Shown: one piece after another, positions 1 through 64,000 of the stretch
How positions within the stretch are numbered: position 1 is the first letter of the stretch
Layout: every line of letters begins with the position of its first letter
Assembly: GCF_006716885.1 (NCBI RefSeq)
Contig: NZ_VFPU01000001.1
Span: forward strand, 806,001 to 870,000
Direction: 5' to 3'
DNA length: 64,000 nt
Origin: Ornithinimicrobium humiphilum
Lineage (GTDB): Bacteria > Actinomycetota > Actinomycetes > Actinomycetales > Dermatophilaceae
Position numbers and translations under genes: made by a program
The notes under the pieces: model-generated
Database searches by the model: none
The model's input: only the letters and a program-made list of their open reading frames with translations
What the model was told of the DNA's origin: nothing

Positions 1-2
1 TC

Positions 3-242
3 AACATCAGCATCAGCAACAAGCCGCCGGCGGCGTACATGGCGGACATCGCCGAGCAGATCGAGACCGGCATGTTGCGCCTGGGAGAGATCAGGGATGC
101 GGGAGACCTCGCCGCGAACCTGCGGGAGAACGCGATCCCCGAGCGTCTCGACGAGATCAACTCGGGTAACTACAAGGACTTTCTCGTGGAGCGTCGCAAG
201 TTGATGGCTCGCGTCATCCGGGACTACTACCAGGCGCTCTGA
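3..242 (+). CDS. C-terminal end of a GmrSD/DUF262-DUF1524-like protein (5' truncated by window edge)
   Basis: The reading frame is open from the left edge, so only the last ~79 residues are visible. The segment with SISNKPPAAYM, followed by a charged helical tail ending in FLVERRKLMARVIRDYYQAL, resembles the end of DUF1524/GmrSD-type restriction proteins, in which an N..Is.K.PseY motif follows the HNH-like core. Catalytic residues lie outside the window, so the assignment rests on this tail only. GmrSD-type proteins cleave modified phage DNA, which fits the nuclease/helicase genes that follow. The next gene is convergent. It could be another DUF262 protein; confidence is moderate. Confidence 0.5.
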   Translation, partial: NISISNKPPAAYMADIAEQIETGMLRLGEIRDAGDLAANLRENAIPERLDEINSGNYKDFLVERRKLMARVIRDYYQAL

Positions 243-286
243 CCGAACCTAGGCCGGGCTCGGACTTCGTCTGGGCTCGGCCGCGG

Positions 287-2023
287 TCAATGACGGTTCA
301 GGTAGGTGTTCAGCGCGGTTCGCAGGTAGTCGCGGAGTACTGGGTCCACGACGTAGATGTAGGTGCCACGCATGCCCCGCGTCAGCAGGACCCGATAGAT
401 GTTGGTGATGTAGCGCTCGAGGTCAGCGTCGGTGGTGACCTTCCCGACCATCGGGTTGTTGGCCTTGCCCTTGCTGTCGAAGTAGTCATTTCGACTGATG
501 ACCAGCCTGCCGGCGCCGGGATCGTACTGAAGGTCCTTGCCGATGATGACGCCTGCGTAGTTCAGGTCGTAGCCCTGCACGGTGTGGATCGACCCGACCT
601 CCTCGAGCGCACGACGGGAGTTGATCCAGTCGGTCGCGGTGCCGTTCCAGCGCAGCCTGACCCCGTCGATCTCGATGTCTGCGGCCTGCTTGTCCTTTGC
701 GCTCACCCACTTCCACGCATACCCAGCAACGAGTCGAGACAGACCCACATCGGCATCCCGCGCCCGGATCGCCTGGTGCATCTCGGCGAGGTCGTCGAAC
801 ATCCGAAGGTCGTACGCGAAGTCGTCAGGTGCTGGGCTGGGCGTCTTGCCCGACATGACGGCAGCGATGCACTCCACGTAGGCCGACCCACCTGCGACTC
901 GCATCTGGGTGGTCAGGGGGTATAGCCGGGAGTGTGCCCGCGCCTCGGCGCACACTGCGTCCAAGGTGCTTGCGTCGAGATCAGCGGGTCGGACGCTCTG
1001 TCCCGAGTCGAGGAGCAGCACCACGTGACGGGCGCGGTGTCGGATCCAGTCCAGCTGCGTCACCGTCAGGTCGTCTTCACCACGCATCGATCGAACGATG
1101 TCGACATACCTCTTGGTCAGTGTGCCGTGCGCCTGTGCGGCCCGCTGGGTCAGGCGGTGGGCCTCGTCGACCACCACGACGTCGAAGTCTTCTGGCGACT
1201 CGGCCACGTCGAAGGCGGACAGGACACGAACGTCGCGGAGAGCTGGAATGCGCAGGAAGACCTTCTGGATGGACTTCCGGAGTGACTGCTGAGGAACGAC
1301 GAGTCCGACGTGGAGGTTCTCGAACAGGTCGCGCGAGCCCTGAAGGAAGTAGTCGGAGAAGACCGAATCGCCGTGCACCTCGTCCGAAGGGTCGAACGTT
1401 GCGAGGTCACGAAGCAGCTTGATGAGGTAGATGCCCACGACCGTCTTGCCCGTTCCTGGGCCACCTTGGATCACCGAGACGCTTCGACGGTCGGTCTCCA
1501 GGTCCTCCACCAACCCCTCCATGACCTCGTTGACGGCCACCGCCTGCTCCGTGTTCAGAGCCTTGTACGGGGAGAGCTTGAAGAGGTCCGTGTTCTCGAT
1601 CTCGGGGATGGATCGGGTGAAGTACCCCAGAGCCCGCAGTTCCTCGAAGATCTCGTCGAACTTTTTCTGGTAGTCACCGCGCTGGTAGTACTCGCGATTG
1701 GTGATTCCTTCGTTCCTGTTGAGCACGGCGTAGCGCCCGTCGCCGCTGAGGAGTCGGATCAGGTACGACTCAAGGTCGAGGCAGACCGACTTGTTGAAGC
1801 TCTTGTCGAGCACGAGGCGCACCTCCTCGAGGTGCCGTTTCGCATCCGACTGCAGGTGTTGGAAGAGCCGCCCGGTCGCGCCTCCCGTTTCTCCCACGTA
1901 GATGTCGCTGGGGCTGTGGATCAGGTAGACCACTGGCCAGTTCGACATCATCGGCTCCGCCGCATCGGCCCCCATGACCGAAGACTGGGTGAAATCGAAG
2001 TTGTGAAACCTAAAGCTTGTCAT
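287..2023 (-). CDS. GIY-YIG nuclease fused to DUF2075 superfamily I-like helicase/ATPase
   Basis: 578 residues. An N-terminal GIY-YIG fold spans about residues 30-105: VVYLI at 31-35, IYVGET at 41-46, a following Arg near 52 and the conserved Glu near 85. A DUF2075 P-loop NTPase follows, with Walker A GGPGTGKT at 187-194, a VVVDEAH Walker B/DEAH motif, and a C-terminal RGMRGTYIYVVDP block typical of DUF2075. The chosen ATG at 2023 lies inside the stop region of the upstream MazG-like gene (14-nt overlap), implying translational coupling. Known: DUF2075 proteins are helicase-like and common in defence islands. Inferred: the pair acts on foreign DNA. A longer open frame upstream of this ATG runs antisense to other sequence and looks like a high-GC shadow. 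Base composition is less GC-biased than in the housekeeping genes further on. Confidence 0.85.
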   Translation of the reverse strand: MTSFRFHNFDFTQSSVMGADAAEPMMSNWPVVYLIHSPSDIYVGETGGATGRLFQHLQSDAKRHLEEVRLVLDKSFNKSVCLDLESYLIRLLSGDGRYAVLNRNEGITNREYYQRGDYQKKFDEIFEELRALGYFTRSIPEIENTDLFKLSPYKALNTEQAVAVNEVMEGLVEDLETDRRSVSVIQGGPGTGKTVVGIYLIKLLRDLATFDPSDEVHGDSVFSDYFLQGSRDLFENLHVGLVVPQQSLRKSIQKVFLRIPALRDVRVLSAFDVAESPEDFDVVVVDEAHRLTQRAAQAHGTLTKRYVDIVRSMRGEDDLTVTQLDWIRHRARHVVLLLDSGQSVRPADLDASTLDAVCAEARAHSRLYPLTTQMRVAGGSAYVECIAAVMSGKTPSPAPDDFAYDLRMFDDLAEMHQAIRARDADVGLSRLVAGYAWKWVSAKDKQAADIEIDGVRLRWNGTATDWINSRRALEEVGSIHTVQGYDLNYAGVIIGKDLQYDPGAGRLVISRNDYFDSKGKANNPMVGKVTTDADLERYITNIYRVLLTRGMRGTYIYVVDPVLRDYLRTALNTYLNRH

Positions 2024-2330
2024 ACTTCGTGCTTCGTCCAGAGGCTTTCGAGACGGGGTACTTGGTGCGTGTCTGCTCGAGCTTCTTGAGCATGATGTGG
2101 TGCGGCTCGAGGCCGAGTCGGTCTGCGAGCAGGTAGCAGTAGGTGAGCACGTCCGCGAGTTCTTCGGAGACTGCGGCGAGGTCGGCATCGTCGTTCCACT
2201 GGAACTGCTCCAAGAGCTCACCGGCTTCGACCGAGATCGACTTCGCGAGGTTGGCGGGCGAGTGGAACTGGCTCCAGTCGCGCTCGGCCACGAACTGCCG
2301 CAGTTCGGCCAAGACCACGCGCTCATCCAC
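2010..2330 (-). CDS. MazG-like nucleotide pyrophosphohydrolase
   Basis: 106 residues with the all-alpha NTP pyrophosphohydrolase signature: E35-x-x-E38 (VEAGELLEQFQW) and E57-x-x-D60 (SEELADVLTYCY), the EXXE...EXXD metal-binding set. The family (MazG, RS21-C6, dCTPase-like) hydrolyses (d)NTPs to (d)NMP plus pyrophosphate. The length matches single-domain members. It is the promoter-proximal gene of a two-gene unit, and its 3' end overlaps the start of the GIY-YIG-DUF2075 gene. Inferred role: nucleotide depletion or clearance of modified nucleotides alongside a DNA-acting partner. The 163-bp gap to the divergent gene at 2494 should hold both promoters; I see no clear operator there. Confidence 0.8.
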   Translation of the reverse strand: MDERVVLAELRQFVAERDWSQFHSPANLAKSISVEAGELLEQFQWNDDADLAAVSEELADVLTYCYLLADRLGLEPHHIMLKKLEQTRTKYPVSKASGRSTKYDKL

Positions 2331-2493
2331 GAGGGCAACGTAGCAAATGGTCCAGAGGTGGCTGCGGCATCAGGATCCCGCAGCCCCCACTGCCGCAACG
2401 GCCTGACCGGCTTAAATGGGATCGCCCAGTCATGGTGGGTCGCCCTGAATCGTCGGTGCTCGTGGCTATGCTGCCCGGCAGGAGGGTAAACAC

Positions 2494-3858
2494 ATGGCGG
2501 AAGAATCGTGGAACGAAGCGCGCCTGATTCCGACCTCAGGGATCTCTGGCGCCGAGGAGCAGGAGCGAAGGGCGACCTCGGCGCTGCTCGCGGTGATGAC
2601 GGCGGTCCCGGACTTCAGCAGGGCCATGCTCAAGCCGCTCGGAGTGCCGGCAGGGAAGGTCGAGGCGTACATCGAGGTGCCTTTCGATCTCAACGGCCGG
2701 CGCATCTATCCGGATGGCCTGATCCGGGTGTCCCGCGGTAGTAAGCAGTGGACGGCTCTCGTCGAGGTGAAGACGGGCAAGAACGAACTGAACTCCGAGC
2801 AGCTCGAGGCATATCTCGATGTCGCGAAGGAGCAGGGTTTCGATGCGCTGTTGACGATCAGCAATGAGATTCCCCCCACCCCCGTCCAGCACCCCACCAA
2901 GGTGGACAAACGCAAGTTGCGGAAGGTGGCCATCCACCACTGGTCCTGGAGTCTCCTGCTGTCCACGGCAGTCGTGCAGAAGGAGCACCGTGGTGTCTCC
3001 GACCCCGAGCAGGCCTGGATACTCGGTGAGCTCATCCGGTACCTGGAACACCCGCGTTCCGGCGCCATGGAGTTCGATGACATGGGCAGCGAGTGGGTCA
3101 AGGTACGGCAGGCCGTCAACGCCAGCACGTTCCGCGCGAACGACAAGGGCGGCGTGGACGTCGTGGCGAGGTTCGACGCCCTGCTTCGTTATGCCAGCTT
3201 GCGACTGGGGCGTCGCCTGGGGACGGACGTGACGCCCTTGCTGTCCCGGAAAGAACTGGCCGACCCGGCGCTGCGGCCGCAGACCCTTCTCTCCGCCCTT
3301 GAGTCGGAGGGGGTGCTCACGGGAGCGATTCGCATTCCGGACGCCGTGGGCCCGCTGCACATCTCCGCCGATCTGCGCGCCGGTCAGGTCACGTGTCACA
3401 CCGACATCGACGCGCCTCGGCAAGGACGCCCCCAGACGCGCGTCAATTGGCTGATTCGTCAGCTGAAGAATGCGCCAGACTCGGTGCGACTGGAGGCCTT
3501 CATGGCCAACTCTCGCGGGCGTGGCACCACGGAGATGCTCGGTGCTGTTCGGGAGAACCCGTCTCTGCTGATCGCGGACCCGAAGCGCGACATCAAGTCG
3601 TTCCGCATCGCTCTTGCTGCCCCGATGGGCAGCAAGCGAGGACGAGGGCGGGGGACGTTCATCGATTCGGTCCTGGACCTCAGCGATGCCTTCTACATGG
3701 ATGTGCTGCAGAACCTGAAGGCCTGGTCCGCCGCCCCGCCCAAGATGCGCGACGAGAACGTCGAGGTGGCAGAGGTGGGGAGCCTGTCCTCCAATGCGCT
3801 GTCATCGCAGGACGGCCCTCTGCGCTCGACCGAGGCGGCCGACACGGCTGCTGAGTGA
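2494..3858 (+). CDS. Hypothetical protein with PD-(D/E)XK nuclease-like N-terminal domain
   Basis: 454 residues, not a family I can name. An N-terminal PD-(D/E)XK-like core is visible: an acidic helix around residues 20-24 (AEEQER), PDG at 73-75 and VEVKTG at 90-95, giving the D74...E91-x-K93 triad followed by an NELNSEQLEAYL helix, as in Holliday-resolvase/restriction-type folds. Residues ~190-430 are a long mixed region with no motif I recognise, and the C-terminus is low complexity. An SD (GGAGGG, 2481-2486) sits 7 nt before the ATG. It is divergent from the MazG gene and the last gene of the defence-like island. Nuclease activity is inferred from the triad only. Confidence 0.7.
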   Translation: MAEESWNEARLIPTSGISGAEEQERRATSALLAVMTAVPDFSRAMLKPLGVPAGKVEAYIEVPFDLNGRRIYPDGLIRVSRGSKQWTALVEVKTGKNELNSEQLEAYLDVAKEQGFDALLTISNEIPPTPVQHPTKVDKRKLRKVAIHHWSWSLLLSTAVVQKEHRGVSDPEQAWILGELIRYLEHPRSGAMEFDDMGSEWVKVRQAVNASTFRANDKGGVDVVARFDALLRYASLRLGRRLGTDVTPLLSRKELADPALRPQTLLSALESEGVLTGAIRIPDAVGPLHISADLRAGQVTCHTDIDAPRQGRPQTRVNWLIRQLKNAPDSVRLEAFMANSRGRGTTEMLGAVRENPSLLIADPKRDIKSFRIALAAPMGSKRGRGRGTFIDSVLDLSDAFYMDVLQNLKAWSAAPPKMRDENVEVAEVGSLSSNALSSQDGPLRSTEAADTAAE

Positions 3859-3973
3859 GGCTCAGGGCGACTGGGGCCAGGCGAACCATGTCGCGGACGG
3901 GTAGGTCAACCTGCCTGCCCGCCCGCCCCGTCATGACCAGGATGCGCCCCTCGGCACGGCGCCCCTAGGTCAC

Positions 3974-4017
3974 TTGCGCAAAGTAACTTGCACCTGATGC
4001 AACAAACTTCGTAGGGT
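3974..4017 (+). promoter_or_regulatory. Promoter with paired TTGC/GCAA inverted repeats
   Basis: A perfect 8-bp palindrome TTGCGCAA lies at 3974-3981, and a second inverted repeat, TTGCA-5 nt-TGCAA, at 3988-4002. A -35-like TTGCAC (3988-3993) is 18 nt from TAGGGT (4012-4017), itself 6 nt before the ATG at 4024. The repeats overlap the -35, as expected of a repressor site, probably for the winged-helix protein encoded two genes in. Confidence 0.5.
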
Positions 4018-4023
4018 CTCCCC

Positions 4024-4455
4024 ATGACGTTCTCTCCCGACCACGCCACCGACCTGCTCCGACAGCTCGACGACGACCGCTCCCGGCTGGCCGACCTCAC
4101 CGCGACGCCGTGGTGGGCGCCGGCGTTCCTCGGTCTCGTCGTCGGCCTGTGGGTCGCCTCGCCGGCCGTGGGCGATCGGACCAGCAACTACGTCTTCGCG
4201 CTGGTCGCCGCCGTGGTGATCGTCTCCGTGGTGCGGGCCAGGACGGGCATCCGCCTCCGTGCGGCAGGCGCGCGTCAGGTTTCCCTCGGCGCGCTCTGGC
4301 TGCTGGCTACCCTCGTCCTCTACTCCGTCTCCCTCGCCCTGGTCTCGCTCGACCGGTCGGTCTGGGTCGTACTGCCGGCGCTGGGCGCAGCGGCGACCAC
4401 CTGGGCCGCGGCGCGCGTCTCGGACCGCTGGGCACGAGAGGCCCTGCGGGCGTGA
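4024..4455 (+). CDS. Small integral membrane protein, cotranscribed with winged-helix regulator
   Basis: 143 residues with about four hydrophobic segments (roughly 32-50, 56-70, 86-106, 112-130) after a short charged N-terminus (HATDLLRQLDDDRSRLADL). There is no enzyme motif. The start follows TAGGGT by 6 nt with no ribosome binding site, so the mRNA is probably leaderless. The stop overlaps the GTG of the next gene by 4 nt. In actinobacteria such proteins are often paired with PadR/MarR-like regulators, and the pair is then inferred to be an autoregulated stress or envelope module. Function unknown. Confidence 0.75.
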   Translation: MTFSPDHATDLLRQLDDDRSRLADLTATPWWAPAFLGLVVGLWVASPAVGDRTSNYVFALVAAVVIVSVVRARTGIRLRAAGARQVSLGALWLLATLVLYSVSLALVSLDRSVWVVLPALGAAATTWAAARVSDRWAREALRA

Positions 4456-4784
4456 GCGTGGACGAGGCCGTCTTCGACGAGCTGATCCACTTCCCGGCCC
4501 GGCTGCGGATCTGCGGGCTGCTGCGGAGTGCCGACGCCGTCGCGTTCCGGCAGCTCGAGGCTGCGCTCGAGCTGCCGGCGTCGCAGCTCTCGCGTCATCT
4601 GAAGGCGATGACGGAGGTGGGCTACGTCTCGATCACCAAGAGCGCCTCGCCCGAGCGTGGCGACGCTCGCCGCGTCGCGTGGGTGAGCCTGACCCCGGCG
4701 GGGCGGCAGGCGCTCGAGCGTCACATGGCCGCGCTGACCCTGATCGCGCAGGGGCACGAGGTGCCGACGGGCCAGGGCGGATGA
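4452..4784 (+). CDS. Winged-helix (HTH_34/MarR-like) transcriptional regulator
   Basis: 110 residues from GTG 4452, which overlaps the previous stop (GTGA). The fold is a typical winged helix: DELIHFPARLRICGLL, an HTH with LELPASQLSRHLKAM as recognition region, then the wing GYVSITKS...RVAWVSLTPAGRQALERH. This matches the family often annotated as transcriptional regulator with winged-helix DNA-binding domain (PF13601-like), usually 95-115 residues. It lacks a sensory domain. It probably represses its own promoter through the TTGC/GCAA repeats at 3974-4002, an inference from position. Confidence 0.8.
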   Translation: MSVDEAVFDELIHFPARLRICGLLRSADAVAFRQLEAALELPASQLSRHLKAMTEVGYVSITKSASPERGDARRVAWVSLTPAGRQALERHMAALTLIAQGHEVPTGQGG

Positions 4785-4832
4785 CGAGGCGGGGCCGGTG
4801 CGACCGCACCGCGCCCCGCCTCATCGCCCTGC

Positions 4833-5990
4833 CTACTCCGCCGCCAGCAGCTCCACGATCCCGGCCATCAGCGCCGTCTGCCGAGGCAGGCCGCTCACCG
4901 TGATGTGCTCGTGGCGGGCGTGCGGGCCGGCGCCGATGCCGCCGAGGCCGTCGATGACCGGCAGGCCCAGCGCGGCGATGAAGTTGCCGTCGCTCGCGCC
5001 GCCGACCGCCTGCGTCTCGATCGGGAACCCGAGGTCCTCACCGACCCGGTGGGCCAGCGCGACGATCTCCTCGGTGCGGGGCGTGGGGTTCATCGGCGGA
5101 CGGTTGTGGTCGACGTACATCTCGAGCGAGCAGCGCTCGTCCTCGACCTGCAGCGCCTCGAGCGCGCTCGCGACCCGCTCGGCCTCGTCCGGGTCCTGCA
5201 CGCGCACGTCGACGGCGCACCGTGCCTGACCGGCGATGACGTTGCGGCCGCTGCCGCCCTCCACCGTCCCGACGTTGACCGTCGTGCCCTTCGAGCGGTC
5301 CGCCAGCGCCACGATCTTGGGGATGAGCTTGGCGATCTCGTGCACCGCGCTCGCGCCGGCGTAGGGGTCGAGCCCGGCGTGCGACTCGAGCCCGGTCACG
5401 GTGACGTCGGCGAAGACCGTGCCCTTGCGCTGCACCTTGACCGCCCCGCCCGCGCTCGGCTCGCTGATGAGCGTCACGAGGCACCCGGCCGCTGCGGCCT
5501 CGATGTGCGGCCGGGAGACGGCGGAGCCGATCTCCTCGTCGCCGGTGAGCATGAGACGGACCGCCGGGTGCGACGCCCCGAGCTCGCGCAGCGCCCGCAG
5601 CATCCACACCGTCTGGACGATGCCGGCCTTCATGTCGAGCACGCCCGGGCCGGTCAGCACGTCGCCGTCCCGGGTCAGCGGCCAGGTGGCCAGCGTCCCC
5701 TCGGGCCACACCGTGTCGTAGTGGCACAGGCTCAGCACCGTCCCCGCGACGCCGGGCGAGCCGGCCCAGGTCAGGTCGAGCACGTCGCCGCGCTCGCCGC
5801 CGTCGTGCCGCGCCCGGGCGACGGGCTCGCCCAGCCGCTCCACGGCATACGCCTCGATCTGGGGGAGCGCGGCCTCGAGGAGGTCGCGGCGGCTGCTGGG
5901 CGTCTCGAGGCGCACCAGGCGGTCGAGGTCGGCGAGCACCTCGTCGATGTGGGTCTCGACGTAGTCACGAACGGCTGCGGCAGAGGTCAT
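4833..5990 (-). CDS. M20 family metallopeptidase, glutamate carboxypeptidase (CPG2)-like
   Basis: 385 residues, near the family's usual ~380-410. Di-zinc M20 motifs in order: HYDTVWP (metal His and Asp), GPGVLDMK, TGDEEIGS (catalytic Glu), LISEPS, and the C-terminal GAGPHARHEH metal His. The HYDTVWPEGT version is characteristic of carboxypeptidase G2-like enzymes, which release glutamate from folates and p-aminobenzoyl-glutamate. It follows an AbgT-type transporter gene by 30 nt on the same strand, so uptake and cleavage of aminobenzoyl-glutamate-like substrates is a sensible inference. A GAGGAGC SD precedes the ATG. Confidence 0.85.
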   Translation of the reverse strand: MTSAAAVRDYVETHIDEVLADLDRLVRLETPSSRRDLLEAALPQIEAYAVERLGEPVARARHDGGERGDVLDLTWAGSPGVAGTVLSLCHYDTVWPEGTLATWPLTRDGDVLTGPGVLDMKAGIVQTVWMLRALRELGASHPAVRLMLTGDEEIGSAVSRPHIEAAAAGCLVTLISEPSAGGAVKVQRKGTVFADVTVTGLESHAGLDPYAGASAVHEIAKLIPKIVALADRSKGTTVNVGTVEGGSGRNVIAGQARCAVDVRVQDPDEAERVASALEALQVEDERCSLEMYVDHNRPPMNPTPRTEEIVALAHRVGEDLGFPIETQAVGGASDGNFIAALGLPVIDGLGGIGAGPHARHEHITVSGLPRQTALMAGIVELLAAE

Positions 5991-6020
5991 GCAGGGGTCA
6001 GCTCCTCGGGGAGGTGGGGG

Positions 6021-7555
6021 TCAGCGGACGGGGACACCGGGGCCGAGGGGCAGGCCCACGGCATACCAGAGGGAGAAGAACAGGAACCAGCCGACGAGGA
6101 TGGCCATCGAGATCGGCAGGGTGAGGGAGAAGAGCGTGCCGATGCCGGCCTTGCGGTGGTACTGCTGGATGTAGCCCAGCGCCAGCGCGAAGTAGGGGCT
6201 CATCGGGCTGATGACGTTGGTGGGGGAGTCACCCATGCGGAAGAGCATCTGGGTGACCTCGGGCGCGACGTCGAGCAGCATGAACATCGGCACGATGACG
6301 GGCGCCATGAGGGCGTACTGCGCCGAGCCGCTCGTGATGAAGAAGTTGAGGACGGCGACGAGCAGGACGAGCCCGGCGAACATCACAGCGGCGGCAGGTT
6401 CCAGGACTGCAGGATCGACGAGCCCTCGATCGCGATGATCGGGCCGATGTTGGACCACTTGAAGTAGGCGACGAACTGCGCCGCGGCGAAGAAGAGGACC
6501 AGCACCGGCGCCAGGCTGACGATGCCCTTGCCCATCATCGACGGGACGTCGCCGGCGCTGGTGATGCTGCGGGTGGTGAGGCCGTAGGCCAGCCCCGCCC
6601 CGGCGAAGATGATCGCGATCGGCACGACGATGTCGGTCAGCAGCGGGCTGTCGAGGACGCCCTCCTCACCCCGGAGCGGGGAGCCGGGGACGAACAGCGC
6701 CGCGAAGTATGCCGCGAGCAGGACGAGGGCGGTCAGGCCCGCCCTGCGCAGCCCCTTGCTCTCGTCCTCGGCGACATTCAGGTCGTCCAGACCCTCCGCG
6801 TCGTCGCTGTCGTCGTCGAGGCCGCGCGTGGTGCGGGTGAGCAGCAGCTCGGTCACCGCGGTGATGATCAGCGCGAGGACGATCGCCGAGGCGATCGAGA
6901 AGAAGTAGTTGGCGACCGGCGAGACGACGTAGCCCTCCTCGACGAGCTGCGCGGCGCTGGTCGACAGGCCGGCCAGGATCGCGTCGGTGCCGGTGACCAG
7001 CAGCGAGGCGTTGTAGCCGGCGCTCGCCGAGCCGAAGGCGACCACCGCACCGAGGACCGGGCTGCGGCCGACGGCCTTGAAGGCGGCGGCGCCGAGGGGG
7101 ATGAGCACGACGTAGATCGCGTCGGAGGCGACCGAGCCGGTCACGCCGGTCAGGGCCAGGACGAAGGTCAGCCAGCGCGGCGAGACCTTCGCGACGACCG
7201 CGCGGATGGCGGCGGCGAGGAGGCCGGAGCACTCCGCGACCGCGACGCCGAGCATCACGACGATGATCAGCCCGAGCGGCGGGAAGGCGGTGAAGTTGGG
7301 CACCGCCTCGGTGACGATCTGGCGCAGCCCCTCGGGGGTCAGGAGGTTGACGACCGCGACCGTCTCGCCGTCGGCGGGGGAGACCGCGCTCACGCCGATC
7401 CGGCCAAGGATCGCGCTCGCCGCGAGGATGATCCCGCCGAGGATCAGGAAGAGCCAGAACGGGTGGGGCAGCTTGTTGCCGATCCGTTCGAGCACCTGGA
7501 GGGCACCGACGAGGCCACCCTGCTTCTCCGTCGTGTCTGGCGTCGTGCTGGACAT
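6021..7555 (-). pseudogene. AbgT family (p-aminobenzoyl-glutamate) transporter interrupted by a -1 frameshift
   Basis: The start at ATG 7555 gives 390 residues of a good AbgT transporter (IGNKLPHPFWLF start, LGVAVAECSGLLAAAIR, SVASDAIYVVLIPLGAAAF, SAGYNASLLVTGTDAI). The frame ends at TGA 6385-6383. The missing C-terminus (MFAGLVLLVAVLNFFITSGSAQYALMAPVIVP..., 120 residues) continues in the -1 frame from ATG 6383, which overlaps the stop as TGATG. Restoring one G (CTGGTGATG instead of CTGTGATG) would rejoin a ~511-residue protein of normal AbgT length. It is therefore either a recent one-base deletion, a sequencing error, or a split gene kept by stop-start coupling. It is followed directly by the M20 peptidase gene. 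Confidence 0.8.
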
Positions 7556-7592
7556 GCGTGAGCAGGCCTTTCGTGGTCGAGGACCTGAATAC

Positions 7593-7622
7593 GCAAACAG
7601 GGGTTTGCATGAGTATGCAAAC
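7593..7622 (-). promoter_or_regulatory. Candidate operator: three GCAAAC half-sites upstream of abgT-like gene
   Basis: GCAAAC (7593-7598), its inverted partner GTTTGC (7603-7608) and a third GCAAAC (7617-7622) lie in the 127-bp gap between the LysR stop and the transporter start. The spacing of an inverted pair plus an extra half-site suits a dimeric regulator, possibly the adjacent LysR protein. Inference from sequence symmetry only. Confidence 0.4.
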
Positions 7623-7682
7623 CGAAGTGGCACGTGGGAGGGCCCGTGGCGGGGGGTGAGGCGGGTGGCCGGGAGGGGCTCG

Positions 7683-8624
7683 TCAGGCGTGGTTGCGGGC
7701 GTGCACGGCCCAGGTGACGCCGGGGAGCCCGGGGCGCTCGGTGCCGGGGTCCAGGAGGAGATCGAGCCAGGCGCGGGCGGGTGGACCGAGGGGTCGTTCG
7801 CTGCGGTGGGCGACCACGATGTGGCGCGTGACACGGGGACGCAGGGGTATGTAGTGCAGGTCGGCGAAGGCGAGGAGCGGCAGGACGAACCCGGGCACCA
7901 CGGCGGTGCCCAGTCCCGCCGCCACGAGGCCGCCGACGGTGCCGACGTTGCTCGCCTCGACGACCTCGCCGACCTCGACCCGGTGCCGGGCGAGAGCGCT
8001 GTCCACGAGGCCGCGGATCGTGCTCGCCCCGGTGAAGACGACGAGGGGGCGCTCCGCGAGGGCCGTCCACGGGAGGTGGTCGGCACCGGACCAGGGATCG
8101 TCGGCCGGCACGGCAGCGAAGAACTCGTCGCGGGCCAGCGGGATCTCGAGCTGCTCGGCGCGCGGTTGCTGCGAGCGGGCGGTGACGGCCACGTCGGCGT
8201 CCCCGCGGGCCAGGCGCTCCTGGACGCTGCCACCCAGTGCGTCGTCGATGGCGACGTGCACGCCTGGGTAGCGGGTGCGCATGGTGAGGACGAAGGGCGG
8301 GAGGAGGGTGGCTGCGAGCGAGGGGAGGGCGGCGATGCGGAGGGATCCGTGCGTGCCTGCGAGGTAACCGGCGAGGTGTCGCAGGCCGTCGTCGTAGTCC
8401 CGCACCAGCCGGCGGGCCAGCTCGAGGACCTCGCGGCCCTCGGGGGTCACCCGGACCCTCCGGGTGGTGCGCTCGAAGAGGCGGGTCCGCAACCGGCGCT
8501 CGCACTCGGCGACGGCGCGGCTCAGCGACGGCTGGCTGACGCCGAGGGCCGCCGCGGCCGCCGTGAAGGTCCCGTGGTCGGCGAGCGTGACGACCGCCCG
8601 CAGCTGGGTGGGAGACAGGTCCAT
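7683..8624 (-). CDS. LysR family transcriptional regulator
   Basis: 313 residues from ATG 8624 (an alternative ATG lies 6 nt upstream). N-terminal winged HTH: MDLSPTQLRAVVTLADHGTFTAAA with LGVSQPSLSRAVAECERRL as recognition helix. The substrate-binding domain starts near residue 88 (SLRIAALPSLAATLLPPFV) and continues to the C-terminus. The length is typical of LTTRs. It lies between the AbgT/M20 pair (same strand, downstream) and the divergent CitMHS-AtuA operon, so it could control either; divergence favours the latter. The 96-bp divergent gap contains ATTGTGCATGAAT, an imperfect T-N11-A-like LTTR box. Confidence 0.9.
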   Translation of the reverse strand: MDLSPTQLRAVVTLADHGTFTAAAAALGVSQPSLSRAVAECERRLRTRLFERTTRRVRVTPEGREVLELARRLVRDYDDGLRHLAGYLAGTHGSLRIAALPSLAATLLPPFVLTMRTRYPGVHVAIDDALGGSVQERLARGDADVAVTARSQQPRAEQLEIPLARDEFFAAVPADDPWSGADHLPWTALAERPLVVFTGASTIRGLVDSALARHRVEVGEVVEASNVGTVGGLVAAGLGTAVVPGFVLPLLAFADLHYIPLRPRVTRHIVVAHRSERPLGPPARAWLDLLLDPGTERPGLPGVTWAVHARNHA

Positions 8625-8720
8625 GCGCATTGTGCATGAATCTATCCGGAATTGGCGATGGACGTGGAGAGATCGTGCTGCCCAGACTGGTCGGCGACCG
8701 TCCACCGGAAGGGACCGACG

Positions 8721-10145
8721 ATGCTCTCCACCATCGGCTACCTGATGATCGCCGTGATCCTCGGGCTGCTGCTCACCAGCCGCGTGGCTGCGGTCGTCGC
8801 CCTCGCGGGCGTCCCCGTCGTCGCCGCGCTCGTCGCCGGTTTCGGTCCGGCCGAGATCACCGGCTTCGTCAAGGACGGGCTCGGCGGGGTCGCCGGCACG
8901 ACGGCGATGTTCATCTTCGCCATCACCTACTTCGGGCTCATGCGCGACGCCGGGATGTTCGACCCGGTCATCCGCCGCATCGTCCGGTGGGCGGGCAACG
9001 CGCCCGCGACGATCACCGTCGCGACCACGGCGCTGGCGATCTTCGCGCACCTCGACGGTGCCGGCGCCACGACCTTCCTCATCACCATCCCGGCGATGCT
9101 CCCGCTCTACGACCGGCTCGGCATGAGCCGCCTGACGCTCACGGTCTGCACGGGCCTGGGTGCCGGCGTGATGAACCTCCTGCCCTGGGGCGGTCCGACG
9201 GCCCGCGCCGCCACGGCCACCGGGATCGACGTCAACGAGCTCTGGGTGCCGCTCATCCCCGCGCAGGTCGTCGGCATCGTCGGCGCGCTCGCGATCGCCT
9301 GGTTCCTCGGTCGTCGCGAGCACCGTCGGCTGGGTGACCTGGCTCCGGTCGCCGTCGAGGCCGAGGTGGGGGCCGCTGCCGGGCCCGGCGCCGCTGCCGG
9401 ACCGGGCGCCGCTGCCGGACCGGGCGCCGCTGCCGGGTCGGGTGCCGGGTCTGCCGCGGAGGTGGAGCCCGCGGTCGACCCGCTGGCTCTCTCCGACGAG
9501 GACGCGGCGCTGCGTCGTCCACGGCTCTTCTGGTTCAACGTGGCGCTGACCGTCGCCGTGCTCGTCGTCCTGGTCATGGGCTGGGCCTCCCCGGAGCTGA
9601 CCTTCCTCGTGGCCGTCGTCGTCGCGCTGGTCGTCAACTACCCCGGCCTGAAGCAGCAGACCGCACGCATCGAGGCCCACTCGATGGGCGCCATGCTCAT
9701 GGCGACCACGCTGCTCGCGGCCGGTGCCTTCCTCGGCATCATCGAGGGCTCCGGGATGATCGAGGCGATGGCGGAGACCGCCGCCGGGGTCGTGCCGGCC
9801 TCGGCCGCCCCCGGCCTGCCGCTCATCGTCGGCATCCTCGGGGTGCCGCTCAGCCTGCTGTTCGGGCCGGACGCCTACTACTTCGGCGTCATGCCGGTGC
9901 TGACCGCGCTCGGCGAGGCGCACGGCGTGCCGACCGAGGCCATCGCGCAGGCGTCGATCCTCGGTCAGGAGACGGTCGGCTTCCCGATCAGCCCGCTGAC
10001 CGGCTCCTTCTACCTGCTGGTCGGCCTGGCCGGCGTGGACATCGGCAAGCACATCAAGGCGCTCTTCGGCTGGGCCTGGCTGCTGAGCATCCTCATGCTG
10101 GTCGTCGCGATCGCGATCGGTCAGATCCCGCTGTGGGCGAGCTGA
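8721..10145 (+). CDS. CitMHS family transporter (citrate/metal-citrate:H+ symporter-like)
   Basis: 474 residues, a usual CitMHS length, with about 11-12 hydrophobic segments. Family-like stretches include FAITYFGLMRDAGMFDPVIRRIV, AHLDGAGATTFLITIPAMLPLY and the C-terminal LFGPDAYYFGVMPVLTALGE. The start is set by an SD (GAAGGGA, 8707-8713) 7 nt before ATG 8721; a longer frame upstream lacks one. A cytoplasmic loop around residues 215-260 is expanded by an AAAGPG repeat. Ten nt downstream begins the AtuA-like gene, so transporter and enzyme form one operon, probably importing a polycarboxylate or hydroxy acid. The exact substrate is not deducible. Confidence 0.85.
   Translation: MLSTIGYLMIAVILGLLLTSRVAAVVALAGVPVVAALVAGFGPAEITGFVKDGLGGVAGTTAMFIFAITYFGLMRDAGMFDPVIRRIVRWAGNAPATITVATTALAIFAHLDGAGATTFLITIPAMLPLYDRLGMSRLTLTVCTGLGAGVMNLLPWGGPTARAATATGIDVNELWVPLIPAQVVGIVGALAIAWFLGRREHRRLGDLAPVAVEAEVGAAAGPGAAAGPGAAAGPGAAAGSGAGSAAEVEPAVDPLALSDEDAALRRPRLFWFNVALTVAVLVVLVMGWASPELTFLVAVVVALVVNYPGLKQQTARIEAHSMGAMLMATTLLAAGAFLGIIEGSGMIEAMAETAAGVVPASAAPGLPLIVGILGVPLSLLFGPDAYYFGVMPVLTALGEAHGVPTEAIAQASILGQETVGFPISPLTGSFYLLVGLAGVDIGKHIKALFGWAWLLSILMLVVAIAIGQIPLWAS
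9369..9440 (+). repeat. Four tandem 18-bp repeats encoding (GAAAGP) in a transporter loop
   Basis: Units at 9369-9386, 9387-9404, 9405-9422 and 9423-9440 share the consensus GGCGCCGCTGCCGGACCG, in frame, giving repeated G-A-A-A-G-P hexapeptides. Units 2 and 3 are identical. This is a slippage-prone array in the hydrophilic central loop of the CitMHS protein, so copy number may vary between strains. Confidence 0.85.
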
Positions 10146-10155
10146 GGAGGGCGCG

Positions 10156-11487
10156 GTGACCGTCCGACTGGGAGCAGGCGCGGGTTTCAGCGCAGACCGG
10201 ATCGACCCGGCCGCGGCCCTCGTCGCGGGTGCGGACCTCGACTTCCTCGTCTTCGAGGTGCTCGGGGAGCGCACGATCGCCGCCGCCAACGACCGCAAGC
10301 TGTCCGGACGTGGGGTCGGCCACGACCCGCTGCTCGCGGACCGACTGGCGGCCACCCTGCCGACCGCGCTGGAACGGCATACCCGGATCGTGACGAACGG
10401 AGGCGCGGCCGACCCTCTGGCAGCGGGTCGGCTGGCCGACGAGATCGGCGGCGGCCGGGCGCGCGTGGCGGTCATCACCGGTGACGACGTCCTGCAGGCG
10501 GTGCGGGAGGCCGATCCCGTGGTGTGGGAGAACGGGTTGCCGCTGTCCGAGCAGCCGGGCGAGCTCGTCTCCGCCAACGCATATGTCGGCGCCGGGCCGG
10601 TCCGCGACGCCCTCGACGCGGGCGCCGACGTGGTGATCGGCGGGCGTCTGGCGGACCCGTCGCTCTATCTCGGTGCGATCGCCCACGCCCATGGCTGGGC
10701 CCTGGACGGTGACCCGGAGCTGCTCGGGCGAGGAACCGTCGTCGGCCACCTCCTGGAGTGCGCGGGCCAGCTGACCGGCGGCTACTACGCCGACCCGGTG
10801 ACCAAGCCCGTGCCCCGCCTGGCCGAGCTGGGCTTTCCGTTCGCCGACGTCGCGGCTGACGGGTCCGCCGTGCTGGGGAAGCTCGAGGAGAGCGGCGGTC
10901 TGCTGACCGTGCGCACCGCCACGGAGCAACTGCTCTACGAGGTCGGCGACCCTGCTGCCTACCTGACCCCGGACGTCACGGCCGACTTCAGCCAGGTGCG
11001 CCTGGAGCAGGTCGGGCCCGACCGCGTCGCCGTCTCCGGCGCGTCCGGGCGCCCCCGGCCGGATGCGCTCAAGGTGACCCTCGGCTTCCGGGGGTCCTGG
11101 CGCGGGGAAGGGCAGATCACGTATGCCGGGCCGCGTGCCCTGGCCAGAGCCGAGCTGGCGCGCGACATCGTCGTGGAGCGGCTCGCGGCGGTGCACGCGA
11201 TCGATGCGGGCAGCGTCACGGTGGAGCTGATCGGGACGGGCTCGGCGTTCCGGGGCCTGGTGCCACCGCAGGAGGCGCTCGAGGTGCGGCTGCGCGTCAC
11301 GGGCTCGGTCGCGACGGAGCGCGAGGCACGGGCGGTCGGCTGGGAGGTCGAGAGCCTCTACACGAACGGGCCCGCCGGTGGCGGCGGGGCACGGACCTCG
11401 ACCACGGAGGTGTTGGCGATCCGGTCGTGCCTGCTGCCCAGAGAGCTCGTGCACCCGACGGTCACGATGGTCGGAGGTGCGCGGTGA
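10156..11487 (+). CDS. AtuA-family protein (DUF1446, acyclic terpene utilisation-like)
   Basis: 443 residues from GTG 10156, with an SD (GAGGAGG, 10144-10150). Family features: the N-terminal VRLGAGAGFSADRIDPA, DFLVFEVLGERTIA, TNGGAADP, the glycine-rich VVIGGRLADPSLYLGA and HLLECAGQLTGGYYADP. In two-gene systems this large part is followed by a ~100-residue AtuA-C-like partner, exactly the arrangement here (4-nt overlap). AtuA proteins are linked to branched terpene or acid catabolism, but biochemistry for stand-alone homologues is poor. The partner transporter suggests an imported carboxylate substrate. Confidence 0.85.
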   Translation: MTVRLGAGAGFSADRIDPAAALVAGADLDFLVFEVLGERTIAAANDRKLSGRGVGHDPLLADRLAATLPTALERHTRIVTNGGAADPLAAGRLADEIGGGRARVAVITGDDVLQAVREADPVVWENGLPLSEQPGELVSANAYVGAGPVRDALDAGADVVIGGRLADPSLYLGAIAHAHGWALDGDPELLGRGTVVGHLLECAGQLTGGYYADPVTKPVPRLAELGFPFADVAADGSAVLGKLEESGGLLTVRTATEQLLYEVGDPAAYLTPDVTADFSQVRLEQVGPDRVAVSGASGRPRPDALKVTLGFRGSWRGEGQITYAGPRALARAELARDIVVERLAAVHAIDAGSVTVELIGTGSAFRGLVPPQEALEVRLRVTGSVATEREARAVGWEVESLYTNGPAGGGGARTSTTEVLAIRSCLLPRELVHPTVTMVGGAR

Positions 11488-11798
11488 GTCCTTCGAGAAT
11501 TCTCGACGACGTCGCCGACGTCCGGACCGGAGACAAGGGCGACACGCTCGTGGTCGCGGTCGTGGTGCGCGATCCGGGCGACTACGAGACGGTGCTGCGG
11601 GCGCTGTCGCCGGGCCGGGTGGCGACGCACTTCGGTGAGCTGCTGACGGGGGAGATCTCCCGGACAGAGCTGCCGCAGCTCGAGGCGGTCGTGCTCCTGC
11701 TGCCCGGGGTGCTGGGCGGTGGTGTCACCGGCGCGCCGGTGCTCGACGGGCACGGCAAGACGCTCAGCTCGTACGTGGCGATGCTCGCGCTGGACTGA
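11484..11798 (+). CDS. AtuA-associated C-terminal (ferredoxin-fold-like) small protein
   Basis: 104 residues from GTG 11484, overlapping the stop of the AtuA gene by 4 nt. DVADVRTGDKGDTLVVAVVVRD near the N-terminus and the central LPQLEAVVLLLPGVLGGGV match the small domain found at the C-terminus of longer AtuA-like proteins or encoded separately beside them. It probably forms a complex with the larger subunit. Last gene of the CitMHS-AtuA operon. The 179 bp that follow contain no gene and only the SOS box. Confidence 0.8.
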   Translation: MSPSRILDDVADVRTGDKGDTLVVAVVVRDPGDYETVLRALSPGRVATHFGELLTGEISRTELPQLEAVVLLLPGVLGGGVTGAPVLDGHGKTLSSYVAMLALD

Positions 11799-11958
11799 GG
11801 GCCGGGGTGATCGGGGTCCCGGCGGCCGGCGCGGTGGGCCGGTCGGCGTGACGGGCCGGAGTCGCGGATCGGCTGCGTCGGCGCAGGGTTCTACCTCTGC
11901 CACCCTCACGGGCCCATTTCTACGACGCGCCGATCAAGGTGTCTGGGTCTGTCGGCGT

Positions 11959-11974
11959 TCGAACATATGATCGA
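11959..11974 (+). promoter_or_regulatory. LexA/SOS box overlapping the -10 of the HNH gene
   Basis: TCGAAC-ATAT-GATCGA matches the actinobacterial LexA consensus TCGAAC-N4-GTTCGA with one mismatch. A consensus -10, TATGAT (11966-11971), lies inside it, 6 nt before the ATG at 11978, so LexA would sit directly on a leaderless promoter. Confidence 0.8.
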
Positions 11975-11977
11975 GGT

Positions 11978-13255
11978 ATGCAGCAGCCGCTGGGGACGGT
12001 GCGGCCGCCGAGGGGGACGGAGTCGGCGGGCGGTCAGTCCTGGCTGCTGGCGGGGCTGCCCGCGGACGTGAGCCGGCCGGAGCTGGTGCAGGACGACCTG
12101 GTCGTCGAGTCGTTGGGGTGGATCTCCCGGGCCGTGTCGGACCTGGAGCGGTCCCGGTTGGTGATGGCCACGGAGGCCGTGGACCGGGGCCTGCACCTGG
12201 CCGAGGGGTTCTCGGTGGTGGACTGGCTGGCGCTGCGGTGTCCGGACCTGGAGCGGCGGGCGTTGATGGACCTGGCGCGGTTGGCGCAGGCGGGTCGGGA
12301 GCCGGTGCACGCGCCGTTGCTCGAACGCGTCAAGGATGGACAGCTGTCGATCGCGCGGGCGGCGAGGCTGCACCGGGCGTTGCAGCGGGTGCGGCCGGGC
12401 CTGCCCCCGGAGGAGTACGCCGCCGCCGTGGAGCTGCTGGCCGAGGCCGGGAGCAACCCGCTCTTCGACGACAAGGACATCAGCAGGATCGTGGACCGGC
12501 TCGTGGCGCAGTGCGTGGACGAGCGTGACCACGAGGCCAAGGCGAAGAAGAAGCACGCGATGCGCGGGATCCACGAGTCGAGCCTGGCAGACGGGTCGGT
12601 GAAGCGGTGGATCATCACCTTCGGCGACGACGCCGACTACGAAGCCGCCAAGGCCATCATCGACTCCCCGCTGGCGGCACCGGCGACCAAGGAGGAGCAG
12701 GACGCCACCGGTGAGCTGGACCTGCGGACGGCGACCCAGCGCAAGTACGACGCGTTCATGACCGTGATGCGCCGCGGGGTGGCCGGCACGGCTGGTCAGC
12801 CGACGACACCGAAGGCGACGTTGATGGTGACGTTGGACTTCGAGACGCTCAAGCGTCAGCTGTCCGAATCCGGCGGTCACCTGCCCGGGGTGGGTTCGAC
12901 CCTGGCCGGGGCGCCGTTGCGGGCGGAGGCGATCCGCAAGCTGGCGTGCGAGGCCGACATCATCCCCGTCGTGCTCGGCGGACCAAGCGAGATCCTCGAC
13001 CAGGGCCGCCGCAAGCGCCTCGTCACCCCAGCACAGCGGGTCCGGCTCGCAGCACGGGACCGGGGGTGCACGATCCCGGGGTGCACCGTGCCCGCGACCT
13101 GGTGCGACGCCCACCACGTCATCCCCTGGGCCCTCGGCGGGCGATCAGACCTTTCGAACTACGCCCTGCTGTGTCCGAGGCACCACACCTTCGTGCACGA
13201 CCGCAACCTGACGGCGACCGTGACGGAGCTCGGTGTCCGGTGGCATCTGAGATGA
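11978..13255 (+). CDS. DUF222 / HNH endonuclease domain protein (13E12 repeat-type)
   Basis: 425 residues. The N-terminal and central DUF222 region (WISRAVSDLERSRLVMATEAVDRG..., ARAARLHRALQRV, FDDKDISRIVDRLV) is followed by a C-terminal HNH motif: CTIPGCTVPATWCDAHHVIPW, LSNYALLCPRHHTFVHD, with two zinc-binding cysteine pairs and the H-N-H residues. The ATG at 11978 is 6 nt after TATGAT, which supports a leaderless start rather than the earlier in-frame codon at 11939. The family includes the M. tuberculosis 13E12 proteins, some of which are in the LexA regulon. Here a LexA box covers the promoter, so induction by DNA damage is expected. Often multicopy and mobile-like. Confidence 0.9.
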   Translation: MQQPLGTVRPPRGTESAGGQSWLLAGLPADVSRPELVQDDLVVESLGWISRAVSDLERSRLVMATEAVDRGLHLAEGFSVVDWLALRCPDLERRALMDLARLAQAGREPVHAPLLERVKDGQLSIARAARLHRALQRVRPGLPPEEYAAAVELLAEAGSNPLFDDKDISRIVDRLVAQCVDERDHEAKAKKKHAMRGIHESSLADGSVKRWIITFGDDADYEAAKAIIDSPLAAPATKEEQDATGELDLRTATQRKYDAFMTVMRRGVAGTAGQPTTPKATLMVTLDFETLKRQLSESGGHLPGVGSTLAGAPLRAEAIRKLACEADIIPVVLGGPSEILDQGRRKRLVTPAQRVRLAARDRGCTIPGCTVPATWCDAHHVIPWALGGRSDLSNYALLCPRHHTFVHDRNLTATVTELGVRWHLR

Positions 13256-13266
13256 CCCCGCCCCGA

Positions 13267-13288
13267 GCCCGGCCCCAACCGGCCGGGC
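13267..13288. terminator. Hairpin downstream of HNH gene
   Basis: Eight-bp perfect arms GCCCGGCC/GGCCGGGC with a 6-nt loop start 11 nt after the HNH stop. No U-tract, as is usual for actinobacterial terminators. It lies between two converging genes. Confidence 0.5.
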
Positions 13289-13383
13289 GATGAGGCATGT
13301 CCGGGTGCCGGGACGGGCGTCACGGGGTGCTCGATGGCGTCGGCTCCGCAGTGGGATGGCCACGGGAGCCGCACCCAAAGCGC

Positions 13384-14358
13384 TCACCAGCGGTTGTGCG
13401 CCTCCTCGGCCCAGCCGACGAGGCCGTCCAGCTCCACCTTCCGGCCGTCGTCGTCGACCGCCCACCCGCTGAACGTGCCGAAGCACTGGTGCGTCTCGCC
13501 CGCCACGACCAGCAGGTTGGTCCGCGCCACCCGCTCGTGGAAGGGCGTCAGCGTCACGCTCACCCGCGGGCCCTCGATCGTCCAGGGCGCCATCCAGGTG
13601 GTGCGGTCGTACGTCCACGTCAGCTCCTCGTGGATCTTGTGCAGCCGGCCGTCGACGAAGATCCCGTTCTCGGTCTGGCCGGTGCCACCGGTCCACTTGC
13701 CGCCGAGCTGGATCCCGAGATCACCGCCGGGGCGACTGCCGGCGGCCCAGTTCCAGGTCATCGAGTAGGGCCAGCGCCCACGACCGTGGTCGAGCACCGC
13801 GAAGGAGTCCGCCGGGGTCACGGCGTGCTCGACACCGTCGACGGTGATCGTGCCCTCGACCGGGCGTCCGAGGTCCTTGACCGTGTACTGGAACCGCTTT
13901 GTGCTCCACGGCACCACCACGCCCAGCGACTCCTGTCCCGGCCCGATCCGCAGGTCCAGCGCCACGCTCTCGGCCGTCGCGCGGATCGCCGTGGCATCCG
14001 GCTGCTGGTCGATCGCGATCTCCAGCCCGGGCCCACGCCCGTAGGCGGTGCCGGCACCGGATACCCCCGGGAACTGCGCCCCGCGCGCGAGCGGCACCAC
14101 CGCCTCCGGCGTGAGCTCGCGGTGGGTCTCGCGGTCGAGCACGTAGAGGCTGTGCACCCCGGCGTAGTCGAGCGACGAGACCACGACGCCGATGACGTGG
14201 CGCGGGGTCACGATGCCCCAGTACTCCCACCGCTTGGTCCGCCCCCACCCGGTGAGGTTGGCGGTGTGCAGCGGCCGGCGGCTCCAGCCGACGGCGTCGG
14301 GGTTGAGGGAGCCGTCGGGCAGGCAGAGCTCGACCGGCGCGGTGATCTCACGGGACAT
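13384..14358 (-). CDS. DUF2804 domain-containing protein
   Basis: 324 residues. Recognisable DUF2804 blocks: EITAPVELCLPDGSLNPDAVGWSRRPLH, WGRTKRWEYWGIVTP, and the C-terminal ENGIFVDGRLHKIHEELTWTYDR...WMAPWTIEGPRVSVTLTPFHERVARTNL. The family resembles lipocalin/svf1-like beta proteins but has no established function. CACAAT sits 6 nt before the ATG with no SD, suggesting a leaderless message. It stands alone between converging and diverging neighbours. Confidence 0.85.
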   Translation of the reverse strand: MSREITAPVELCLPDGSLNPDAVGWSRRPLHTANLTGWGRTKRWEYWGIVTPRHVIGVVVSSLDYAGVHSLYVLDRETHRELTPEAVVPLARGAQFPGVSGAGTAYGRGPGLEIAIDQQPDATAIRATAESVALDLRIGPGQESLGVVVPWSTKRFQYTVKDLGRPVEGTITVDGVEHAVTPADSFAVLDHGRGRWPYSMTWNWAAGSRPGGDLGIQLGGKWTGGTGQTENGIFVDGRLHKIHEELTWTYDRTTWMAPWTIEGPRVSVTLTPFHERVARTNLLVVAGETHQCFGTFSGWAVDDDGRKVELDGLVGWAEEAHNRW

Positions 14359-14432
14359 GCGCAGATTGTGGCGTATGCCGTGCGCCCGGGACGGACCTAG
14401 CCGTGCGGGGCGGTGAGGGCTAGGTTCGAGCC

Positions 14433-14780
14433 ATGAGCGACCTGCAGTGCGCAGCGCGGATCGTCGTCGTCAACCCGCCCGCGCTCGGCGACGTGCCCTG
14501 GCTCGCGTCCCAGCTCTACCGCGAGCACGTCCAGACCGTCTACGTCGCCGACGACGTGCCCGGTGATGGCCCGGTCGAGACCCTTGCCGAGGACCTCGGC
14601 GTGCCCCTGCGCAGCGATCATGAGCTGCTCCACGACGAGTCCGACGGGCTGCAGGACCTGGCGGACCGGCACCGCGGCGAGACCGTCGTGGTCGTCCGCG
14701 GTGGTGACGCGCAGGAGCCGGCGCTGCTGCTGGTCGACTCCGACGGGATCAGCGTGAGGTCGCTGGGCGAGGAGGTCTGA
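14433..14780 (+). CDS. Degenerate histidine-phosphatase-like small protein
   Basis: 115 residues. The order of elements follows the phosphoglycerate-mutase/histidine-phosphatase fold: a beta strand ARIVVVNPP where family members have the RHG motif, HVQTVYVADDVPGDGPVETLAEDLGVPLR matching the S-D-R-A-x-x-T-A block, and HRGETVVVVRGGD where S/T-H-G normally follows. All three catalytic positions (Arg-His, second Arg, second His) are replaced, so it should be catalytically dead. TAGGTT lies 6 nt before the ATG (leaderless). The stop is 1 nt from the stop of the converging gene. Function unknown; a binding or regulatory role is possible. Confidence 0.6.
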   Translation: MSDLQCAARIVVVNPPALGDVPWLASQLYREHVQTVYVADDVPGDGPVETLAEDLGVPLRSDHELLHDESDGLQDLADRHRGETVVVVRGGDAQEPALLLVDSDGISVRSLGEEV

Positions 14781-14781
14781 G

Positions 14782-15780
14782 TCAGGCGCCTGTCGCGGTT
14801 GTCTGCTCCAGCAGCGTGAGAACGGCCAGCGTCTGGGCGGCGAGGTGCTCGACCAGTGTGTCGCCGGCCATGTCGGGCGCGAGGTGGAGCGGCAGCCACA
14901 CGGCCTCGCCCATCTCGCGCAGCTCTTCCCCGTGGGCGGACAGGCGCAGCGTCCTTCGCCACGCCTCGAACTGCGGGCTGGCTTGCGGGATGCACAGCCA
15001 GAAGGGTGATCCGCCCAGCTCCTCGAGCCCGATCGCCAGCCCGATGCTGAGGTAGTTGTCGACGTGGCCGACGCTGACGTAGCGATACACGTGAGCGGGG
15101 TTGCGGTTCACCAGCGGCCCGGTCCACGCCAGATCGGACCTGAGCCGCTCGGTAAGCCGGTTCAGCACCGTCCGCAGGTGCTGCCCGTGCTCGGGGTCGG
15201 TGACCGCTGCCGCCGGCACGACCCAGCCGGACAGGGCACGGCAGACCGCCTGGAGCTGCGCGACATCCGCGGCAGGTGAGACGGGTCCGGAGCCGGCTGT
15301 GTCGAGCGCGTCCGCCATGGCCTGCAGGCATTCCTCCCAGGACAGGACGACCGTGCGGATGGTCGGAGGGAGGTCGGGCTCGAGGGTGTCGAGCACCATG
15401 CGTCCCTCGGAGACCCGGGTGGCGGGGACCAGGAGCATGAGGACGCCACGCTCGCCCCCGAGGGCCTGCTGCTGATGGGCGAGATAGGTGCGCATCTGGT
15501 CAAGGGTGATCAGGTGGCCGATCTTGGCCTCCACGATGAGGCGCGGGCGGCCCTGGGCATCGAGACCCTCGAGGTCGAGCCGCCACCCGCCCTCGATGCC
15601 CCGCTCCCGCTCGACGGACCGCACCATGCTCAGGTCCACGCCGACCGCGTCGCCGACGAGGTCGAGGAGGGCCGCCCTCGAGGGCGGGTCGTCCAGCAGC
15701 AGGCGGAGGGCGTCGGTGGTGATGACCTCGGTGAAGTACCCGGCCAGCCGTCCGAGCAACGGCGTGTGCGGTGCAGGCAT
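14782..15780 (-). CDS. PD-(D/E)XK nuclease family protein
   Basis: 332 residues. An N-terminal PD-(D/E)XK core: helix Glu at 18 (FTEVI), D69 (WRLDLEG) and E84-A-K86 (RLIVEAKIG), followed by the LDQMRTYL helix. This matches the PDDEXK_4-like group of stand-alone predicted nucleases (typically 300-450 residues). The remainder is alpha-helical with no second domain I can name. CAGGAT lies 6 nt before the ATG without an SD. It is unrelated in sequence to the PD-(D/E)XK protein at 2494 apart from the triad. Such genes are common in defence or repair contexts, but there is no such neighbour here. Confidence 0.75.
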   Translation of the reverse strand: MPAPHTPLLGRLAGYFTEVITTDALRLLLDDPPSRAALLDLVGDAVGVDLSMVRSVERERGIEGGWRLDLEGLDAQGRPRLIVEAKIGHLITLDQMRTYLAHQQQALGGERGVLMLLVPATRVSEGRMVLDTLEPDLPPTIRTVVLSWEECLQAMADALDTAGSGPVSPAADVAQLQAVCRALSGWVVPAAAVTDPEHGQHLRTVLNRLTERLRSDLAWTGPLVNRNPAHVYRYVSVGHVDNYLSIGLAIGLEELGGSPFWLCIPQASPQFEAWRRTLRLSAHGEELREMGEAVWLPLHLAPDMAGDTLVEHLAAQTLAVLTLLEQTTATGA

Positions 15781-15882
15781 GACCCGATCCTGCCACCGAG
15801 CAGGGCAGGTGTGTCGGACCTGCCTTGGAGGATGACCTTGTCAGGTCAGCAGCAGAGGCTGACCGGTCGCAGGAGGCACGGC

Positions 15883-16227
15883 ATGAGCGCGCAGGTCGAC
15901 GAGCGGGACCTCACGTGGTGGTTCGAGCGGGCCGCGTCGTTGTCCTGGACCTGGGCGAGGACGTATGCCGAGACCGCCCCGCACTGGTACGTCGTGCTGG
16001 GACGCACGCCCGGCCTGGACCAGGACGACTTCGTCCGTGCCGCGCGCGTGATCGAGACCTTCGGCCGGGCTGGCCAGTTCTACGGACGCACCTACGTCTA
16101 CCTCTACGACGACAGCTCGGGCATGAAGTGGTGGACGATGGACGAGACGCCGGAGAGCACCACGCTCATCAACATGGCCGAGACCAGACTGACCTACCCG
16201 CCGAGGTCGGACGGGGCACGGGGCTAG
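15883..16227 (+). CDS. Conserved-looking hypothetical protein, Trp/Tyr-rich
   Basis: 114 residues from ATG 15883, with a strong SD (AGGAGG, 15871-15876). The protein is unusually aromatic: LTWWFERAASLSWTWARTYAE, HWYVVLGRT, FYGRTYVYLYDD, MKWWTMDE. No transmembrane segment or catalytic motif is recognised. RAARVIETFGRAGQFYGRTYVYLY looks like an alpha-beta core, so a small soluble single-domain protein is likely. It converges on the glutathione peroxidase gene (4-nt gap). I do not recognise the family. Confidence 0.65.
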   Translation: MSAQVDERDLTWWFERAASLSWTWARTYAETAPHWYVVLGRTPGLDQDDFVRAARVIETFGRAGQFYGRTYVYLYDDSSGMKWWTMDETPESTTLINMAETRLTYPPRSDGARG

Positions 16228-16231
16228 ACGC

Positions 16232-16732
16232 TCAGGCGTCGCCCAGGCGCGCCAGGGCGTCCTCGATGGCCCCGACGACGGCCGGGTCGGTCGGTTCGGT
16301 CCGGGGGCGGAAGCGTGCGACCGGCTCGCCATCCCCGTCGACGAGCCACTTCTCGAAGTTCCAGGTGACGTCGCCGGCCTCGCCCTCGGCGTCCGCGACC
16401 TGCGTCAGCTCGACGAAGAGCGGGTGTCGCCCCTCGCCGTTCACCTCGACCTTGTCCATCATCGGGAAGGTCACGCCGTAGGTCGCCGAACAGAACTCCG
16501 CGATCTCCTCGTTGGTCCCCGGCTCCTGCCCGCCGAACTGGTTGCACGGGAAGCCGACGACGGTCAGCCCGCGGTCGCCGTACTCTTCCTGCAGCTGCTC
16601 GAGCCCGGCGTACTGCGGGGTGAGCCCGCAGCGCGAGGCGACGTTGACGAGGAGCAGGACGCGGCCGGCGTGCTCGCCGAGCGTGGTCGGGCGGCCGTCG
16701 AGCGTGGTCAGAGGTATGTCGTGGAGCGTCAC
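16232..16732 (-). CDS. Glutathione peroxidase family (thioredoxin-type GPx)
   Basis: 166 residues, the usual bacterial GPx length. Motifs: NVASRCGLTPQY with the peroxidatic Cys, FPCNQFGGQEPGTNEEI with the conserved Gln and the resolving-type Cys, and WNFEKWLVDGDG with catalytic Trp/Asn. Reduces H2O2 or lipid hydroperoxides; in an actinobacterium without glutathione the reductant is probably thioredoxin. GTG at 16732 is preferred: TAGAGT ends 7 nt upstream and the N-terminus VTLHDIPLTTLDG then matches the family. Longer in-frame starts lack support. Confidence 0.9.
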   Translation of the reverse strand: MTLHDIPLTTLDGRPTTLGEHAGRVLLLVNVASRCGLTPQYAGLEQLQEEYGDRGLTVVGFPCNQFGGQEPGTNEEIAEFCSATYGVTFPMMDKVEVNGEGRHPLFVELTQVADAEGEAGDVTWNFEKWLVDGDGEPVARFRPRTEPTDPAVVGAIEDALARLGDA

Positions 16733-16815
16733 GCTGGTCACTCTAGGACCCCGACGGGACGACAGTGGGACCGGTCGTGTCGCCATGACGACACCGATCG
16801 GTCACCTGCCCGCCC

Positions 16816-16878
16816 GGCCAGGTGCTCGAACACCCGCAGCAGGAGCGCACGCGCGAGTTCGTCCGCCGCTTCCTCTGA
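16816..16878 (+). pseudogene. Relic of an ABC transporter ATP-binding protein C-terminus
   Basis: A 20-codon stretch ending in TGA reads GQVLEHPQQERTREFVRRFL, a near-perfect match to the extreme C-terminus of polar-amino-acid ABC ATPases (pattern ...iF.nPq.eRTr.FL..vl). Nothing upstream in this frame continues the homology, and the break lies around 16800-16816. It appears to be the leftover of a deleted gene in the upstream region of the GPx gene. Confidence 0.55.
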
Positions 16879-16887
16879 CCCTCGAAT

Positions 16888-16935
16888 CAGTGTGTCCGGT
16901 TGTGGTCGCTATCACGACCACAACCGGACACTCTG
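16888..16935. terminator. Long perfect inverted repeat downstream of aldehyde dehydrogenase gene
   Basis: Arms 16892-16908 and 16915-16931 are perfectly complementary over 17 bp (GTGTCCGGTTGTGGTCG and its complement) around a 6-nt CTATCA loop. After one T-T mismatch, three more pairs (CAG/CTG) extend the stem. It lies 20 nt after the ALDH stop and has no U-run. Most likely a strong rho-independent-type terminator; a protein-binding palindrome or the edge of the deletion that left the ABC relic is also possible. Confidence 0.6.
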
Positions 16936-16954
16936 TCTGCTGAGGTATGCCGTG

Positions 16955-18385
16955 TCAGAGCTTGACGATCACCGTCTTGGTCTGGGTGTAGGCGTCGAGC
17001 GCCTCGCGGCCCTTCTCCCGGCCGTAGCCCGACTTCTTGAACCCGCCGAACGGCAGCTCCACACCGCCTCCGGCGCCATAGGTGTTGACGTAGACCTGCC
17101 CCGCCTGGACGGCGGCGGCCATCCGGTGCGCCCGGCTCAGGTCCTTCGTCCAGATCGCGCCGAGCAGGGCGTAGTCGGTGCCGTTGGCGAGCGCCACCGC
17201 CTCCTCCTCGGTGTCGAACTGCATCGACACCAGCACCGGCCCGAAGACCTCCTCCTGAGCGATCTGCGAGGCGGGGTCCACGCCGTCGATGAGCGTGGGG
17301 GAGAAGTAGGCCCCGCCGGCGAGCCGCTCCTCGTCGGGGACGGTGCCGCCCACGATCACCTCGCCGGGGCCTTCCAGCGCGGTCTCGACCATGCCCCGGA
17401 CCCGACCCTGCTGCTTGGCGGACACCAGGGGCCCGAGGTCGGGGTCCTCGCGGCCGGGGCCGATCGAGACCTTGCCGAAGTGGTCGGCGACCTTCGACAG
17501 CAGCTCCTGGTGGATCGAGTGGTGCACGAGCAGGCGCGATCCCGCGGAGCAGGTCTGGCCGGCGTTCTGCAGGATCGCCTTCGTCAGGAAGGTCGCGGCG
17601 GTGTCGAGGTCGGCGTCGGGGAAGACGATCTGCGCCGACTTGCCGCCGAGCTCGAGCACGGTCGGCACCACCCGGTCCGCCGCGGCGTGCGCGATCGTCG
17701 ACCCGATCTGCGTCGAGCCGACGAAGCCCAGGTGCGCGACGCCCGGGTGGGCGGTCAGCGCCGCACCCGCCTCCGCGCCGATGCCGGTGACGACGTTGAA
17801 GATGCCCGGCGGCATACCCGCCTCGATCGCCAGGCGCGCGATGGCGACCGCGGTGCGCGGCGTCTCGTCGGCCGGCTTGATGATCGTCGCGTTGCCGGTG
17901 GCCACGGCAGCAGCGACCGCGCGGGCCAGCAGCTGCATCGGGTAGTTCCACGCGATGATCGAGCCGACCACGCCGAAGGGCTCGCGGCGGGTGTAGACGA
18001 GCTGGTCGGCCGCCAGCGGGATGGTCTCGCCGTAGTAGGTGTCGATCGCGTGCGCGTAGAAGCGGAAGTAGCGGGCGCAGACCGTCGCGTCGGTCCGGGC
18101 CTGGCCGAGCGGCTTGCCGGTGTCCTCCGACTCCAGGCGGGCCAGCGCCTCGGCGTTCGCGTCGACCAGGTCGGCGACGCGGCTCAGCACCGCCGACCGG
18201 TGCTCCGGCAGGGTGGCGTTCCAGGCCGGCTGGGCCGCGGCCGCGGCCTGCACGGCGCGGTCGACCTCCTCCGTGCCGGAGCGGGCGACCGGCCCCAGGG
18301 AGCGGCCGGTGGCGGGGTCGATGTTGTCGTAGGTGTCGGCGCTGGGCACCGACTCGCCGTCGATGAACGACTGGGTGATCTCCAC
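16955..18385 (-). CDS. NAD(P)-dependent aldehyde dehydrogenase (betaine-aldehyde dehydrogenase-like)
   Basis: 476 residues from GTG 18385 (SD GAGAGG about 9 nt upstream). ALDH motifs: IIAWNYPMQLLARAVAAAVATGN (cofactor and oxyanion Asn region), GFVGSTQIG, the general-base motif VLELGGKSAQIVFPDADLD, the catalytic Cys in QNAGQTCSAGSRLLV, EEVFGPVL, and PFGGFKKSGYGREKG at the C-terminus. It oxidises an aldehyde to the acid; overall pattern is closest to BADH/aminoaldehyde-type enzymes, but the substrate cannot be fixed. It stands alone, divergent from the MetX-like gene, and ends in a strong inverted repeat. Confidence 0.9.
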   Translation of the reverse strand: MEITQSFIDGESVPSADTYDNIDPATGRSLGPVARSGTEEVDRAVQAAAAAQPAWNATLPEHRSAVLSRVADLVDANAEALARLESEDTGKPLGQARTDATVCARYFRFYAHAIDTYYGETIPLAADQLVYTRREPFGVVGSIIAWNYPMQLLARAVAAAVATGNATIIKPADETPRTAVAIARLAIEAGMPPGIFNVVTGIGAEAGAALTAHPGVAHLGFVGSTQIGSTIAHAAADRVVPTVLELGGKSAQIVFPDADLDTAATFLTKAILQNAGQTCSAGSRLLVHHSIHQELLSKVADHFGKVSIGPGREDPDLGPLVSAKQQGRVRGMVETALEGPGEVIVGGTVPDEERLAGGAYFSPTLIDGVDPASQIAQEEVFGPVLVSMQFDTEEEAVALANGTDYALLGAIWTKDLSRAHRMAAAVQAGQVYVNTYGAGGGVELPFGGFKKSGYGREKGREALDAYTQTKTVIVKL

Positions 18386-18540
18386 GGTGGATTGCCTCTC
18401 GGTCGGGTTCACGGCTGACGTGCCACCTCTCGGCATTCTGCCGGACACCCTCGACCTCCACCCGCGGGCCGGGTGCCGCCGCTACGCTCCCGAGCACACC
18501 GCAGACCTGCACTGCACACCTGCTCGACGAGGAGACAGAG

Positions 18541-19611
18541 ATGGCACTGGAGAACCCGTTCTACTCACCGGAGGTGCAGGGTCCCTACGACCTGCACTCG
18601 TTGGGCCGCTTCGAGCTCGAGGAGGGCGGGGCCATCCCCGACCTGCAGCTCGCCGTCGCGACCTACGGCACGCTCAACGACGCCAAGGACAACGCGATCC
18701 TCGTCCCGACGTGGTTCTCCGGGACGCACCAGACGTGGGAGCTGACCTACATCGGCCCCGGCCGCGCGCTCGACCCGGAGAAGTACTTCATCGTCGTCGT
18801 CAACCAGATCGGCAACGGCTGCTCGACCTCGCCGCACAACACCGACGGCGAGATCGCGATGTCGGCCTTCCCGCACGTGCGGATCGGTGACGACGTCCGC
18901 GCCCAGGAGCAGCTGCTGCGCGAGGTCTTCGGGATCGAGCGGCTCGCCCTGGTCGTCGGCGGGTCGATGGGCGCCCAGCAGACGTGGGAGTGGGCGGTCC
19001 GCTTCCCGGACAAGGTGCTGCGCGCCGCGCCGATCGCCGGCACCGCGCAGAACACGCCGCACGACTTCCTCTTCACCCAGACGCTCATGGACGCGATCAC
19101 CTCCGACCCGGGCTGGAACGGCGGCAGCTACTCCTCGCCCGCCGATGTCGCCGACGGCCTGCGCCGGCACGCCGACATCTGGGCCGTCATGGGTCTGTCG
19201 ACGGAGTTCTGGCGCACCGAGTTCTGGCGCAACGTGGAACTGCCGGACGTCACCTGGGACACCTTCGTGGAGTTCCGCGACCGCTTCCTGCGGCCGACCT
19301 TCGCCGCGATGGACCCCAACGCGCTGCTGTCGATGGCGTGGAAGTGGCAGCGCGGCGACGTCGCCCGCAACACCGGCGGCGACCTCGCGGCGGCCCTCGG
19401 GCGCATCACCGCCAAGACCTTCGTCATGCCGATCGACGAGGACATGTTCTTCCCCGTCCGCGACTGCCGCCGCGAGCAAGAGCTCACGCCCGGCAGCGAG
19501 CTGCGCGTGCTGCCCTCGATCGCCGGCCACTTCGGCCTGTTCGGCTTCGAGGAGACCTACCTCACCCAGCTCGACGACAACCTGCGCGAGCTGCTCGAGA
19601 TCGAGGTCTGA
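18541..19611 (+). CDS. MetX-like alpha/beta hydrolase (homoserine O-acetyltransferase superfamily)
   Basis: 356 residues, the size of MetX-type enzymes. Triad: Ser in the elbow VVGGSMGAQQTWEWA, Asp in MPIDEDMFFP, His in SIAGHFGLFGF. The early segment LAVATYGTLNDAKDNAILVPTWFSGTH replaces the canonical MetX oxyanion/acyl pocket sequence, and NQIGNGCSTSPHNT is also family-like. It may therefore be an acyltransferase or hydrolase rather than true homoserine acetyltransferase. An SD-like GAGGAGACAGAG precedes the ATG. Monocistronic, ending in a GC hairpin at 19632. Confidence 0.8.
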   Translation: MALENPFYSPEVQGPYDLHSLGRFELEEGGAIPDLQLAVATYGTLNDAKDNAILVPTWFSGTHQTWELTYIGPGRALDPEKYFIVVVNQIGNGCSTSPHNTDGEIAMSAFPHVRIGDDVRAQEQLLREVFGIERLALVVGGSMGAQQTWEWAVRFPDKVLRAAPIAGTAQNTPHDFLFTQTLMDAITSDPGWNGGSYSSPADVADGLRRHADIWAVMGLSTEFWRTEFWRNVELPDVTWDTFVEFRDRFLRPTFAAMDPNALLSMAWKWQRGDVARNTGGDLAAALGRITAKTFVMPIDEDMFFPVRDCRREQELTPGSELRVLPSIAGHFGLFGFEETYLTQLDDNLRELLEIEV

Positions 19612-19631
19612 GCCACCCGGTCCGAGCGAGA

Positions 19632-19661
19632 GGCCCGGCGTCGCCCACGCGGCGCCGGGCC
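19632..19661. terminator. Bidirectional hairpin terminator
   Basis: Nine-bp arms GGCCCGGCG (19632-19640) and CGCCGGGCC (19653-19661) in the 53-bp gap between the stops of two converging genes. Confidence 0.65.
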
Positions 19662-19664
19662 CGC

Positions 19665-20594
19665 TCACTCCCCGAAGCGCTGCCGGATCCGCACCAGCTC
19701 GACCGCGTGCTCGTCGAGCGCCCGGTCCTCCTCGCTCACCGGCTCCCAGCGCGGCACCTCGGCCGCCCGACCTGAGTCGTCGAGCACGACGAAGACGGTC
19801 CGGCAGAAGGTCGTCTGGTGCAGCTCGCCGGTGGCCGGATCGCCGGAGCGCACGTGCACGCCCACGTGCATCGAGTGCGGCCCGGTATGCAGCAGCCTGG
19901 CCTCCACCTCGACCAGGTCGCCGATGCGCAGCGGCTGGTAGAACCGCACGCCGCCGGTGAAGATCGCGACGTTGCGCGGGTTCTGCGTCCACCGCGTGAC
20001 GAGCACGTGCGCGGCTTCGTCGATCCACCTCATGACGATGCCGCCGTGCACCTTGCCGCCCCAGTTGACGTCGGTCGGCGCCGCGAGGAACCGCAGCACC
20101 TCCCGCGGCGCCGTGCCCGCGTCGCTGTAGGTCTGCCGCTCCATGGCCGCCTGCACCTCGGCCCGCACCTCGGCGCGACGCTGCGCCCACTGCTCCAGCA
20201 GGCGTTCCTCCATCGACCGCGGCTCGAAGGTCGGCACCTGGGTCGGCCGCCCCTCGCCGTCGACGGCGACGAAGATCATCAGGCACTGCGTCGCCGGCTC
20301 CAGGCCACCGGTCGTCGGCGGGCCCGAGCTGACCTGCACCGTGACGTGCATGCTCGTGCGGCCGGTGAGCACGACCCGCGCCCGTGCCTCGACGAGGTCG
20401 CCAACCTCGACGGGCCGGCTGAAGCGCACGTTGCCGACGTAGGCGGTGACCGTGTAGCCCCCGCTCCACCGGGCGGCCGCGGCATACCCCGCCTTGTCGA
20501 TCCACTCGAGCACCCTGCCCGCGCTCACGCTGCCGGACTGACCTGCGTCGGTCGGGGCGGCGAGGAAGCGGAGCGTGATCTCGGGGTCGCGCAC
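19665..20594 (-). CDS. Double-hotdog acyl-CoA thioesterase
   Basis: 309 residues with two tandem hotdog domains. Domain 1 (about 5-125): GSVSAGRVLEWIDKAGYAAAARWS, VEVGDLVEARARV. Domain 2 (about 165-290): GGKVHGGIVMRWIDEAAHVLVTRWT, RIGDLVEVEARLLHTGPHSMHVGVHV. This is the acyl-CoA hydrolase arrangement (BFIT/ACOT-like). It hydrolyses acyl-CoA to free acid and CoA. Start choice: TACCCT (reverse strand) ends 6 nt before GTG 20594, and the first residues VRDPEITLRFLAAPTD parallel the start of domain 2, so a leaderless GTG is favoured over much longer upstream frames. Domain 1 lacks the HGG glycine pair seen in domain 2. Confidence 0.85.
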   Translation of the reverse strand: MRDPEITLRFLAAPTDAGQSGSVSAGRVLEWIDKAGYAAAARWSGGYTVTAYVGNVRFSRPVEVGDLVEARARVVLTGRTSMHVTVQVSSGPPTTGGLEPATQCLMIFVAVDGEGRPTQVPTFEPRSMEERLLEQWAQRRAEVRAEVQAAMERQTYSDAGTAPREVLRFLAAPTDVNWGGKVHGGIVMRWIDEAAHVLVTRWTQNPRNVAIFTGGVRFYQPLRIGDLVEVEARLLHTGPHSMHVGVHVRSGDPATGELHQTTFCRTVFVVLDDSGRAAEVPRWEPVSEEDRALDEHAVELVRIRQRFGE

Positions 20595-20658
20595 GACGTC
20601 AGGGTATGCCGTGCAGCACCGCCCGCGGGGAGTTCCGGTCACCCTCGGGAGACGCCGG

Positions 20659-20687
20659 AGGGCGGGTGCCGAACCGGCACCCGCCCT
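20659..20687 (-). terminator. Strong hairpin after TRAP operon
   Basis: Thirteen-bp perfect arms (AGGGCGGGTGCCG and its complement) with an AAC loop, 21 nt beyond the stop of the TRAP large permease. Confidence 0.75.
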
Positions 20688-20707
20688 ACGTGGTCGTCCT
20701 GGACCGC

Positions 20708-22048
20708 TCAGTAGAGCAGCCGGGGGACGAAGAGCACGATCTCGGGGAAGATCGAGAACAGCGCGATCGCCAGGCCCAGCACCCCGACGTAGGGGAGCGA
20801 GCCGATGAGGATCTCCTTCAGCGGCACCTTGGGCACGATGCCCTTCAGCACGTAGAGGTTGAGACCCACCGGCGGCGTGATCAGGCCCATCTCCATGTTG
20901 ATCGTCATGATGATGCCGAACCAGATCGGGTCGAAGCCCAGGCCGAGGACCAGCGGCAGCAGGATCGGCGTGGTCATGACGATGATCGACACGGGCGGCA
21001 GGAAGAAGCCCATGACGAGCAGGATCAGGTTGATGAGGATCAGCACGACCCACTTGTTGAGCTCGGCATCGGTCACGGCCGCCGCGAGGTCCTGCGGGAC
21101 GCGCAGATAGCTCAGCACCGTCGCGATCACCGCGGAGAAGGCGGTGATGAGCAGGATCATCGTGCTCTGGTTGGTCGACTCCAGCAGCACGTCGGTGAAC
21201 TGGCGCCCGGTGAGCCCGCGGTAGAGGAAGGCCACCATGACGAAGACCAGGAGCACGCCGATGGCGGCCGCCTCGCTCGGCGTCGCGATGCCGCGGTAGA
21301 GCACGATGAGGATGACCAGGATGAGCACGGCGAACGGCAGGGTCTTGCCGAGGGCCTTGAAGCGGTCCGCCCAGGTGTAGGTGCGGCGCTCCGGCACCTC
21401 GTGCTCCATGTCGCCCCAGCCGAGGTCCTTCAGCGGCTTGCGGTCCTCCATCTTCTGGGCGATGTAGACCCAGATGCAGAACATCACCGAGATGACCAGA
21501 CCGGGCACGATGCCCGCCGCGAAGAGCTGCCCGATGGACTGCTCGGCCGCGATGCCGTAGAGGATCAGCGTCACGCTCGGCGGGATGAGGATGCCCAGCG
21601 TGCCGCCGGCCGCGACGGCACCGGTGGCGATCCGTGCCGAGTAGCCGCGCGCGGCCATCTCGGGCACGGCCACCCGGCCGATGGCGGCGGACGTGGCGGG
21701 GGAGGAGCCGGTGAGCGCGGCGAACAGCGTGGACGCGGCCACCGAGCTCATCGCCAGGCCGCCGCGGATCCGCGACAGCCAGGCCTCGCCGGCCTCGAAG
21801 AGCTGCTTGCTGGCCTGCGACCCGCCGAACATGTTGCCCATGAGGACGAACAGCGGGATCGCGAGGAGCCCGAAGTCGTTGAGCGAGTCGAAGACCATCT
21901 TGCCGAAGAGGTCGAACTGGTCCGGCCCGAGGAAGAGCAGGATGGAGACGAGCGCGGTGATCGCGAGGGCGAACGCGATCGGCATACCCGTCATGAAGAG
22001 CACCATCGCGATGAGGCCGATGACGGCGCCCTGGCCCAGTGAGCTCAT
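20708..22048 (-). CDS. TRAP transporter large permease (DctM-type)
   Basis: 446 residues, about 12 transmembrane segments. DctM motifs: AITALVSILLFLGPDQFDLFGKM, GNMFGGSQASKQLF, SSVAASTLFAALTGSSPATSAAIGRVAVPEM, GTLGILIPPSVTLILYG, and the C-terminal MEMGLITPPVGLNLYVLKGI. It is the ion-coupled translocation subunit of a tripartite ATP-independent periplasmic transporter. The ATG overlaps the stop of the small permease gene (ATGA). Last gene of the operon; hairpin terminator follows. Confidence 0.93.
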   Translation of the reverse strand: MSSLGQGAVIGLIAMVLFMTGMPIAFALAITALVSILLFLGPDQFDLFGKMVFDSLNDFGLLAIPLFVLMGNMFGGSQASKQLFEAGEAWLSRIRGGLAMSSVAASTLFAALTGSSPATSAAIGRVAVPEMAARGYSARIATGAVAAGGTLGILIPPSVTLILYGIAAEQSIGQLFAAGIVPGLVISVMFCIWVYIAQKMEDRKPLKDLGWGDMEHEVPERRTYTWADRFKALGKTLPFAVLILVILIVLYRGIATPSEAAAIGVLLVFVMVAFLYRGLTGRQFTDVLLESTNQSTMILLITAFSAVIATVLSYLRVPQDLAAAVTDAELNKWVVLILINLILLVMGFFLPPVSIIVMTTPILLPLVLGLGFDPIWFGIIMTINMEMGLITPPVGLNLYVLKGIVPKVPLKEILIGSLPYVGVLGLAIALFSIFPEIVLFVPRLLY

Positions 22049-22713
22049 CGTGCGCTCCTCTCGTCGTCGGACCCGGTCTCCTCGGGAGTCCCCTGGCCGG
22101 GGTGGAGCTCACGGTCGAGCTCCAGCTCGGACTGCACGTGCGCCAGCTCGCTGGTGCCGCTGAGCAGCGACACCTCCGACAGCGGCAGCCGGCCCGCCAG
22201 CCCGAGCACGCCCTCGAGGATCATCGCGAGGTACTGCAGTGCGACCAGCAGCATGCCGAGCGGCAGGATCGCGTAGGCGATCCACAGCGGGAAGCGGAAG
22301 GCCGTGGGCGAGCGGTGGTCGTAGAGGTAGGCCTCGTACCAGCCCTGGTAGGCCGTCCACATCACGACGAGGACCACCGCGAGGCAGGCCACGGCCGTGA
22401 CGAGGCGGACGACCAGCTGCGGCCGGGTGGGGACCTTCTCGATGAGCAGGTCGACGCCGACGTGGGCGTGGTGCTTGAGGCCGTAGGCCGCGCCGACGAA
22501 GGCCACGATCATCAGCAGGTAGATCGTGGTCTCGGTCTGCCAGATGGTCGGCTTCTTCAGCACGTAGCGCATGAAGACGCCGTGCGAGGTGACCAGCGTC
22601 GCGGCGATCAGCGCGAGGGCCGACAGGTAGCCCGTCAGCTCCGAGAGGCGGCCCACCGCCCGGACGACGAGCGGCGCCCGTCGTCCGGAGGTGGTGGCGG
22701 TCGGCGTGCTCAT
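22045..22713 (-). CDS. TRAP transporter small permease (DctQ-type)
   Basis: 222 residues with four membrane segments and the DctQ pattern: VFMRYVLKKPTIWQTETTIYLLMIVAFVGAAYGLKHHAHVGVDLL and PLWIAYAILPLGMLLVALQYL. It has an unusually long acidic C-terminal tail after the last helix (LSGTSELAHVQSELELDREL...). It overlaps the genes on both sides by 4 nt (ATGA), so the three TRAP components are tightly coupled. Confidence 0.92.
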   Translation of the reverse strand: MSTPTATTSGRRAPLVVRAVGRLSELTGYLSALALIAATLVTSHGVFMRYVLKKPTIWQTETTIYLLMIVAFVGAAYGLKHHAHVGVDLLIEKVPTRPQLVVRLVTAVACLAVVLVVMWTAYQGWYEAYLYDHRSPTAFRFPLWIAYAILPLGMLLVALQYLAMILEGVLGLAGRLPLSEVSLLSGTSELAHVQSELELDRELHPGQGTPEETGSDDERSAR

Positions 22714-23795
22714 CGACCCTCGCGGACCTTCAGCGCGAGGTCGAGCAGCTCCTGGCCGCCGTCGACGGCGGAGGTGTAGGCCTCCCACTGCTCCTGCGCC
22801 AGCGGCATCCAGGCCTCGTAGTCCTCCTCGCTCATCTGCACGACCTCGACACCGGCGTCGGCGAAGATCTTCTCGACGCGGGCGTCGTCCTCGCGGGAGG
22901 CGTCGTAGGCGTAGTCCTGCAGGCCCTGGCCGACCTCGAGCACGGCCTCCTGCTGCTCCGCGCACAGCTTCTCGAAGGAGGAGGTGGTGATGACCAGCGG
23001 CTCGTACATGAACCAGAAGGTGTGCGTGGTCGGGGAGGTGTAGGAGTCGACCTGCTCCTGCAGGTTGTAGGACGCGAACGAGCCGGTGGAGGTGACGGCC
23101 GCGTCGAGCACGCCGGTCTGCATACCGGTGTAGATCTCCGAGCTCGGCAGCGAGGTGATGCCCGCGCCGGCGGCCTCGAGCATCTTCTCCACGTAGGTGC
23201 CCGCGGCGCGCATCGTCATGCCGCCCTGGACGTCCTCCGGACGCAGGATGGGGTCGCCCTTGACGCCGATCGCGCCGGCGTTCCACACGTTGGTCAGCAG
23301 GACGAGGCCGTTCTCCTTCATGTTCTCCTCGACCGCGGCGCCGATCTCGCCCTGGTCCCACTTCAGGACGTCGTCGTGGTTGCGGATCAGGCCGGGCATG
23401 AGGGTGATCGACCACTCCGGGACGCGGCCCGAGGCGTAGTCGAGCGGGAAGACCGACATGTCGATCGAGCCGTTCATCATGGCGTCGTACTGCTCGGTCG
23501 CCTTGGACAGCGTGCTGTTGGGGTAGACCGTGACCTCGACCTGGCCGTCGGTGGCCTCGGAGATCTCGTCGGCGAAGCGCTGGGCGACGACCGAGCGGAA
23601 GTCACCCTCGTCGGTGGTCGGCTCGGGCCACTGGTGCGACAGGCGCAGGGTCACGTCGCCGCACTCCGCGGCCGCCGTGTCTCCGCTCCCCCCGGAGCCC
23701 TCACCACCGCTGTTGCCGGAACCGGGGGCCGCGCAGGCGCTGACGCCGAGCGAGACGGCCACGGCCAGGGGAAGCAGGGGCGTGCGGATGTTCAT
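22710..23795 (-). CDS. TRAP transporter substrate-binding lipoprotein (DctP-type)
   Basis: 361 residues. Lipoprotein signal: LAVAVSLGVSACAAPGSG (Cys about residue 21), then a Gly/Ser linker. The DctP fold follows: VTLRLSHQWPEPTTDEGDF, FADEISEATDGQVEVTVYPNSTLS, VWNAGAIGVKGDPILRPEDVQGGMTMRAAGTYVEKM, and an Arg in the position that normally pairs with a substrate carboxylate. The SAC-box Cys suggests membrane anchoring, usual in Gram-positives. First gene of the TRAP part, separated from the upstream enzyme genes by a 91-bp gap holding a hairpin. Confidence 0.92.
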   Translation of the reverse strand: MNIRTPLLPLAVAVSLGVSACAAPGSGNSGGEGSGGSGDTAAAECGDVTLRLSHQWPEPTTDEGDFRSVVAQRFADEISEATDGQVEVTVYPNSTLSKATEQYDAMMNGSIDMSVFPLDYASGRVPEWSITLMPGLIRNHDDVLKWDQGEIGAAVEENMKENGLVLLTNVWNAGAIGVKGDPILRPEDVQGGMTMRAAGTYVEKMLEAAGAGITSLPSSEIYTGMQTGVLDAAVTSTGSFASYNLQEQVDSYTSPTTHTFWFMYEPLVITTSSFEKLCAEQQEAVLEVGQGLQDYAYDASREDDARVEKIFADAGVEVVQMSEEDYEAWMPLAQEQWEAYTSAVDGGQELLDLALKVREGR

Positions 23796-23820
23796 CAGAA
23801 TGTGCTCCTTTGCAAGGTGA

Positions 23821-23852
23821 GGCCCCACCCCGCAGGGGTATGGGGTGGGGCC
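23821..23852 (-). terminator. Hairpin between carboxyltransferase gene and dctP-like gene
   Basis: Eleven-bp perfect arms GGCCCCACCCC/GGGGTGGGGCC around a 10-nt loop, in the gap between two same-strand genes. It could be a partial terminator or an RNA-processing stem that protects the highly expressed binding-protein message. Confidence 0.6.
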
Positions 23853-23886
23853 GGTTCGTGTGCCACTGCCCACCGGGTGGGTGGGG

Positions 23887-25380
23887 TCAGTGGATCCGTC
23901 GGTACCTCTCGTGGCGCGCCCGCATCCGGTCCTCCTGGGGGACCGGCAGCAGCTCGGCCAGATGGGTGGCGACGGCGTCGACGACCCGGTGGCAGAAGGC
24001 CTCCGGCTCGTCGGCAGCATCGGGACGCTCGGGGACGATCTCGTCGACCGCGCCGAGCGTGAGGAGGTCCGTGGCACGGATGCGGTGGGCCTCGGCCATC
24101 TCGGCCGCGCGCTCACCGGTGCGGTGCACGATCGCGCTGGCCCCCTCGGGAGGAAGGGGCGCGATCCACCCGTGCTCGGCGCAGACGGTGCGGTCGGCCG
24201 GCATGAGCGCGAGCGCACCGCCGCCGGTGCCCTCGCCGAGGATGACCGAGACGACCGGCACCTCGACCGTGGCGAGCGCCGCCAGGCAGCGGGCGATCTC
24301 GCCGGCCATCCCGCCGTGCTCGGCCTCGGTCGACAGGTCGGCGCCCGGGGTGTCGATCACCGTGAGCAGGGGCAGGCCGAGCTCCTCGGCGAGCGCGAAT
24401 CCGCGCTGGGCGACGCGCAGGGCGCCCGGGCCGAGGTAGGCGTCCTGCTGGGCCTTGCGGTCCTGGCCCACGAGGATGCAGGAGAAACCGGGGAAGCGCG
24501 CCAGGCCCATGATGACCGTGAGGTCGGACTCGCCCGACCCGGTGCCCTTGAGCGGGATGAAGGTCTCGGCGCTCGTGGCCAGCAGCTCGCGCAGGCCGGG
24601 ACGCTCGGGGCGGCGGGTCGAGGTGACCGACTCCCACGCGGGGCGGGCGACGAGCTCCTCGAGGTCGAGGGGCTCGGCGTCGGAGGCCTCGCGGGCGGCC
24701 GGGCGCTGGTCGCCGAGGATGACGTCGAGCGCGGCGATGGCGAGCGGGCGCACGCCCTCGAGCGGCACGACCCCGTCGATGACGCCACGGCGGGAGAGGT
24801 TCTCGGCGAGCTGGACGCCCTCGGGAAAGGGCTCGCCGTGGATGATCTCGCGCACGCGGGGGCCGAGGAAGCCGATGAGGGCGCCCGGCTCGGCGACGGT
24901 CAGGTGGCCGAGCGAGCCCCAGGAGGCGAGCACGCCGCCGGTCGTGGGGTCGCGCAGGTAGACCAGGTAGGGCAGGCCCGCCCTGCGGTGGGCCGCCACG
25001 GCCTGGCCGAGCTTGACCATCTGCAGGAAGGCGGGCGTGCCCTCCTGCATGCGGGTGCCTCCGGAGGAGGGGGAGGTCAGCATCGGCAGGCCCTCGCGGG
25101 TGGCGCGCTCGAAGGCGAGCGTGAGTCGCTCGCTCGCGGCGCCGCCCATCGACCCCGCCAGGAAGCCGAACTCGCCGGCGGCGACCGCCACCCGGCGGCC
25201 GGCCAGGGTGGCCTCGCCGGTGATGACGGCCTCGTCGACGCCGCTGCGCTCGCGGGCGCGGGCCAGCGTGGCGACGTAGTCCTCACCCAGGTCGGGCTGC
25301 ACCGGCTCGGTGTCCCAGGAGACGAAGCTGCCGGGGTCGAGGGCGGCGTCGAGCACCTCGGTCGCGCTCAGCCGGGCCAC
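23887..25380 (-). CDS. Fused acyl-CoA carboxyltransferase (AccD-AccA type, biotin-dependent)
   Basis: 497 residues with two crotonase-fold halves. The N half (about 30-245) has AVAAGEFGFLAGSMGGAASERLTLAFERAT and TSPSSGGTRMQEGTPAFLQM as in AccD. The C half (about 265-480) has ETFIPLKGTGSGESDLTVIMGLARFPG, LPLLTVIDTPGADLSTEAEHGGMAGEIARCL and SVILGEGTGGGALALMPADRTVCAEHGWIAPLPPEGASAI as in AccA. The AccD zinc finger is absent. It transfers CO2 from carboxybiotin to an acyl-CoA; no biotin carrier or carboxylase is encoded nearby. The start is 1 nt after the CoA-transferase stop, hence the same operon. It may also run as a decarboxylase. Confidence 0.85.
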   Translation of the reverse strand: MARLSATEVLDAALDPGSFVSWDTEPVQPDLGEDYVATLARARERSGVDEAVITGEATLAGRRVAVAAGEFGFLAGSMGGAASERLTLAFERATREGLPMLTSPSSGGTRMQEGTPAFLQMVKLGQAVAAHRRAGLPYLVYLRDPTTGGVLASWGSLGHLTVAEPGALIGFLGPRVREIIHGEPFPEGVQLAENLSRRGVIDGVVPLEGVRPLAIAALDVILGDQRPAAREASDAEPLDLEELVARPAWESVTSTRRPERPGLRELLATSAETFIPLKGTGSGESDLTVIMGLARFPGFSCILVGQDRKAQQDAYLGPGALRVAQRGFALAEELGLPLLTVIDTPGADLSTEAEHGGMAGEIARCLAALATVEVPVVSVILGEGTGGGALALMPADRTVCAEHGWIAPLPPEGASAIVHRTGERAAEMAEAHRIRATDLLTLGAVDEIVPERPDAADEPEAFCHRVVDAVATHLAELLPVPQEDRMRARHERYRRIH

Positions 25381-25381
25381 G

Positions 25382-26590
25382 TCAGCCCTCCTGCAGCCAG
25401 GCGCGGAGGGCCTGACCGTGCTGGTCGAGGAGCGGCGGGCTGGTGTGCTCGGACGGGGTGGTCTCCGTGCCGTCGGGGGCGAAGAAGCGCAGCGGCGGCC
25501 CGGGGAGGGTGACCTCGCCGAGGGTGGGGTGCTCGACGTCGACGAGCAGGCCCTGGGAGCGGGTCTGCTCCCACTCGTAGACCTCCTGGAGGTTGCGGAC
25601 CTTGCCGGCGGGGACGCCCGCGCCGGAGAGGCGGGCCAGCAGGGTCTCCCCGTCGATGTCGGCGAAGGTGCTCTCGAGCAGGTCGATGACCTGCTGGCGG
25701 CGGGCGACGCGCTCGGCGTTGGTGGCCAGGCCCTCGGCGTCGGGGTCGAGCCCGAACTCGGCGCACAGCCGGCGCCACAGGCTCTCGTTGCCGCAGGCGA
25801 TCTGCACCGCGCCGTCGGCGCAGCGGAAGAGGCCGTAGGGGGCGATCGAGGGGTGGTGGTTGCCCTGGGCGCGGGGGACCTCGCCGGCGACGGTCCACCG
25901 GGTGCCCTGGAAGGCGTGGACGCCGATGATCGAGGCCAGCAGCGAGGTGCGCACGACCTGGCCGCGGCCGGTGCGCTCGCGCTCGAGGAGCGCGGCGAGC
26001 ACGCCGTAGGCGCCGTACATGCCCGAGAGCAGGTCGCCGATCGGCACGCCGACGCGCTGCGGGTCGTCCGGCCCGGAGCCGGTCAGCGACATCAGGCCGG
26101 CCTCGCCCTGGGCGATCTGGTCGTAGCCGGCGCGGCCGCCCTCGGGGCCGTCGTGGCCGAAGCCGGAGATCGACAGGACGACCAGGCGGGGGTTGAGATC
26201 GGCCAGCCGCTCGGGGGAGAAGCCGAGCCGGTCCAGGGTGCCCGGGCGGAAGTTCTCCATGAGCACGTCCGCGCGGCGGACGAGGGCGGTGAGCACCTCA
26301 CGGCCGTCGTCGGACTTCAGGTCCAGGGCGATGGACTCCTTGTTGCGGTTGCACGACAGGAAGTAGGTCGCGACCGCCTCGCCGTCGGAACCCTCCACGA
26401 AGGGCGGGCCCCAGGAGCGGGTGTCGTCGCCGGTGCCGGGGGTCTCGACCTTGATGACGCGGGCGCCGAGGTCGGCCATCATCATCCCCGCGTGCGGGCC
26501 GGCGAGCGCGCGGGTCAGGTCCACCACGACCGTGCCCGCGAGCGGGCCCTGCCGCCCCGCGGCGGCGTCGTTGCCGTCAGTCTCAAACAT
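25382..26590 (-). CDS. Class III CoA-transferase (CaiB/BaiF family)
   Basis: 402 residues, the typical family length. Motifs: TVVVDLTRALAGPHAGMMMADLGARVIKVETPGTGDDTRSWGPPF, LSCNRNKESIALDLKSDDG, ADVLMENFRPGTLDRLGF with the catalytic Asp region, and SISGFGHDGPEGGRAGYDQIAQGEAGLMSLTG. Transfers CoA between an acyl-CoA and a carboxylic acid. First gene of an operon with the carboxyltransferase and TRAP transporter. The logical scheme is import of an organic acid, CoA activation, then (de)carboxylation (inferred). Divergent from the FadR-type regulator. Confidence 0.92.
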   Translation of the reverse strand: MFETDGNDAAAGRQGPLAGTVVVDLTRALAGPHAGMMMADLGARVIKVETPGTGDDTRSWGPPFVEGSDGEAVATYFLSCNRNKESIALDLKSDDGREVLTALVRRADVLMENFRPGTLDRLGFSPERLADLNPRLVVLSISGFGHDGPEGGRAGYDQIAQGEAGLMSLTGSGPDDPQRVGVPIGDLLSGMYGAYGVLAALLERERTGRGQVVRTSLLASIIGVHAFQGTRWTVAGEVPRAQGNHHPSIAPYGLFRCADGAVQIACGNESLWRRLCAEFGLDPDAEGLATNAERVARRQQVIDLLESTFADIDGETLLARLSGAGVPAGKVRNLQEVYEWEQTRSQGLLVDVEHPTLGEVTLPGPPLRFFAPDGTETTPSEHTSPPLLDQHGQALRAWLQEG

Positions 26591-26648
26591 CAGTTGTCTG
26601 GCCTCCTTGGATCAGTGGCCTAGCCAATAGGCAAGTAGGCCAGTTGTC
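26591..26648. promoter_or_regulatory. Divergent operator region: nested palindrome and CAGTTGTC direct repeats
   Basis: TGGCCTA (26616-26622) and its inverse TAGGCCA (26636-26642) bracket an inner GCC-AATA-GGC. CAGTTGTC occurs at 26591-26598 and again at 26641-26648. This sits between the CoA-transferase and FadR-type genes and is the likely regulator binding site. Confidence 0.5.
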
Positions 26649-26663
26649 AATACACTGCGCCGC

Positions 26664-27407
26664 ATGGACGCAATGACGCAGCCACCCGCGACGCACCGCA
26701 GCGTCGCGGCCCCGGCGCGGGTGCACCGGCCCCGCCTCTACGAGCAGATCGTCGAGCTGCTCGTCGACCACATCCGCACGCAGGGCCTGGAGCCCGGAGA
26801 CAGGCTCCCTCCCGAGCGCGAGCTGGCGCAGGCCCTCGGCGTGAGCCGGGCCTCCCTGGCCCAGGCGCTCGTGGCCCTCGAGGTCGTGGGCCAGGTCCAC
26901 GTCCGGCACGGCGAGGGGATCGTCGTGACGGCCCCGCCCGACCCCGAACGGTCCCTCGTCGAGGCGGTCCGTCACCACCAGGACACGCTCCCGGACGTCA
27001 TCGACGCGCGGTCGGCGCTGGAGGCCAAGCTCGCCGAGCTCGCCGCCGAGCGTCATACCGCCGAGGACATGGCCGAGATCGACGCCGCGCTGGCCGAGAT
27101 GGAGCAGCAGGTCGCCGCGGGCAGCAGGGGGCTGGAGGGCGACCGGGCCTTCCACGAGGCGGTGACGAGCGCGGCCCACTCCCGGGTGCTCCAGCGGCTC
27201 ATGGCCGAGATCCGCGAGCTCATCCTGGAGACGCGCATCGAGTCGCTCTCCCAGCCGGGGCGCCCCCAGGAGTCGCTCGAGATGCACCGTGCGGTCGCCG
27301 AGGCGATCCGCCGGCGCGACGGGGCGGCCGCCGCCGCCGCCATGACCCACCACATCGCCGTCGTCTCGGACGTCGCGCTCCTGCGGGAGCAGAAGGAGCA
27401 GCCATGA
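26664..27407 (+). CDS. GntR/FadR-family transcriptional regulator (FCD domain)
   Basis: 247 residues. N-terminal winged HTH (about 25-92): LYEQIVELLVDHIRTQGLEPGDRLPPERELAQALGVSRASLAQALVALEVVGQVHVRHGEGIVV. The C-terminal all-alpha FCD domain has DVIDARSALEAKLAELAAE, GDRAFHEAVTSAAHSRVL and HRAVAEAIRRRDGAAAAAAMTHHI, including the His/Asp metal-effector residues. It probably senses an organic acid imported by the divergent TRAP/CoA operon. Its stop overlaps the next gene's ATG by 4 nt. A second in-frame ATG lies 9 nt downstream. Confidence 0.92.
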   Translation: MDAMTQPPATHRSVAAPARVHRPRLYEQIVELLVDHIRTQGLEPGDRLPPERELAQALGVSRASLAQALVALEVVGQVHVRHGEGIVVTAPPDPERSLVEAVRHHQDTLPDVIDARSALEAKLAELAAERHTAEDMAEIDAALAEMEQQVAAGSRGLEGDRAFHEAVTSAAHSRVLQRLMAEIRELILETRIESLSQPGRPQESLEMHRAVAEAIRRRDGAAAAAAMTHHIAVVSDVALLREQKEQP

Positions 27408-28099
27408 CCAACCGCGCCGCCGCCAACCTCGAGCTGCTCGACGTCGAGACCGACCGGCTCCTCACCACCTGCACCCGCCTCACCGACCCCTCCCGCGCGA
27501 CGCTCTGCGAGGGCTGGGACGTCGCCACCCTGCTCACCCATGTCGCCCGCAACGCCGACGCCCTGTGCAACCTCGTGCAGTGGGCCGTCGACGGGCAGGA
27601 GCGGCCCGCCTACGCCTCGGACGAGCAGCGCGACGCCGAGATCGCCGAGGGCGCCAGCCGGCCGCTGGAGGAGATCCACGCCGACGTGCGCGACACGGCC
27701 TTCCGCTTCCGCGAGCACGCCGCCGCCCTCACCGGGCCGGCGGGCGAGGCGGAGGTCCGCACCCGCACCGGCACGCCGGTGCAGGGCCACCAGGTCATCG
27801 CCATGCGCATCCTCGAGGTGGTCTTCCACCACGTCGACCTCGACACCGACTACACCTTCGACCAGGCCGACCCCGGGTGGGTGGCCCGCACGCTGCGGCG
27901 CGGCGTGCGCGAGTGGGACGCCGGCGGCGACGCTCCGGCCCTCACGCTGCGGCCGGAGGGGCTGGACGAGATGACGCTGTCCGGTGGCGGGCCCGTCGTC
28001 GCCGGCACGCCCGGCCAGCTGCTGCTCTGGGTCGCCCGCGGCCGGGACGCCGGGCTGTCCACCGAGGTGGAGCTGCCGCAGCCCCCGCCCTGGGCCTGA
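27404..28099 (+). CDS. Maleylpyruvate isomerase family mycothiol-dependent protein
   Basis: 231 residues. N-terminal DinB-like four-helix bundle: LCEGWDVATLLTHVARNADALCNLVQWAVDG, ILEVVFHHVDLDTDYTF, which supplies the His-Glu-His metal ligands of MDMPI-type enzymes. The C-terminal alpha/beta domain (about 165-231) holds LTLRPEGLDEMTLSGGGPVVAGTPGQLLLWVARG. Known members isomerise maleylpyruvate using mycothiol; many homologues are uncharacterised mycothiol S-transferases. It is co-translated with the regulator (4-nt overlap), so it may act on the same compound as the divergent operon. Confidence 0.85.
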   Translation: MTNRAAANLELLDVETDRLLTTCTRLTDPSRATLCEGWDVATLLTHVARNADALCNLVQWAVDGQERPAYASDEQRDAEIAEGASRPLEEIHADVRDTAFRFREHAAALTGPAGEAEVRTRTGTPVQGHQVIAMRILEVVFHHVDLDTDYTFDQADPGWVARTLRRGVREWDAGGDAPALTLRPEGLDEMTLSGGGPVVAGTPGQLLLWVARGRDAGLSTEVELPQPPPWA

Positions 28100-28190
28100 A
28101 CGGCATACCCGCCGGGCGCCACCAGGTGACGGTCCGCTGATCCTGGCCGGGGGCCGCTCGCGACGGGGCGCGGGCGGCCTTCGGCACGAG

Positions 28191-28196
28191 TAGGGT
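28191..28196 (+). promoter_or_regulatory. -10 element (TAGGGT) for the RNase J gene
   Basis: TAGGGT fits the TANNNT -10 consensus. Transcription from ~28203 would give a ~60-nt leader ending with the GAGGAGACGC SD of the RNase J gene. No clear -35 is seen. Confidence 0.45.
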
Positions 28197-28262
28197 CGGG
28201 CGTGAGACCGGTGGGCACCAGACCCGCCGCAGACCCCCTACCCCCGACTCCCGAGGAGACGC

Positions 28263-29948
28263 ATGAGCAACCCCCATCCCGAGCTGAAGGCTCCCCCCAA
28301 GCTGCCGCGCGACGGCCTCCGGGTGGTGGCGCTCGGGGGCCTGGGCGAGGTCGGCCGCAACATGGCCGTCCTGGAGCACCGCGGCAAGCTGCTGGTCATC
28401 GACTGCGGCGTGCTCTTCCCCGAGGAGCACCAGCCCGGCGTCGACGTGATCCTGCCCGACTTCTCCTACCTCAAGGACCGGTGGCAGGACGTCGTGGGCG
28501 TCGTGCTCACGCACGGCCACGAGGACCACATCGGCGGGGTGCCCTACCTCCTCAAGGAGCGCGGCGACATCCCGGTCATCGGCTCGCGCCTGACGCTGGC
28601 GCTGATCACGGCCAAGCTCAAGGAGCACCGCATCAAGCCGCGGACCAACCAGGTCGCCGAGGGCGACCGGCTCTCCCTGGGGCCGTTCGACTGCGAGTTC
28701 GTCGCGGTCAACCACTCCATCCCCGACGGGCTCGCCGTCATGGTCCGCACCGCCGCCGGGTCGGTGCTGCACACCGGCGACTTCAAGATGGACCAGTTCC
28801 CGCTCGACGACCGGATCACCGACCTGCGCGCCTTCGCGCGCTTCGGCGAGGAGGGCGTGGACCTCTTCATGGTCGACTCCACCAACGCCGAGGTGCCCGG
28901 CTTCACGATGGCCGAGAAGGACCTCGCGCCGGCCATCGAGACGGTCTTCCGCACCGCGCCGGGCCGCATCGTCGTCTCGAGCTTCGCCAGCCACGTGCAC
29001 CGCATCCAGCAGGTGCTCGACGCGGCGGCCGCGCACAAGCGCAAGGTCGCCTTCGTCGGGCGCTCGATGGTGCGCAACATGAAGATCGCCCAGGACCTGG
29101 GCTACCTCAAGGTCCCGCGCGGCCTCATCGTCGACGCCAAGGCCCTCGACGACCTGCCGCCCAACAGGGTCACGCTGGTCTGCACCGGCTCCCAGGGCGA
29201 GCCGATGGCGGCGCTGTCGCGGATGGCCAACCGGGACCACCAGATCCACGTCGGCGAGGGTGACACGGTGCTGCTGGCCAGCTCGCTCATCCCGGGCAAC
29301 GAGAACGCCGTCTCGCGCATCATCAACGGCCTGACCCGGTGGGGCGCCAAGGTCGTCCACCAGGGCAACGCCAAGGTGCACGTGTCGGGTCACGCCAGCG
29401 CGGGTGAGCTCGTCTACTGCTACAACATCATCCAGCCGCGCAACGTCATGCCGGTCCACGGCGAGTGGCGCCACCTGCGCGCCAACGCCGACCTGGCGAT
29501 CCGCACGGGCATCGACCCCTCCCGGGTCGTGGTCGTCGACGACGGCGTCGTGGTCGACCTCGTCAAGGGCAAGGTCGCTGTCACCGGCAAGGTGCGCGCC
29601 GGCTACGTCTACGTCTCCGGCGGGGCCGTCGGCGACGTCACCGAGGACGAGCTGCGCGACCGGCTCACCCTCAGCCAGCAGGGCACTGTCACGGTGGTCG
29701 CCCTCGTCGACGCGGAGACCGGCCGGCTCACCGAGCCGCCGGACTTCCTGGCGCGCGGCCTCGGGACCGACGAGAAGATGTTCGAGGCCGCCATCCCCGA
29801 CATCGAGAAGGCGCTCGCCGAGGCGGCCGGCCAGGGGATCGGCGACCCGCACGAGCTCGAGCAGCGCATCGCGCGGGCCGTCTCCCGCTGGGCGATGCGC
29901 CGGCACCGCCGCAACCCGCTCGTCGTGCCTGTGGTCATCGAGGCCTGA
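28263..29948 (+). CDS. rnj: Ribonuclease J
   Basis: 561 residues. The metallo-beta-lactamase motif THGHEDHIGG (from residue 83) and beta-CASP features are present: NHSIPDGLAVMVRTAAGSVLHTGDFKMD, VDSTNAEVPGFT, GRIVVSSFASHVHRIQQ, and VHVSGHASAGELVYCYNIIQPRNVMPVHGEWRH. The C-terminal RNase J domain follows to the end. Provides 5'-3' exo- and endonuclease activity in mRNA decay and rRNA maturation. A GAGGAG SD lies just before ATG 28263. In many actinobacteria it follows dapA; here no dapA lies upstream, so local order has been rearranged relative to that pattern. Confidence 0.96.
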   Translation: MSNPHPELKAPPKLPRDGLRVVALGGLGEVGRNMAVLEHRGKLLVIDCGVLFPEEHQPGVDVILPDFSYLKDRWQDVVGVVLTHGHEDHIGGVPYLLKERGDIPVIGSRLTLALITAKLKEHRIKPRTNQVAEGDRLSLGPFDCEFVAVNHSIPDGLAVMVRTAAGSVLHTGDFKMDQFPLDDRITDLRAFARFGEEGVDLFMVDSTNAEVPGFTMAEKDLAPAIETVFRTAPGRIVVSSFASHVHRIQQVLDAAAAHKRKVAFVGRSMVRNMKIAQDLGYLKVPRGLIVDAKALDDLPPNRVTLVCTGSQGEPMAALSRMANRDHQIHVGEGDTVLLASSLIPGNENAVSRIINGLTRWGAKVVHQGNAKVHVSGHASAGELVYCYNIIQPRNVMPVHGEWRHLRANADLAIRTGIDPSRVVVVDDGVVVDLVKGKVAVTGKVRAGYVYVSGGAVGDVTEDELRDRLTLSQQGTVTVVALVDAETGRLTEPPDFLARGLGTDEKMFEAAIPDIEKALAEAAGQGIGDPHELEQRIARAVSRWAMRRHRRNPLVVPVVIEA

Positions 29949-29979
29949 CCCGGCTCGGCCGCCCTCGGCCCCGAACGTG

Positions 29980-30021
29980 GCAGGTCCCCCGCCCCGGAAG
30001 TGCTCGGGACGGGGGACCTGC
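29980..30021. terminator. Bidirectional hairpin terminator
   Basis: Twelve-bp perfect arms GCAGGTCCCCCG (29980-29991) and its complement (30010-30021) between the converging RNase J and S15 peptidase genes; the loop can add further G-C pairs. Confidence 0.75.
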
Positions 30022-30043
30022 TGCGTGCGGCGTCAGTCCGGGA

Positions 30044-31939
30044 TCAGACCGGGAACACCATGCGGTTCATCGCCGGCAGGGTGCCCGGGCTCAGGTTCTC
30101 GGTGTCCTTCGCCGTGAGCTTGCCGGGGCCGAAGCCGCTCATCGGGCCGGAGACCGGCAGGTTGAGCTGGCTCTGGGACAGGTCGACCGTGTAGGTGTTG
30201 CGCGAGGAGTCGACCGTCACGACGCCGTTGCGGGCGCCGCTGATGACCAGGCCGAGCTGGTGGCCGGCCGGGACGACGACGTCGTTGGCCTGCAGCTCGA
30301 CCTGCACCTGGTGGGTGCCGGCGCCGTCGAGACGGGCCCAGCCGCGGGCCAGGACCTGCAGCTCGGTCGGGCCGATGCGCTTGGCCATCTCGTAGTAGCA
30401 GGCGTCGTCCTGCGCGGTGGACTCGCCCCAGCAGGTCTCGGTGGTCGTCGTCATGGCGCCGTCACCGGTGGACAGGATGCGGTCCATGCGGCCGTAGTCG
30501 ACGAGCATGACCGAGACCTGACCGACCGCCGAGGGGTGGGTGACGTTCAGGTCGACGGTCGGGGTGCCGGAGACGCGCAGCTCGTGCTTGGTCGTGCCCG
30601 TCAGGAAGAGCAGGCGGTTGGCGTTGTCGCCCAGCGCGATCGCGGCGTTCTCGGACATGGTGCCGAGGTTGGTGTAGCTGGCCGTGCCACGGTCCTGCTT
30701 GCCCAGCATCATCGTGCCGTCGGAGTGCAGGCGCAGGGCCTGGGTGCGGGCCGAGGAGATCGGCCACGTCTTCGAGTGCTCCCAGCGGTCGGGGGCGACC
30801 TCGACGCTCACCGCCGGCTCCTTGAGGATGCCGTTGGGGATGTCCATGAGCTCGTGGTCGAACCACCGGTGCAGGGTGTCGACCCAGACCTCGCGCTCGG
30901 AGTCGAACGGGTCGACGTGGCCCAGGCGGGTCAGCCACATCTTGCGGGTGACACCGTGCTCGCCGAGGTCCTCCCACCACTTCGAGGCGTTGCGCATCTT
31001 GACGTTGTTGTCCTGCAGGCCGTGCATGATGAACACGCTGGCCTTGACCTTGGAGGCGTCGTAGTACGGGCCCTCGCGGTAGTCGCGCTCGGCCCAGAAG
31101 TCGGTGTACTCACCGGTCTCGTCGCCGTCGTTGGCGTTCATCCAGTTGAGCCGCGCGCTGCAGTCGGTCGGGATCGTCCGGTTGTTGGCGATGCTGCGGG
31201 ACAGCGAGCTGGGGTAGTTGAACGACTTCACGGCGTTCTGGTAGCGGTTGTAGTCGTACCAGGAGCTGATCGCGCCGATCGGCACGATCGTGCGCAGGCC
31301 CTCGACGCCAGAGGCGGCCACGCCGTTGGCCAGCGTGCCGTCGTAGGACTTGCCGATCATGCCGGTCTTGCCGTTGGACCAGTCTGCGTTGACGGTCTTG
31401 CCCTCGGCGTCGTAGGCGATGGCGTCGCCGTTGAGCCACTCGACGACGGCCTTGACCGACTCGATGTCGGACAGGCCACCCTGGTCGGTGCAGCCCGTGG
31501 AGCGGGCCGTGCCGGCCATGTCGACCGCGACGAAGGCGTAGCCGCGCGGCACGAAGTAGTTGTCGTAGAACAGCGGGAACTTGGTCGGCACGCCGTTGGC
31601 GTCGTACTGCTTGCGCTCGGCCTCGTTGCCGCGGCCGGAGCTCAGGTAGTACGGGCTGGCGTCCATGATGACCGGCACCTTGGCGGAGCCGTCGAGCTCG
31701 CGCGGCCGGATGATGTCGGTCGCCACGCGCTCGCGCTGACCGTCACCGTCGAGGTCGGGCGCGTCGACCCAGACCGTCTCGCGGATCGCGTCGGCGTAGT
31801 CGTAGACGGGCGCCGTGACGCCGTCGACCAGGGTGACCGGAGGGTTCTCGTCGGTGGCCGCCGCGGCGCCCACCGTGCCCAGGGCCGTCGGCGCGATGAC
31901 CGCGACCGACCCGACCAGGGCGAGGATCTTCTTCTGCAT
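30044..31939 (-). CDS. Secreted S15-family Xaa-Pro dipeptidyl-peptidase/CocE-like hydrolase
   Basis: 631 residues. Signal peptide MQKKILALVGSVAVIAPTALGTVGAAAA with an Ala-rich cleavage region near residue 28. Alpha/beta-hydrolase core: VDMAGTARSTGCTDQGG, the nucleophile elbow GMIGKSYDGTLAN, the acid FIMHGLQDNNVK and His in TRLGHVDPFDSE. The C-terminal jelly-roll (X-Pro dipeptidyl-peptidase C-domain) runs from about residue 390 to the end. Acts outside the cell on prolyl peptides or esters. A possible -10, TACGTT, lies at 32004-31999 (reverse strand), ~60 nt upstream. Cysteine pairs (TGCTDQ, TDCSAR, ETCWG, DACYY) suggest disulfides. Confidence 0.88.
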   Translation of the reverse strand: MQKKILALVGSVAVIAPTALGTVGAAAATDENPPVTLVDGVTAPVYDYADAIRETVWVDAPDLDGDGQRERVATDIIRPRELDGSAKVPVIMDASPYYLSSGRGNEAERKQYDANGVPTKFPLFYDNYFVPRGYAFVAVDMAGTARSTGCTDQGGLSDIESVKAVVEWLNGDAIAYDAEGKTVNADWSNGKTGMIGKSYDGTLANGVAASGVEGLRTIVPIGAISSWYDYNRYQNAVKSFNYPSSLSRSIANNRTIPTDCSARLNWMNANDGDETGEYTDFWAERDYREGPYYDASKVKASVFIMHGLQDNNVKMRNASKWWEDLGEHGVTRKMWLTRLGHVDPFDSEREVWVDTLHRWFDHELMDIPNGILKEPAVSVEVAPDRWEHSKTWPISSARTQALRLHSDGTMMLGKQDRGTASYTNLGTMSENAAIALGDNANRLLFLTGTTKHELRVSGTPTVDLNVTHPSAVGQVSVMLVDYGRMDRILSTGDGAMTTTTETCWGESTAQDDACYYEMAKRIGPTELQVLARGWARLDGAGTHQVQVELQANDVVVPAGHQLGLVISGARNGVVTVDSSRNTYTVDLSQSQLNLPVSGPMSGFGPGKLTAKDTENLSPGTLPAMNRMVFPV

Positions 31940-32060
31940 ACCTGCCTTCCTTGCCCGGGACACCGGTGTGCCGGGCAGACATGGAGTGGGGTGCTCCAAA
32001 CGTACAGCCTGGCTGCACATGCCAGCCAGGGGTCCGTGCGGCGCGGCTAGGCTGCCGCCC

Positions 32061-32852
32061 ATGAGGTATGCCGTGAGCCTGCCGCCCTTCACCGACGCGG
32101 CCCGGGTGGTCGCCTGGGCCCGGGAGGCCGAGGCCGCCGGCTTCGACGGCGTCTTCCTGTGGGACCACGTGCAGTGGCGCGGCCGGGTCGCGCCGCTCGA
32201 CCCCTGGGTGATGCTCGGCGCGGTGGCGCTCGCGACCACGCGCGTGCGGCTGGGGACGCTCGTGACCCCGCTGTCGCGCCGCCGGCCCGTGGTCGTCGCC
32301 AAGCAGCTCGCCACCCTCGACCACCTGAGCGACGGCCGGGCGGTCCTGGGCGTGGGGCTCGGCGCTCCCGCGGACCGCGACTTCTCCGACCTGGGGGAGG
32401 AGGCCGACGCGCGCGTCCGGGCCGCGATGCTCGACGAGGGCCTCGAGCTGATCGACTCCCTGCTGCGCGGGCCGACGAGCTTCGCCGGCAAGCACCACCG
32501 GGTCGAGGCCGACCTGCTGCCGCGCCCCGTGCAGCGGCCGCGCCCGCCGGTCTGGGTCGGTGGCGTCGTGCCCAACCGGCGTCCGCTGGAGCGCGCCCGC
32601 CGCTGGGACGGCGTCGTGCCCGTGGGGTCGCCGCACGACCCGACCCCCGACGAGCTGGCCCGTTACCTCGCCCTCGACGGGGAGCAGCCGCGCGAGGGCT
32701 GGGACGTCGTCGCGCACCACCGGCGCGGTGTGCCCGCGCAGGAGTACGCCGACGCCGGTGCCACCTGGCTCGTCGGCTCCGCCTCCCCGGCCTCGGCGGG
32801 GTGGGAGGACGAGATCGAAGACCTGCTGCGGCGCGGCCCCGGCGCGGCGTGA
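32061..32852 (+). CDS. LLM-class (luciferase-like) flavin-dependent oxidoreductase
   Basis: 263 residues, short for the class (usually ~290-340). N-terminal MRYAVSLPPFTDAARVVAWAREAEAAGFDGVFLWDHV, LDPWVMLGAVALATTRVRLGTLVTPLSRRRPVVVAKQLATLDHLSDGRAVLGVGLG, and WVGGVVPNRRPLERARRWDGVVPVG are classic luciferase-like monooxygenase/F420-dependent signatures. The cofactor (FMNH2 or F420) cannot be told. TAGGCT ends 7 nt before the ATG and there is no SD, so it is probably leaderless. Confidence 0.9.
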   Translation: MRYAVSLPPFTDAARVVAWAREAEAAGFDGVFLWDHVQWRGRVAPLDPWVMLGAVALATTRVRLGTLVTPLSRRRPVVVAKQLATLDHLSDGRAVLGVGLGAPADRDFSDLGEEADARVRAAMLDEGLELIDSLLRGPTSFAGKHHRVEADLLPRPVQRPRPPVWVGGVVPNRRPLERARRWDGVVPVGSPHDPTPDELARYLALDGEQPREGWDVVAHHRRGVPAQEYADAGATWLVGSASPASAGWEDEIEDLLRRGPGAA

Positions 32853-32903
32853 GCGACGCCGTTCGCCTGCGCGGGCGCCCCGACCGGTGGCAGCATGCGG
32901 GTC

Positions 32904-33428
32904 ATGGGCACCGACACCGCTCTCGTCCGCGCCGTCCTGCTCGACGGCTTCACGCGCATCGAGGAGGGGGTGGGCCAGGTCCTGGACGGCCTGACCGCCG
33001 AGGACCTACGCTGGCGCCCCGATCCCGGGGCCAACCCGGTCGGCTGGCTGCTCTGGCACCTCAGCCGCCAGCAGGACGCCCAGCTGGCGCAGATCGCGGG
33101 GGAGGAGCAGGTCTGGACCGCCGAGGGCTGGCAGGAGCGCCTCGCGCTGCCCTACCGGCCGCGGGCCACCGGCTACGGCCAGTCGTCCGAGGAGGTCGGG
33201 GCGTTCCGGGTGGCGGATCCAGCTCTGCTGCAGGGGTATGCGGTGGCCGTCGCCGGCCTCACCCGGCGTCTGCTGCACGGCCTGGACGCCGAGGGTTACG
33301 CCCGGGTCGTCGACGAGGCGTGGGACCCGCCCGTCACCGCGCAGGTGCGCATCTGCTCGGTGCTCGAGGACGCCGCCAAGCACCTCGGCCAGGCGGAGTA
33401 CGTCGCGGGGATGCTGCAACGGCGCTGA
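32904..33428 (+). CDS. DinB/DUF664 family (mycothiol transferase-like) protein
   Basis: 174 residues from ATG 32904. A four-helix bundle with metal-binding His: LLDGFTRIEEGVGQVLDGLTAEDLRWRPDPGANPVGWLLWHLSRQQDAQLAQI (first His) and VLEDAAKHLGQAEYVAGML (second His). The DUF664 subgroup often has QxxW-like aromatic residues, as in GEEQVWTAEGW. Probably a bacillithiol/mycothiol-dependent transferase; substrate unknown. CAGCAT ends 7 nt before the chosen ATG. An in-frame ATG 9 nt upstream overlaps that hexamer and is unlikely. Confidence 0.85.
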   Translation: MGTDTALVRAVLLDGFTRIEEGVGQVLDGLTAEDLRWRPDPGANPVGWLLWHLSRQQDAQLAQIAGEEQVWTAEGWQERLALPYRPRATGYGQSSEEVGAFRVADPALLQGYAVAVAGLTRRLLHGLDAEGYARVVDEAWDPPVTAQVRICSVLEDAAKHLGQAEYVAGMLQRR

Positions 33429-33436
33429 ACGACAGC

Positions 33437-33472
33437 GCCGGGGCGCCCGGTGCGACGACCGGACGCCCCGGC
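33437..33472. terminator. Bidirectional hairpin terminator
   Basis: Nine-bp arms GCCGGGGCG (33437-33445) and CGCCCCGGC (33464-33472), with an inner CCGG/CCGG extension, between converging genes. Confidence 0.65.
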
Positions 33473-33505
33473 TGGGGGCCGCTGCGGTGCGCAGCGGTGG
33501 TGCTG

Positions 33506-35362
33506 TCAGGCCAGGTCGGCCATCAGCGACTGGAGCGCGGCGTGCAGCTTGGCCTGCCACGGGTCGCGGGTGTCGAGCTGGTTGGACGCGGCGCGCAGCT
33601 GCGCGATCGCGTTCTTGGCGTTCTTGCCGGAGGCCTCCTGGGCCTTGTCGACCATCTTCTCGACGTTGGCCAGCTTGTTGGCCTTGATGTCGCCGTCACG
33701 CTTCACCTGGTCCAGGTGGGCCCGGACGACCTCGAAGCTCGGCTCCCAGACGTACTGGCGCATCGACATCGCGTTGTGCTCGGCGAGCTTGACCGTCCTC
33801 GCGGCGGCCAGCTCGTTGGCCGTCAGGTCGGCGGTCGGGTTGACCTTGAGCACGTCCAGGCCACGGATGATGCCGTTGCCGTAGGCCTGGCCGTTGTACC
33901 AGTAGGCCGACCAGTAGCCCTCGCCACCGTCACCGTTGCCGTAGTCGAAGTAGCCGATCTCCCGCGGGTTGGCGGGGTCGGTGAAGTCGAACATCGACGC
34001 ACCGCCGGAGTACCAGGCCTGGACCGCGATGTCACGGCCGGGCACCGGGAGGATGTTCGCCTGGTGGGCGACGCAGATCTCGCTGGTGTTCTGGGCGGCC
34101 GGGAGCTTGTAGTAGCTCTGGAACTCGAGCTGGGGCTTGGGGCCGCTGCGGTCGATGGTGAAGATCGCGTTGGCGCCCCACTCCATGCGGTGGTGCGGCA
34201 TGCAGCGGGCACCGCCGCCACCGCCCCACTCGTCGGTGAACATGACGGTGGTGCCGTCGTTGTTGAAGTTGGCCGAGTGCCAGTAGGAGAAGTTCTCGTC
34301 CGAGGCGACGTCGAGGCGGACCGGGTCGGCCGGGTTCGAGATGTCGATGAGGATGCCGTTGCCCTGGCACGCGCCGGCGGCCAGCCCGATCTCCGGGTAG
34401 ACCGTGATGTCGTGGCAGGTGTTGGTGTTCGGGCTCGGCGAGTAGCCGGTGCCGGCCGGCGAGCAGGAGTTGGACGCCGGGTTGGCCGGGTTGGGCGTGG
34501 TGCTGCACGGGTGGCCGGAGCGGGTCGGGCCGTTCTGCAGGCCGTTGACCGCGCCGGTCTCCTCGTCGGCGAAGAGACGCCACTCCTTGACGACCTCGGC
34601 GGCGGCGGGGTTCTTCACCGGCACCTTGATGATCTCGATCATCCACTGCGAGGGGTTGGGGCTGGTCGCGCTGGTCTGCTGGCAGCGGCCGGCCTCGAAG
34701 CCGTTCGGGGTGTGCACGGCCTCGTTGACGTTGCGCTGGCTGGAGGTGCCGTTGTTGTAGATGTAGACGTGGTCGGGGTCGTTGGGGTCCTCGACCAGCC
34801 GGTTGGTGTGCGAGCCGCGGCAGGTCTGGATGACGGCCACCTGACGCGGCTTCGTCAGGTCGGAGATGTCCCAGATGCGGACGCCGCGCATGCGCTCGGG
34901 GTTCGGCGTGTTCGCGTTGCCGGCGCCCTGCGACCCGCAGTCGACGCGGCCGCTGGTCTGCTCCACGGAGGTGAACATCAGGTTGCCGTGGACGTTCACG
35001 TCACCCTGGCCGCCCGGGCACAGGACGGTCGCCTTGACGACGGGCTTCGCGGGGTTGGACACGTCGATGACGTTGAAGCCGTTGTAGTGCCCCTGGATGA
35101 CGTGGTCGCGGGTGAACGCCATGTCGGAGTGGTAGCTGGTGTTGAGCGGGGCCTGGCGCGGGACGTGCGCGAGCAGCTCCATGCCCTTGCCGGCGGTGTT
35201 GTCACCGGTCAGCGAGTAGCGGGGGTCGCTGGTGTCGGGGTAGCTCGCGTCGGCCGCGCTGGCACCGGCGGGGACCATCCCGACCAGCAGCGCCGCGGAG
35301 GCGATCAGCGAGAGGAATCCGCGCCCCCGCGCGGCTCGTCTCGACGTTCGGTGGATACGCAT
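33506..35362 (-). CDS. Secreted LVIVD-repeat protein
   Basis: 618 residues. Arg-rich signal peptide (MRIHRTSRRAARGRGFLSLIASAALLVGMVPAGASA). The body has recurrent LVIVD-type blades: YNGFNVIDVSNPAKPVVKATV, RGVRIWDISDLTKPRQVAVI, GNGILIDISNPADPVRLD, ASMFDFTDPANPREIGYFDYG. This is a beta-propeller-like extracellular protein of unknown function. Several Cys (ETSGRVDCGSQG, QTCRGSH, GRCQQT, PHHRMEWG region) could form disulfides or bind metal. A C-terminal helical segment (about 535-618) ends the protein. RR near the start could also suit Tat export. Monocistronic, divergent from DUF305. Confidence 0.85.
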   Translation of the reverse strand: MRIHRTSRRAARGRGFLSLIASAALLVGMVPAGASAADASYPDTSDPRYSLTGDNTAGKGMELLAHVPRQAPLNTSYHSDMAFTRDHVIQGHYNGFNVIDVSNPAKPVVKATVLCPGGQGDVNVHGNLMFTSVEQTSGRVDCGSQGAGNANTPNPERMRGVRIWDISDLTKPRQVAVIQTCRGSHTNRLVEDPNDPDHVYIYNNGTSSQRNVNEAVHTPNGFEAGRCQQTSATSPNPSQWMIEIIKVPVKNPAAAEVVKEWRLFADEETGAVNGLQNGPTRSGHPCSTTPNPANPASNSCSPAGTGYSPSPNTNTCHDITVYPEIGLAAGACQGNGILIDISNPADPVRLDVASDENFSYWHSANFNNDGTTVMFTDEWGGGGGARCMPHHRMEWGANAIFTIDRSGPKPQLEFQSYYKLPAAQNTSEICVAHQANILPVPGRDIAVQAWYSGGASMFDFTDPANPREIGYFDYGNGDGGEGYWSAYWYNGQAYGNGIIRGLDVLKVNPTADLTANELAAARTVKLAEHNAMSMRQYVWEPSFEVVRAHLDQVKRDGDIKANKLANVEKMVDKAQEASGKNAKNAIAQLRAASNQLDTRDPWQAKLHAALQSLMADLA

Positions 35363-35542
35363 CGTTGGGTACGGACCTTTCGTCGGGTCTGGGCCAGGGC
35401 GCCGGGGCCGCAGACCTGCCTGCAGGGGCCACGCACCTCCTGCTCCGTCGCAGGTGCCCTCGCTGGGGGACGTGGCTGCGGTTGAGCCTAGGGGCAGGAA
35501 GGGTTGCGCCGCAACGTTTCCGCCATGTAACACGGCGTGCGC

Positions 35543-35605
35543 TAGGGTGACCCCGGGCCGGCTCCGTGCAGTCGGCCTCTACTGCCCGGAGCCGTGGGCT
35601 CCGGG
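35543..35605 (+). promoter_or_regulatory. Promoter and leader hairpin of the DUF305 gene
   Basis: TAGGGT (35543-35548) fits a -10. The ~80-nt leader contains a perfect 9-bp stem CCCGGAGCC-GTG-GGCTCCGGG (35585-35605), 15 nt before the GAGGAGG SD. It may be an attenuator or an mRNA-stabilising stem. The rest of the 272-bp divergent gap shows nothing else recognisable. Confidence 0.45.
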
Positions 35606-35634
35606 TCGACCAAGGTTCGCGAGGAGGCGATTTC

Positions 35635-36309
35635 GTGGTGCGCAGATCGACGGCCGCGGCAGCGGTCCTCGCTGCCGTGATCGTGCTCGGCGGCTGCTCC
35701 GGCGAGGAGGAGCAGGCCATGCCGGACACCCCGATCCTCCAGGCCGGCGCGCCCGGGGAGGACCCGGTCCTCCTGACCGAGATGCCGAGCATCGCCGAGC
35801 CCGAGATCACGACCGACGACGTCGACTTCGTCCGCCACATGATCGCCCACCACGGGCAGGCGCTGCAGATGACGGCGCTCGTGCCGGACCGCTCGTCGCG
35901 CGAGGACGTCCCGCTCTTCGCCGAGCGGCTCCACCTCAGCCAGGAGGACGAGATCCGGCTCATGGAGGAGTGGCTGGACGAGCACCGCCTCGAGGTCCTG
36001 CGTCTCGACGAGAAGTCCGGAGGGCATGCGGGGCACGTCGACATGGCGACCATGCCCGGCGTGATCACCGAGGAGCAGCTGGCGGCGCTCGAGGCCGCGT
36101 CCGGCGAGGAGTTCGACCGGATGTTCCTCGAGCTCATGTACGCCCACCACGAGGGCGCCCTGACCATGGTCGAGGAGCTGTGGGCGGGCGACTTCAGCGG
36201 TGAGGTCCGCCTCAACAATCTCATCCGCGAGATCGACTCCGACCAGCGGATCGAGATGGACCGCATCAACCAGATGCTGGCCTCGATGGGCCCTGCCGAC
36301 CAGGGCTGA
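35635..36309 (+). CDS. DUF305 lipoprotein (copper-resistance-associated family)
   Basis: 224 residues from GTG 35635 (SD GAGGAGG, 35621-35627). Lipobox AVIVLGGCSGEE (Cys about residue 20). Two DUF305 ferritin-like repeats: VDFVRHMIAHHGQALQMTALVPD and FDRMFLELMYAHHEGALTMVEEL, each with the HMxxHHxxA-type His set; met/His-rich GGHAGHVDMATMPG links them. Family members are extracytoplasmic and often adjacent to copper genes; no copper gene lies here. Metal binding is inferred from the His motifs. Confidence 0.88.
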   Translation: MVRRSTAAAAVLAAVIVLGGCSGEEEQAMPDTPILQAGAPGEDPVLLTEMPSIAEPEITTDDVDFVRHMIAHHGQALQMTALVPDRSSREDVPLFAERLHLSQEDEIRLMEEWLDEHRLEVLRLDEKSGGHAGHVDMATMPGVITEEQLAALEAASGEEFDRMFLELMYAHHEGALTMVEELWAGDFSGEVRLNNLIREIDSDQRIEMDRINQMLASMGPADQG

Positions 36310-36381
36310 TCGCCCCGCCCTGCGGGCGCAGGTGCCGGTTCGATGCATAACCCGGCGTACTTTCGCCTAGCTTGGCGTCAC

Positions 36382-37704
36382 ATGGATCGAACGCAGCCGA
36401 GCCGTGCCTACCTCGACCACCTGAGCGGGGAGACCGCTGCCCGGATGGCGTCCGCCACCCCGACGACGAGCGCCCACAGCGGCGCCCACGAGGCCGTGGC
36501 CGCCCGTCTGGAGCAGCACGTCGAGGCCCACCGCGAGGCACTCGAGCACGTCGTCGCCTCGCTGCACGCCCACCCCGAGACGGCCTTCCAGGAGCACCGC
36601 AGCGCGCGGACGCTCGTCGAGGTCCTCGAGCGTGCCGGGGCGACCGTCACCACCGGCGCCGGCGGGGTCGAGACCGCCTTCCGTGCCGAGGTGGGGGCGG
36701 GCGATGGCCCGACGATCGCGATCCTGGCCGAGTACGACGCACTGCCCGAGGTCGGGCACGCCTGCGGTCACAACGTCATCGCCGCGACCGGCGTCGGTGC
36801 CTTCCTCGGCTGGCCGACCTGCTCCGCGAGCAGCCCGGTGCGGTGCCCGGCCGGGTCGTGCTCCTCGGCGCGCCCGCCGAGGAGGGCCACTCCGGCAAGG
36901 AGCTCATGGCCCGCGGCGGCGCCTTCGACGACGTCGACGCCGCGATCATGGTGCACCCCTACGGCTACGACCTGGCCGACCAGGTGTGGCTCGGTCGCCG
37001 CCTCCTGACCGACCTTCTCCGGGAAGCCGGCCCACGCCTCGGCCCAGCCCTTCATGGGCCGCAACGCCCTCGACGCGGCGACGCTGGCCTACCAGGCCGT
37101 CGGTCTGCTGCGCCAACAGCTGCCGCCCTCGGACCGCGTCCACGCCGTCATCGCCTCCGGCGGGGCCCGTGCCAGCGTCATCCCGGAGCGGACCGTCGTC
37201 GACCTCTACGCCCGGTCGAAGTATCCCGACACGCTCCAGGACCTCAGCCGCCGCCACGACGACATCGCCGAGGGCGCCGCGCTCATGACCGGCACCACCG
37301 TCGAGATCCACTGGGACGAGCACGCCCCCTCGCTGCCGGTGCGCACCAACGGCGCACTCACCGACCGGTGGGTCGAGGCCCAGCGGCGTCGCGGCCGCGA
37401 CCCCCTGCCCGCCGGCACGGTCTCCGAGACCATCGCCGCCTCGACCGACTTCGACAACGTCAGTTATCGCGTGCCCGGCATCCACCCGCTGATCAAGATC
37501 TCCTCGCCCGAGGTCGCCCTGCACACCCGCGGCTTCGCCGAGGCGGCCGCCAGCAAAGCCGCCCGCGAGGCGGCGCTCGACGGTGCCGTCGGCCTGGCCC
37601 TGACCGCGCTCGACTACCTCGCCGACCCGCAGCTGCGCGCGGCCGTGCACGAGGAGTTCGAGGCCGCCGGCGACGCCACCGACGTCGAGCACCACTTCGA
37701 CTGA
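36382..37704 (+). pseudogene. M20 family amidohydrolase (AbgB-like) with two frameshifts
   Basis: Three consecutive pieces make one M20D-type enzyme. Piece A (ATG 36382 to ~36812) has HAHPETAFQEHRSARTLVEVLERAG and ILAEYDALPEVGHACGHNVIAATGVGAFLG. Piece B (~36812-37008, -1 frame) continues LADLLREQPGAVPGRVVLLGAPAEEGHSGKELMARGG. Piece C (~37010-37704, original frame) resumes FSGKPAHASAQPFMGRNALDAA. The first break equals loss of one base before CTGGCCGAC, the second loss of two bases in CTGACCG(TC)ACC, together restoring frame. The out-of-frame part contains the catalytic Glu loop (PAEEG), so the product would be inactive. TAGCTT lies 8 nt before the ATG. Confidence 0.8.
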
Positions 37705-37819
37705 GGCCCGCCGCGTCCCGGACCGGCGCCTCGAACCCATCCGGCACACCGCATACCCCGTCCCTGCCCCGAACCCCGGCACGACCCCGCCCCCAGACAC
37801 CCGACCCGAGAGGCCGACC

Positions 37820-38570
37820 GTGACCGCCACGTCTGCGGCCACGACCCGGACCGACCGCATCCTCAACGGCATCGAGCGTGCCGGCAACAAGCTGCCCGAC
37901 CCGTTCCTGCTCCTCGTCTACCTCTTGGTCACCGTGCTGCCGATCATCCTGGCGGTCGGCGTCGCGGAGAAGTCCGGCCTGCTCGCCGCGCTCATCCGCA
38001 AGACCTTCGCCTCCTCGCCGCCGTGGGCGCTGCCCTACGCCGTGGGTGTGGTCGGCGTGCTCGGCTCGATCATGCCCGACGCCGCCTTCGTGGACATCCC
38101 GCCGCTGGCGGCGATGGTCTTCGCCGCCGGCCGTCACCCGGTGGCCGGCCTGCTCGGCGGCTTCGCCGCGACCGGCGCCAGCTACTCGACCTCGCTGGTC
38201 GTGACCTCGCTCGGCGCCCTCTTCGCCGGCATCACCACGGCGGTCACGGGCAGCCTGCCCAACCCGGGCGACCCCGTGACGCCGCTGTCCAACTACTACT
38301 TCAACGTCGTCTCGGCCCTCCTGCTCATGGCGCTGGCCGGACTGCTCATCGACAAGGTGCTCGAGCCGCGGCTCGTGCGCCAGGACGTCCCGCGCGAGCA
38401 GGTCGTCGACGAGGAGGGGGAGACCGCCGAGCCGGTGCCCGAGGCCGAGCTGTCCCCGCTCGAGAGCAGGGCGCTGGTCCGGGCCGGTCTCGCCGCGCTC
38501 GTCGTGGCGCAACGAGGACGGTGCCTTCCTGCCGCGCTCGCCGCTGCTGAGCTCGATCGTCTTCGTCGTC
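37820..38570 (+). pseudogene. AbgT family transporter remnant with internal and 3' deletions
   Basis: The start RILNGIERAGNKLPDPFLLLVYLLVTV is a normal AbgT N-terminus, but it joins directly to LPIILAVGVAEKSGLLAALIRKTF. About 70 residues that separate these blocks in AbgT proteins (compare the copy at 7555-6021) are missing in frame. After VRAGLAALVV (~38505) the sequence jumps frame and region to RNEDGAFLPRSPLLSSIVFVV (38508-38570), another true AbgT block, and then stops abruptly. The C-terminal ~200 residues are absent. Together with the M20 remnant upstream this was an AbgB-AbgT-like pair. Confidence 0.8.
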
Positions 38571-39295
38571 TCACCCAGATCCTCACCCCGCTCAACCCGG
38601 AGATGAGCAAGGTCGACCAGCTCACCCGGCTCCGCGCGGCCGGCATCGAGACCCAGCGCACCGTCGCCGCGATCGGGCGGGCCAACGTGGTCGAGGCGGC
38701 CCGTTCCATCCCCGCGCCCTTCGTCATCAAGCACAACCAGGGCGGCAAGGGCCTGGGCGTGCGCCGCTTCGACGACCACGACGCGCTGGCCGCGCACGTC
38801 GCCTCGGCCGAGTTCGAGGAGCCGCAGGACGGCATCACGCTGGTCCAGGAGTATGTCGTGGCCGCCCGCCCGAGCATCACCCGCGTGGAGATCGTGGGCG
38901 GCGAGTTCGTCTACGCCATCGAGGCCGACACCGCGCGCGGCGGCTTCCAGCTGTGCCCCGCCGACGCCTGCGAGATCGACCCGACGACCGGCCAGCCGAT
39001 CATGCCGCCGGGGGCCACCATCGCGCCGGAGCCGGGGCAGCAGCTCTTCTCGCTGCGCGAGGGCTTCGACCACCCGATCATCGAGCGCTACCTGGCGTTC
39101 GCGCGGGCCAACGCGATCGAGGTCTGCGGCATCGAGTTCATCGAGTCGCAGGACGGGCGCATCCTCACCTACGACGTCAACACCAACACCAACTACAACG
39201 CCGCGATCGAGCAGGTGGCGCCGCGCTCGGCCCCGCTGGCCCTCGCGCGCTACCTCCGGTCCCTCGCCGAGCAGAACGCCACCCTGGGAGGATGA
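38571..39295 (+). pseudogene. RimK-like ATP-grasp ligase lacking its N-terminus, fused in frame to AbgT remnant
   Basis: From LTQILTPLNPEMSKVDQLTRLRAAGIETQ onward the protein is a good ATP-grasp: PAPFVIKHNQGGKGLGVRRFDDHDAL (nucleotide-binding lysines and glycine loop), ITLVQEYV, ITRVEIVGGEFVYAIE, AIEVCGIEFIESQDGRILTYDVNTNTNYN (metal-binding E/N). The pre-ATP-grasp domain that should precede it is missing, replaced by transporter sequence. The open frame runs uninterrupted from 37820, so a 491-residue chimera could be translated. Carboxylate-amine ligase activity is unlikely without the N-domain. The ABM gene follows after 4 nt. Confidence 0.75.
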
Positions 39296-39299
39296 GGCC

Positions 39300-39620
39300 A
39301 TGTATCTCATCGTCGTGAAGTTCCCGGTCAAGCCCGAGTCCGTCGACAGCTGGACGGAGATCGTCGCGGACTACACCGCCGCCTGCCGCGCCGAGGAGGG
39401 CAACCTCTTCTTCGAGTGGTCGCGGAGCCTGGAGAACCCCTCCGAGTTCGTGCTCGTCGAGGGGTTCACCGACGAGGGCGCGACAGCCCACGTCCAGAGC
39501 CCGCACTTCCAGCAGGGCATCGACGCGATGCGCCCGCACCTCACCGCCACGCCCCGGATCGTCTCCCGCCAGGTCGACGGGAACGGCTGGGACGAGATGG
39601 GCGAGCTCAAGATCGACTGA
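39300..39620 (+). CDS. Antibiotic biosynthesis monooxygenase (ABM) domain protein
   Basis: 106 residues, a single dimeric alpha-beta barrel domain: YLIVVKFPVKPESVDSWTEIVADYTAACRAEEGNLFFEWSRSLENPSEFVLVEGFTDEGATAHVQSPHFQQGI. The family includes cofactor-free oxygenases and YgiN-like quinol monooxygenases, with the conserved E-x-x-N-L and F..vE/fd blocks. It starts 4 nt after the ATP-grasp remnant and overlaps its SD region, so it was the last gene of that operon. Followed by a very strong hairpin. Confidence 0.88.
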   Translation: MYLIVVKFPVKPESVDSWTEIVADYTAACRAEEGNLFFEWSRSLENPSEFVLVEGFTDEGATAHVQSPHFQQGIDAMRPHLTATPRIVSRQVDGNGWDEMGELKID

Positions 39621-39632
39621 GGTCGCACGCTG

Positions 39633-39663
39633 CTGGCGCCGGACGGGTCCCGTCCGGCGCCAG
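39633..39663 (+). terminator. Very strong hairpin terminator
   Basis: Fifteen complementary bases on each side (CTGGCGCCGGACGGG, 39633-39647, and its complement 39649-39663), 12 nt after the ABM stop and just upstream of the next promoter (TACGCT, 39671-39676). Confidence 0.8.
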
Positions 39664-39682
39664 GGCGGCCTACGCTGACGGG

Positions 39683-40057
39683 ATGAGCCGCATCTTCCGT
39701 ATGGCGTTCGCCGACGTCTACCCCCACTACGTCACCAAGCTGGAGCGCAAGGGTCGCACGGTCGCCGAGCTGCACCAGGTGATCGAGTGGCTGACCGGCT
39801 TCGACGAGGCCGCGCTCGAGCACCACCTGCAGGAGCGGACCCTCTTCCCGGACTTCTTCGCCGCGGCCGAGCTCAACCCCGCCGCGTCCCTGATCACCGG
39901 CAGCATCTGCGGCTACCAGGTGCAGGAGATCGAGGACCCGCTCATGCGGCAGATCCGCTACCTCGACAAGCTCGTCGACGAGCTGGCCAAGGGCCGGCCG
40001 ATGGAGAAGGTGCTGCGGACCCCGGTCGAGGCTGCCGCCGAGGTCCCCTCGGCGTGA
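39683..40057 (+). CDS. DUF2200 family protein
   Basis: 124 residues. The start MSRIFRMAFADVYPHYVTKLERKGRTVAELHQVIEWLTGFDEAALEHHL is diagnostic of DUF2200, and GSICGYQVQEIEDPLMRQIRYLDKLVDELAKGRPMEKVL completes the family pattern. Function unknown; the fold is predicted alpha-helical. TACGCT ends 6 nt before the ATG with no SD (leaderless). Its stop overlaps the next gene's GTG by 4 nt, and a strong terminator isolates it from the gene before. Confidence 0.92.
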   Translation: MSRIFRMAFADVYPHYVTKLERKGRTVAELHQVIEWLTGFDEAALEHHLQERTLFPDFFAAAELNPAASLITGSICGYQVQEIEDPLMRQIRYLDKLVDELAKGRPMEKVLRTPVEAAAEVPSA

Positions 40058-40368
40058 GCGGCGAGGACGGGCCCGACGAGGACGAGCACTGGCTGGTCGT
40101 CGACGGCCGGCGCTGGCGGCGTCAGGACCCCGCGCTCCCGGACGAGGTCGCGGAGCGGCTCCTGTCGCACCTGGGTCGTGGCCGCTCCGGCGTGCGGTCG
40201 CTGAAGCGGGCTGGGGAGGACCCGGCGCCGGCCCGGCGCCGCGTCGACCTGGCCAAGCACGGTCTCGGCGAGCGCGGCACGCCCTGGTGGGAGCAGGACG
40301 AGACCGGGCGTCGGACGCGGTGGGAGGACGCGCTCGCGGCGCTCGACGCGCTGGACGAGGACGTGTAG
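40054..40368 (+). CDS. Small conserved actinobacterial protein of unknown function
   Basis: 104 residues from GTG 40054 (GTGA overlap with the DUF2200 stop). DEDEHWLVVDGRRWRRQDPALPDEVAERLLSHLGRGRSGVRSL and the C-terminal VDLAKHGLGERGTPWWEQ match a widespread small family that predicts tRNA/DNA-binding-like basic helices but has no assigned role. Highly charged and soluble. The two-gene operon with DUF2200 ends 7 nt before a converging stop. Confidence 0.75.
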   Translation: MSGEDGPDEDEHWLVVDGRRWRRQDPALPDEVAERLLSHLGRGRSGVRSLKRAGEDPAPARRRVDLAKHGLGERGTPWWEQDETGRRTRWEDALAALDALDEDV

Positions 40369-40375
40369 GCCTGGC

Positions 40376-40780
40376 TCAGCCCGAGTGGCGTCCGCGACGG
40401 GAGAAGAACCCACCACCGTAGAGCGCCCACAGCACGAGCAGGGGCTGGAAGAACAGCCGCACCAGCCGCTTGCGGTCGGTGTCGAGCCCGAAGGCGTCGA
40501 TGCCCTCGACGTATTGGCCCACGTTGCCGGGGAAGATCGCCACGAAGAAGGTCGCGAGCAGGCCGCCGACCAGCCGCCTGCGGCGTGGCAGCGCGAGGAA
40601 GGCCGCGCCCAGCCCGATCTCGACCACGCCGGAGCCCACGACCGTCAGGTCCTCGTCGAGCGGGAACCACTCGGGCACCTGCGCCTGGAACTCCTCGCGC
40701 TGCGTGGTCAGGTGCAGGATCCCGGCGCCGACCATGGCGGCTCCCAGGGCGACGCGGGCGAGGGTCCGGGGCAACGACAT
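40376..40780 (-). CDS. DoxX-like small integral membrane protein
   Basis: 134 residues with four hydrophobic segments. ARVALGAAMVGAGILHLTTQREEFQAQVPEWFP and VVGSGVVEIGLGAAFLALPRRRRLVGGLLATFFVAIFPGNVGQYVEG match the DoxX/DUF4267-like group common in actinobacteria. Possibly part of thiol/oxidative-stress membrane complexes, as shown for some DoxX proteins; here unproven. TACACT (reverse strand, 40792-40787) ends 6 nt before the ATG: leaderless. Confidence 0.8.
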   Translation of the reverse strand: MSLPRTLARVALGAAMVGAGILHLTTQREEFQAQVPEWFPLDEDLTVVGSGVVEIGLGAAFLALPRRRRLVGGLLATFFVAIFPGNVGQYVEGIDAFGLDTDRKRLVRLFFQPLLVLWALYGGGFFSRRGRHSG

Positions 40781-40829
40781 ACCGCGAGTGTAGGAACGGC
40801 ACGGCGGCCGCGGAGGATGAACGGCGACG

Positions 40830-41381
40830 TCAGCGGCGCACCGCGTAGCAGGCCAGCGTCACGCCGTTGCCGTAGGTGGCCGACTCGACCAGCCGGAGCC
40901 GCTGCGTGCCGCCCTCGCCGAAGAGCCGCTTGCCGCTGCCGAGGAGGAGCGGGAAGACGAGCAGGTGGTATCGGTCGACCAGGCCCTCGGCCGCGAGCGA
41001 GCGGGCGAGGGTGGCGCTGCCGTGGACGTAGATCGGGTCGCCCTCGCCCTCCTTGAGGCGGCGGACGTCGTCGAGGGACCGGAGCACCTCGCCGGGCCAG
41101 GTGGGGTCGGTCTCGTCCAGCGTGCGGGAGACGACGTAGCGCGGCAGGGAGTTGTAGCGCGCGAACTCCTCCATCGACGGCCAGTGGGGCGCGAACTCCT
41201 CGTAGGTCACGCGGCCGAGCAGCAGGCAGCCCGCCTCGCGCTGCTCCCGGTCCTTGAGCTCGTAGACCGCGTCGTCGTGGTCGACGGCCCGAAAGGTCCA
41301 CCCCGCCTCGGGGTGGTCTCCGCCGCCGGGGGAGTCGACGATCCCGTCCAGGGTGATGAACTCGGTGACGATCAGGGTCCG
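40830..41381 (-). CDS. RibD C-terminal/dihydrofolate reductase-like family protein
   Basis: 183 residues from GTG 41381 (SD GAGGAGAG). VRTLIVTEFITLDGIVDSPGG at the N-terminus, LLLGRVTYEEFAPHWPS, NSLPRYVVSRTLDETDPTW, IYVHGSATLARSLAAEGLVDRYHLLVFPLLLGSGKRLF: the standard pattern of stand-alone RibD_C (DHFR-like) proteins, which bind NADPH but are usually of unknown substrate. Monocistronic, divergent from the SNF2 helicase. Confidence 0.9.
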   Translation of the reverse strand, partial: RTLIVTEFITLDGIVDSPGGGDHPEAGWTFRAVDHDDAVYELKDREQREAGCLLLGRVTYEEFAPHWPSMEEFARYNSLPRYVVSRTLDETDPTWPGEVLRSLDDVRRLKEGEGDPIYVHGSATLARSLAAEGLVDRYHLLVFPLLLGSGKRLFGEGGTQRLRLVESATYGNGVTLACYAVRR

Positions 41382-41491
41382 CACGGCACTCTCCTCGTTT
41401 CGCTGCAGGTCGCTCGAGGAGGTAGACACCGGTCGGCCGAGGGACTCATCGGCCTGGGGGAGCCGCTGCCGCCCGATAGGGTTCCGAGGTC

Positions 41492-44134
41492 ATGGACCGG
41501 CAGGAGCGCGCGCGGCTGCGCGAGGTCGTCGCGGACGCCGGCCTGCTCGCACCGGTGGCCCGCCGCGTCGTCGAGCACCGAGCCGCCACCTCGGGCGCCG
41601 GGGAGCAGGCCCGCGAGGCGTTCGCGGGTCGCGTCGTCGAGGTCCACCCGCCGGGGCAGGTGCACTGGCGGGTGCTCCCGCTCGCTCCCGGCGACGAGGA
41701 GGGTCTGGGCCGGGTGGCGGGCGCGGCCGGGCTGGTCGAGCTCGACGAGCAGCAGGCCGGGCTCCTCGACGAGCTGGCCCGCACGGTGCCCGCCGACGTG
41801 GAGCGCACGCGGGTGCTCGGGCCGGTGCGCCGCCTCTTCACCGGGCCCGCGCGGCGCCAGGAGGCGAGGGAGGCGGCCGAGCGGCTCCTGACGCGGCACC
41901 CGCTCTGGGCGGGGGAGGGGCTGCGCCGGCTGCTCGACCGCTGCGACGCCCAGGGGCGCGAGCCAGCATTCCCGATGTCCCTGACCCAGGCGCTCTCGCC
42001 CTCCGTCGGCCTGCGTGACGCGCTCGGACGGCCCCCGGACCGGGCCGAGGTCGTGGCGTTCGAGGGCGGAGGGCTGGTCGCCGCCCTGCCGCTGCTGGCG
42101 TCCGTGATCCCGCGGGAGCAGGCGGCCCGGGAGCAGGTGCTCGCCGCCGGCGGGGCGGTGCGCGAGGCCGTCGCCCGACGACTGCTGGAGGAGATGCCCG
42201 TCGAACGGCTGCGCGAGGCCACCAACGAGCGGATCCGGGTCGGTGCCCTCGAGGCCGCCGGTCTGACCACGGTCCAGGACGTCCTGGAGCGCGGCGCGCC
42301 CCTGGCGTCGCTGCCCGGCGTCGGAGAGGTGACGGCCCGGCGCATCCAGGGCGCCGCGGCGACCCTGGCCACCCTGGCGCGGGACGGCGCGAGCGTCACC
42401 GTCGACCCGCACGACCGCACCCCGGAGGCGACGCGCCTGCTGACGGCACTGCATACCTGGGAGGTGCTGCGGCAGGCGGCGAAGACCACCGACGTCATCG
42501 CCCTGGCCCAGTCGCTCGAGCCGCTGGCCGCGACGATCCCGCCCGGGGCCACCCACCTGGCCGTGCTGGGCTACGGCGCCACCCCGAAGGACCTGCTCGA
42601 GCTGCTGGCGCCACTGCCCGGCCGGGCCCGGGAGCTCGCGGACGCGTTGGACCGGGCGATGACGGGCGAGGCGTGGGACGACTTCCTGCGCCGCCCGACC
42701 GACTACTTCTCGTTGCTCTCCGAGCTAGGCCTGGTCGAGGAAACCGGCACCTACGGCGACCTGCCCGACGACGTGGTCGAGGCGGTGCGCGAGCAGGCGC
42801 TGGACACCAGGCTGCTGCGGGTCTCGCTGCGCGGCTACCAGAGCTTCGCCGCCCGCTTCGCCCTCGTCCGGCGCAAGGTGCTCATCGGCGACGAGATGGG
42901 CCTGGGCAAGACGATCGAGGCGCTCGCGGTCCTCACCCACCTCGCCGCGGACCGCGGGCGCTGGTTCCTCGTCGTCTGCCCCGCCTCGGTGCTGACCGGC
43001 TGGACCAGGGAGATCGCGCTGCGCACCGAGCTCGACGTCCGGCGGCTGCACGGACCGGAGAGGGACGCCGAGGCCCGGCGGTGGCGGCGCGACGGCGGCG
43101 TGGCCGTGACCACCTACTCCACCCTCGGCCGGATCCAGGAGCACCTCGACGGCTTCGAGCTCGACGCGCTCGTCGTCGACGAGGCGCACTACGTCAAGAA
43201 CCCCGGCGCCGGCCGGTCGCGCCGGGTCCGGGCGCTCGCCGCCCGCACGCAGCACGTCGTCCTGCTCACCGGCACGCCGCTGGAGAACCGGGTCGAGGAG
43301 TTCGCCTCCCTCGTCGAGATGCTGCAGCCGGACCTCCTCGACGTCGAGACCGCCACGCCGGTGGAGTTCCGTCGGGCGGTGGCGCCGGTCTACCTGCGGC
43401 GCAACGTCGAGGACGTGCTCGTCGAGCTGCCCGAGCTCGTCGAGGTCGACGACTGGCTGGAGCTGTCGACAGCCGACCACGAGGCCTACCGCGAGGCGGT
43501 CGAGAGGGGGAGCTTCCAGGACATGCGCCGGGCCGCCTTCCGCTCGGGCGCGGCCTCGGCGAAGCTGGCCCGGCTGGTCGAGATCGTCGAGGAGGCCGAG
43601 GACAACGGTCGCCGCGTGATCGTCTTCTCCCACTTCCGCGAGGTGCTCGACGCGGTCGCCAGGGCGCTGCCCGGCCGGGTCTTCGGCCCGCTGACCGGCT
43701 CGCTGCCGGCCGAGCGCCGGCAGGAGGTGGTCGACGAGTTCTCGGTCGCCCGGGGCGGGGCGGTGCTCGTCGCCCAGATCCAGGTCGGCGGGGTCGGGCT
43801 CAACATCCAGGCCGCCTCCGTGGTCGTCATCTGCGAGCCGCAGGTCAAGCCCACGACCGAGTGGCAGGCGATCGCCCGTGCCCGACGCATGGGTCAGCTG
43901 GAGTCGGTCCAGGTGCACCGGCTGCTCGCCGAGGACAGCGTCGACGAGCGGATGGTCGAGATCCTCTCGGGCAAGAGCGACATCTTCCACGCCTTCGCCC
44001 GCATCAGCGACACCGCGCAGAGCGCGCCCGAGGCGTATGACGTGAGCGAGGCCGACCTCGCCCGTCGCGTGATCGAGGCGGAGCGTCGCCGGCTGCTGGG
44101 CGCGCCGGCGGACAAAGCACCGTGGCCAGCGTGA
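41492..44134 (+). CDS. SNF2-family DEAD/DEAH helicase with central helix-hairpin-helix
   Basis: 880 residues. Residues 1-240 are a helical N-domain I cannot name. A helix-hairpin-helix at about 251-290 (LEAAGLTTVQDVLERGAPLASLPGVGEVTARRIQGAA) suggests DNA binding. A SNF2 ATPase follows: Walker A DEMGLGKTIE (~466), DEAHYVKNP (~563), LLTGTPLENRVEEFASLVEMLQP, and the C-helicase motifs HFREVLDAVA, AQIQVGGVGLNIQAASVVVICEPQVKPTTEWQAIARARRMGQLESVQVHRL. It translocates on dsDNA and probably remodels protein-DNA complexes. TAGGGT lies 9 nt before the ATG. No methylase or nuclease is adjacent, so a repair/transcription role is as likely as defence. Confidence 0.9.
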   Translation: MDRQERARLREVVADAGLLAPVARRVVEHRAATSGAGEQAREAFAGRVVEVHPPGQVHWRVLPLAPGDEEGLGRVAGAAGLVELDEQQAGLLDELARTVPADVERTRVLGPVRRLFTGPARRQEAREAAERLLTRHPLWAGEGLRRLLDRCDAQGREPAFPMSLTQALSPSVGLRDALGRPPDRAEVVAFEGGGLVAALPLLASVIPREQAAREQVLAAGGAVREAVARRLLEEMPVERLREATNERIRVGALEAAGLTTVQDVLERGAPLASLPGVGEVTARRIQGAAATLATLARDGASVTVDPHDRTPEATRLLTALHTWEVLRQAAKTTDVIALAQSLEPLAATIPPGATHLAVLGYGATPKDLLELLAPLPGRARELADALDRAMTGEAWDDFLRRPTDYFSLLSELGLVEETGTYGDLPDDVVEAVREQALDTRLLRVSLRGYQSFAARFALVRRKVLIGDEMGLGKTIEALAVLTHLAADRGRWFLVVCPASVLTGWTREIALRTELDVRRLHGPERDAEARRWRRDGGVAVTTYSTLGRIQEHLDGFELDALVVDEAHYVKNPGAGRSRRVRALAARTQHVVLLTGTPLENRVEEFASLVEMLQPDLLDVETATPVEFRRAVAPVYLRRNVEDVLVELPELVEVDDWLELSTADHEAYREAVERGSFQDMRRAAFRSGAASAKLARLVEIVEEAEDNGRRVIVFSHFREVLDAVARALPGRVFGPLTGSLPAERRQEVVDEFSVARGGAVLVAQIQVGGVGLNIQAASVVVICEPQVKPTTEWQAIARARRMGQLESVQVHRLLAEDSVDERMVEILSGKSDIFHAFARISDTAQSAPEAYDVSEADLARRVIEAERRRLLGAPADKAPWPA

Positions 44135-44188
44135 ACCTCTCGCCAGCCCTTCCTAGACCTCCAGCCTGCCCCGTGGCACCCTCCTGGC

Positions 44189-44866
44189 ATGGTCTTCAAC
44201 GGCAGGAGCGACAGCGGTCCGTGGACCAAACGGGTGCGGATCGACCGGTCGAGGACGCAGGCTGCGGTCGACGGAACCAAGGGCGACGGCACCGACCTCG
44301 TCTCGATCGTCAACGCGCAGCTCGACAGGTGCGCAGCGGAGATCGCCCGGCGTTCCACGACGCAGCAGACTATCCAAGCGGGTGCGATCAGCGCTGCAGC
44401 CGGGTTGGGAGCGGCGGTGATCGGGGGCTTCACACCCTTGGTTCTCCTGCTCCTGCCGATCATCAGCGTCTCCCTGGGCAGCCAGTGGCTCGACCACCAC
44501 CGCACGATCGGACGCATCGGAACCTACGCGGCGGAAGAGCTGGAACCCGCGCTCCATCGCCGGATGGCGTCGGTGCCGGCCGCCCCACAGCTGTGGGAGG
44601 GTTACTGGCGCCAGCGTCAGACCCGGCGCACTAGCAAGCACATCTGGGCCATCCCGGTCCTCACGATCTTCTACGGGCTGCCGATTCTCGCTCTCGCCAT
44701 CGCGATCCCGAGCGCGCTGCTTCACCCAGCAGAAGCTGCCCCAGAAAACTTGCCTACGTTCAGCATCGGCACATGGCCCAGAGTGCTATGGGGTTTCGGC
44801 GTCCTGCTGACCGTCCATGGTCTGTACACCGCGTGGCGCACCCTGTTTCCCAGGACGGGGGCCTGA
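44189..44866 (+). CDS. Hypothetical multi-pass membrane protein
   Basis: 225 residues. A charged N-terminus (~1-65, with DLVSIVNAQLDRCAAEIARRS) precedes a helical hairpin GAISAAAGLGAAVIGGFTPLVLLLLPIISVSLGSQWL, a soluble stretch DHHRTIGRIGTYAAEELEPALHRRM...WEGYWRQRQ, then two or three more hydrophobic segments (IWAIPVLTIFYGLPILALAIAIP, VLWGFGVLLTVHGLYTAW). The LD-H-H-x-x-I...Y...E..P pattern recurs in uncharacterised actinobacterial membrane proteins. Codon choice is less GC-extreme than flanking genes. Three nt separate it from the ParB-like gene. Function unknown; a membrane effector is conceivable. Confidence 0.7.
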   Translation: MVFNGRSDSGPWTKRVRIDRSRTQAAVDGTKGDGTDLVSIVNAQLDRCAAEIARRSTTQQTIQAGAISAAAGLGAAVIGGFTPLVLLLLPIISVSLGSQWLDHHRTIGRIGTYAAEELEPALHRRMASVPAAPQLWEGYWRQRQTRRTSKHIWAIPVLTIFYGLPILALAIAIPSALLHPAEAAPENLPTFSIGTWPRVLWGFGVLLTVHGLYTAWRTLFPRTGA

Positions 44867-44869
44867 TCG

Positions 44870-45367
44870 ATGGTCCCCAGCGGTGCTGTGGACGACATCG
44901 AGACGTTTCGCGACCTGTTCGGTCCGCCCGTAGTCCGGTCCTTGCTGGACTGGGAGGCGCTTCTCCGGCTGCGTCCAGCGGTGACGACTCAGGTAATGGT
45001 GTCCGCGGAATCGATCGGGGGTCTCCGCACGACCTGGTACCTCGACGAGACCGGGGCCGGCGAGGTCGATTACGCAACATCATCGTGCCCCCCGATCACG
45101 GTCGCTGAGGCAGCCGCCCGACTCCACGACCTCGACCCTGCGCGCCAGCGTCATCTGGACGCCACTGCGCGGCACCTCGGCACGCAGGCAATCCTGGCGC
45201 CCTTGTACCGGCTGAACCATCACGATCTCCTGATCCTCGACGGCAATCACAGGCTTGTCGCGGCCTATCTACGAGGCACGGAGGTCCGGGTTCTCGCGAT
45301 GATCCTTCACGGCCCCCTCGACCCGCAGGTGCTCCCCGACCTGGCCTTCTGGGCACCAGGTCACTGA
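44870..45367 (+). CDS. ParB/sulfiredoxin-fold-like hypothetical protein
   Basis: 165 residues. The segment LYRLNHHDLLILDGNHRLVAAYLRGTEVRVLAMI carries the D-G-N-H-R-x-x-A motif of ParB-nuclease/sulfiredoxin-fold proteins, which bind or hydrolyse nucleotides. The N-terminal ~100 residues (TFRDLFGPPVVRSLLDWEALL, ITVAEAAARLHDLDPARQRHL) are not recognised. There is no HTH, so it is not a chromosome-partition ParB. It starts 3 nt after the membrane protein gene, no SD visible. Composition like its partner, unlike the BCCT gene that converges on it. Probably acquired as a two-gene unit. Confidence 0.65.
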   Translation: MVPSGAVDDIETFRDLFGPPVVRSLLDWEALLRLRPAVTTQVMVSAESIGGLRTTWYLDETGAGEVDYATSSCPPITVAEAAARLHDLDPARQRHLDATARHLGTQAILAPLYRLNHHDLLILDGNHRLVAAYLRGTEVRVLAMILHGPLDPQVLPDLAFWAPGH

Positions 45368-45377
45368 GCCGGTCGGT

Positions 45378-47384
45378 CTAACGTCGCTCCGCTTCCTCTG
45401 AGGACGAATCGGTCGCCGCGGCTGGCCCCGAGGCTTCGCCGCTTTCGGCCTGCTGGTCGACGAACTCCTGCGACGCCTCGAACTCCGGGGTGTCGAAGAC
45501 CTCGCCGGCGAGCGGGTCCTCGGTGCGCGGCTCCACCTCGACGGCACCGGTCTCGGGGTCGACGTGCACCTCGTCCTGCCGCAGCCGGCGCAGGTTGACG
45601 ATCCGCGGGGTGGGGCCGTCCCCGCCCTCGGCCTCGGGCGGCACGGGCAGGCCGTCGAGGGTGGTCGACACCCCGCGCAGCTCCTCCCACCAGCGGCGCC
45701 GCGCGGCCGGCACCGCCCCGGGAGCCGCCACCGGCACCTGGGCGGCGTCGGCCGGGACACCCTGCGGGGTGGACTCCAGCACCTGGACGTAGAGCGGCAT
45801 GGTGGCCACCTCGTGGCGGAAGGCCTTGAGCAGCGAGAGACAGCCGAGCACGAGGATGACCGAGAAGGGCGCGGCCGTCGAGACCGAGAGGGTCTGCAGG
45901 GCCGTCAGCGCCACGTCACCGCCGGCCACGAGCAGCACGGCCGCGGCCGCGCCCTCCAGGACGGCCCAGTAGGTGCGGGTGACCGGCGAGGTGCTGGTGC
46001 TCCCACCGCTGGCGAGCATGTCGATGACCAGCGACCCGGAGTCGGAGGACGTGACGAAGAAGAGGATGACGACGACGATCGCGATCACGCTGAGCACCGT
46101 GGTGAGCCCGCCGGGCATCGACTCGAAGAACTGGAAGAGCGCGGTCGTGCTGTCGACGGTCAGGTCACCGGTCTCCGGGTCGGGGGTGGCCAGGCTGCCC
46201 TGCTCCTGCTGGAAGAGGATCGCGCTGTCGCCGAAGACCGTGAACCACAGCAGGCTGACGAGGGTCGGGGCGAGCAGCACGCCGAGGACGAACTCCCGGA
46301 TGGTGCGGCCGCGCGAGATCCGGGCGATGAACATGCCGACGAAGGGCGCCCAGCTCGTCCACCAGCCCCAGTAGGCGATCGTCCACGCCGCCTCCCAACC
46401 GTCGCTGGAGTAGCGGCCGACGTGGAAGGCGGTCTCGGGCAGCTGCACCAGATAGCTGCCGAGGTTCTCGGGGAAGGCCTGCAGCAGGAAGACCGTGGGC
46501 CCAAGGACGAAGACCGTGAGGGCGAGCAGGGCGGCGATGCTCATGTTGGTGTTGGACAACCACTTCAGGCCCTTGTGGACGCCGGTGACGACCGACCAGA
46601 CGGCGATGAGCGTGATGCCGGTGATGAGCCCGATGATGAGCAGCGGCGAGCTCTCGGCCCACCCGAGGTGCTCCAGCCCGCCGAGGATCTGGCTGACGCC
46701 GAAGCCGAAGGAGGTGGCGACGCCGAAGAGCGTGCCGACGATCGCCACGGTGTCGATGGCGTGGCCGATCCAGCCCTCGACCCGCTTGCGCCCCAGCAGC
46801 GGCTCGAGCAGCCACCGCACCGCGAGCGGGCGCCCGCGCCGGAACGACATGTAGGCCAGGCCCAGGCCGACGACGGCGTAGATGGCCCACGGGTGCAGGC
46901 CCCACTGGAGCATGAGCAGGCCCACCGAGTCCTGGGCCGCACCCAGGGACTCGGGCTCGTTGCCGAAGGCCTCCGGCGGGAGCACGTAGTGGGACAGCGG
47001 CTCGGCGACGCCGAAGAAGACCAGGCCGATCCCCATGCCCGCGCTGAAGAGCATGAGGAACCACGAGACGACGCCGAACTCGGGCCGCTCGTCGTCCCGG
47101 CCCAGCCGGATCCGACCGACGCGCGAGACCGCGCAGTAGATCGTGAACGCGAGGAAGATGTTGACCGCGATGACGTACCACCAGCCGACCGAGTCGGTCA
47201 CGACCTCGTTGACCCGGGCGGTCGCCTCGTCGAGCGTCTCGCCCGCGACCCGGCTGAAGATGATGGTGCCCGCCAGCAGCGCGAGGATCACGACCGAGGC
47301 TGGCAGGAAGACGGGACGCAGGATGCCGGCCAGTGGTCCCGCGTCGGTGTCCGGTCGGTCGGGGGCGGACGGCGGTGCGCTCAT
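45378..47384 (-). CDS. BCCT family (betaine/choline/carnitine) transporter
   Basis: 668 residues, 12 transmembrane segments. BCCT landmarks: SAGMGIGLVFFGVAEPLSHY (the G-M-G-I-G sodium/substrate helix), WGLHPWAIYAVVGLGLAYMSFRRGRP, and the TM8 aromatic box IAYWGWWTSWAPFVGMFIARISRGRTIREF. A C-terminal cytoplasmic tail of about 140 residues (from ~530) is long and very acidic, consistent with an osmosensing domain as in BetP, where the C-tail senses K+ and membrane state. Imports compatible solutes with Na+ or H+. SD GGAGGAG upstream of ATG 47384. Confidence 0.93.
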   Translation of the reverse strand: MSAPPSAPDRPDTDAGPLAGILRPVFLPASVVILALLAGTIIFSRVAGETLDEATARVNEVVTDSVGWWYVIAVNIFLAFTIYCAVSRVGRIRLGRDDERPEFGVVSWFLMLFSAGMGIGLVFFGVAEPLSHYVLPPEAFGNEPESLGAAQDSVGLLMLQWGLHPWAIYAVVGLGLAYMSFRRGRPLAVRWLLEPLLGRKRVEGWIGHAIDTVAIVGTLFGVATSFGFGVSQILGGLEHLGWAESSPLLIIGLITGITLIAVWSVVTGVHKGLKWLSNTNMSIAALLALTVFVLGPTVFLLQAFPENLGSYLVQLPETAFHVGRYSSDGWEAAWTIAYWGWWTSWAPFVGMFIARISRGRTIREFVLGVLLAPTLVSLLWFTVFGDSAILFQQEQGSLATPDPETGDLTVDSTTALFQFFESMPGGLTTVLSVIAIVVVILFFVTSSDSGSLVIDMLASGGSTSTSPVTRTYWAVLEGAAAAVLLVAGGDVALTALQTLSVSTAAPFSVILVLGCLSLLKAFRHEVATMPLYVQVLESTPQGVPADAAQVPVAAPGAVPAARRRWWEELRGVSTTLDGLPVPPEAEGGDGPTPRIVNLRRLRQDEVHVDPETGAVEVEPRTEDPLAGEVFDTPEFEASQEFVDQQAESGEASGPAAATDSSSEEAERR

Positions 47385-47527
47385 GGGACGGCTCCTCCTG
47401 GAGGGGCGGGCGGCGGTCACGGGTGGGCGGCGGAGGCCCTTCCAGACTGCCATCCTGGCACAGCGGCCCGCCGTCCTGCGCAAGCGCGAGGCCCCCGGGG
47501 GCCATCCGTCCCGGCTAGCGTGGGGCC

Positions 47528-48028
47528 GTGACCGACCCCCTCCGCGTCCTGATCATCGCCGACACCCACGTGCCGAAGCGGGCTCGCGACCTGCCCGTGC
47601 GGGTGTGGGAGGAGGTCGCGGCGGCCGACGTCGTCATCCACGCCGGCGACTGGGTCGAACCGGCCCTGCTCGACGCCCTGGAGGAGAAGGCTGCCCGGCT
47701 GGTGGCGGTCTGGGGCAACAACGACGGCGCCGAGCTGCGGTCGCGGCTGCCCGAGGTGGCGCGCGTCGAGCTCGGCGGGTTGCGCTGGGGCGTGGTGCAC
47801 GAGACCGGCGCGAGGACCCGTCGCGAGGAGCGGATGCGCGCGGCCCATCCCGACCTGGACGTGCTCGTCTTCGGGCACAGCCACATCCCGTGGGACAGCG
47901 AGCACGACGGTCTGCGGCTGCTCAACCCGGGCTCGCCGACGGACCGGCGGCGCGAGCCGTCGTGCACCTACCTGACCTGCCGAGTCGGTGGCGGCGAGCT
48001 CACCGAGGTGACGCTCCACCGCCTCTGA
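47528..48028 (+). CDS. YfcE/MJ0936-type metallophosphoesterase
   Basis: 166 residues. Di-metal phosphoesterase motifs in order: LIIADTHVPKR (D-x-H), IHAGDWVEP (G-D), VWGNNDG (G-N-x-D), VVHETGA and FGHSHIPWDS (G-H-T/S-H). Length and motifs are those of small phosphodiesterases of the YfcE group; natural substrate unknown. GTG 47528 is preceded at 6 nt by TAGCGT (47516-47521) with no SD: leaderless. Confidence 0.92.
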   Translation: MTDPLRVLIIADTHVPKRARDLPVRVWEEVAAADVVIHAGDWVEPALLDALEEKAARLVAVWGNNDGAELRSRLPEVARVELGGLRWGVVHETGARTRREERMRAAHPDLDVLVFGHSHIPWDSEHDGLRLLNPGSPTDRRREPSCTYLTCRVGGGELTEVTLHRL

Positions 48029-48062
48029 CCGCGGGGCCGACCCGGCAGAGGTGGGCAGGGGC

Positions 48063-48305
48063 TCAGTCCGGCGCGACGTCGCTCTCGTCGGCGTGCCGGC
48101 GCTCGGCGTCGCCCTCCTGGCTCGGCTCGTTGATGTCGACCGCGTCGGTGTCCGTGGTGGTGTTGACGTCCGGGGTGTCGGGCACGCTGTCGGCCCCGCC
48201 CTGCGAGGTCTCGGCGCCGAGCGAGCCGGAGCCGCCCTCGGAGACCGTGCCCTGCGCGTCGTCGGAGTCGTGCCCGTCGTGGTGCTCGTGCTGGGAGTCG
48301 CTCAT
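48063..48305 (-). CDS. Small acidic, His-rich, probably disordered protein
   Basis: 80 residues: MSDSQHEHHDGHDSDDAQGTVSEGG... dominated by Asp, Glu, Ser, Gly and Thr, with a His cluster at residues 6-12. No fold-forming hydrophobic core. It is supported as a gene by a TACCGT hexamer (reverse strand, 48317-48312) ending 6 nt before the ATG, by its own tight fit between flanking genes, and by a sensible N-terminus. Function unknown; metal or cation buffering is only a thought. Confidence 0.6.
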   Translation of the reverse strand: MSDSQHEHHDGHDSDDAQGTVSEGGSGSLGAETSQGGADSVPDTPDVNTTTDTDAVDINEPSQEGDAERRHADESDVAPD

Positions 48306-48373
48306 CCCGCCACGGTAGGCCCGGTCCGCCCCACGCACGCGCCGGAGCGGCGCGGGGTTGACGCGTGCCGACC

Positions 48374-48407
48374 TCTGTGGTTCATTAGTCATGTAATGAA
48401 CCACAGA
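48374..48407 (+). promoter_or_regulatory. Perfect 14-bp-arm palindromic operator of the YtrA-type regulator
   Basis: Arms TCTGTGGTTCATTA (48374-48387) and TAATGAACCACAGA (48394-48407) are exact inverse complements around GTCATG. The AT-rich centre includes the likely -10, and the site lies just upstream of the GGAGAGGA SD, consistent with autorepression by the GntR/YtrA protein. Confidence 0.85.
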
Positions 48408-48425
48408 ACATGGAGAGGACGCGCC

Positions 48426-48800
48426 ATGAGTGCCGAGTCGGTCGAGCCGTTCGACGACCGGACGCCGATCTACCAGCAGATCGCCGACCGTCTGCGCACC
48501 GCGATCCTCTCCGGGGCGCTGGAGGAGGGGGACCAGGTCATGTCGACCACGCAGTACGCCACCACCCACCGCATCAACCCGGCCACCGCGGCCAAGGCGA
48601 TGAGCACCCTCGTGGAGGAGGGGCTGCTCCACAAGCGCCGCGGCCTGGGGATGTTCGTCTCGCCCGGCGCGCGCCAGCGCCTGCAGGAGCAGCGCCGGGC
48701 CACCTTCTGGGACGAGACCCTCGCTCCCGTCCTCGCCGAGGCCCGCGCGCTCGGCATCACACCCGACCAGCTCGTCACCTACATCCAGGAGCAGCAGTGA
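48426..48800 (+). CDS. GntR family regulator, YtrA subfamily
   Basis: 124 residues from ATG 48426 (SD GGAGAGGA). Winged HTH: TPIYQQIADRLRTAILSGALEEGDQVMSTTQYATTHRINPATAAKAMSTLVEEGLLHKRRGLGMFVSPGA, followed by a short ~50-residue helical dimerisation tail, the mark of the YtrA subfamily. YtrA regulators repress adjacent ABC exporters and respond to cell-wall stress. Here the ABC ATPase gene overlaps its stop by 4 nt. An ATG 30 nt upstream exists but sits at the operator edge without an SD. Confidence 0.93.
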   Translation: MSAESVEPFDDRTPIYQQIADRLRTAILSGALEEGDQVMSTTQYATTHRINPATAAKAMSTLVEEGLLHKRRGLGMFVSPGARQRLQEQRRATFWDETLAPVLAEARALGITPDQLVTYIQEQQ

Positions 48801-49537
48801 ATACGCCGCTGGGCGTCGAGATCGACGCCGTCACCCACCGATTCCGCGGCACCGAGGCCCTCACGGACGTCAGCCTGACGATCCGGCCCGGCACGATCAC
48901 CGGGCTCGTGGGGCGCAACGGAGCCGGCAAGACCACCCTGCTCTCGCTCGTCGCCGGGCTCCGCCCGGCCCAGACCGGGTCGGTGCGGGTCGGAGGGCGC
49001 GAGGTCTGGGAGGACCCGTCCGTCACCTCGCGCGTCTGCCTCGTCCGCGAGCGCGGCGGGGTGCTCGAGGACCAGCGGATACGCCATACCCTCCGCATCC
49101 AGGCGGCGCTGCGCCCGCACTGGGACCAGGGGTATGCCGAGCGCCTCCTCGACCGCTTCGAGGTGCCGCTGCGCAAGACCCCCGAGCACCTCTCCCGCGG
49201 CCAGCGCTCGATCCTGGGCGCGGTGATCGGGCTCGCCTCGCGCGCCGAGGTCACCCTGCTCGACGAGGTCTACCTGGGCATGGACGCCGTGGCGCGGAGG
49301 ACCTTCTACGACGAGCTGATGGCCGACTACCTCGCCCACCCCCGCACGATCGTCCTCTCCTCCCACCTGCTCGACGAGGTGGAGGACCTCTTCGAGGACG
49401 TCGTCGTGCTCGACCGCGGCCGGGTCGTCGCCGCCGGCGACGCCGACGAGGTGCGCCAGCAGCACTCGACCGCCGGTCGCCTCGCCTCGCTCACCGACGT
49501 CCTCGTCGACGTCAGCACCGGAAGGACCCCGTCATGA
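48797..49537 (+). CDS. ABC transporter ATP-binding protein
   Basis: 246 residues from GTG 48797 (GTGA overlap). Walker A GLVGRNGAGKTTLLS, a diverged Q-loop region (VRERGGVLEDQR), signature HLSRGQRSILG (LSRGQ instead of LSGGQ), Walker B TLLDEVYLGMD, H-switch VLSSHLLDEVEDLFE. In Walker B the catalytic Glu is present (DEV). Typical of YtrA-controlled exporters. The permease gene overlaps its stop (ATGA). Confidence 0.92.
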   Translation: MNTPLGVEIDAVTHRFRGTEALTDVSLTIRPGTITGLVGRNGAGKTTLLSLVAGLRPAQTGSVRVGGREVWEDPSVTSRVCLVRERGGVLEDQRIRHTLRIQAALRPHWDQGYAERLLDRFEVPLRKTPEHLSRGQRSILGAVIGLASRAEVTLLDEVYLGMDAVARRTFYDELMADYLAHPRTIVLSSHLLDEVEDLFEDVVVLDRGRVVAAGDADEVRQQHSTAGRLASLTDVLVDVSTGRTPS

Positions 49538-50298
49538 CCACCACCGAGATCCCGACCGCCCGGACCCCGGGCGCCGTGCCGCAGTGGCGGGCCGTCGGCC
49601 GGCTGCTCACCGCCGAGGCCCTGACCAACCTGCTCTTCACCACCGGCGTCCTGCTCGGCGTCTCAGGCCTGGCGGCGCTGATGAGCTGGTGGCGCGGCTG
49701 GCGGTTGCAGCTCGACGCCGACGTCGACGGCTTCCTCGTCGGCTTCACCGCCGACGGCGTGGGGGCGCCGCTGATCTCGTGGCTGCTGCTCGTGGCGATC
49801 GGCGTCGCCCTGTCGGGCATCGCCAACGTCGTCGTCCTGGCGTGCCGCACCAGGGTGCTGGTCGTCGCCGGCGCCACCCGTCGCTCGATCGCGCTCGGGC
49901 TGCTCCTCACCACGGCCGCCACCGCGCTGTGGTCGCTGCTCGTCGCCGCGGTGGTCCTCCTCGTGGTGGGCGGCGGCGTCGACGGCGCGGCCTCGCTGGT
50001 CGGGGCCGACGGTGCGGGCGGGCTCGCGCTCGCCGGGCTCGCCGGCCTGGGCAGCTACGCCATGCTCACCATGCTCTCCCTCCTCGTCGTCGCGCTCTTC
50101 CTGCGCTGGCCGTGGTGGGTGGGCGTCAGCGCCCTCGTGCTCGTGTGGGGGCTCGTGCCCCTCGCGATCGCGCTGACCCGGCCGGGGCTGGCGGCCGCGC
50201 TCGACGAGCTCGGCGACCGCGGGGCGACGGGCTACGCCGTCGCCCTCGTGGCCGCAGCCCTCGCCTGGCTGGTCGTGCGACGGGCACCGGTGCGCTGA
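49534..50298 (+). CDS. ABC transporter permease (YtrA-regulated exporter)
   Basis: 254 residues with six hydrophobic segments; no soluble domain. AEALTNLLFTTGVLLGVSGLAAL, GAPLISWLLLVAIGVALSGIANVVVLACRTRVLVVAGATRRSIALGLLLTTAATALWSLL and the Ala/Leu-rich C-terminal helices fit the uncharacterised permeases linked to YtrA ABC ATPases. The R-T-R..v.AGATRRS block after TM2-3 probably contacts the ATPase (coupling helix). The three genes 48426-50298 form one tightly overlapping operon closed by a hairpin at 50311. Confidence 0.85.
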   Translation: MTTTEIPTARTPGAVPQWRAVGRLLTAEALTNLLFTTGVLLGVSGLAALMSWWRGWRLQLDADVDGFLVGFTADGVGAPLISWLLLVAIGVALSGIANVVVLACRTRVLVVAGATRRSIALGLLLTTAATALWSLLVAAVVLLVVGGGVDGAASLVGADGAGGLALAGLAGLGSYAMLTMLSLLVVALFLRWPWWVGVSALVLVWGLVPLAIALTRPGLAAALDELGDRGATGYAVALVAAALAWLVVRRAPVR

Positions 50299-50310
50299 CA
50301 CCGGCGTCGT

Positions 50311-50335
50311 GCCGGGGCGCCTGGTTCGCCCCGGC
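50311..50335 (+). terminator. Hairpin terminator after ABC operon
   Basis: Nine-bp arms GCCGGGGCG (50311-50319) and CGCCCCGGC (50327-50335) with a 7-nt loop, 12 nt after the permease stop. Confidence 0.65.
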
Positions 50336-50400
50336 GCCCGCTCCGGCAGGATGGGTGGTGCGGGCGCGGCCGCGCCCGGACCACCGTGCGAGGAGAGACG

Positions 50401-50937
50401 ATGACGACGACCGGACTGGTGCTGGCCCTGGGCGACCGCCGCCCCGAGATCCACCCCGACGCCTGGCTGGCGCCGCACAGCGTGGTGAGCGGGAGCGTGA
50501 CCATCGGTGCGGGCAGCAGCGTCTGGTACGGCGCGTCCCTGCGCGGCGACAACGAGCAGATCACCGTGGGCGAGCGGGCCAACTTCCAGGACAACGTCGT
50601 GGTCCACGCCGACCCGGGCCACCCGGCCGTCGTGGGCGACGACGTCTCGGTCGGTCACGCCGCGGTGCTCCACGGCTGCACCGTCGGCAGCGGCACCATC
50701 GTCGGGATGGGCGCGGTCGTGATGAACGGCGCCGTCATCGGCGAAGGCTGCCTGGTCGCCGGGGGAGCCGTGGTCCTCGAGGGTATGGAGATCCCGCCCG
50801 GTTCCCTCGTGGCCGGCGTCCCGGCCAAGGTGCGCCGCGAGCTCACCGAGGAGGAGCGGGCCGGCCTGATGCGTGGCATCTCGCACTACCCCGAGCTGGC
50901 GACGCGGCACCGCGCGGCGCTGGCCGAGCAGGACTGA
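50401..50937 (+). CDS. Gamma-carbonic-anhydrase-like hexapeptide protein
   Basis: 178 residues of left-handed beta-helix repeats: SVVSGSVTIGAGSSVWYGASLRGDNEQITVGERANFQDNVVVHADPG..., GDDVSVGHAAVLHGCTVGSGTIVGMGAVVMNGAVIGEG. Three metal-type His are present (VVVHAD, SVGHAAVLHG), together with the Arg/Asp/Gln set (LRGDN, FQDN) seen in gamma-CA/YrdA proteins. It may hydrate CO2 or act as an acyl-related binding protein; many family members have no measurable activity. SD GAGGAGAG precedes ATG 50401. It converges on the nitrile hydratase genes. Confidence 0.9.
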   Translation: MTTTGLVLALGDRRPEIHPDAWLAPHSVVSGSVTIGAGSSVWYGASLRGDNEQITVGERANFQDNVVVHADPGHPAVVGDDVSVGHAAVLHGCTVGSGTIVGMGAVVMNGAVIGEGCLVAGGAVVLEGMEIPPGSLVAGVPAKVRRELTEEERAGLMRGISHYPELATRHRAALAEQD

Positions 50938-50976
50938 GGGGCCCGGCCGGCGGGGCTGCCGGCGGGACCCGGACCG

Positions 50977-51357
50977 TCAGGACCGCGGCTGGAGCTCGAT
51001 CGGCCGCCCGTGCGGCGTGCGCGCCGCGGCGTCGTGCCAGGCCTGCGTGGTCGCCTCGACCTCCGCGGGGGCGGCCACGCCGCGTGCCGCGAGCACGTCC
51101 TCGAGCGCGTCGGCCCAGCGCAGGTAGTAGTCGCTCCCGTCGGGGGCGCCGTCGGCGACCCGGCGGCTCAGCGCCTGCGCCCACTCGGGCCAGGTGAAGA
51201 GGCCGTTCTCGTGCAGCACGACGGTCATGGCGAAGACCTGCGCCTGCCAGGGCTCGGCGAAGACCTGCTCGTCGCTGCCGGCCGGCGGCAGCGGGAGCGC
51301 GTCGCCGCAGCTCGCGGCGATCTGCGCCAGGGTCGTCGCCGCGTCCACGTCGCTCAC
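50977..51357 (-). CDS. Nitrile hydratase accessory (activator) protein
   Basis: 126 residues from GTG 51357, overlapping the beta-subunit stop by 4 nt. FAEPWQAQVFAMTVVLHENGLFTWPEWAQALSRRV and YYLRWADALEDVLAARG match the small activator/metallochaperone that escorts cobalt into the alpha subunit and resembles the beta-subunit N-terminus. The order alpha-beta-activator is the usual one for cobalt enzymes. Last gene of the operon. Confidence 0.88.
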   Translation of the reverse strand: MSDVDAATTLAQIAASCGDALPLPPAGSDEQVFAEPWQAQVFAMTVVLHENGLFTWPEWAQALSRRVADGAPDGSDYYLRWADALEDVLAARGVAAPAEVEATTQAWHDAAARTPHGRPIELQPRS

Positions 51358-51995
51358 GCGACCTCCTCCAGGTAGGGCTCCCACGCGTCCACGGACACGG
51401 TCAGGGTCGGGTCGGCGTCCTCGCCCCACAGCTCGCGGCCGTCGAAGTCGACCGTGTAGAGCCATTCGGGCTCGGGGTCGGGGCGGGTGCCGAGCGGGGC
51501 GGCGTTGCGGTCGGGGAAGACGTGCGGTCCGCGCACGGCGATCACCGTGCCGACCTTGCCGCGGGCGTAGCGCGGCAGCCGGGTGTGCCCGACCGGGTTG
51601 AGGTTGCGGGTGCGCACCCGCTGGCCCACGGCATACCGGGCCGGGCGGTCGGTGGGCCGGACGTAGCTGCCGCGCGAGGAGAAGGCGGTGACGAGCTCCT
51701 CGGCCGTGCGCGCCCGCACGCCCTCCGGCGGGTCCTCCAGCAGCCCCAGCTCCTCGATCGTGTTCTCGAGGGCGGCCTGCCAGATCTCGTAGTAGCTGCT
51801 CGAGAGGTACTGCGCCGGCGGGAGCTTCTCGCGCTGGTGGCGCATCTGGTCGATGTTCCACAGCCCCAGGGCACCCACGGCCAGGGTCACCGCCAGGGTG
51901 CGGCGCTCCCAGTCCTCGTGGATGGGCGGCTCGTCGACCTCGGGCAGGACCGGGCCGAAGCTCTGCATCCCTCCCAGGTCGTGGACGCCGTTCAC
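51354..51995 (-). CDS. nthB: Nitrile hydratase beta subunit
   Basis: 213 residues from GTG 51995 (overlap with the alpha stop). The N-terminus [16 protein letters not shown] is diagnostic, followed by [49 protein letters not shown] (with the Arg that contacts the oxidised cysteines), then the SH3-like C-domain [32 protein letters not shown]...[14 protein letters not shown]. It forms the heterodimer that hydrates nitriles to amides. No amidase gene is visible nearby to complete the path to acid. Confidence 0.95.
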
Positions 51996-52657
51996 GGCGC
52001 GACCTCCTCCGGGCGCAGGGCGAGGCCGGTGCCGATCATGCTGTCGCGGGTGACCAGCTCGGCGAGCCGCTCCTCGGTCAGGCCCTCGGTGCCCTCCGGC
52101 CGCATCGGCAGCACGAGGTAGCGGACCTCGGCGGTGGAGTCCCACACCTTGATCCGGGTGCCCTCCGGCAGCGTCACGCCGAAGTCGGCGAGCACGCCGC
52201 GCGGGTCGATGACCGCCTTGGCGCGATAGGCCGGCGACTTGTACCAGACCGGCGGCAGCCCCAGCACGGGCCACGGGTAGCAGGAGCACAGCGTGCAGAC
52301 GACCATGTTGTGCTGCTCGGGGGTGTTCTCGACCACGACCATGTGCTCGCCCTGGCGCCCGACGTGCCCGAGCGAGGCGATGGCCTCGTCGGCGTCCTCG
52401 AGCAGCCAGGCGCGGTAGTCGGGGTCGGTCCACGCGCGGGCCACCACCTGGGCGCCGTTGTGGGGGCCGACCTCCTGCTCGTAGCGCTCGACGACCGCGT
52501 CGAGCGCGGCCCGGTCGACCAGCCCGCGCTCGGTCAGCAGCGTCTCCAGCGCACGGACGCGGGCGTCCATCGGGGAGAGCGTGCTGAACTCTTCCTCGTC
52601 CGAGCCGTGGTCGTGGGAGTGGCCGTGCGAGTGGGAGTGGGAGTGGTCGGAGCCCAT
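51992..52657 (-). CDS. nthA: Cobalt-type nitrile hydratase alpha subunit with His-rich N-terminus
   Basis: 221 residues. The metal site VCTLCSC (Cys at 121, 124 and 126) has Thr after the first Cys, the hallmark of the cobalt rather than iron enzymes; the second and third Cys are normally oxidised to sulfinate/sulfenate. Other conserved parts: [49 protein letters not shown]. Unusual: residues 5-17 alternate Ser/Gly with seven His, followed by acidic DEEEF, like a metal-storage tag. Together with beta and the activator (4-nt overlaps) it forms one operon; ATG at 52657. Confidence 0.95.
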
Positions 52658-52666
52658 GGCCGGACG

Positions 52667-53506
52667 TTATCGCACCGGCCCGACCCACAGGATCCGGGCC
52701 AGGCGCAGGGCGTCGTGGGGCGCGTGGACCTTGGCGTCGTTGTCGAAGTAGACGTAGACGTCGGCCTCCCGCGACCAGCGTCGGACCCGCTCCGCCCAGG
52801 TCTGCAGCGCCTCCTCGGAGTAGCCGCTGGTGTAGAGCTCGGTGTCGCCGTGCAGCCGCACGTAGACCACCGGGCTGGTCACCTCGTCGAAGTAGGGCCA
52901 CAGCCCGGCGGCGTCCGCGACGACCACCCCGACGCGGTGACGTCGCAGCAGGTCGAGGAACTCGGCGTTGCCGTCGAAGGTGGGGTGGCGCACCTCGAGC
53001 ACGTGCTCCAGCGGGCGGTCCGGCTCCGCCGTCTCGAGGTATGCCGGTTCCCGCAGCCGGTCGTCGTGCCCACGCCCCAGCTCGGCCGCCTCGCCGTGGG
53101 TCCGGGGCAGCCGGGCGAGGAAGTCGTCCAGCCGCTCGGCGTCGTAGCGGAGCCGCGGGGCGAGCTGCCACAGGACCGGGCCCAGCTTGGGCCCGAGCGC
53201 CAGCGGCCCGGACGCGACGAAGTTGGCCAGCGCCGTCCCGACGTCGCGGAGCTTGAGCATGTGGGTGATGTAGCGGCTGCCCTTGACCGCGAAGACGAAG
53301 TCCTCGGGGGCCTGGGACGCCCAGGCCTGGTAGGAGCTCGGGCGCTGCAGGGAGTAGAAGGAGCCGTTGATCTCGATCGTCCTCAGCAGGCCCGTGGCGT
53401 GCTCGAGCTCGCGGCGCTGGGGCAGCCCTCGCGGGTAGAAGGCGCCGCCGCGCCAGGGGGCGTAGCGCCAGCCGGAGATGCCCACCCGGACCTCGTGCGT
53501 GGTCAC
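52667..53506 (-). CDS. DUF72 family protein
   Basis: 279 residues from GTG 53506. TIM-barrel DUF72 (YecE-like) features: VRVGISGWRYAPWRGGAFYPRGLPQRRELEHATGLLRTIEINGSFYSLQRPSSYQAWASQAPEDFVFAVKGSRYITHMLKL, GPVLWQLAP, VLEVRHPTF, and VYVRLHGDTELYTSGYSEEAL...VYVYFDNDAKVHAPHDALRL. Conserved Asp/Glu/His suggest a metal- or phosphate-binding enzyme, but function is unknown. CAGACT ends 7 nt before the GTG with no SD. Ten nt separate it from the nitrile hydratase alpha start, so it may be transcribed with that operon. Confidence 0.92.
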   Translation of the reverse strand: MTTHEVRVGISGWRYAPWRGGAFYPRGLPQRRELEHATGLLRTIEINGSFYSLQRPSSYQAWASQAPEDFVFAVKGSRYITHMLKLRDVGTALANFVASGPLALGPKLGPVLWQLAPRLRYDAERLDDFLARLPRTHGEAAELGRGHDDRLREPAYLETAEPDRPLEHVLEVRHPTFDGNAEFLDLLRRHRVGVVVADAAGLWPYFDEVTSPVVYVRLHGDTELYTSGYSEEALQTWAERVRRWSREADVYVYFDNDAKVHAPHDALRLARILWVGPVR

Positions 53507-53558
53507 CGCACCGAGTCTGGTGCGGGTGCGGACGCGGCGCACCCGGAAGGGCCGGGGC

Positions 53559-53608
53559 TTGACACCGCTCCGCGACAGCCCCCAGACTGCCGTGAGAGCG
53601 CTCTCACG
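53559..53608 (+). promoter_or_regulatory. Promoter and perfect 18-bp LacI-type operator of the beta-glucoside operon
   Basis: A -35 TTGACA (53559-53564) and -10 CAGACT (53583-53588) are 18 nt apart, followed at once by CGTGAGAGC-GCTCTCACG (53591-53608), a perfect palindrome. It resembles the CebR box TGGGAGCGCTCCCA of actinomycete cello-oligosaccharide operons, with one changed base per half. A repressor here would block at or just after the start point. Confidence 0.85.
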
Positions 53609-53659
53609 GATCGGCCCGGCGGATGGGCAGGGTGCTCGGCCACGGACAAAGGAGTCGGC

Positions 53660-54961
53660 ATGAACCGCAAGACCACCCGCTACCACCTGCTCGCCGTCGG
53701 CGCCGCGTCCAGCCTGGTGCTGGGCGCGTGCGGCGGTTCCGGCTCGGACGCCGACGCCGGCGACGGCGACAGCGCGAGCGGCGGCGGCAAGGACATCACC
53801 CTCACCGTCGCGACCTTCAACGAGTTCGGCTACGAGGAGCTCGTCAAGGAGTACATGGACCTCAACCCCGGCATCAAGGTCGAGCACGTCAAGGCCGACA
53901 CGGCCGACAACGCCCGCGCCGCCCTGCGCAACAGCCTCGGCGCCAACTCCGGTGCCGCCGACATCGAGGCGATCGAGGTCGACTGGGTCACCGAGTTCAA
54001 GCAGTACCCCGACAAGTTCGCCGACCTCTCCGACCCCGAGGTCGAGGGCCGCTGGATCGACTGGAAGACCGAGGCGGTCACGCTCGAGGACGGCAAGCTC
54101 ATCGGCTACGGCACCGACATCGGTCCCGAGGCCGTCTGCTACCGCGCCGACCTCTTCGAGGCGGCCGGCCTGCCCACCGACCGCGAGGAGGTCGCCGAGC
54201 TGCTCGGCGACACCTGGGAGGACTACTTCGCCGTCGGCCGCGAGTTCATCAAGAACTCCGACGCCGCCTGGTACGACTCCGCAGGTGCCCTCTGGCAGGG
54301 CATGATCAACCAGGTCGACTACGCCTACGAGGACGCTGACGGCAACGTCGTCGCCACCACCAACCCCGAGGTCCGGTCCCTCTACGACCAGGTCCTCAAG
54401 GCCTCGGTCGACGACGAGCTGTCCGCCGGGCTGGGCCAGTGGAGCGCCGACTGGACCTCCTCCTTCCAGGAGGACGAGTTCGCGACGATGCTCTGCCCGG
54501 GCTGGATGCTCGGCGTCATCTCCGGCAACGCCGAGGGTGTCGAGGGCTGGGACGTCGCCAACACCTTCCCCGGCGGCGGCGGCAACTGGGGCGGCTCCTA
54601 CCTGACCGTCCCCGCGCAGGGCAAGAACATCGAGGAGGCCACGAAGCTGGCCGCCTGGCTGACCGCCCCCGAGCAGCAGATCAAGGCCTTCGAGGCCAAG
54701 GGCACCTTCCCGAGCCAGGTCGAGGCCCTGAGCTCGGAGACCCTCCTGACGTCCACCAACCCGTTCTTCAACGACGCCCCGACCGGGCAGATCTTCGCCG
54801 ACCGGGCCGAGGCGGTCACGATGCAGCCGCACAAGGGCCCGAAGTACTTCGAGATCAACTCGGCCATGAACGACGCCATCACCCGCGTCGACGTCGACGG
54901 CACGGACGACGCCGACAGCAGCTGGGCGAAGTTCGTGGAGTTCGTGGAGTCGCTGGGCTGA
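53660..54961 (+). CDS. Sugar ABC transporter substrate-binding lipoprotein (beta-glucoside type)
   Basis: 433 residues. Lipobox SLVLGACGGSGS (Cys about residue 24), then an acidic linker and a type-I solute-binding fold: ITLTVATFNEFGYEELVKEYMDLNPGIKVEHVKAD, YGTDIGPEAVCYRADLFEAAGLP, GWMLGVISGNAEGVEGWDVANTFPGGGGNWGGSYLTVPAQGKNIEEATKLAAWLTAPEQQIKAF. The family includes CebE-like binders of cellobiose/oligosaccharides. SD AAGGAG at 53649-53654. First gene of the operon under the LacI operator. Two unpaired-looking Cys (AVCYR, MLCPGW) may form a disulfide. Confidence 0.93.
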   Translation: MNRKTTRYHLLAVGAASSLVLGACGGSGSDADAGDGDSASGGGKDITLTVATFNEFGYEELVKEYMDLNPGIKVEHVKADTADNARAALRNSLGANSGAADIEAIEVDWVTEFKQYPDKFADLSDPEVEGRWIDWKTEAVTLEDGKLIGYGTDIGPEAVCYRADLFEAAGLPTDREEVAELLGDTWEDYFAVGREFIKNSDAAWYDSAGALWQGMINQVDYAYEDADGNVVATTNPEVRSLYDQVLKASVDDELSAGLGQWSADWTSSFQEDEFATMLCPGWMLGVISGNAEGVEGWDVANTFPGGGGNWGGSYLTVPAQGKNIEEATKLAAWLTAPEQQIKAFEAKGTFPSQVEALSSETLLTSTNPFFNDAPTGQIFADRAEAVTMQPHKGPKYFEINSAMNDAITRVDVDGTDDADSSWAKFVEFVESLG

Positions 54962-54962
54962 C

Positions 54963-55940
54963 GTGGGAGCCGCGACGACGGCGCCACCGGCGACGTCCGC
55001 GGTCCCGGTCCCGCCGACCCCGCACCGGGGTCGGCGGGGCCGGCTGGCCCGGCTCGACGTGACGGTCTCGCCCTACCTCTACATCGCCCCCTTCTTCGTC
55101 CTCTTCCTCGTCACCGGGCTGTTCCCGCTGCTCTACACCGGCTACGTCGCCCTGCACGACTGGGACCAGATCATGGGTCGGGGCGAGTTCGTCGGGCTGA
55201 CGAACTTCGTCGACATCCTCACCGGCAGGGGGTTCTGGAGGGCGCTGGCCAACACGGTGAGCATCTTCCTGCTCTCCTCGGTGCCGCAGATCGCCGCCGC
55301 GCTGCTCATCGCCGCGCTCCTGGACCGCAACCTGCGGGCCCGGACGTTCTGGCGGATGGGCGTGCTGCTGCCCTACGTCGTCGCGCCCGTCGCCGTCGCG
55401 CTGATCTTCAACAACCTCTTCGCCGACCGCTTCGGCCTGGTCAACCTGCTGCTCGAGACCGTCGGGCTGGAGCCGGTGCGGTGGCACTCCGACCGGCTCG
55501 CCAGCCACATCGCGATCGCGACGATGGTCAACTTCCGCTGGACCGGCTACAACGCGCTGATCCTGCTGGCGGCGATGCAGGCCATCCCCAAGGACCTCTA
55601 CGAGCAGGCGGCCCTCGACGGCGCCAACGCCTGGCGCTCGTTCTGGTCGGTGACGGTCCCGATGCTGCGCCCGACGATCATCTTCGTCGTCATCACCTCG
55701 ACCATCGGCGGCCTGCAGATCTTCGACGAGCCCAAGATGTACGACCAGTACGGCCGCGGGGGAGCGGACCAGCAGTGGCAGACGCTGACCATCTACCTCT
55801 ACGAGCTGGGCTGGACCCGGGCCGACTTCGGGGCGGCCTCGGCCGTCGCCGTCCTGCTCTTCCTCATCATCGTCACCTTCGGCATCCTCAACTTCCTGCT
55901 CACCCGGCGGATCGCCCACGACGACGGGGGCCGGCGGTGA
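54963..55940 (+). CDS. Sugar ABC transporter permease (MalF/CebF-type)
   Basis: 325 residues from GTG 54963, 1 nt after the previous stop. Six membrane segments after a Pro/Ala/Arg N-terminal extension. The EAA loop is IPKDLYEQAALDGANAWRSFWSVTVPMLRPTI. No ATP-binding gene is present in the operon, so a shared MsiK-type ATPase encoded elsewhere is likely, as in streptomycetes (inferred). Confidence 0.93.
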   Translation: MGAATTAPPATSAVPVPPTPHRGRRGRLARLDVTVSPYLYIAPFFVLFLVTGLFPLLYTGYVALHDWDQIMGRGEFVGLTNFVDILTGRGFWRALANTVSIFLLSSVPQIAAALLIAALLDRNLRARTFWRMGVLLPYVVAPVAVALIFNNLFADRFGLVNLLLETVGLEPVRWHSDRLASHIAIATMVNFRWTGYNALILLAAMQAIPKDLYEQAALDGANAWRSFWSVTVPMLRPTIIFVVITSTIGGLQIFDEPKMYDQYGRGGADQQWQTLTIYLYELGWTRADFGAASAVAVLLFLIIVTFGILNFLLTRRIAHDDGGRR

Positions 55941-56752
55941 GGAAGCCGGGCTGGATCGTCTACGGGCTGCTCGCGGCCGTCGTGCTCGGCAGCATGTTCC
56001 CGCTGTGGTGGTCGGTCGTGGTGGCCAGCCACGACTCGACGGTGCTGGCGCGCGACCGCTTCCCGGTGCTGCCGGGCGGCAACTTCTTCCGCAACGCCGC
56101 CACGGTGCTCGACACCGTGCCCTTCTGGAGGGCTACGCTCAACTCGATCATCGTCTCCACGACGGTCTCGGCCTCGGTCGTCTTCTTCTCCACGCTCGCC
56201 GGCTACGCCTTCGCCAAGCTGCGCTTCCGCGGGTCGGGGCCGCTGCTGGTCTTCGTCGTCGCCACGATGGCGGTCCCCACGCAGCTCGGCGTCGTCCCGC
56301 TCTACCAGGTCATGGCCCGGCTGGGCTGGACCGGCGAGCTGACCGCGGTCATCGTGCCCGGCCTGGTCACCGCCTTCGGCGTCTTCTGGATGACGCAGTA
56401 CCTGCGCCAGGCGGTGCCCGCCGAGCTCATCGAGGCCGCCCGGGTCGACGGGGCGAGCATGTTCCGCACCTTCTGGCACGTGGGGCTGCCCGCGTCCCGA
56501 CCGGCCGCGTCGATGCTCTTCCTCTTCACCTTCGTGGCGACGTGGACCAACTTCTTCTGGCCGTTCATCGTCCTCGGTCCCTCCAACCCAACGCTCCCGA
56601 TCGCCCTGCAGCAGCTGCAGGCGGCGCACTTCGTGGACTACTCGCTGGTCCTCGCCGGCGCGGTGCTCGGCACCATCCCGCTGCTCGTCCTGTTCGTCGT
56701 CGCCGGTCGCCAGCTGGTCTCCGGCATCATGCAAGGAGCTGTCAAGCAATGA
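55937..56752 (+). CDS. Sugar ABC transporter permease (MalG/CebG-type)
   Basis: 271 residues from GTG 55937, overlapping the previous stop (GTGA). Six membrane segments and the EAA loop VPAELIEAARVDGASMFRTFWHVGLPASRPA. It forms the heteromeric channel with the preceding permease. Its stop overlaps the ATG of the GH1 gene by 4 nt, so transport and hydrolysis are translationally coupled. Confidence 0.93.
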   Translation: MRKPGWIVYGLLAAVVLGSMFPLWWSVVVASHDSTVLARDRFPVLPGGNFFRNAATVLDTVPFWRATLNSIIVSTTVSASVVFFSTLAGYAFAKLRFRGSGPLLVFVVATMAVPTQLGVVPLYQVMARLGWTGELTAVIVPGLVTAFGVFWMTQYLRQAVPAELIEAARVDGASMFRTFWHVGLPASRPAASMLFLFTFVATWTNFFWPFIVLGPSNPTLPIALQQLQAAHFVDYSLVLAGAVLGTIPLLVLFVVAGRQLVSGIMQGAVKQ

Positions 56753-58197
56753 CCGCCGGCACCGCCCTGACCTTCCCGTCCGACTTCCTCTGGGGAGCGG
56801 CGACCGCGTCCTACCAGATCGAGGGCGCCGGCTCGGTCGACGGCCGCAGCGACAGCATCTGGGACACCTACGCCCGCACGCCCGGGATGGTGCTCCACGG
56901 CCACGACGGCTCGGTGGCCTGCGACCACTACCACCGCTATCCCGAGGACGTCGCGCTCATGCGCGAGCTCAACCTCAACGCCTACCGGTTCTCGCTGGCT
57001 TGGCCCCGCGTGATGCCCGACGGGCGCACCGTCAACCCCGCGGGCCTCGACTTCTACTCCCGGCTGGTCGACGAGCTGCTCGGGGCCGGCATCACGCCCT
57101 GGCTGACGCTCTACCACTGGGACCTGCCCCAGGTGCTCGAGGACGCGGGCGGGTGGCCGGCGCGCGACACGGCATACCGCTTGGCGGAGTATGCCGCGGC
57201 CGTGCACGACGTCCTCGGCGACCGGGTGCGGCACTGGACCACGCTCAACGAGCCGTGGTGCTCGGCCTTCCTCGGCTACGCCCAGGGCCGTCACGCCCCG
57301 GGGCGCACCGAGCCGGTCGCCGCGCTGCGTGCGGCGCACCACCTGCTGCTCGGGCACGGCCTGGCCGTGCAGGAGCTGCGCCGGCGCGACCCCTCGCTGC
57401 AGCTGGGGCTCACGCTCAACTTCACCGACACCCGGCCGCTCGACCCGAGCTCGCCGCGCGACCTCGATGCCGCCCGGCGGATCGACGGCCTGGCCAACCG
57501 GTTCTTCGTCGAGCCGGTGATGCTCGGCGCCTATCCGTCCGACGTGATGGAGGACCTCGACGGGCTGTGGCCGGACGACCTCGTGCACGAGGGCGACCTC
57601 GAGGTGATCTCGACGCCGATCGACGTCCTCGGGGTCAACTACTACGCGACGCAGACGGTGACCGCGGGCTGCGAGCCCGACCACGCCGCCGCGACGGCGG
57701 CGCAGGCCCGGCGCCACGACCCGCCGTCGCCCGCGGTCGGCTCCGAGCACGTGGTGACGGTGCGGCGCGGCATACCCGTCTCGGACATGGGCTGGGAGAT
57801 CGCCCCCGAGGGCCTCGGCGACCTGCTGCTGCGGCTGCACAAGGACTACACGGGCACCGCCGGCGTGCGGCTCTACGTCACCGAGAACGGCATGGCCGAC
57901 GACGACGTGCCCGACGCCGAGGGGTTCGTCGACGACCCGCGCCGGGTGGGCTACCTCGACGGCCACCTGCGGGCGGTCCACGACGCGATGGAGCGCGGGG
58001 CCGACGTCGGCGGCTACTTCGTGTGGTCGCTGCTCGACAACTACGAGTGGGCGTGGGGCTACACCAAGCGCTTCGGCATCGTGCGGGTCGACTACGACAC
58101 CCAGCGCCGGACCCCGAAGGCCAGCGCCCGCTGGTATGGCGCCGTGGCAGGATCGGGGTCGATCCGGGACGACGGGCCCGGGCTCGCGCCGCAGTGA
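56749..58197 (+). CDS. GH1 family beta-glucosidase
   Basis: 482 residues, the usual GH1 size. N-terminal signature FLWGAATASYQIEGAGSVDGRSDSIWDTYA; acid/base Glu168 in TLNEPW; nucleophile Glu379 in YVTENG; aglycone/sugar contacts YHRYPEDVALMRELNLNAYRFSLAWPR, LYHWDLPQVLED, and WSLLDNYEWAWGYTKRFGIVRVDY. No signal peptide, so it cleaves imported cellobiose or aryl-glucosides in the cytoplasm. Counterpart of BglC in the ceb operon of Streptomyces. Followed after 8 nt by the LacI gene. Confidence 0.96.
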   Translation: MTAGTALTFPSDFLWGAATASYQIEGAGSVDGRSDSIWDTYARTPGMVLHGHDGSVACDHYHRYPEDVALMRELNLNAYRFSLAWPRVMPDGRTVNPAGLDFYSRLVDELLGAGITPWLTLYHWDLPQVLEDAGGWPARDTAYRLAEYAAAVHDVLGDRVRHWTTLNEPWCSAFLGYAQGRHAPGRTEPVAALRAAHHLLLGHGLAVQELRRRDPSLQLGLTLNFTDTRPLDPSSPRDLDAARRIDGLANRFFVEPVMLGAYPSDVMEDLDGLWPDDLVHEGDLEVISTPIDVLGVNYYATQTVTAGCEPDHAAATAAQARRHDPPSPAVGSEHVVTVRRGIPVSDMGWEIAPEGLGDLLLRLHKDYTGTAGVRLYVTENGMADDDVPDAEGFVDDPRRVGYLDGHLRAVHDAMERGADVGGYFVWSLLDNYEWAWGYTKRFGIVRVDYDTQRRTPKASARWYGAVAGSGSIRDDGPGLAPQ

Positions 58198-58205
58198 GGA
58201 GTGCC

Positions 58206-59213
58206 GTGGACGGACGCCGGTCGCCCACCCTGGAGGACGTGGCGGCGCGCGCCGGCGTCTCCCGGGCCACGGCCTCGCGCGTCGTCAACGGCGACCCCCG
58301 CGTCCGGGAGTCCGCGCGCGAGGCGGTGACCGCGGCGATCGCCGAGCTCGGCTACCGGCCCAACCGCGCCGCCCGCTCGCTCGTGGTCCGCGAGCCCGAC
58401 TCGGTCGCGGTGCTCGTGCACGAGCCCGACGAGCGGATCTTCGCCGACCCGTTCTTCGGCGGGCTGCTGCGCGGGGTGGGCCAGCGCCTGGCCCCGACCG
58501 GCCTGCAGATGGTGCTGGTCATGGGAGATCCCGTCCGGGACGGGGCGCGGATGGAGCGCTACCTGCGCGGCGGGCACACCGACGGGGTCATCGTCGTCAG
58601 CGCGCACCGCGGCGACGGGCTCGTCGCGGCCCTGACCGAGACCCGCCTGCCGACCGTCTTCGTCGGCCGTCCGCTGACCGGTGCCGACACCTTCGTCTAC
58701 GTCGACGTCGACAACTGCGAGGGCGGGCGGCTGGCCGCGCGCCGGCTCGTGGAGCGCGGCTGCCATCGGATCGGCACGGTCACGGGCCCGCTGGACATGG
58801 CGGCCGGTATCGACCGTCACCAGGGCTGGAGCGAGGAGCTCGCGGCCGCCGGGCTGCCCACCGATCTCGTGGAGGTCGGCGACTTCACCGCCGAGGGTGG
58901 GGCCCGGGCGGTGCGCGCGCTGCTGGAGCGGGCGCCCGACCTCGACGGCCTCTTCGTCGCCTCCGACCTCATGGCCGCGGCGGCGATGTCCGAGCTCGTC
59001 GCCGCCGGGCGCCGGGTGCCCGAGGACGTCGCGCTCGTCGGCTTCGACGCCTCGGCGGCCGCGGGGATGACCCGGCCGCCGTTGACGACCGTCACCAACC
59101 CGGTCTCGGAGATGGCGGTCCGCGCCACCGAGCTCCTGCTGCGGCTCATGCGACGCGAGGAGGCCGCCTCCGAGGTGCTGCCCACGCGGCTGGTGCCGGG
59201 CGGGACGGCCTGA
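58206..59213 (+). CDS. LacI family transcriptional repressor (CebR/BglR-like)
   Basis: 335 residues from GTG 58206 (SD GTGAGGAGTG). HTH and hinge: PTLEDVAARAGVSRATASRVVNGDPRVRESAREAVTAAIAELGYRPNRAARSL, in which the recognition helix reads SRATASRVVNG (ATAS rather than the frequent TTVS). The periplasmic-binding-like domain follows: VAVLVHEPDERIFADPFFGGLLRGVGQRL, DGVIVVSAHRGD, VDVDNCEGGRLAARRLVERG, DGLFVASDLMAAAAMSEL, VGFDASAAAGMTRPPLTTV. It presumably binds the 18-bp operator at 53591 and is relieved by a beta-glucoside. Last gene of the operon, so autoregulated. Confidence 0.95.
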   Translation: MDGRRSPTLEDVAARAGVSRATASRVVNGDPRVRESAREAVTAAIAELGYRPNRAARSLVVREPDSVAVLVHEPDERIFADPFFGGLLRGVGQRLAPTGLQMVLVMGDPVRDGARMERYLRGGHTDGVIVVSAHRGDGLVAALTETRLPTVFVGRPLTGADTFVYVDVDNCEGGRLAARRLVERGCHRIGTVTGPLDMAAGIDRHQGWSEELAAAGLPTDLVEVGDFTAEGGARAVRALLERAPDLDGLFVASDLMAAAAMSELVAAGRRVPEDVALVGFDASAAAGMTRPPLTTVTNPVSEMAVRATELLLRLMRREEAASEVLPTRLVPGGTA

Positions 59214-59243
59214 CGACCGTCCGCCTGCCCGGCACCCTCGGTC

Positions 59244-60533
59244 TCAGCCCTCCCGGCGTCGCACCTGAGACAGCAGCACGCCGTTGCGGGGAGCGGTGGG
59301 CAGCCGGTGGATCGACCAGTCCAGGCCGTCGCGCGCGACCTCCGCGTCGAGCCGGGACAGCTCGGCAACCGTCTGCGCCAGCAGCCCGACGGTGATCATC
59401 TCGCCCGGGCAGCGGTGGCCGGTCTCGGGGCGACCGCCGCCCTGGGGCACGAAGTACTCGGCGAAGACCTCGCCCGTGCCCAGGAAGCGCTCGGGGTCGA
59501 AGGTGTCCGGCGCCTGCCAGTGCCGCTCGTCGCGGTTGGTGCCGTAGATGTCGAGCAGGACGCGGTCGCCCGCCGAGAGGTGCTCGCCCTCGAACTCGAG
59601 GTCGTGCCGGGCGACCGCCGGCAGCAGCGGCACGAAGGGGTAGTAGCGGCGGACCTCCTCGGCGAAGGCGACGGCGAGGGGGCCGCCGGTGGTGGTGCCG
59701 CGCTCACGGGTCTCGGCGTAGACACGCTCGCGCCACTCCGGGTGCTCGTGCATCGCCAGCGCCGCGAACGCGGCGAAGCGGCAGACCGCGATGCCGGGCC
59801 GGACGGCGTTCTGCAGCTCGACGCCCGCGAGGTGGTCCTCGAGCGGCTGGCCGTCGAGCTCGCGGTGCTGGAGGACCAGGTCGAAGGCGGTCCCCGGGGC
59901 CGGGGTGATCTCGCCGGCCCGCGCGCGACGCACCAGGTCGGCGAACCACGCGTCGCACCGGCGTCGCGCCACCTGGGTGCGCAGCCAGGCCGGGCCGAGC
60001 ACGGCGAAGCCGTCGACGATGGCGGCCTCGTCCCGGGCCAGCCGCGTCAGGGTCTCGCGGTCGGCCTCCACGCCGGCCCAGCGCAGCAGCGATCGGCCGT
60101 AGACCTCGACGGAGACGTCGTAGACCGAACGGCTCCCGCCCGAGAGCCACCGCTCCTGGATCGTCTCGGTCCACTCGCGGGCGCTGCCCTCCAGGAGCGC
60201 GTCCACCGCGCCGGGGTCCATGAGCGCCCGGACGAAGAGCGCCTTGCGGTTGCGGTGCGCCTCGTCGTCCAGCCCGTGGACCGAGCCCTTCCCGAAGAGG
60301 CCGCCCCCGACGAACGCCGGCATCGCGCCACGGCGTTGCATCCTGGCGTCGTCGTAGAAGAGCTCGACGCCCTGCTCGCCCCGCACGAGGAGCGCTCCCC
60401 GGCCGAGGGCCCGGAGCAGGAGCCGCGAGCCCTTGCGCGGGTCGTCGGAGCGGGATCGGGCCTCGGAGGCGAAGGTATAGCCCTTGAGGACGAGGTCGAG
60501 CGTGTGGTCACGGAGCACTGCTGCGGTCGTCAT
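59244..60533 (-). CDS. CYP152-family cytochrome P450 (fatty-acid peroxygenase, OleT/P450-BSbeta type)
   Basis: 429 residues, the CYP152 length. The heme-ligand loop FVPQGGGRPETGHRCPGEMITV has the CYP152-specific GGG...GHRCPGE insertion, and the active-site Arg is in QNAVRPGIAVCRF, replacing the usual acid-alcohol pair and binding the fatty-acid carboxylate. EVRRYYPFVPLLPAVARHDLEFEG and LDIYGTNRDERHW are also family-typical. LFGKGSVHGLDD places His86 where OleT has His85 and P450-BSbeta has Gln, a marker linked to fatty-acid decarboxylation to terminal alkenes. It uses H2O2 directly; no redox partner is needed or seen. ATG 60533; longer frames upstream lack support. Confidence 0.92.
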   Translation of the reverse strand: MTTAAVLRDHTLDLVLKGYTFASEARSRSDDPRKGSRLLLRALGRGALLVRGEQGVELFYDDARMQRRGAMPAFVGGGLFGKGSVHGLDDEAHRNRKALFVRALMDPGAVDALLEGSAREWTETIQERWLSGGSRSVYDVSVEVYGRSLLRWAGVEADRETLTRLARDEAAIVDGFAVLGPAWLRTQVARRRCDAWFADLVRRARAGEITPAPGTAFDLVLQHRELDGQPLEDHLAGVELQNAVRPGIAVCRFAAFAALAMHEHPEWRERVYAETRERGTTTGGPLAVAFAEEVRRYYPFVPLLPAVARHDLEFEGEHLSAGDRVLLDIYGTNRDERHWQAPDTFDPERFLGTGEVFAEYFVPQGGGRPETGHRCPGEMITVGLLAQTVAELSRLDAEVARDGLDWSIHRLPTAPRNGVLLSQVRRREG

Positions 60534-60628
60534 CCAGCCAGTGAAACCGAGGGCGGCGGGCCTCTCCAGGTGAAACGGGAGGCCTGGGACGGCCAGGAGG
60601 GCGAGCTGGTGCCGCTTCGCGTCCTTCG

Positions 60629-60904
60629 CTAGCCGGGCCCGCCGTCTGCCTCCGCGTACTTGTCGAGCAGGGCCGGACACACCGGCACTCCTGCCCGATC
60701 CCCCGGAGCGCTGCCGATGCGTGTGCGCCACCGGTCACCGGACGGGTCATTAAGGCCAAGATCCGTGACCCAGCGGCCGACCTCGACGAGGTCCACCGGT
60801 GGTGGGGCTGATCCCCGCAGGCCTACCCAGGCATAGCTGTTCCCCTCGCGACGTGCGACGTAGCGAGCGCCGGTGGGCTTGGCCTCGATGAACCAGAGGG
60901 ACAT
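60629..60904 (-). CDS. Hypothetical protein
   Basis: 91 residues: MSLWFIEAKPTGARYVARREGNSYAWVGLRG, then a Pro-rich turn and a soluble C-terminal half. No motif, signal or membrane segment. The N-terminal beta-like strand pair (WFIEAK...RYVAR) and aromatic content suggest a folded small domain. Base composition is slightly less GC-biased than neighbours. It lies between the YjbQ gene (18 nt upstream on the same strand) and the P450 gene, so it may be cotranscribed with either. Not recognised; gene call moderate. Confidence 0.5.
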   Translation of the reverse strand: MSLWFIEAKPTGARYVARREGNSYAWVGLRGSAPPPVDLVEVGRWVTDLGLNDPSGDRWRTRIGSAPGDRAGVPVCPALLDKYAEADGGPG

Positions 60905-60922
60905 GCGCGCGACGGGTGCCTC

Positions 60923-61327
60923 TCAGCCGGCCAGGAGGTCCAGCCGCACCGTCCGCTCGGCGTTGTCGACGTTGAGGTCGACGAGGCAGATGCTCTGCCA
61001 GGTGCCCAGCGCCAGCCGGCCGCCGTCGACCGGCAACGTGGCGTAGGGCGGGATCAGCGCCGGCATCACGTGCGAGCGACCGTGCCCGCGCGAGCCGTGG
61101 GCGTGCCGCCACCGGCCGTCGGCGGGCAGCAGGTCGTCGAGCGCGGCCAGCAGGTCGTCGTCCGAACCGGCGCCGGTCTCGATGATCGCGAGGCCGGCCG
61201 TGGCGTGCGGGACGAACACGTGCAGCAGCCCGTCTCCCTGCCCGGCGACGAACTCCTCGCACCGCCGCGTCAGGTCGACGACGACCTCCTCGCCGCCGGT
61301 CCGCACCGTGAACGTCGTGGTCAGCAC
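60923..61327 (-). CDS. YjbQ family protein (secondary thiamine-phosphate synthase-like)
   Basis: 134 residues from GTG 61327, 1 nt after the stop of the zinc-ribbon gene. UPF0047/YjbQ signature: GLLHVFVPHATAGLAIIETGAGSDDDLLAALDDLLP, RHAHGSRGHGRSHVMPALIPPYATLPVDGGRLALGTWQSICLVDL, with the HG..H-x-x-A/P-x-hydrophobic metal site. E. coli YjbQ shows weak thiamine-phosphate synthase side activity; the true role is unclear. Confidence 0.93.
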   Translation of the reverse strand: MLTTTFTVRTGGEEVVVDLTRRCEEFVAGQGDGLLHVFVPHATAGLAIIETGAGSDDDLLAALDDLLPADGRWRHAHGSRGHGRSHVMPALIPPYATLPVDGGRLALGTWQSICLVDLNVDNAERTVRLDLLAG

Positions 61328-61328
61328 G

Positions 61329-61499
61329 TCAGCGCACCTCGAGGTAGGGGTCGGTCGTCCGCTGCGCCGACACCTCGCACGCACCGATCGGCGCCCCGTC
61401 GCAGCACGGCTCGACGTAGCGGCAGCGAGGGCAGCGGTTGTGGGCGTGCTCGGCATACATCTGGGTGCCGCACGCGGGACAGGGGATCTCGAGCGCCAT
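61329..61499 (-). CDS. Small zinc-ribbon-like protein
   Basis: 56 residues: MALEIPCPACGTQMYAEHAHNRCPRCRY..., with CPAC and CPRC knuckles 14 residues apart plus a later CC pair (VEPCCDG) and GAC. This is a treble-clef/zinc-ribbon pattern. CAGGAT ends 7 nt before ATG 61499 and no SD is present, supporting this start over longer frames. Its stop region abuts the YjbQ GTG (1 nt), so the two are coupled. Possibly a protein- or nucleic-acid-binding adaptor. Confidence 0.7.
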   Translation of the reverse strand: MALEIPCPACGTQMYAEHAHNRCPRCRYVEPCCDGAPIGACEVSAQRTTDPYLEVR

Positions 61500-61597
61500 G
61501 CCCCCGATCCTGCCGCGCGCTCCGGGCGCGCACACGTCGGCGCGCCGCGAGGCGTCGCGGACACCGCTCGTCACCCGTTCCTGCCAGGATCAGGGGT

Positions 61598-62359
61598 ATG
61601 CAGCACCGCACCGTGGACGAGCACCTCGAGGGCCTGCGCGCGGCGGTCGACGCCTTCGCCGACGCGGCTTCCGCCGCCGGGCCGGACGCCGACGTCCCGA
61701 CCTGCCCGCGCTGGACCGTGCGCTCGCTGGTCGCTCACCAGGGGATGGTGCACCGGTGGGCGCGGGCCAACCTGAGGGGGGAGGAGTGCCACCCGCCGTC
61801 GTGGAACGCCGAGGGCCAGGAGGTCGACGACCCGGTGTCCTGGCTGCGCGAGGGGGCGGCGGCCCTCGAGGAGACGCTGCGCGCCGTGCCCGACGACGTG
61901 CAGGCCGACGTCTTCCTCAAGGACGCCCCGCGGCCGCGGTTCTTCTGGGCCCGCCGGCAGTGCCACGAGACCACGATCCACGCCGCCGACGCGGTGGCCG
62001 CCCGGCTCGGTCGGGCCCCGGCCCCCGACGACGTCCCGTGGATCGAGGAGGCGGTGGCCCTGGACGGGATCGACGAGATGCTCACCGGCTTCGTTACCCG
62101 CGGCCGGTCACGCTTCGCAGGGGTGGGCCCGCTCGACGTCACGCTCCGCGCCGCCGACCGGTCCTGGACGGTCCAGGTCGCCGAGGACGGTGCCGTCTCC
62201 ACGACTCGCGACGGGGAGGAGCTCGGCTCGCCCATCGCCGGCTCGCCCGTCGGGCTCTACCTCGCCGTGTGGAACCGCGCCGCCCCGGGCTCGGTCGACG
62301 ACCCCGACGGCGTCCTCGACCAGGTCTGGCGCAGCCACGCCAAGGTCCGCTGGAGCTGA
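61598..62359 (+). CDS. Maleylpyruvate isomerase (MDMPI/TIGR03083) family protein
   Basis: 253 residues. DinB-like bundle: VDEHLEGLRAAVDAFADAASAAG, CPRWTVRSLVAHQGMVHRWARANL (first metal His), RRQCHETTIHAADAVAARLG (H-E-x-x-x-H second set), then the C-terminal MDMPI domain with VTLRAADRSWTVQVAEDG and SPVGLYLAVWNR. Mycothiol-dependent chemistry is inferred from the family. CAGGAT (61585-61590) lies 7 nt before the ATG: leaderless. Its last 252 nt are overlapped on the other strand by the 3' end of the APC permease frame. Confidence 0.85.
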   Translation: MQHRTVDEHLEGLRAAVDAFADAASAAGPDADVPTCPRWTVRSLVAHQGMVHRWARANLRGEECHPPSWNAEGQEVDDPVSWLREGAAALEETLRAVPDDVQADVFLKDAPRPRFFWARRQCHETTIHAADAVAARLGRAPAPDDVPWIEEAVALDGIDEMLTGFVTRGRSRFAGVGPLDVTLRAADRSWTVQVAEDGAVSTTRDGEELGSPIAGSPVGLYLAVWNRAAPGSVDDPDGVLDQVWRSHAKVRWS

Positions 62360-63631
62360 GCCGCTCCGGCGCCAGCGGGTGACGGCGAGCGCCACGCCCA
62401 GCACCACGACCGCGTAGAGCGCGCGGGGGCCGGAGTCGACCAGCGACCACAGCAGGATCGGCAGCAGGGCGAGGTTGGCCAGCGCCCAGCCGCGCGGACC
62501 TCGCGCGCGGGCGTAGGCGACGATGCAGACCGCGTAGATCACCACGAAGACGGCGCTCGCCGCGGCCAGCAGGTCGACGACCAGGTCCGGCCAGCGGTGC
62601 AGCACCGAGACCGTCACGGTGAAGCCGGCCGTGAGCAGCAGGATCGTGCGGTGCGGGACGGCGGGGTCGGTGCCGGCGAACCAGCCCGGCAGCAGCCGCT
62701 CGGCGGCCGCGGCCCGCAGGACGAGCGCGACGCCGCGCACCCAGGCGAGGGCGTTGAGCAGGATGGCCACGGCGACGCCGGCGGCCACGACCAGGGCCAC
62801 GCCCCGGCCGAGCGGCAGCCTGGCCGCAGCGTCGACCACGCCCGTGACGGGGTCCACCTCGGCCGTCGGGGTGGACAGTGCGACCGCGACCGTCAGGCCG
62901 ACGGCCAGCGTCGTCAGCAGCGCGAGCGTGATGAGCGCGACGGGCAGGAAGTCGCGCCGGGGCGAGCGCAGGTCGCGAGCCAGGAAGGTGAGGTTCTCGA
63001 AGCCGACGAACGCCCAGAAGGCCAGCAGCACGCCCGCCGGCACCGCCGGCAGCGTCGCCGTGGACGGTATGACGTCGACCGGCTCCGGTGCGTGCACCGC
63101 CGCCCACCCGACGAGGCCGACGAGGACCACGCCGAGGACGACCACCCCGACCTGCTGCACCCGGGCTCCGGCCGTGGCACCGACCAGGTTGGTGACGACG
63201 GCGGTGGCGAGGATCGCGGCGACGAGCGCGGTCTCGGGCACGTCCACCCCGGTCGCGACCACCAGGCTGCGGGCGCCGACCACGGCGTTGACCGGCAGCC
63301 CCACGACGACGACCATCCCGAACATCAGCGGCACGGTGTCGCCCCACCGCCGGCCCAGGCCGGCGGCGACGGTCGTGCGCAGCGGGTCCGAGCTGCCCGG
63401 CGAGTGCCGCACGGTGTCGCGGAAGAGCACGATCATCGGCAGGCAGAGAGCGACGGCGACCAGCCAGGTGACGACGGCGGCGTCGCGCGTCTCGACGAGC
63501 AGCGCGGCCGGCAGGCCGACCAATCCGGCGCCGACGACGGAGGAGAGGCCGGCGGCCACACCGCCGGCACGACCGAGGCCGCCGCGCGAGGCGGTGGCGG
63601 AGGGAGAGGACGAGGCGCGTGTCAGGGTCAC
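62108..63631 (-). CDS. APC-superfamily amino-acid permease with 3' end overlapping a converging gene
   Basis: About 507 residues from GTG 63631 (GTG 63652 is an alternative). Twelve-helix APC topology: GGLGRAGGVAAGLSSVVGAGLVGLPAALLV (TM1 with the unwound GAG-type motif), FWAFVGFENLTFLARDLRSPRRDFLPVALI (TM6 and the following loop), LLNALAWVRGVALVLRAAAAERLLPGWFAG. Membrane homology ends near 62360 (VVVLGVALAVTRWRR). The remaining ~85 residues are low-complexity and are the antisense of the MDMPI-family gene, so the natural stop may have been lost by mutation or a frameshift. Substrate unknown. Confidence 0.75.
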   Translation of the reverse strand: MTLTRASSSPSATASRGGLGRAGGVAAGLSSVVGAGLVGLPAALLVETRDAAVVTWLVAVALCLPMIVLFRDTVRHSPGSSDPLRTTVAAGLGRRWGDTVPLMFGMVVVVGLPVNAVVGARSLVVATGVDVPETALVAAILATAVVTNLVGATAGARVQQVGVVVLGVVLVGLVGWAAVHAPEPVDVIPSTATLPAVPAGVLLAFWAFVGFENLTFLARDLRSPRRDFLPVALITLALLTTLAVGLTVAVALSTPTAEVDPVTGVVDAAARLPLGRGVALVVAAGVAVAILLNALAWVRGVALVLRAAAAERLLPGWFAGTDPAVPHRTILLLTAGFTVTVSVLHRWPDLVVDLLAAASAVFVVIYAVCIVAYARARGPRGWALANLALLPILLWSLVDSGPRALYAVVVLGVALAVTRWRRSGSAPADLGVAAPDLVEDAVGVVDRARGGAVPHGEVEPDGRAGDGRAELLPVASRGDGTVLGDLDRPGPVGGAERDVERAHPCEA

Positions 63632-63713
63632 GCTCCGACTCTCGTGCCGCACGCGGATCGACCGTGAGTGTCTGAAATGACATCTATCGACGGATTCGTG
63701 CCATCATGACGGA

Positions 63714-64000
63714 ATGCCCCTGAGCACCGTCGCCGTCCTGGTCCGCGAGCGCGCGTCCCTCTTCGAGCTTGGCGTCACCGCCGAGGTCTTCGGCATCGAC
63801 CGCACCGCGGCGGGGCTGCCCGCCATCGACTACCGGGTGTGCGCGGCGAGCGGCCCCGGGCCCGTGGACACCAAGCACCGCTCGGGCCTGTCCGTCACGG
63901 CCACGCACGGCCTCGACGGGCTGGAGGGGGCCGACCTCGTCGTCGTCTCCGCCACGTTGCCCCATCCCGCGACCGCCGCCGAGCTCGAGGCGCTGCGGGC
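63714..64000 (+). CDS. GlxA family transcriptional regulator (N-terminal DJ-1/PfpI domain; truncated by window edge)
   Basis: The visible 95 residues are the DJ-1/PfpI-like amidotransferase domain that precedes an AraC HTH in GlxA proteins: STVAVLVRERASLFELGVTAEVFGIDR, YRVCAASGPGPVDTKHRSGLSVTATHGLDGLEGADLVVVSAT. The HTH would lie beyond the window. CATCAT ends 6 nt before ATG 63714 with no SD (leaderless). It is divergent from the APC permease, which it may regulate; TGTC-6 nt-GACA in the 82-bp gap is a weak candidate site. Confidence 0.85.
   Translation, partial: MPLSTVAVLVRERASLFELGVTAEVFGIDRTAAGLPAIDYRVCAASGPGPVDTKHRSGLSVTATHGLDGLEGADLVVVSATLPHPATAAELEALR

Follow-up and report, generated by a model that had tools for sequence, protein, structure and literature searches.

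A MazG-like gene and a nuclease-helicase gene form a conserved and probably translationally coupled pair near the beginning of the window, the 64,000-nucleotide stretch of Ornithinimicrobium humiphilum DNA analysed here. The reading that we favour, and consider fairly probable, is that they constitute a mobile two-gene defence module, in which a nuclease-helicase effector would act together with a MazG enzyme directed at dCTP or C5-modified dCTP. Both genes lie on the minus strand. The upstream one (2010..2330, GTG start) encodes a predicted nucleotide pyrophosphohydrolase of 106 aa, MazG-like and of the DCTPP1/RS21-C6 type, and the downstream one (287..2023) a predicted nuclease-helicase of 578 aa, with an N-terminal GIY-YIG-like domain followed by an SF1 helicase of the PF09848 family. 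Although the longest frame of the helicase gene covers 287..2398 (minus strand), the 578-aa protein begins at the ATG at 2023, and this first methionine is invariant among 51 homologues, which indicates a conserved start. When recomputed from the frames, the end of the MazG gene and the start of the helicase gene were found to overlap by 14 nt (2010..2023, minus strand), bearing out the arrangement of a 106-residue and a 578-residue protein described by the sequence-only reading, and we infer that both are expressed from a single transcript. The possibility of a chance open reading frame was ruled out by the conserved linkage and the invariant residues described below.

The small protein matched the MazG-like family PF12643 with an E value of 1.2e-19 and 70.7 bits, against a curated Pfam cut-off of 27. 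In an alignment of 17 MazG sequences, all four residues of the EXXE...EXXD metal-binding set previously noted were invariant, namely E35 and E38 of EXXE (2217..2228, minus strand) and E57 and D60 of EXXD (2151..2162, minus strand). Its best PDB relatives were dCTP pyrophosphatase 1 (DCTPP1)/RS21-C6, with an E value of 5.5e-17 over 94 residues, and the alignment with DCTPP1 covers the ERDW.QFH.P.NL, ExxE, FQW and ExxD stretches. These similarities place the protein in the dCTP pyrophosphatase group (DCTPP1), and it is probably an enzyme that destroys a DNA building block. One mechanism that could follow from this, although we regard it as rather unlikely, is dCTP starvation, in which the nuclease-helicase would sense phage DNA or stalled forks and cut, and MazG would empty the dCTP pool until replication stops, a logic comparable to that of the dCTP deaminase and dGTPase defences. 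It is consistent with the type of the enzyme and its intact metal ligands, with the overlapping genes, which suggest matched amounts of both products, and with the available text of the DefensePredictor study, in which MazG is flagged among the predicted, unvalidated nucleotide-acting defence domains and a predicted MazG system is assigned to Fig. 6F (PMC13092281). However, the 106-aa MazG shows neither a regulatory domain nor a trigger, and a dCTPase that is permanently active would be expected to damage its host. Moreover, many genomes carry related MazG genes on their own, a pattern expected of a housekeeping enzyme, and membership of the MazG family is therefore not in itself a sign of defence.

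Regarding the larger protein, the Walker A/DEAH motor of the DUF2075 family was recovered by the PF09848 profile at residues 181-560 (344..1483, minus strand; Pfam E 8.4e-70), which also matched all 51 homologues, and this family has since been renamed by Pfam as 'Schlafen group 3, DNA/RNA helicase domain' (SLFN-g3 helicase). The Walker A (GGPGTGKT, residues 187-194; 1442..1465, minus strand) and the DEAH of Walker B (residues 286-289; 1157..1168, minus strand) fall in conserved columns of the 51-homologue alignment. In a Foldseek search of the PDB, human SLFN11 (7zel) ranked first with an E value of 2.4e-10, and SLFN11, UvrD and RecD2 are among the fold neighbours. The N-terminal GIY-YIG assignment is likewise supported, but through the family, since the window protein alone remains below the Pfam cut-off for PF01541 (E 0.075, 13.8 bits against 22.6). 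This profile was matched at E <= 0.01 by 39 of the 51 helicase homologues (best 4e-6), the helicase proteins of L055 and L056 exceed the cut-off, and Y33, Y42, G44, R52, H56, E85 and N102 are invariant, in this order, across all 51. The Tyr, Arg and Glu (and Asn) of this GIY-YIG-like domain (residues 1-110; 1694..2023, minus strand) are presumably the catalytic ones. In the full-length model, the N-terminus adopts a strand-strand-helix-strand-helix order (E31-36, E40-46, H49-57, E67-72, H78-95), with ten-residue pLDDT means of 84-95 up to residue 100 and of 65 for residues 101-110; modelled alone, the domain reached a pLDDT of 46. GIY-YIG chains are absent from the VIA-align fold-neighbour list, which hardly probes the N-terminal domain.

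The association between both genes was verified in 296 genomes from one actinobacterial class. A GIY-type helicase (E <= 1e-40) was present in nine of them and a MazG gene adjoins it in every case (9/9), the two overlapping on the same strand in eight genomes and being divergent in one (G097). The overlap measured 14 nt in 8/11 loci and 20 nt in the other 3/11, demonstrating that linkage and overlap are both conserved, and MazG was located within ~300 bp of the helicase at 16 of the 21 GIY-type loci opened. Some MazG genes were overlooked by the simple GC-position gene caller and recovered by HMM. The overlapping pair was observed in several families of this class and in one unverified record that bears a phage label. 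Bacillota have looser forms, and so does a haloarchaeon, where the helicase is of a non-GIY kind. As for MazG itself, 74 of the 296 genomes carry it and the GIY pair is found in 9/74; of the 20 further MazG loci opened, selected for the highest scores among those lacking the GIY pair, 19 had no helicase within ~7 kb. Additionally, MazG adjoins some PD-(D/E)XK-like nuclease-helicase relatives, in bacteria and a haloarchaeon (an alignment reading that excludes L111), and thus it can accompany the motor whichever nuclease is present; the short flanks around L008-L011 and L076, which are also non-GIY relatives, showed no MazG.

The plasmid copies bear on a further explanation, according to which the pair would be a toxin-antitoxin-like addiction system, with a toxic nuclease-helicase that MazG restrains directly or through its product. 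The plasmid occurrence itself would suit such a system, as would the arrangement, in which a small gene lies upstream of a larger, putative nuclease gene and overlaps it. At one locus (L015), the helicase reading frame is interrupted after 34 aa and MazG is intact, as would be expected if loss of the toxin alone were harmless, although this is a single case or a sequence error. On the other hand, adjacent MazG is missing at 5/7 GIY-type loci on Bacillota plasmids (L054, L057-L060; in L054 it lies 10 kb from the helicase), so that MazG is not always needed, and MazG, whose active site is intact, looks like an enzyme rather than a typical antitoxin, which makes an addiction pair very unlikely. 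Ten plasmid records reached at least 80% cover, seven of which were opened (H1, H2, H6-H10); in record H3, MazG is ~8 kb away, and records H4 and H5 gave no MazG match.

The distribution of the pair is that of an accessory element. In the window, it is placed at the end of a low-GC island (1..3858) with 63.5% GC versus 72.2% after it, the lowest value among 113 overlapping control segments being 69.3%. The GIY type was found in 0/12 genomes of the same genus, and motor-only matches in 5/12. On the left, the island holds the C-terminal end of a GmrSD_N (DUF262) gene (1..242, plus strand; PF03235 at contig 804485-805093, E 3.2e-28), which begins before the window and is convergent with the helicase gene. 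On the right, a divergent gene (2494..3858, plus strand) encodes a 454-aa protein with sub-threshold nuclease matches only, whose VEVKTGKN stretch we take to be a PD-(D/E)XK-like motif. A 59%-identical relative occupies the same divergent position at L071, and the membership of this neighbour in the module is uncertain. Four left-flank genes are common to the G003 genome and one to G001, where they sit ~5-8 kb from a PD-(D/E)XK-SLFN helicase, an HNH_2 nuclease and a MazG gene; thus, the window, G003 and G001 loci look like one hotspot with two variants. One of the left-flank genes is, we assume, DUF1801-like. A left-flank gene was also found in G001, G003 and G005, the right-flank gene being on another contig in G001 and without a match in G003 and G005, so no clean empty site was definable.

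No tRNA was found in the window. The viral collection yielded one distant helicase relative (L065) and, in a low-sensitivity search, no close patterns of the MazG protein. Four phage records had a helicase match, including an unverified fecal contig labelled phage (MT836409.1, L064), in which SauUSI-type, MazG and GIY-helicase genes follow each other in a row. Considering the lack of a tRNA and the few viral and phage matches, these searches do not mark the pair as typical of phages.

The genes surrounding the pair are defence-like rather than of core metabolism, as the sequence-only reading would predict. A restriction-type gene (GmrSD-, SauUSI-, MrcB- or R-M-type) occurs within ~5 kb at 6/11 actinobacterial loci, and none was seen among the neighbours scanned at the other five. 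Several of these genes belong to families with members that restrict modified cytosine. GmrSD_N, MrcB_N and DUF3427/SauUSI-type genes occur five times in the nine pair genomes, 3/5 of them within 5 kb of the pair, with a proximity probability of ~4e-7 that is a rough guide, as the families were picked after being seen. Among plasmid loci, a defence-type gene is annotated in the stretch opened at 9/10, and the neighbours include R-M, CRISPR and CBASS-like genes. These neighbours, together with the patchy distribution (9/296 genomes and 0/12 in the genus), the low-GC island and the plasmid copies, argue against a DNA-repair or replication-stress module, in which the SF1 nuclease-helicase would deal with stalled forks and MazG would clean up damaged dNTPs. 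Such a role would agree with SLFN11, UvrD and RecD2 as fold neighbours and with the house-cleaning enzyme names that some MazG relatives bear, and is in our view improbable. Conserved linkage and non-core context therefore both speak for the proposed two-gene defence system, which stands as a candidate.

The company of modified-cytosine restriction families also raises the alternative that MazG, and at other loci a NUDIX enzyme, would remove 5-methyl- or hydroxymethyl-dCTP, arising from digested modified phage DNA or from phage synthesis, so that none enters host DNA and marks it for cutting. We hold this to be possible but somewhat unlikely. It is favoured by the presence of MazG and an SLFN-type helicase alongside SauUSI-type (PLD-helicase-DUF3427) genes at six loci (L014, L055, L064, L066, L111, L128), and by the distance between MazG and DUF3427 matches, which is within 10 kb in 4 of the 24 genomes having both (probability ~1e-6, again a rough guide, the families being picked after being seen). 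The available portions of the literature point in the same direction: SauUSI cuts m5C and hm5C DNA (PMC3874153), and the designation 5-methyl-dCTP hydrolase is applied to RS21-C6/DCTPP1 as well as to Orf135, a NUDIX enzyme (PMC10742078). However, in what is available of another source, DCTPP1 acts also on plain dCTP (PMC7162842), and no modified-base reader domain was recognised in the GIY-helicase by the Pfam profile search.

The NUDIX genes give a mixed picture of this alternative. From 44 DUF3427 genes found, 21 regions were opened, 18 without knowledge of the neighbours and three (G244, G045, G278) with a known nearby MazG. In 5/21 regions, the SauUSI-type gene had a NUDIX gene no more than 150 bp away, corresponding to 4/18 unselected regions (one by a weaker match) and 1/3 of those selected for MazG. 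However, in 14/18 unselected regions the SauUSI-type gene had no adjacent NUDIX gene, and MazG was absent from all 18. Additionally, these NUDIX proteins gave matches to MutT, MutT2 and NudG; no protein scored above the cut-off for NudG, and the L061 protein exceeded the one for MutT (8-oxo-dGTP). A broader proposal, speculative and more doubtful, is that evolution has more than once turned the clearance of modified dCTP, by enzymes of no fewer than two unrelated folds (MazG/DCTPP1-like and NUDIX), into a built-in safety device for nucleases that attack modified DNA, whether of the GIY-YIG- or PD-(D/E)XK-SLFN type, the SauUSI type or the MrcB_N-HNH type. The hydrolase would keep 5-methyl- and hydroxymethyl-dCTP out of host DNA and the nuclease-helicase would destroy modified foreign DNA, the pair in the window being the tightest coupling. 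Compared with the nucleotide starvation triggered by foreign DNA that had been suggested for the pair, clearance of modified dCTP appears at least as good an explanation, because MazG is predicted to be of the dCTP-pyrophosphatase type and several neighbours belong to families with modified-cytosine restriction enzymes among their members.

In agreement with the initial impression of novelty, the literature searched yielded, among the matches listed, no description of a system composed of precisely these two genes. PADLOC and NCBIfam gave only partial helicase matches, so a known named system was discarded: no PADLOC model spans either protein whole and MazG matches none at E <= 0.1, and NCBIfam gave one sub-threshold match to MazG. 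The partial matches correspond to Nhi, AbiO and the PADLOC candidate PDC-S41 in the motor, and to the candidate PDC-S14 in the GIY-like region. Like the SauUSI-type type IV enzymes, the window protein carries a putative nuclease domain ahead of an NTP-driven motor in one polypeptide, but this domain is GIY-YIG-like instead of PLD, the motor is of the SF1 SLFN type instead of the ResIII type, and it has a linked MazG and lacks the DUF3427 reader; neither PLD nor DUF3427 matched it in the Pfam profile search. It differs from the Schlafen proteins with a helicase (human SLFN11, group 3) in its GIY-YIG-like N-terminus, its two-gene arrangement and the lack of the Schlafen RNase core, for which there was no match at E <= 0.1. 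In contrast to Gabija (GajA and the UvrD-like GajB), OLD/TOPRIM matches neither protein of the pair, the nuclease is fused to the motor and the second gene is a predicted nucleotide hydrolase. DCTPP1/RS21-C6 shares the MazG-like family with the window MazG, which differs in being encoded with a nuclease-helicase. GIY-YIG and DUF2075 are absent from the main text of the DefensePredictor study as available (PMC13092281).

In the defence module that we favour, the GIY-YIG/SLFN-type protein would be the effector, its ATP-driven SF1 motor moving on nucleic acid and its GIY-YIG domain cutting, and MazG, encoded on the same transcript and probably translated in a coupled manner, would hydrolyse dCTP or C5-modified dCTP to the monophosphate. 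By doing so, MazG may deny a precursor to a replicating phage, perhaps one using modified cytosine, or it may clear modified dCTP from the host pool, sparing host DNA from this nuclease or from neighbouring modification-dependent nucleases. Defences built on a nuclease-helicase are familiar, but their fixed association with an enzyme of the dCTP-pyrophosphatase type is undescribed in the literature searched, among the matches listed. Therefore, the pair bears on whether the nucleotide-pool enzymes of defence islands starve phages or shield the host from modification-dependent nucleases, and on the role of the Schlafen-type motor in prokaryotes.

In the 3.4-Mb genome of Ornithinimicrobium humiphilum (G000; window at C1:806001–870000), the MazG-like ORF of 106 aa (2010–2330, minus strand) and the helicase ORF of 578 aa located 3′ of it (287–2023, minus strand) overlap by 14 nt, as the sequence-only reading had described and as was verified by recomputing the overlap from the frames. 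The 578-aa form was taken as the gene because its M1 is invariant in 51 homologues, and the longer frame of the ORF list, starting at 2398, was rejected. The same recomputation at 11 loci returned an overlap of 14 nt in eight and of 20 nt in three, and in all 11 the helicase ATG spans Tyr-Asp codons near the MazG end. In an Arthrobacter locus (L015:7951–9673), MazG is intact, the helicase frame stops after 34 aa and its remainder is present in another frame, owing to decay or to a sequence error.

Across the 296 genomes of the class, with the helicase counted at E ≤ 1e-40 and MazG at E ≤ 1e-6, the helicase was found in nine genomes and a MazG match in 74. All nine helicase genomes belong to these 74 and have MazG adjoining the helicase, overlapping on the same strand in eight and divergent in one (G097), demonstrating that linkage and overlap are conserved across genomes. 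A scan of 198 genomes of the phylum revealed further helicases with the N-terminal GIY-YIG-like domain (GIY-type) outside the class, in G370 and G390, with MazG directly upstream and no overlap. MazG was present within ~300 bp at 16 of the 21 GIY-type loci opened, corresponding to the nine class-scan loci, G370, G390, L014, L015, L064, L055 and L056, and the remaining five are Bacillota plasmids (L054, L057–L060). The reverse link, from MazG to helicase, is looser, as MazG relatives often occur alone: 19 of the 20 other MazG loci opened had no helicase within ~7 kb, a width at which 31 of the 74 MazG genomes were viewed. In a record from feces named "Bacteriophage sp." (L064, MT836409.1), possibly a contig of bacterial origin or a mobile element, genes for MazG and the GIY-type helicase stand in a row with one of SauUSI type (PLD nuclease–helicase–DUF3427).

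The 106-aa protein matched the Pfam MazG-like family PF12643 (E 1.2e-19), and the EXXE...EXXD set previously read from it was borne out, since the metal ligands E35, E38, E57 and D60 are invariant in 17 aligned sequences. Among proteins of known structure, the best matches to it are RS21-C6 and dCTP pyrophosphatase 1 (DCTPP1; E 5.5e-17), and a number of its database relatives are named "dCTP diphosphatase". Judged by sequence, the MazG of the pair is of the dCTP/5-methyl-dCTP type.

Restriction-type genes were found close by at 6 of 11 actinobacterial loci when selected neighbours were scanned (the window's own, L014, L015, L066, L069 and L072), the scan covering nine of the 11, all but L067 and L073; at L068, L070 and L071, none occurred among the selected neighbours scanned. 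A SauUSI-type gene lies upstream of the pair at L014, a type II restriction model match near it at L015 and a cytosine methylase at L072. In the window, a GmrSD_N gene (E 3.2e-28), the sole such match in the nine pair genomes, ends left of the pair; the sole MrcB_N match lies ~3 kb from the pair in G303, and in G244 the pair is followed by a NUDIX and a SauUSI-type gene. In G000 and G210, by contrast, the DUF3427 genes are remote from the pair or on another contig. Thus, three of the five GmrSD_N, MrcB_N and DUF3427 genes in these genomes, families picked after being seen, are within 5 kb of the pair. According to annotation, the neighbours of plasmid copies comprise a DUF3578 gene (L054), a DEAD/DEAH helicase of SauUSI type with NUDIX (L055), type I R-M (L056), Cas6/Cas10 (L057), HNH with an adenine methylase (L058), DUF262 with a restriction endonuclease (L059), nucleotidyltransferase–E2–Mov34 genes (L060) and type I R-M genes with DUF3578-HNH (L061). 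At L063 they are a restriction gene and a methyltransferase, and L062 has no clear defence-type neighbour. In the Lysinibacillus plasmid L060 (10026–13346), the GIY-type helicase lies ~2.3 kb from the nucleotidyltransferase set, which looks like CBASS.

Several recurring neighbours are from families acting on modified cytosine: an excerpt of PMC3874153 describes SauUSI as cutting m5C and hm5C DNA, assigns the same two bases to McrBC (with DUF3578) and gives glucosylated hm5C as the target of GmrSD. DUF3427 is predicted to bind modified DNA (excerpt of PMC7159879). In 5 of 21 regions (L109, L113, L116, L121 and L066), the SauUSI-type gene has a NUDIX neighbour, of the MutT/NudG/MutT2 group, less than 150 bp away: 4 of 18 unselected regions, including the weaker match L116, and one of three selected ones. 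Hydrolysis of 5-methyl-dCTP is also described for the NUDIX enzyme Orf135 (excerpt of PMC10742078), and MazG and DUF3427 occur within 10 kb in 4 of the 24 genomes matching both. Together with the dCTP-type MazG, these associations suggest that MazG would clear modified dCTP, protecting the host, or alternatively would deny it to phage. However, most SauUSI-type genes have neither a NUDIX nor a MazG neighbour, the L061 NUDIX passes the MutT rather than the NudG cut-off, Pfam revealed no known modified-base reader domain in the GIY-type helicase, and DCTPP1 also acts on dCTP itself (excerpt of PMC7162842). Starvation for dCTP, close to the nucleotide starvation originally proposed, may apply instead, clearing of modified dCTP being no less plausible.

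At 63.5% GC, the window's first 3.9 kb lies below the remainder, which has 72% after the first 4 kb and in which the lowest of 113 overlapping equal-length control segments has 69.3%. In this stretch, a divergent 454-aa gene (2494–3858, plus strand) has a VEVKTGKN stretch, presumably PD-(D/E)XK-like, and a 59% identical homologue that is likewise divergent and occupies the corresponding position next to the pair in a genome of the same order (L071:10668–12023); the module may thus have this gene as an optional third member. In alignment, lower-identity helicase relatives replace GIY-YIG with the pattern E...P.T..R.D....G......ELKQW, which we take to be PD-(D/E)XK. Several of these relatives (L007, L061, L062, L065, L128) have MazG adjoining or no more than ~1 kb off, as do helicases in L012, L111 and L131; MazG is 6 kb away in L063 and was not seen in the 0.6–1.5 kb flanks of L008–L011 and L076. 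In the Priestia plasmid L061 (3867–5260), an MrcB_N-HNH gene, preceded by a MutT-like gene, overlaps MazG by a few bases, and a non-GIY SLFN helicase comes next. The window site shares four left-flank genes with G003 and one with G001, located in those genomes 5–8 kb from a row of PD-(D/E)XK-SLFN helicase, HNH_2 nuclease and MazG (L149:6864–10025; L150:10265–12436), the helicase being split into several frames in the G003 copy, L150. Therefore, the window site looks like a hotspot holding either variant.

As the earlier reading had anticipated, no system with exactly this pair was described among the literature matches listed, judged by titles and abstract openings, and by the same measure the DUF2075 literature found was not on defence. 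In DefensePredictor, MazG is among the defence domains that are predicted but unvalidated (excerpt of PMC13092281), and bacterial Schlafen defence is cited in the context of Schlafen RNases (excerpt of PMC12839542). The proposed two-gene defence system is upheld in part, by the conserved pair and the restriction-type genes near it, its starvation mechanism being one candidate. A role of the pair in defence is reasonably probable, and the pair represents a candidate conserved defence module of the nuclease–helicase kind.
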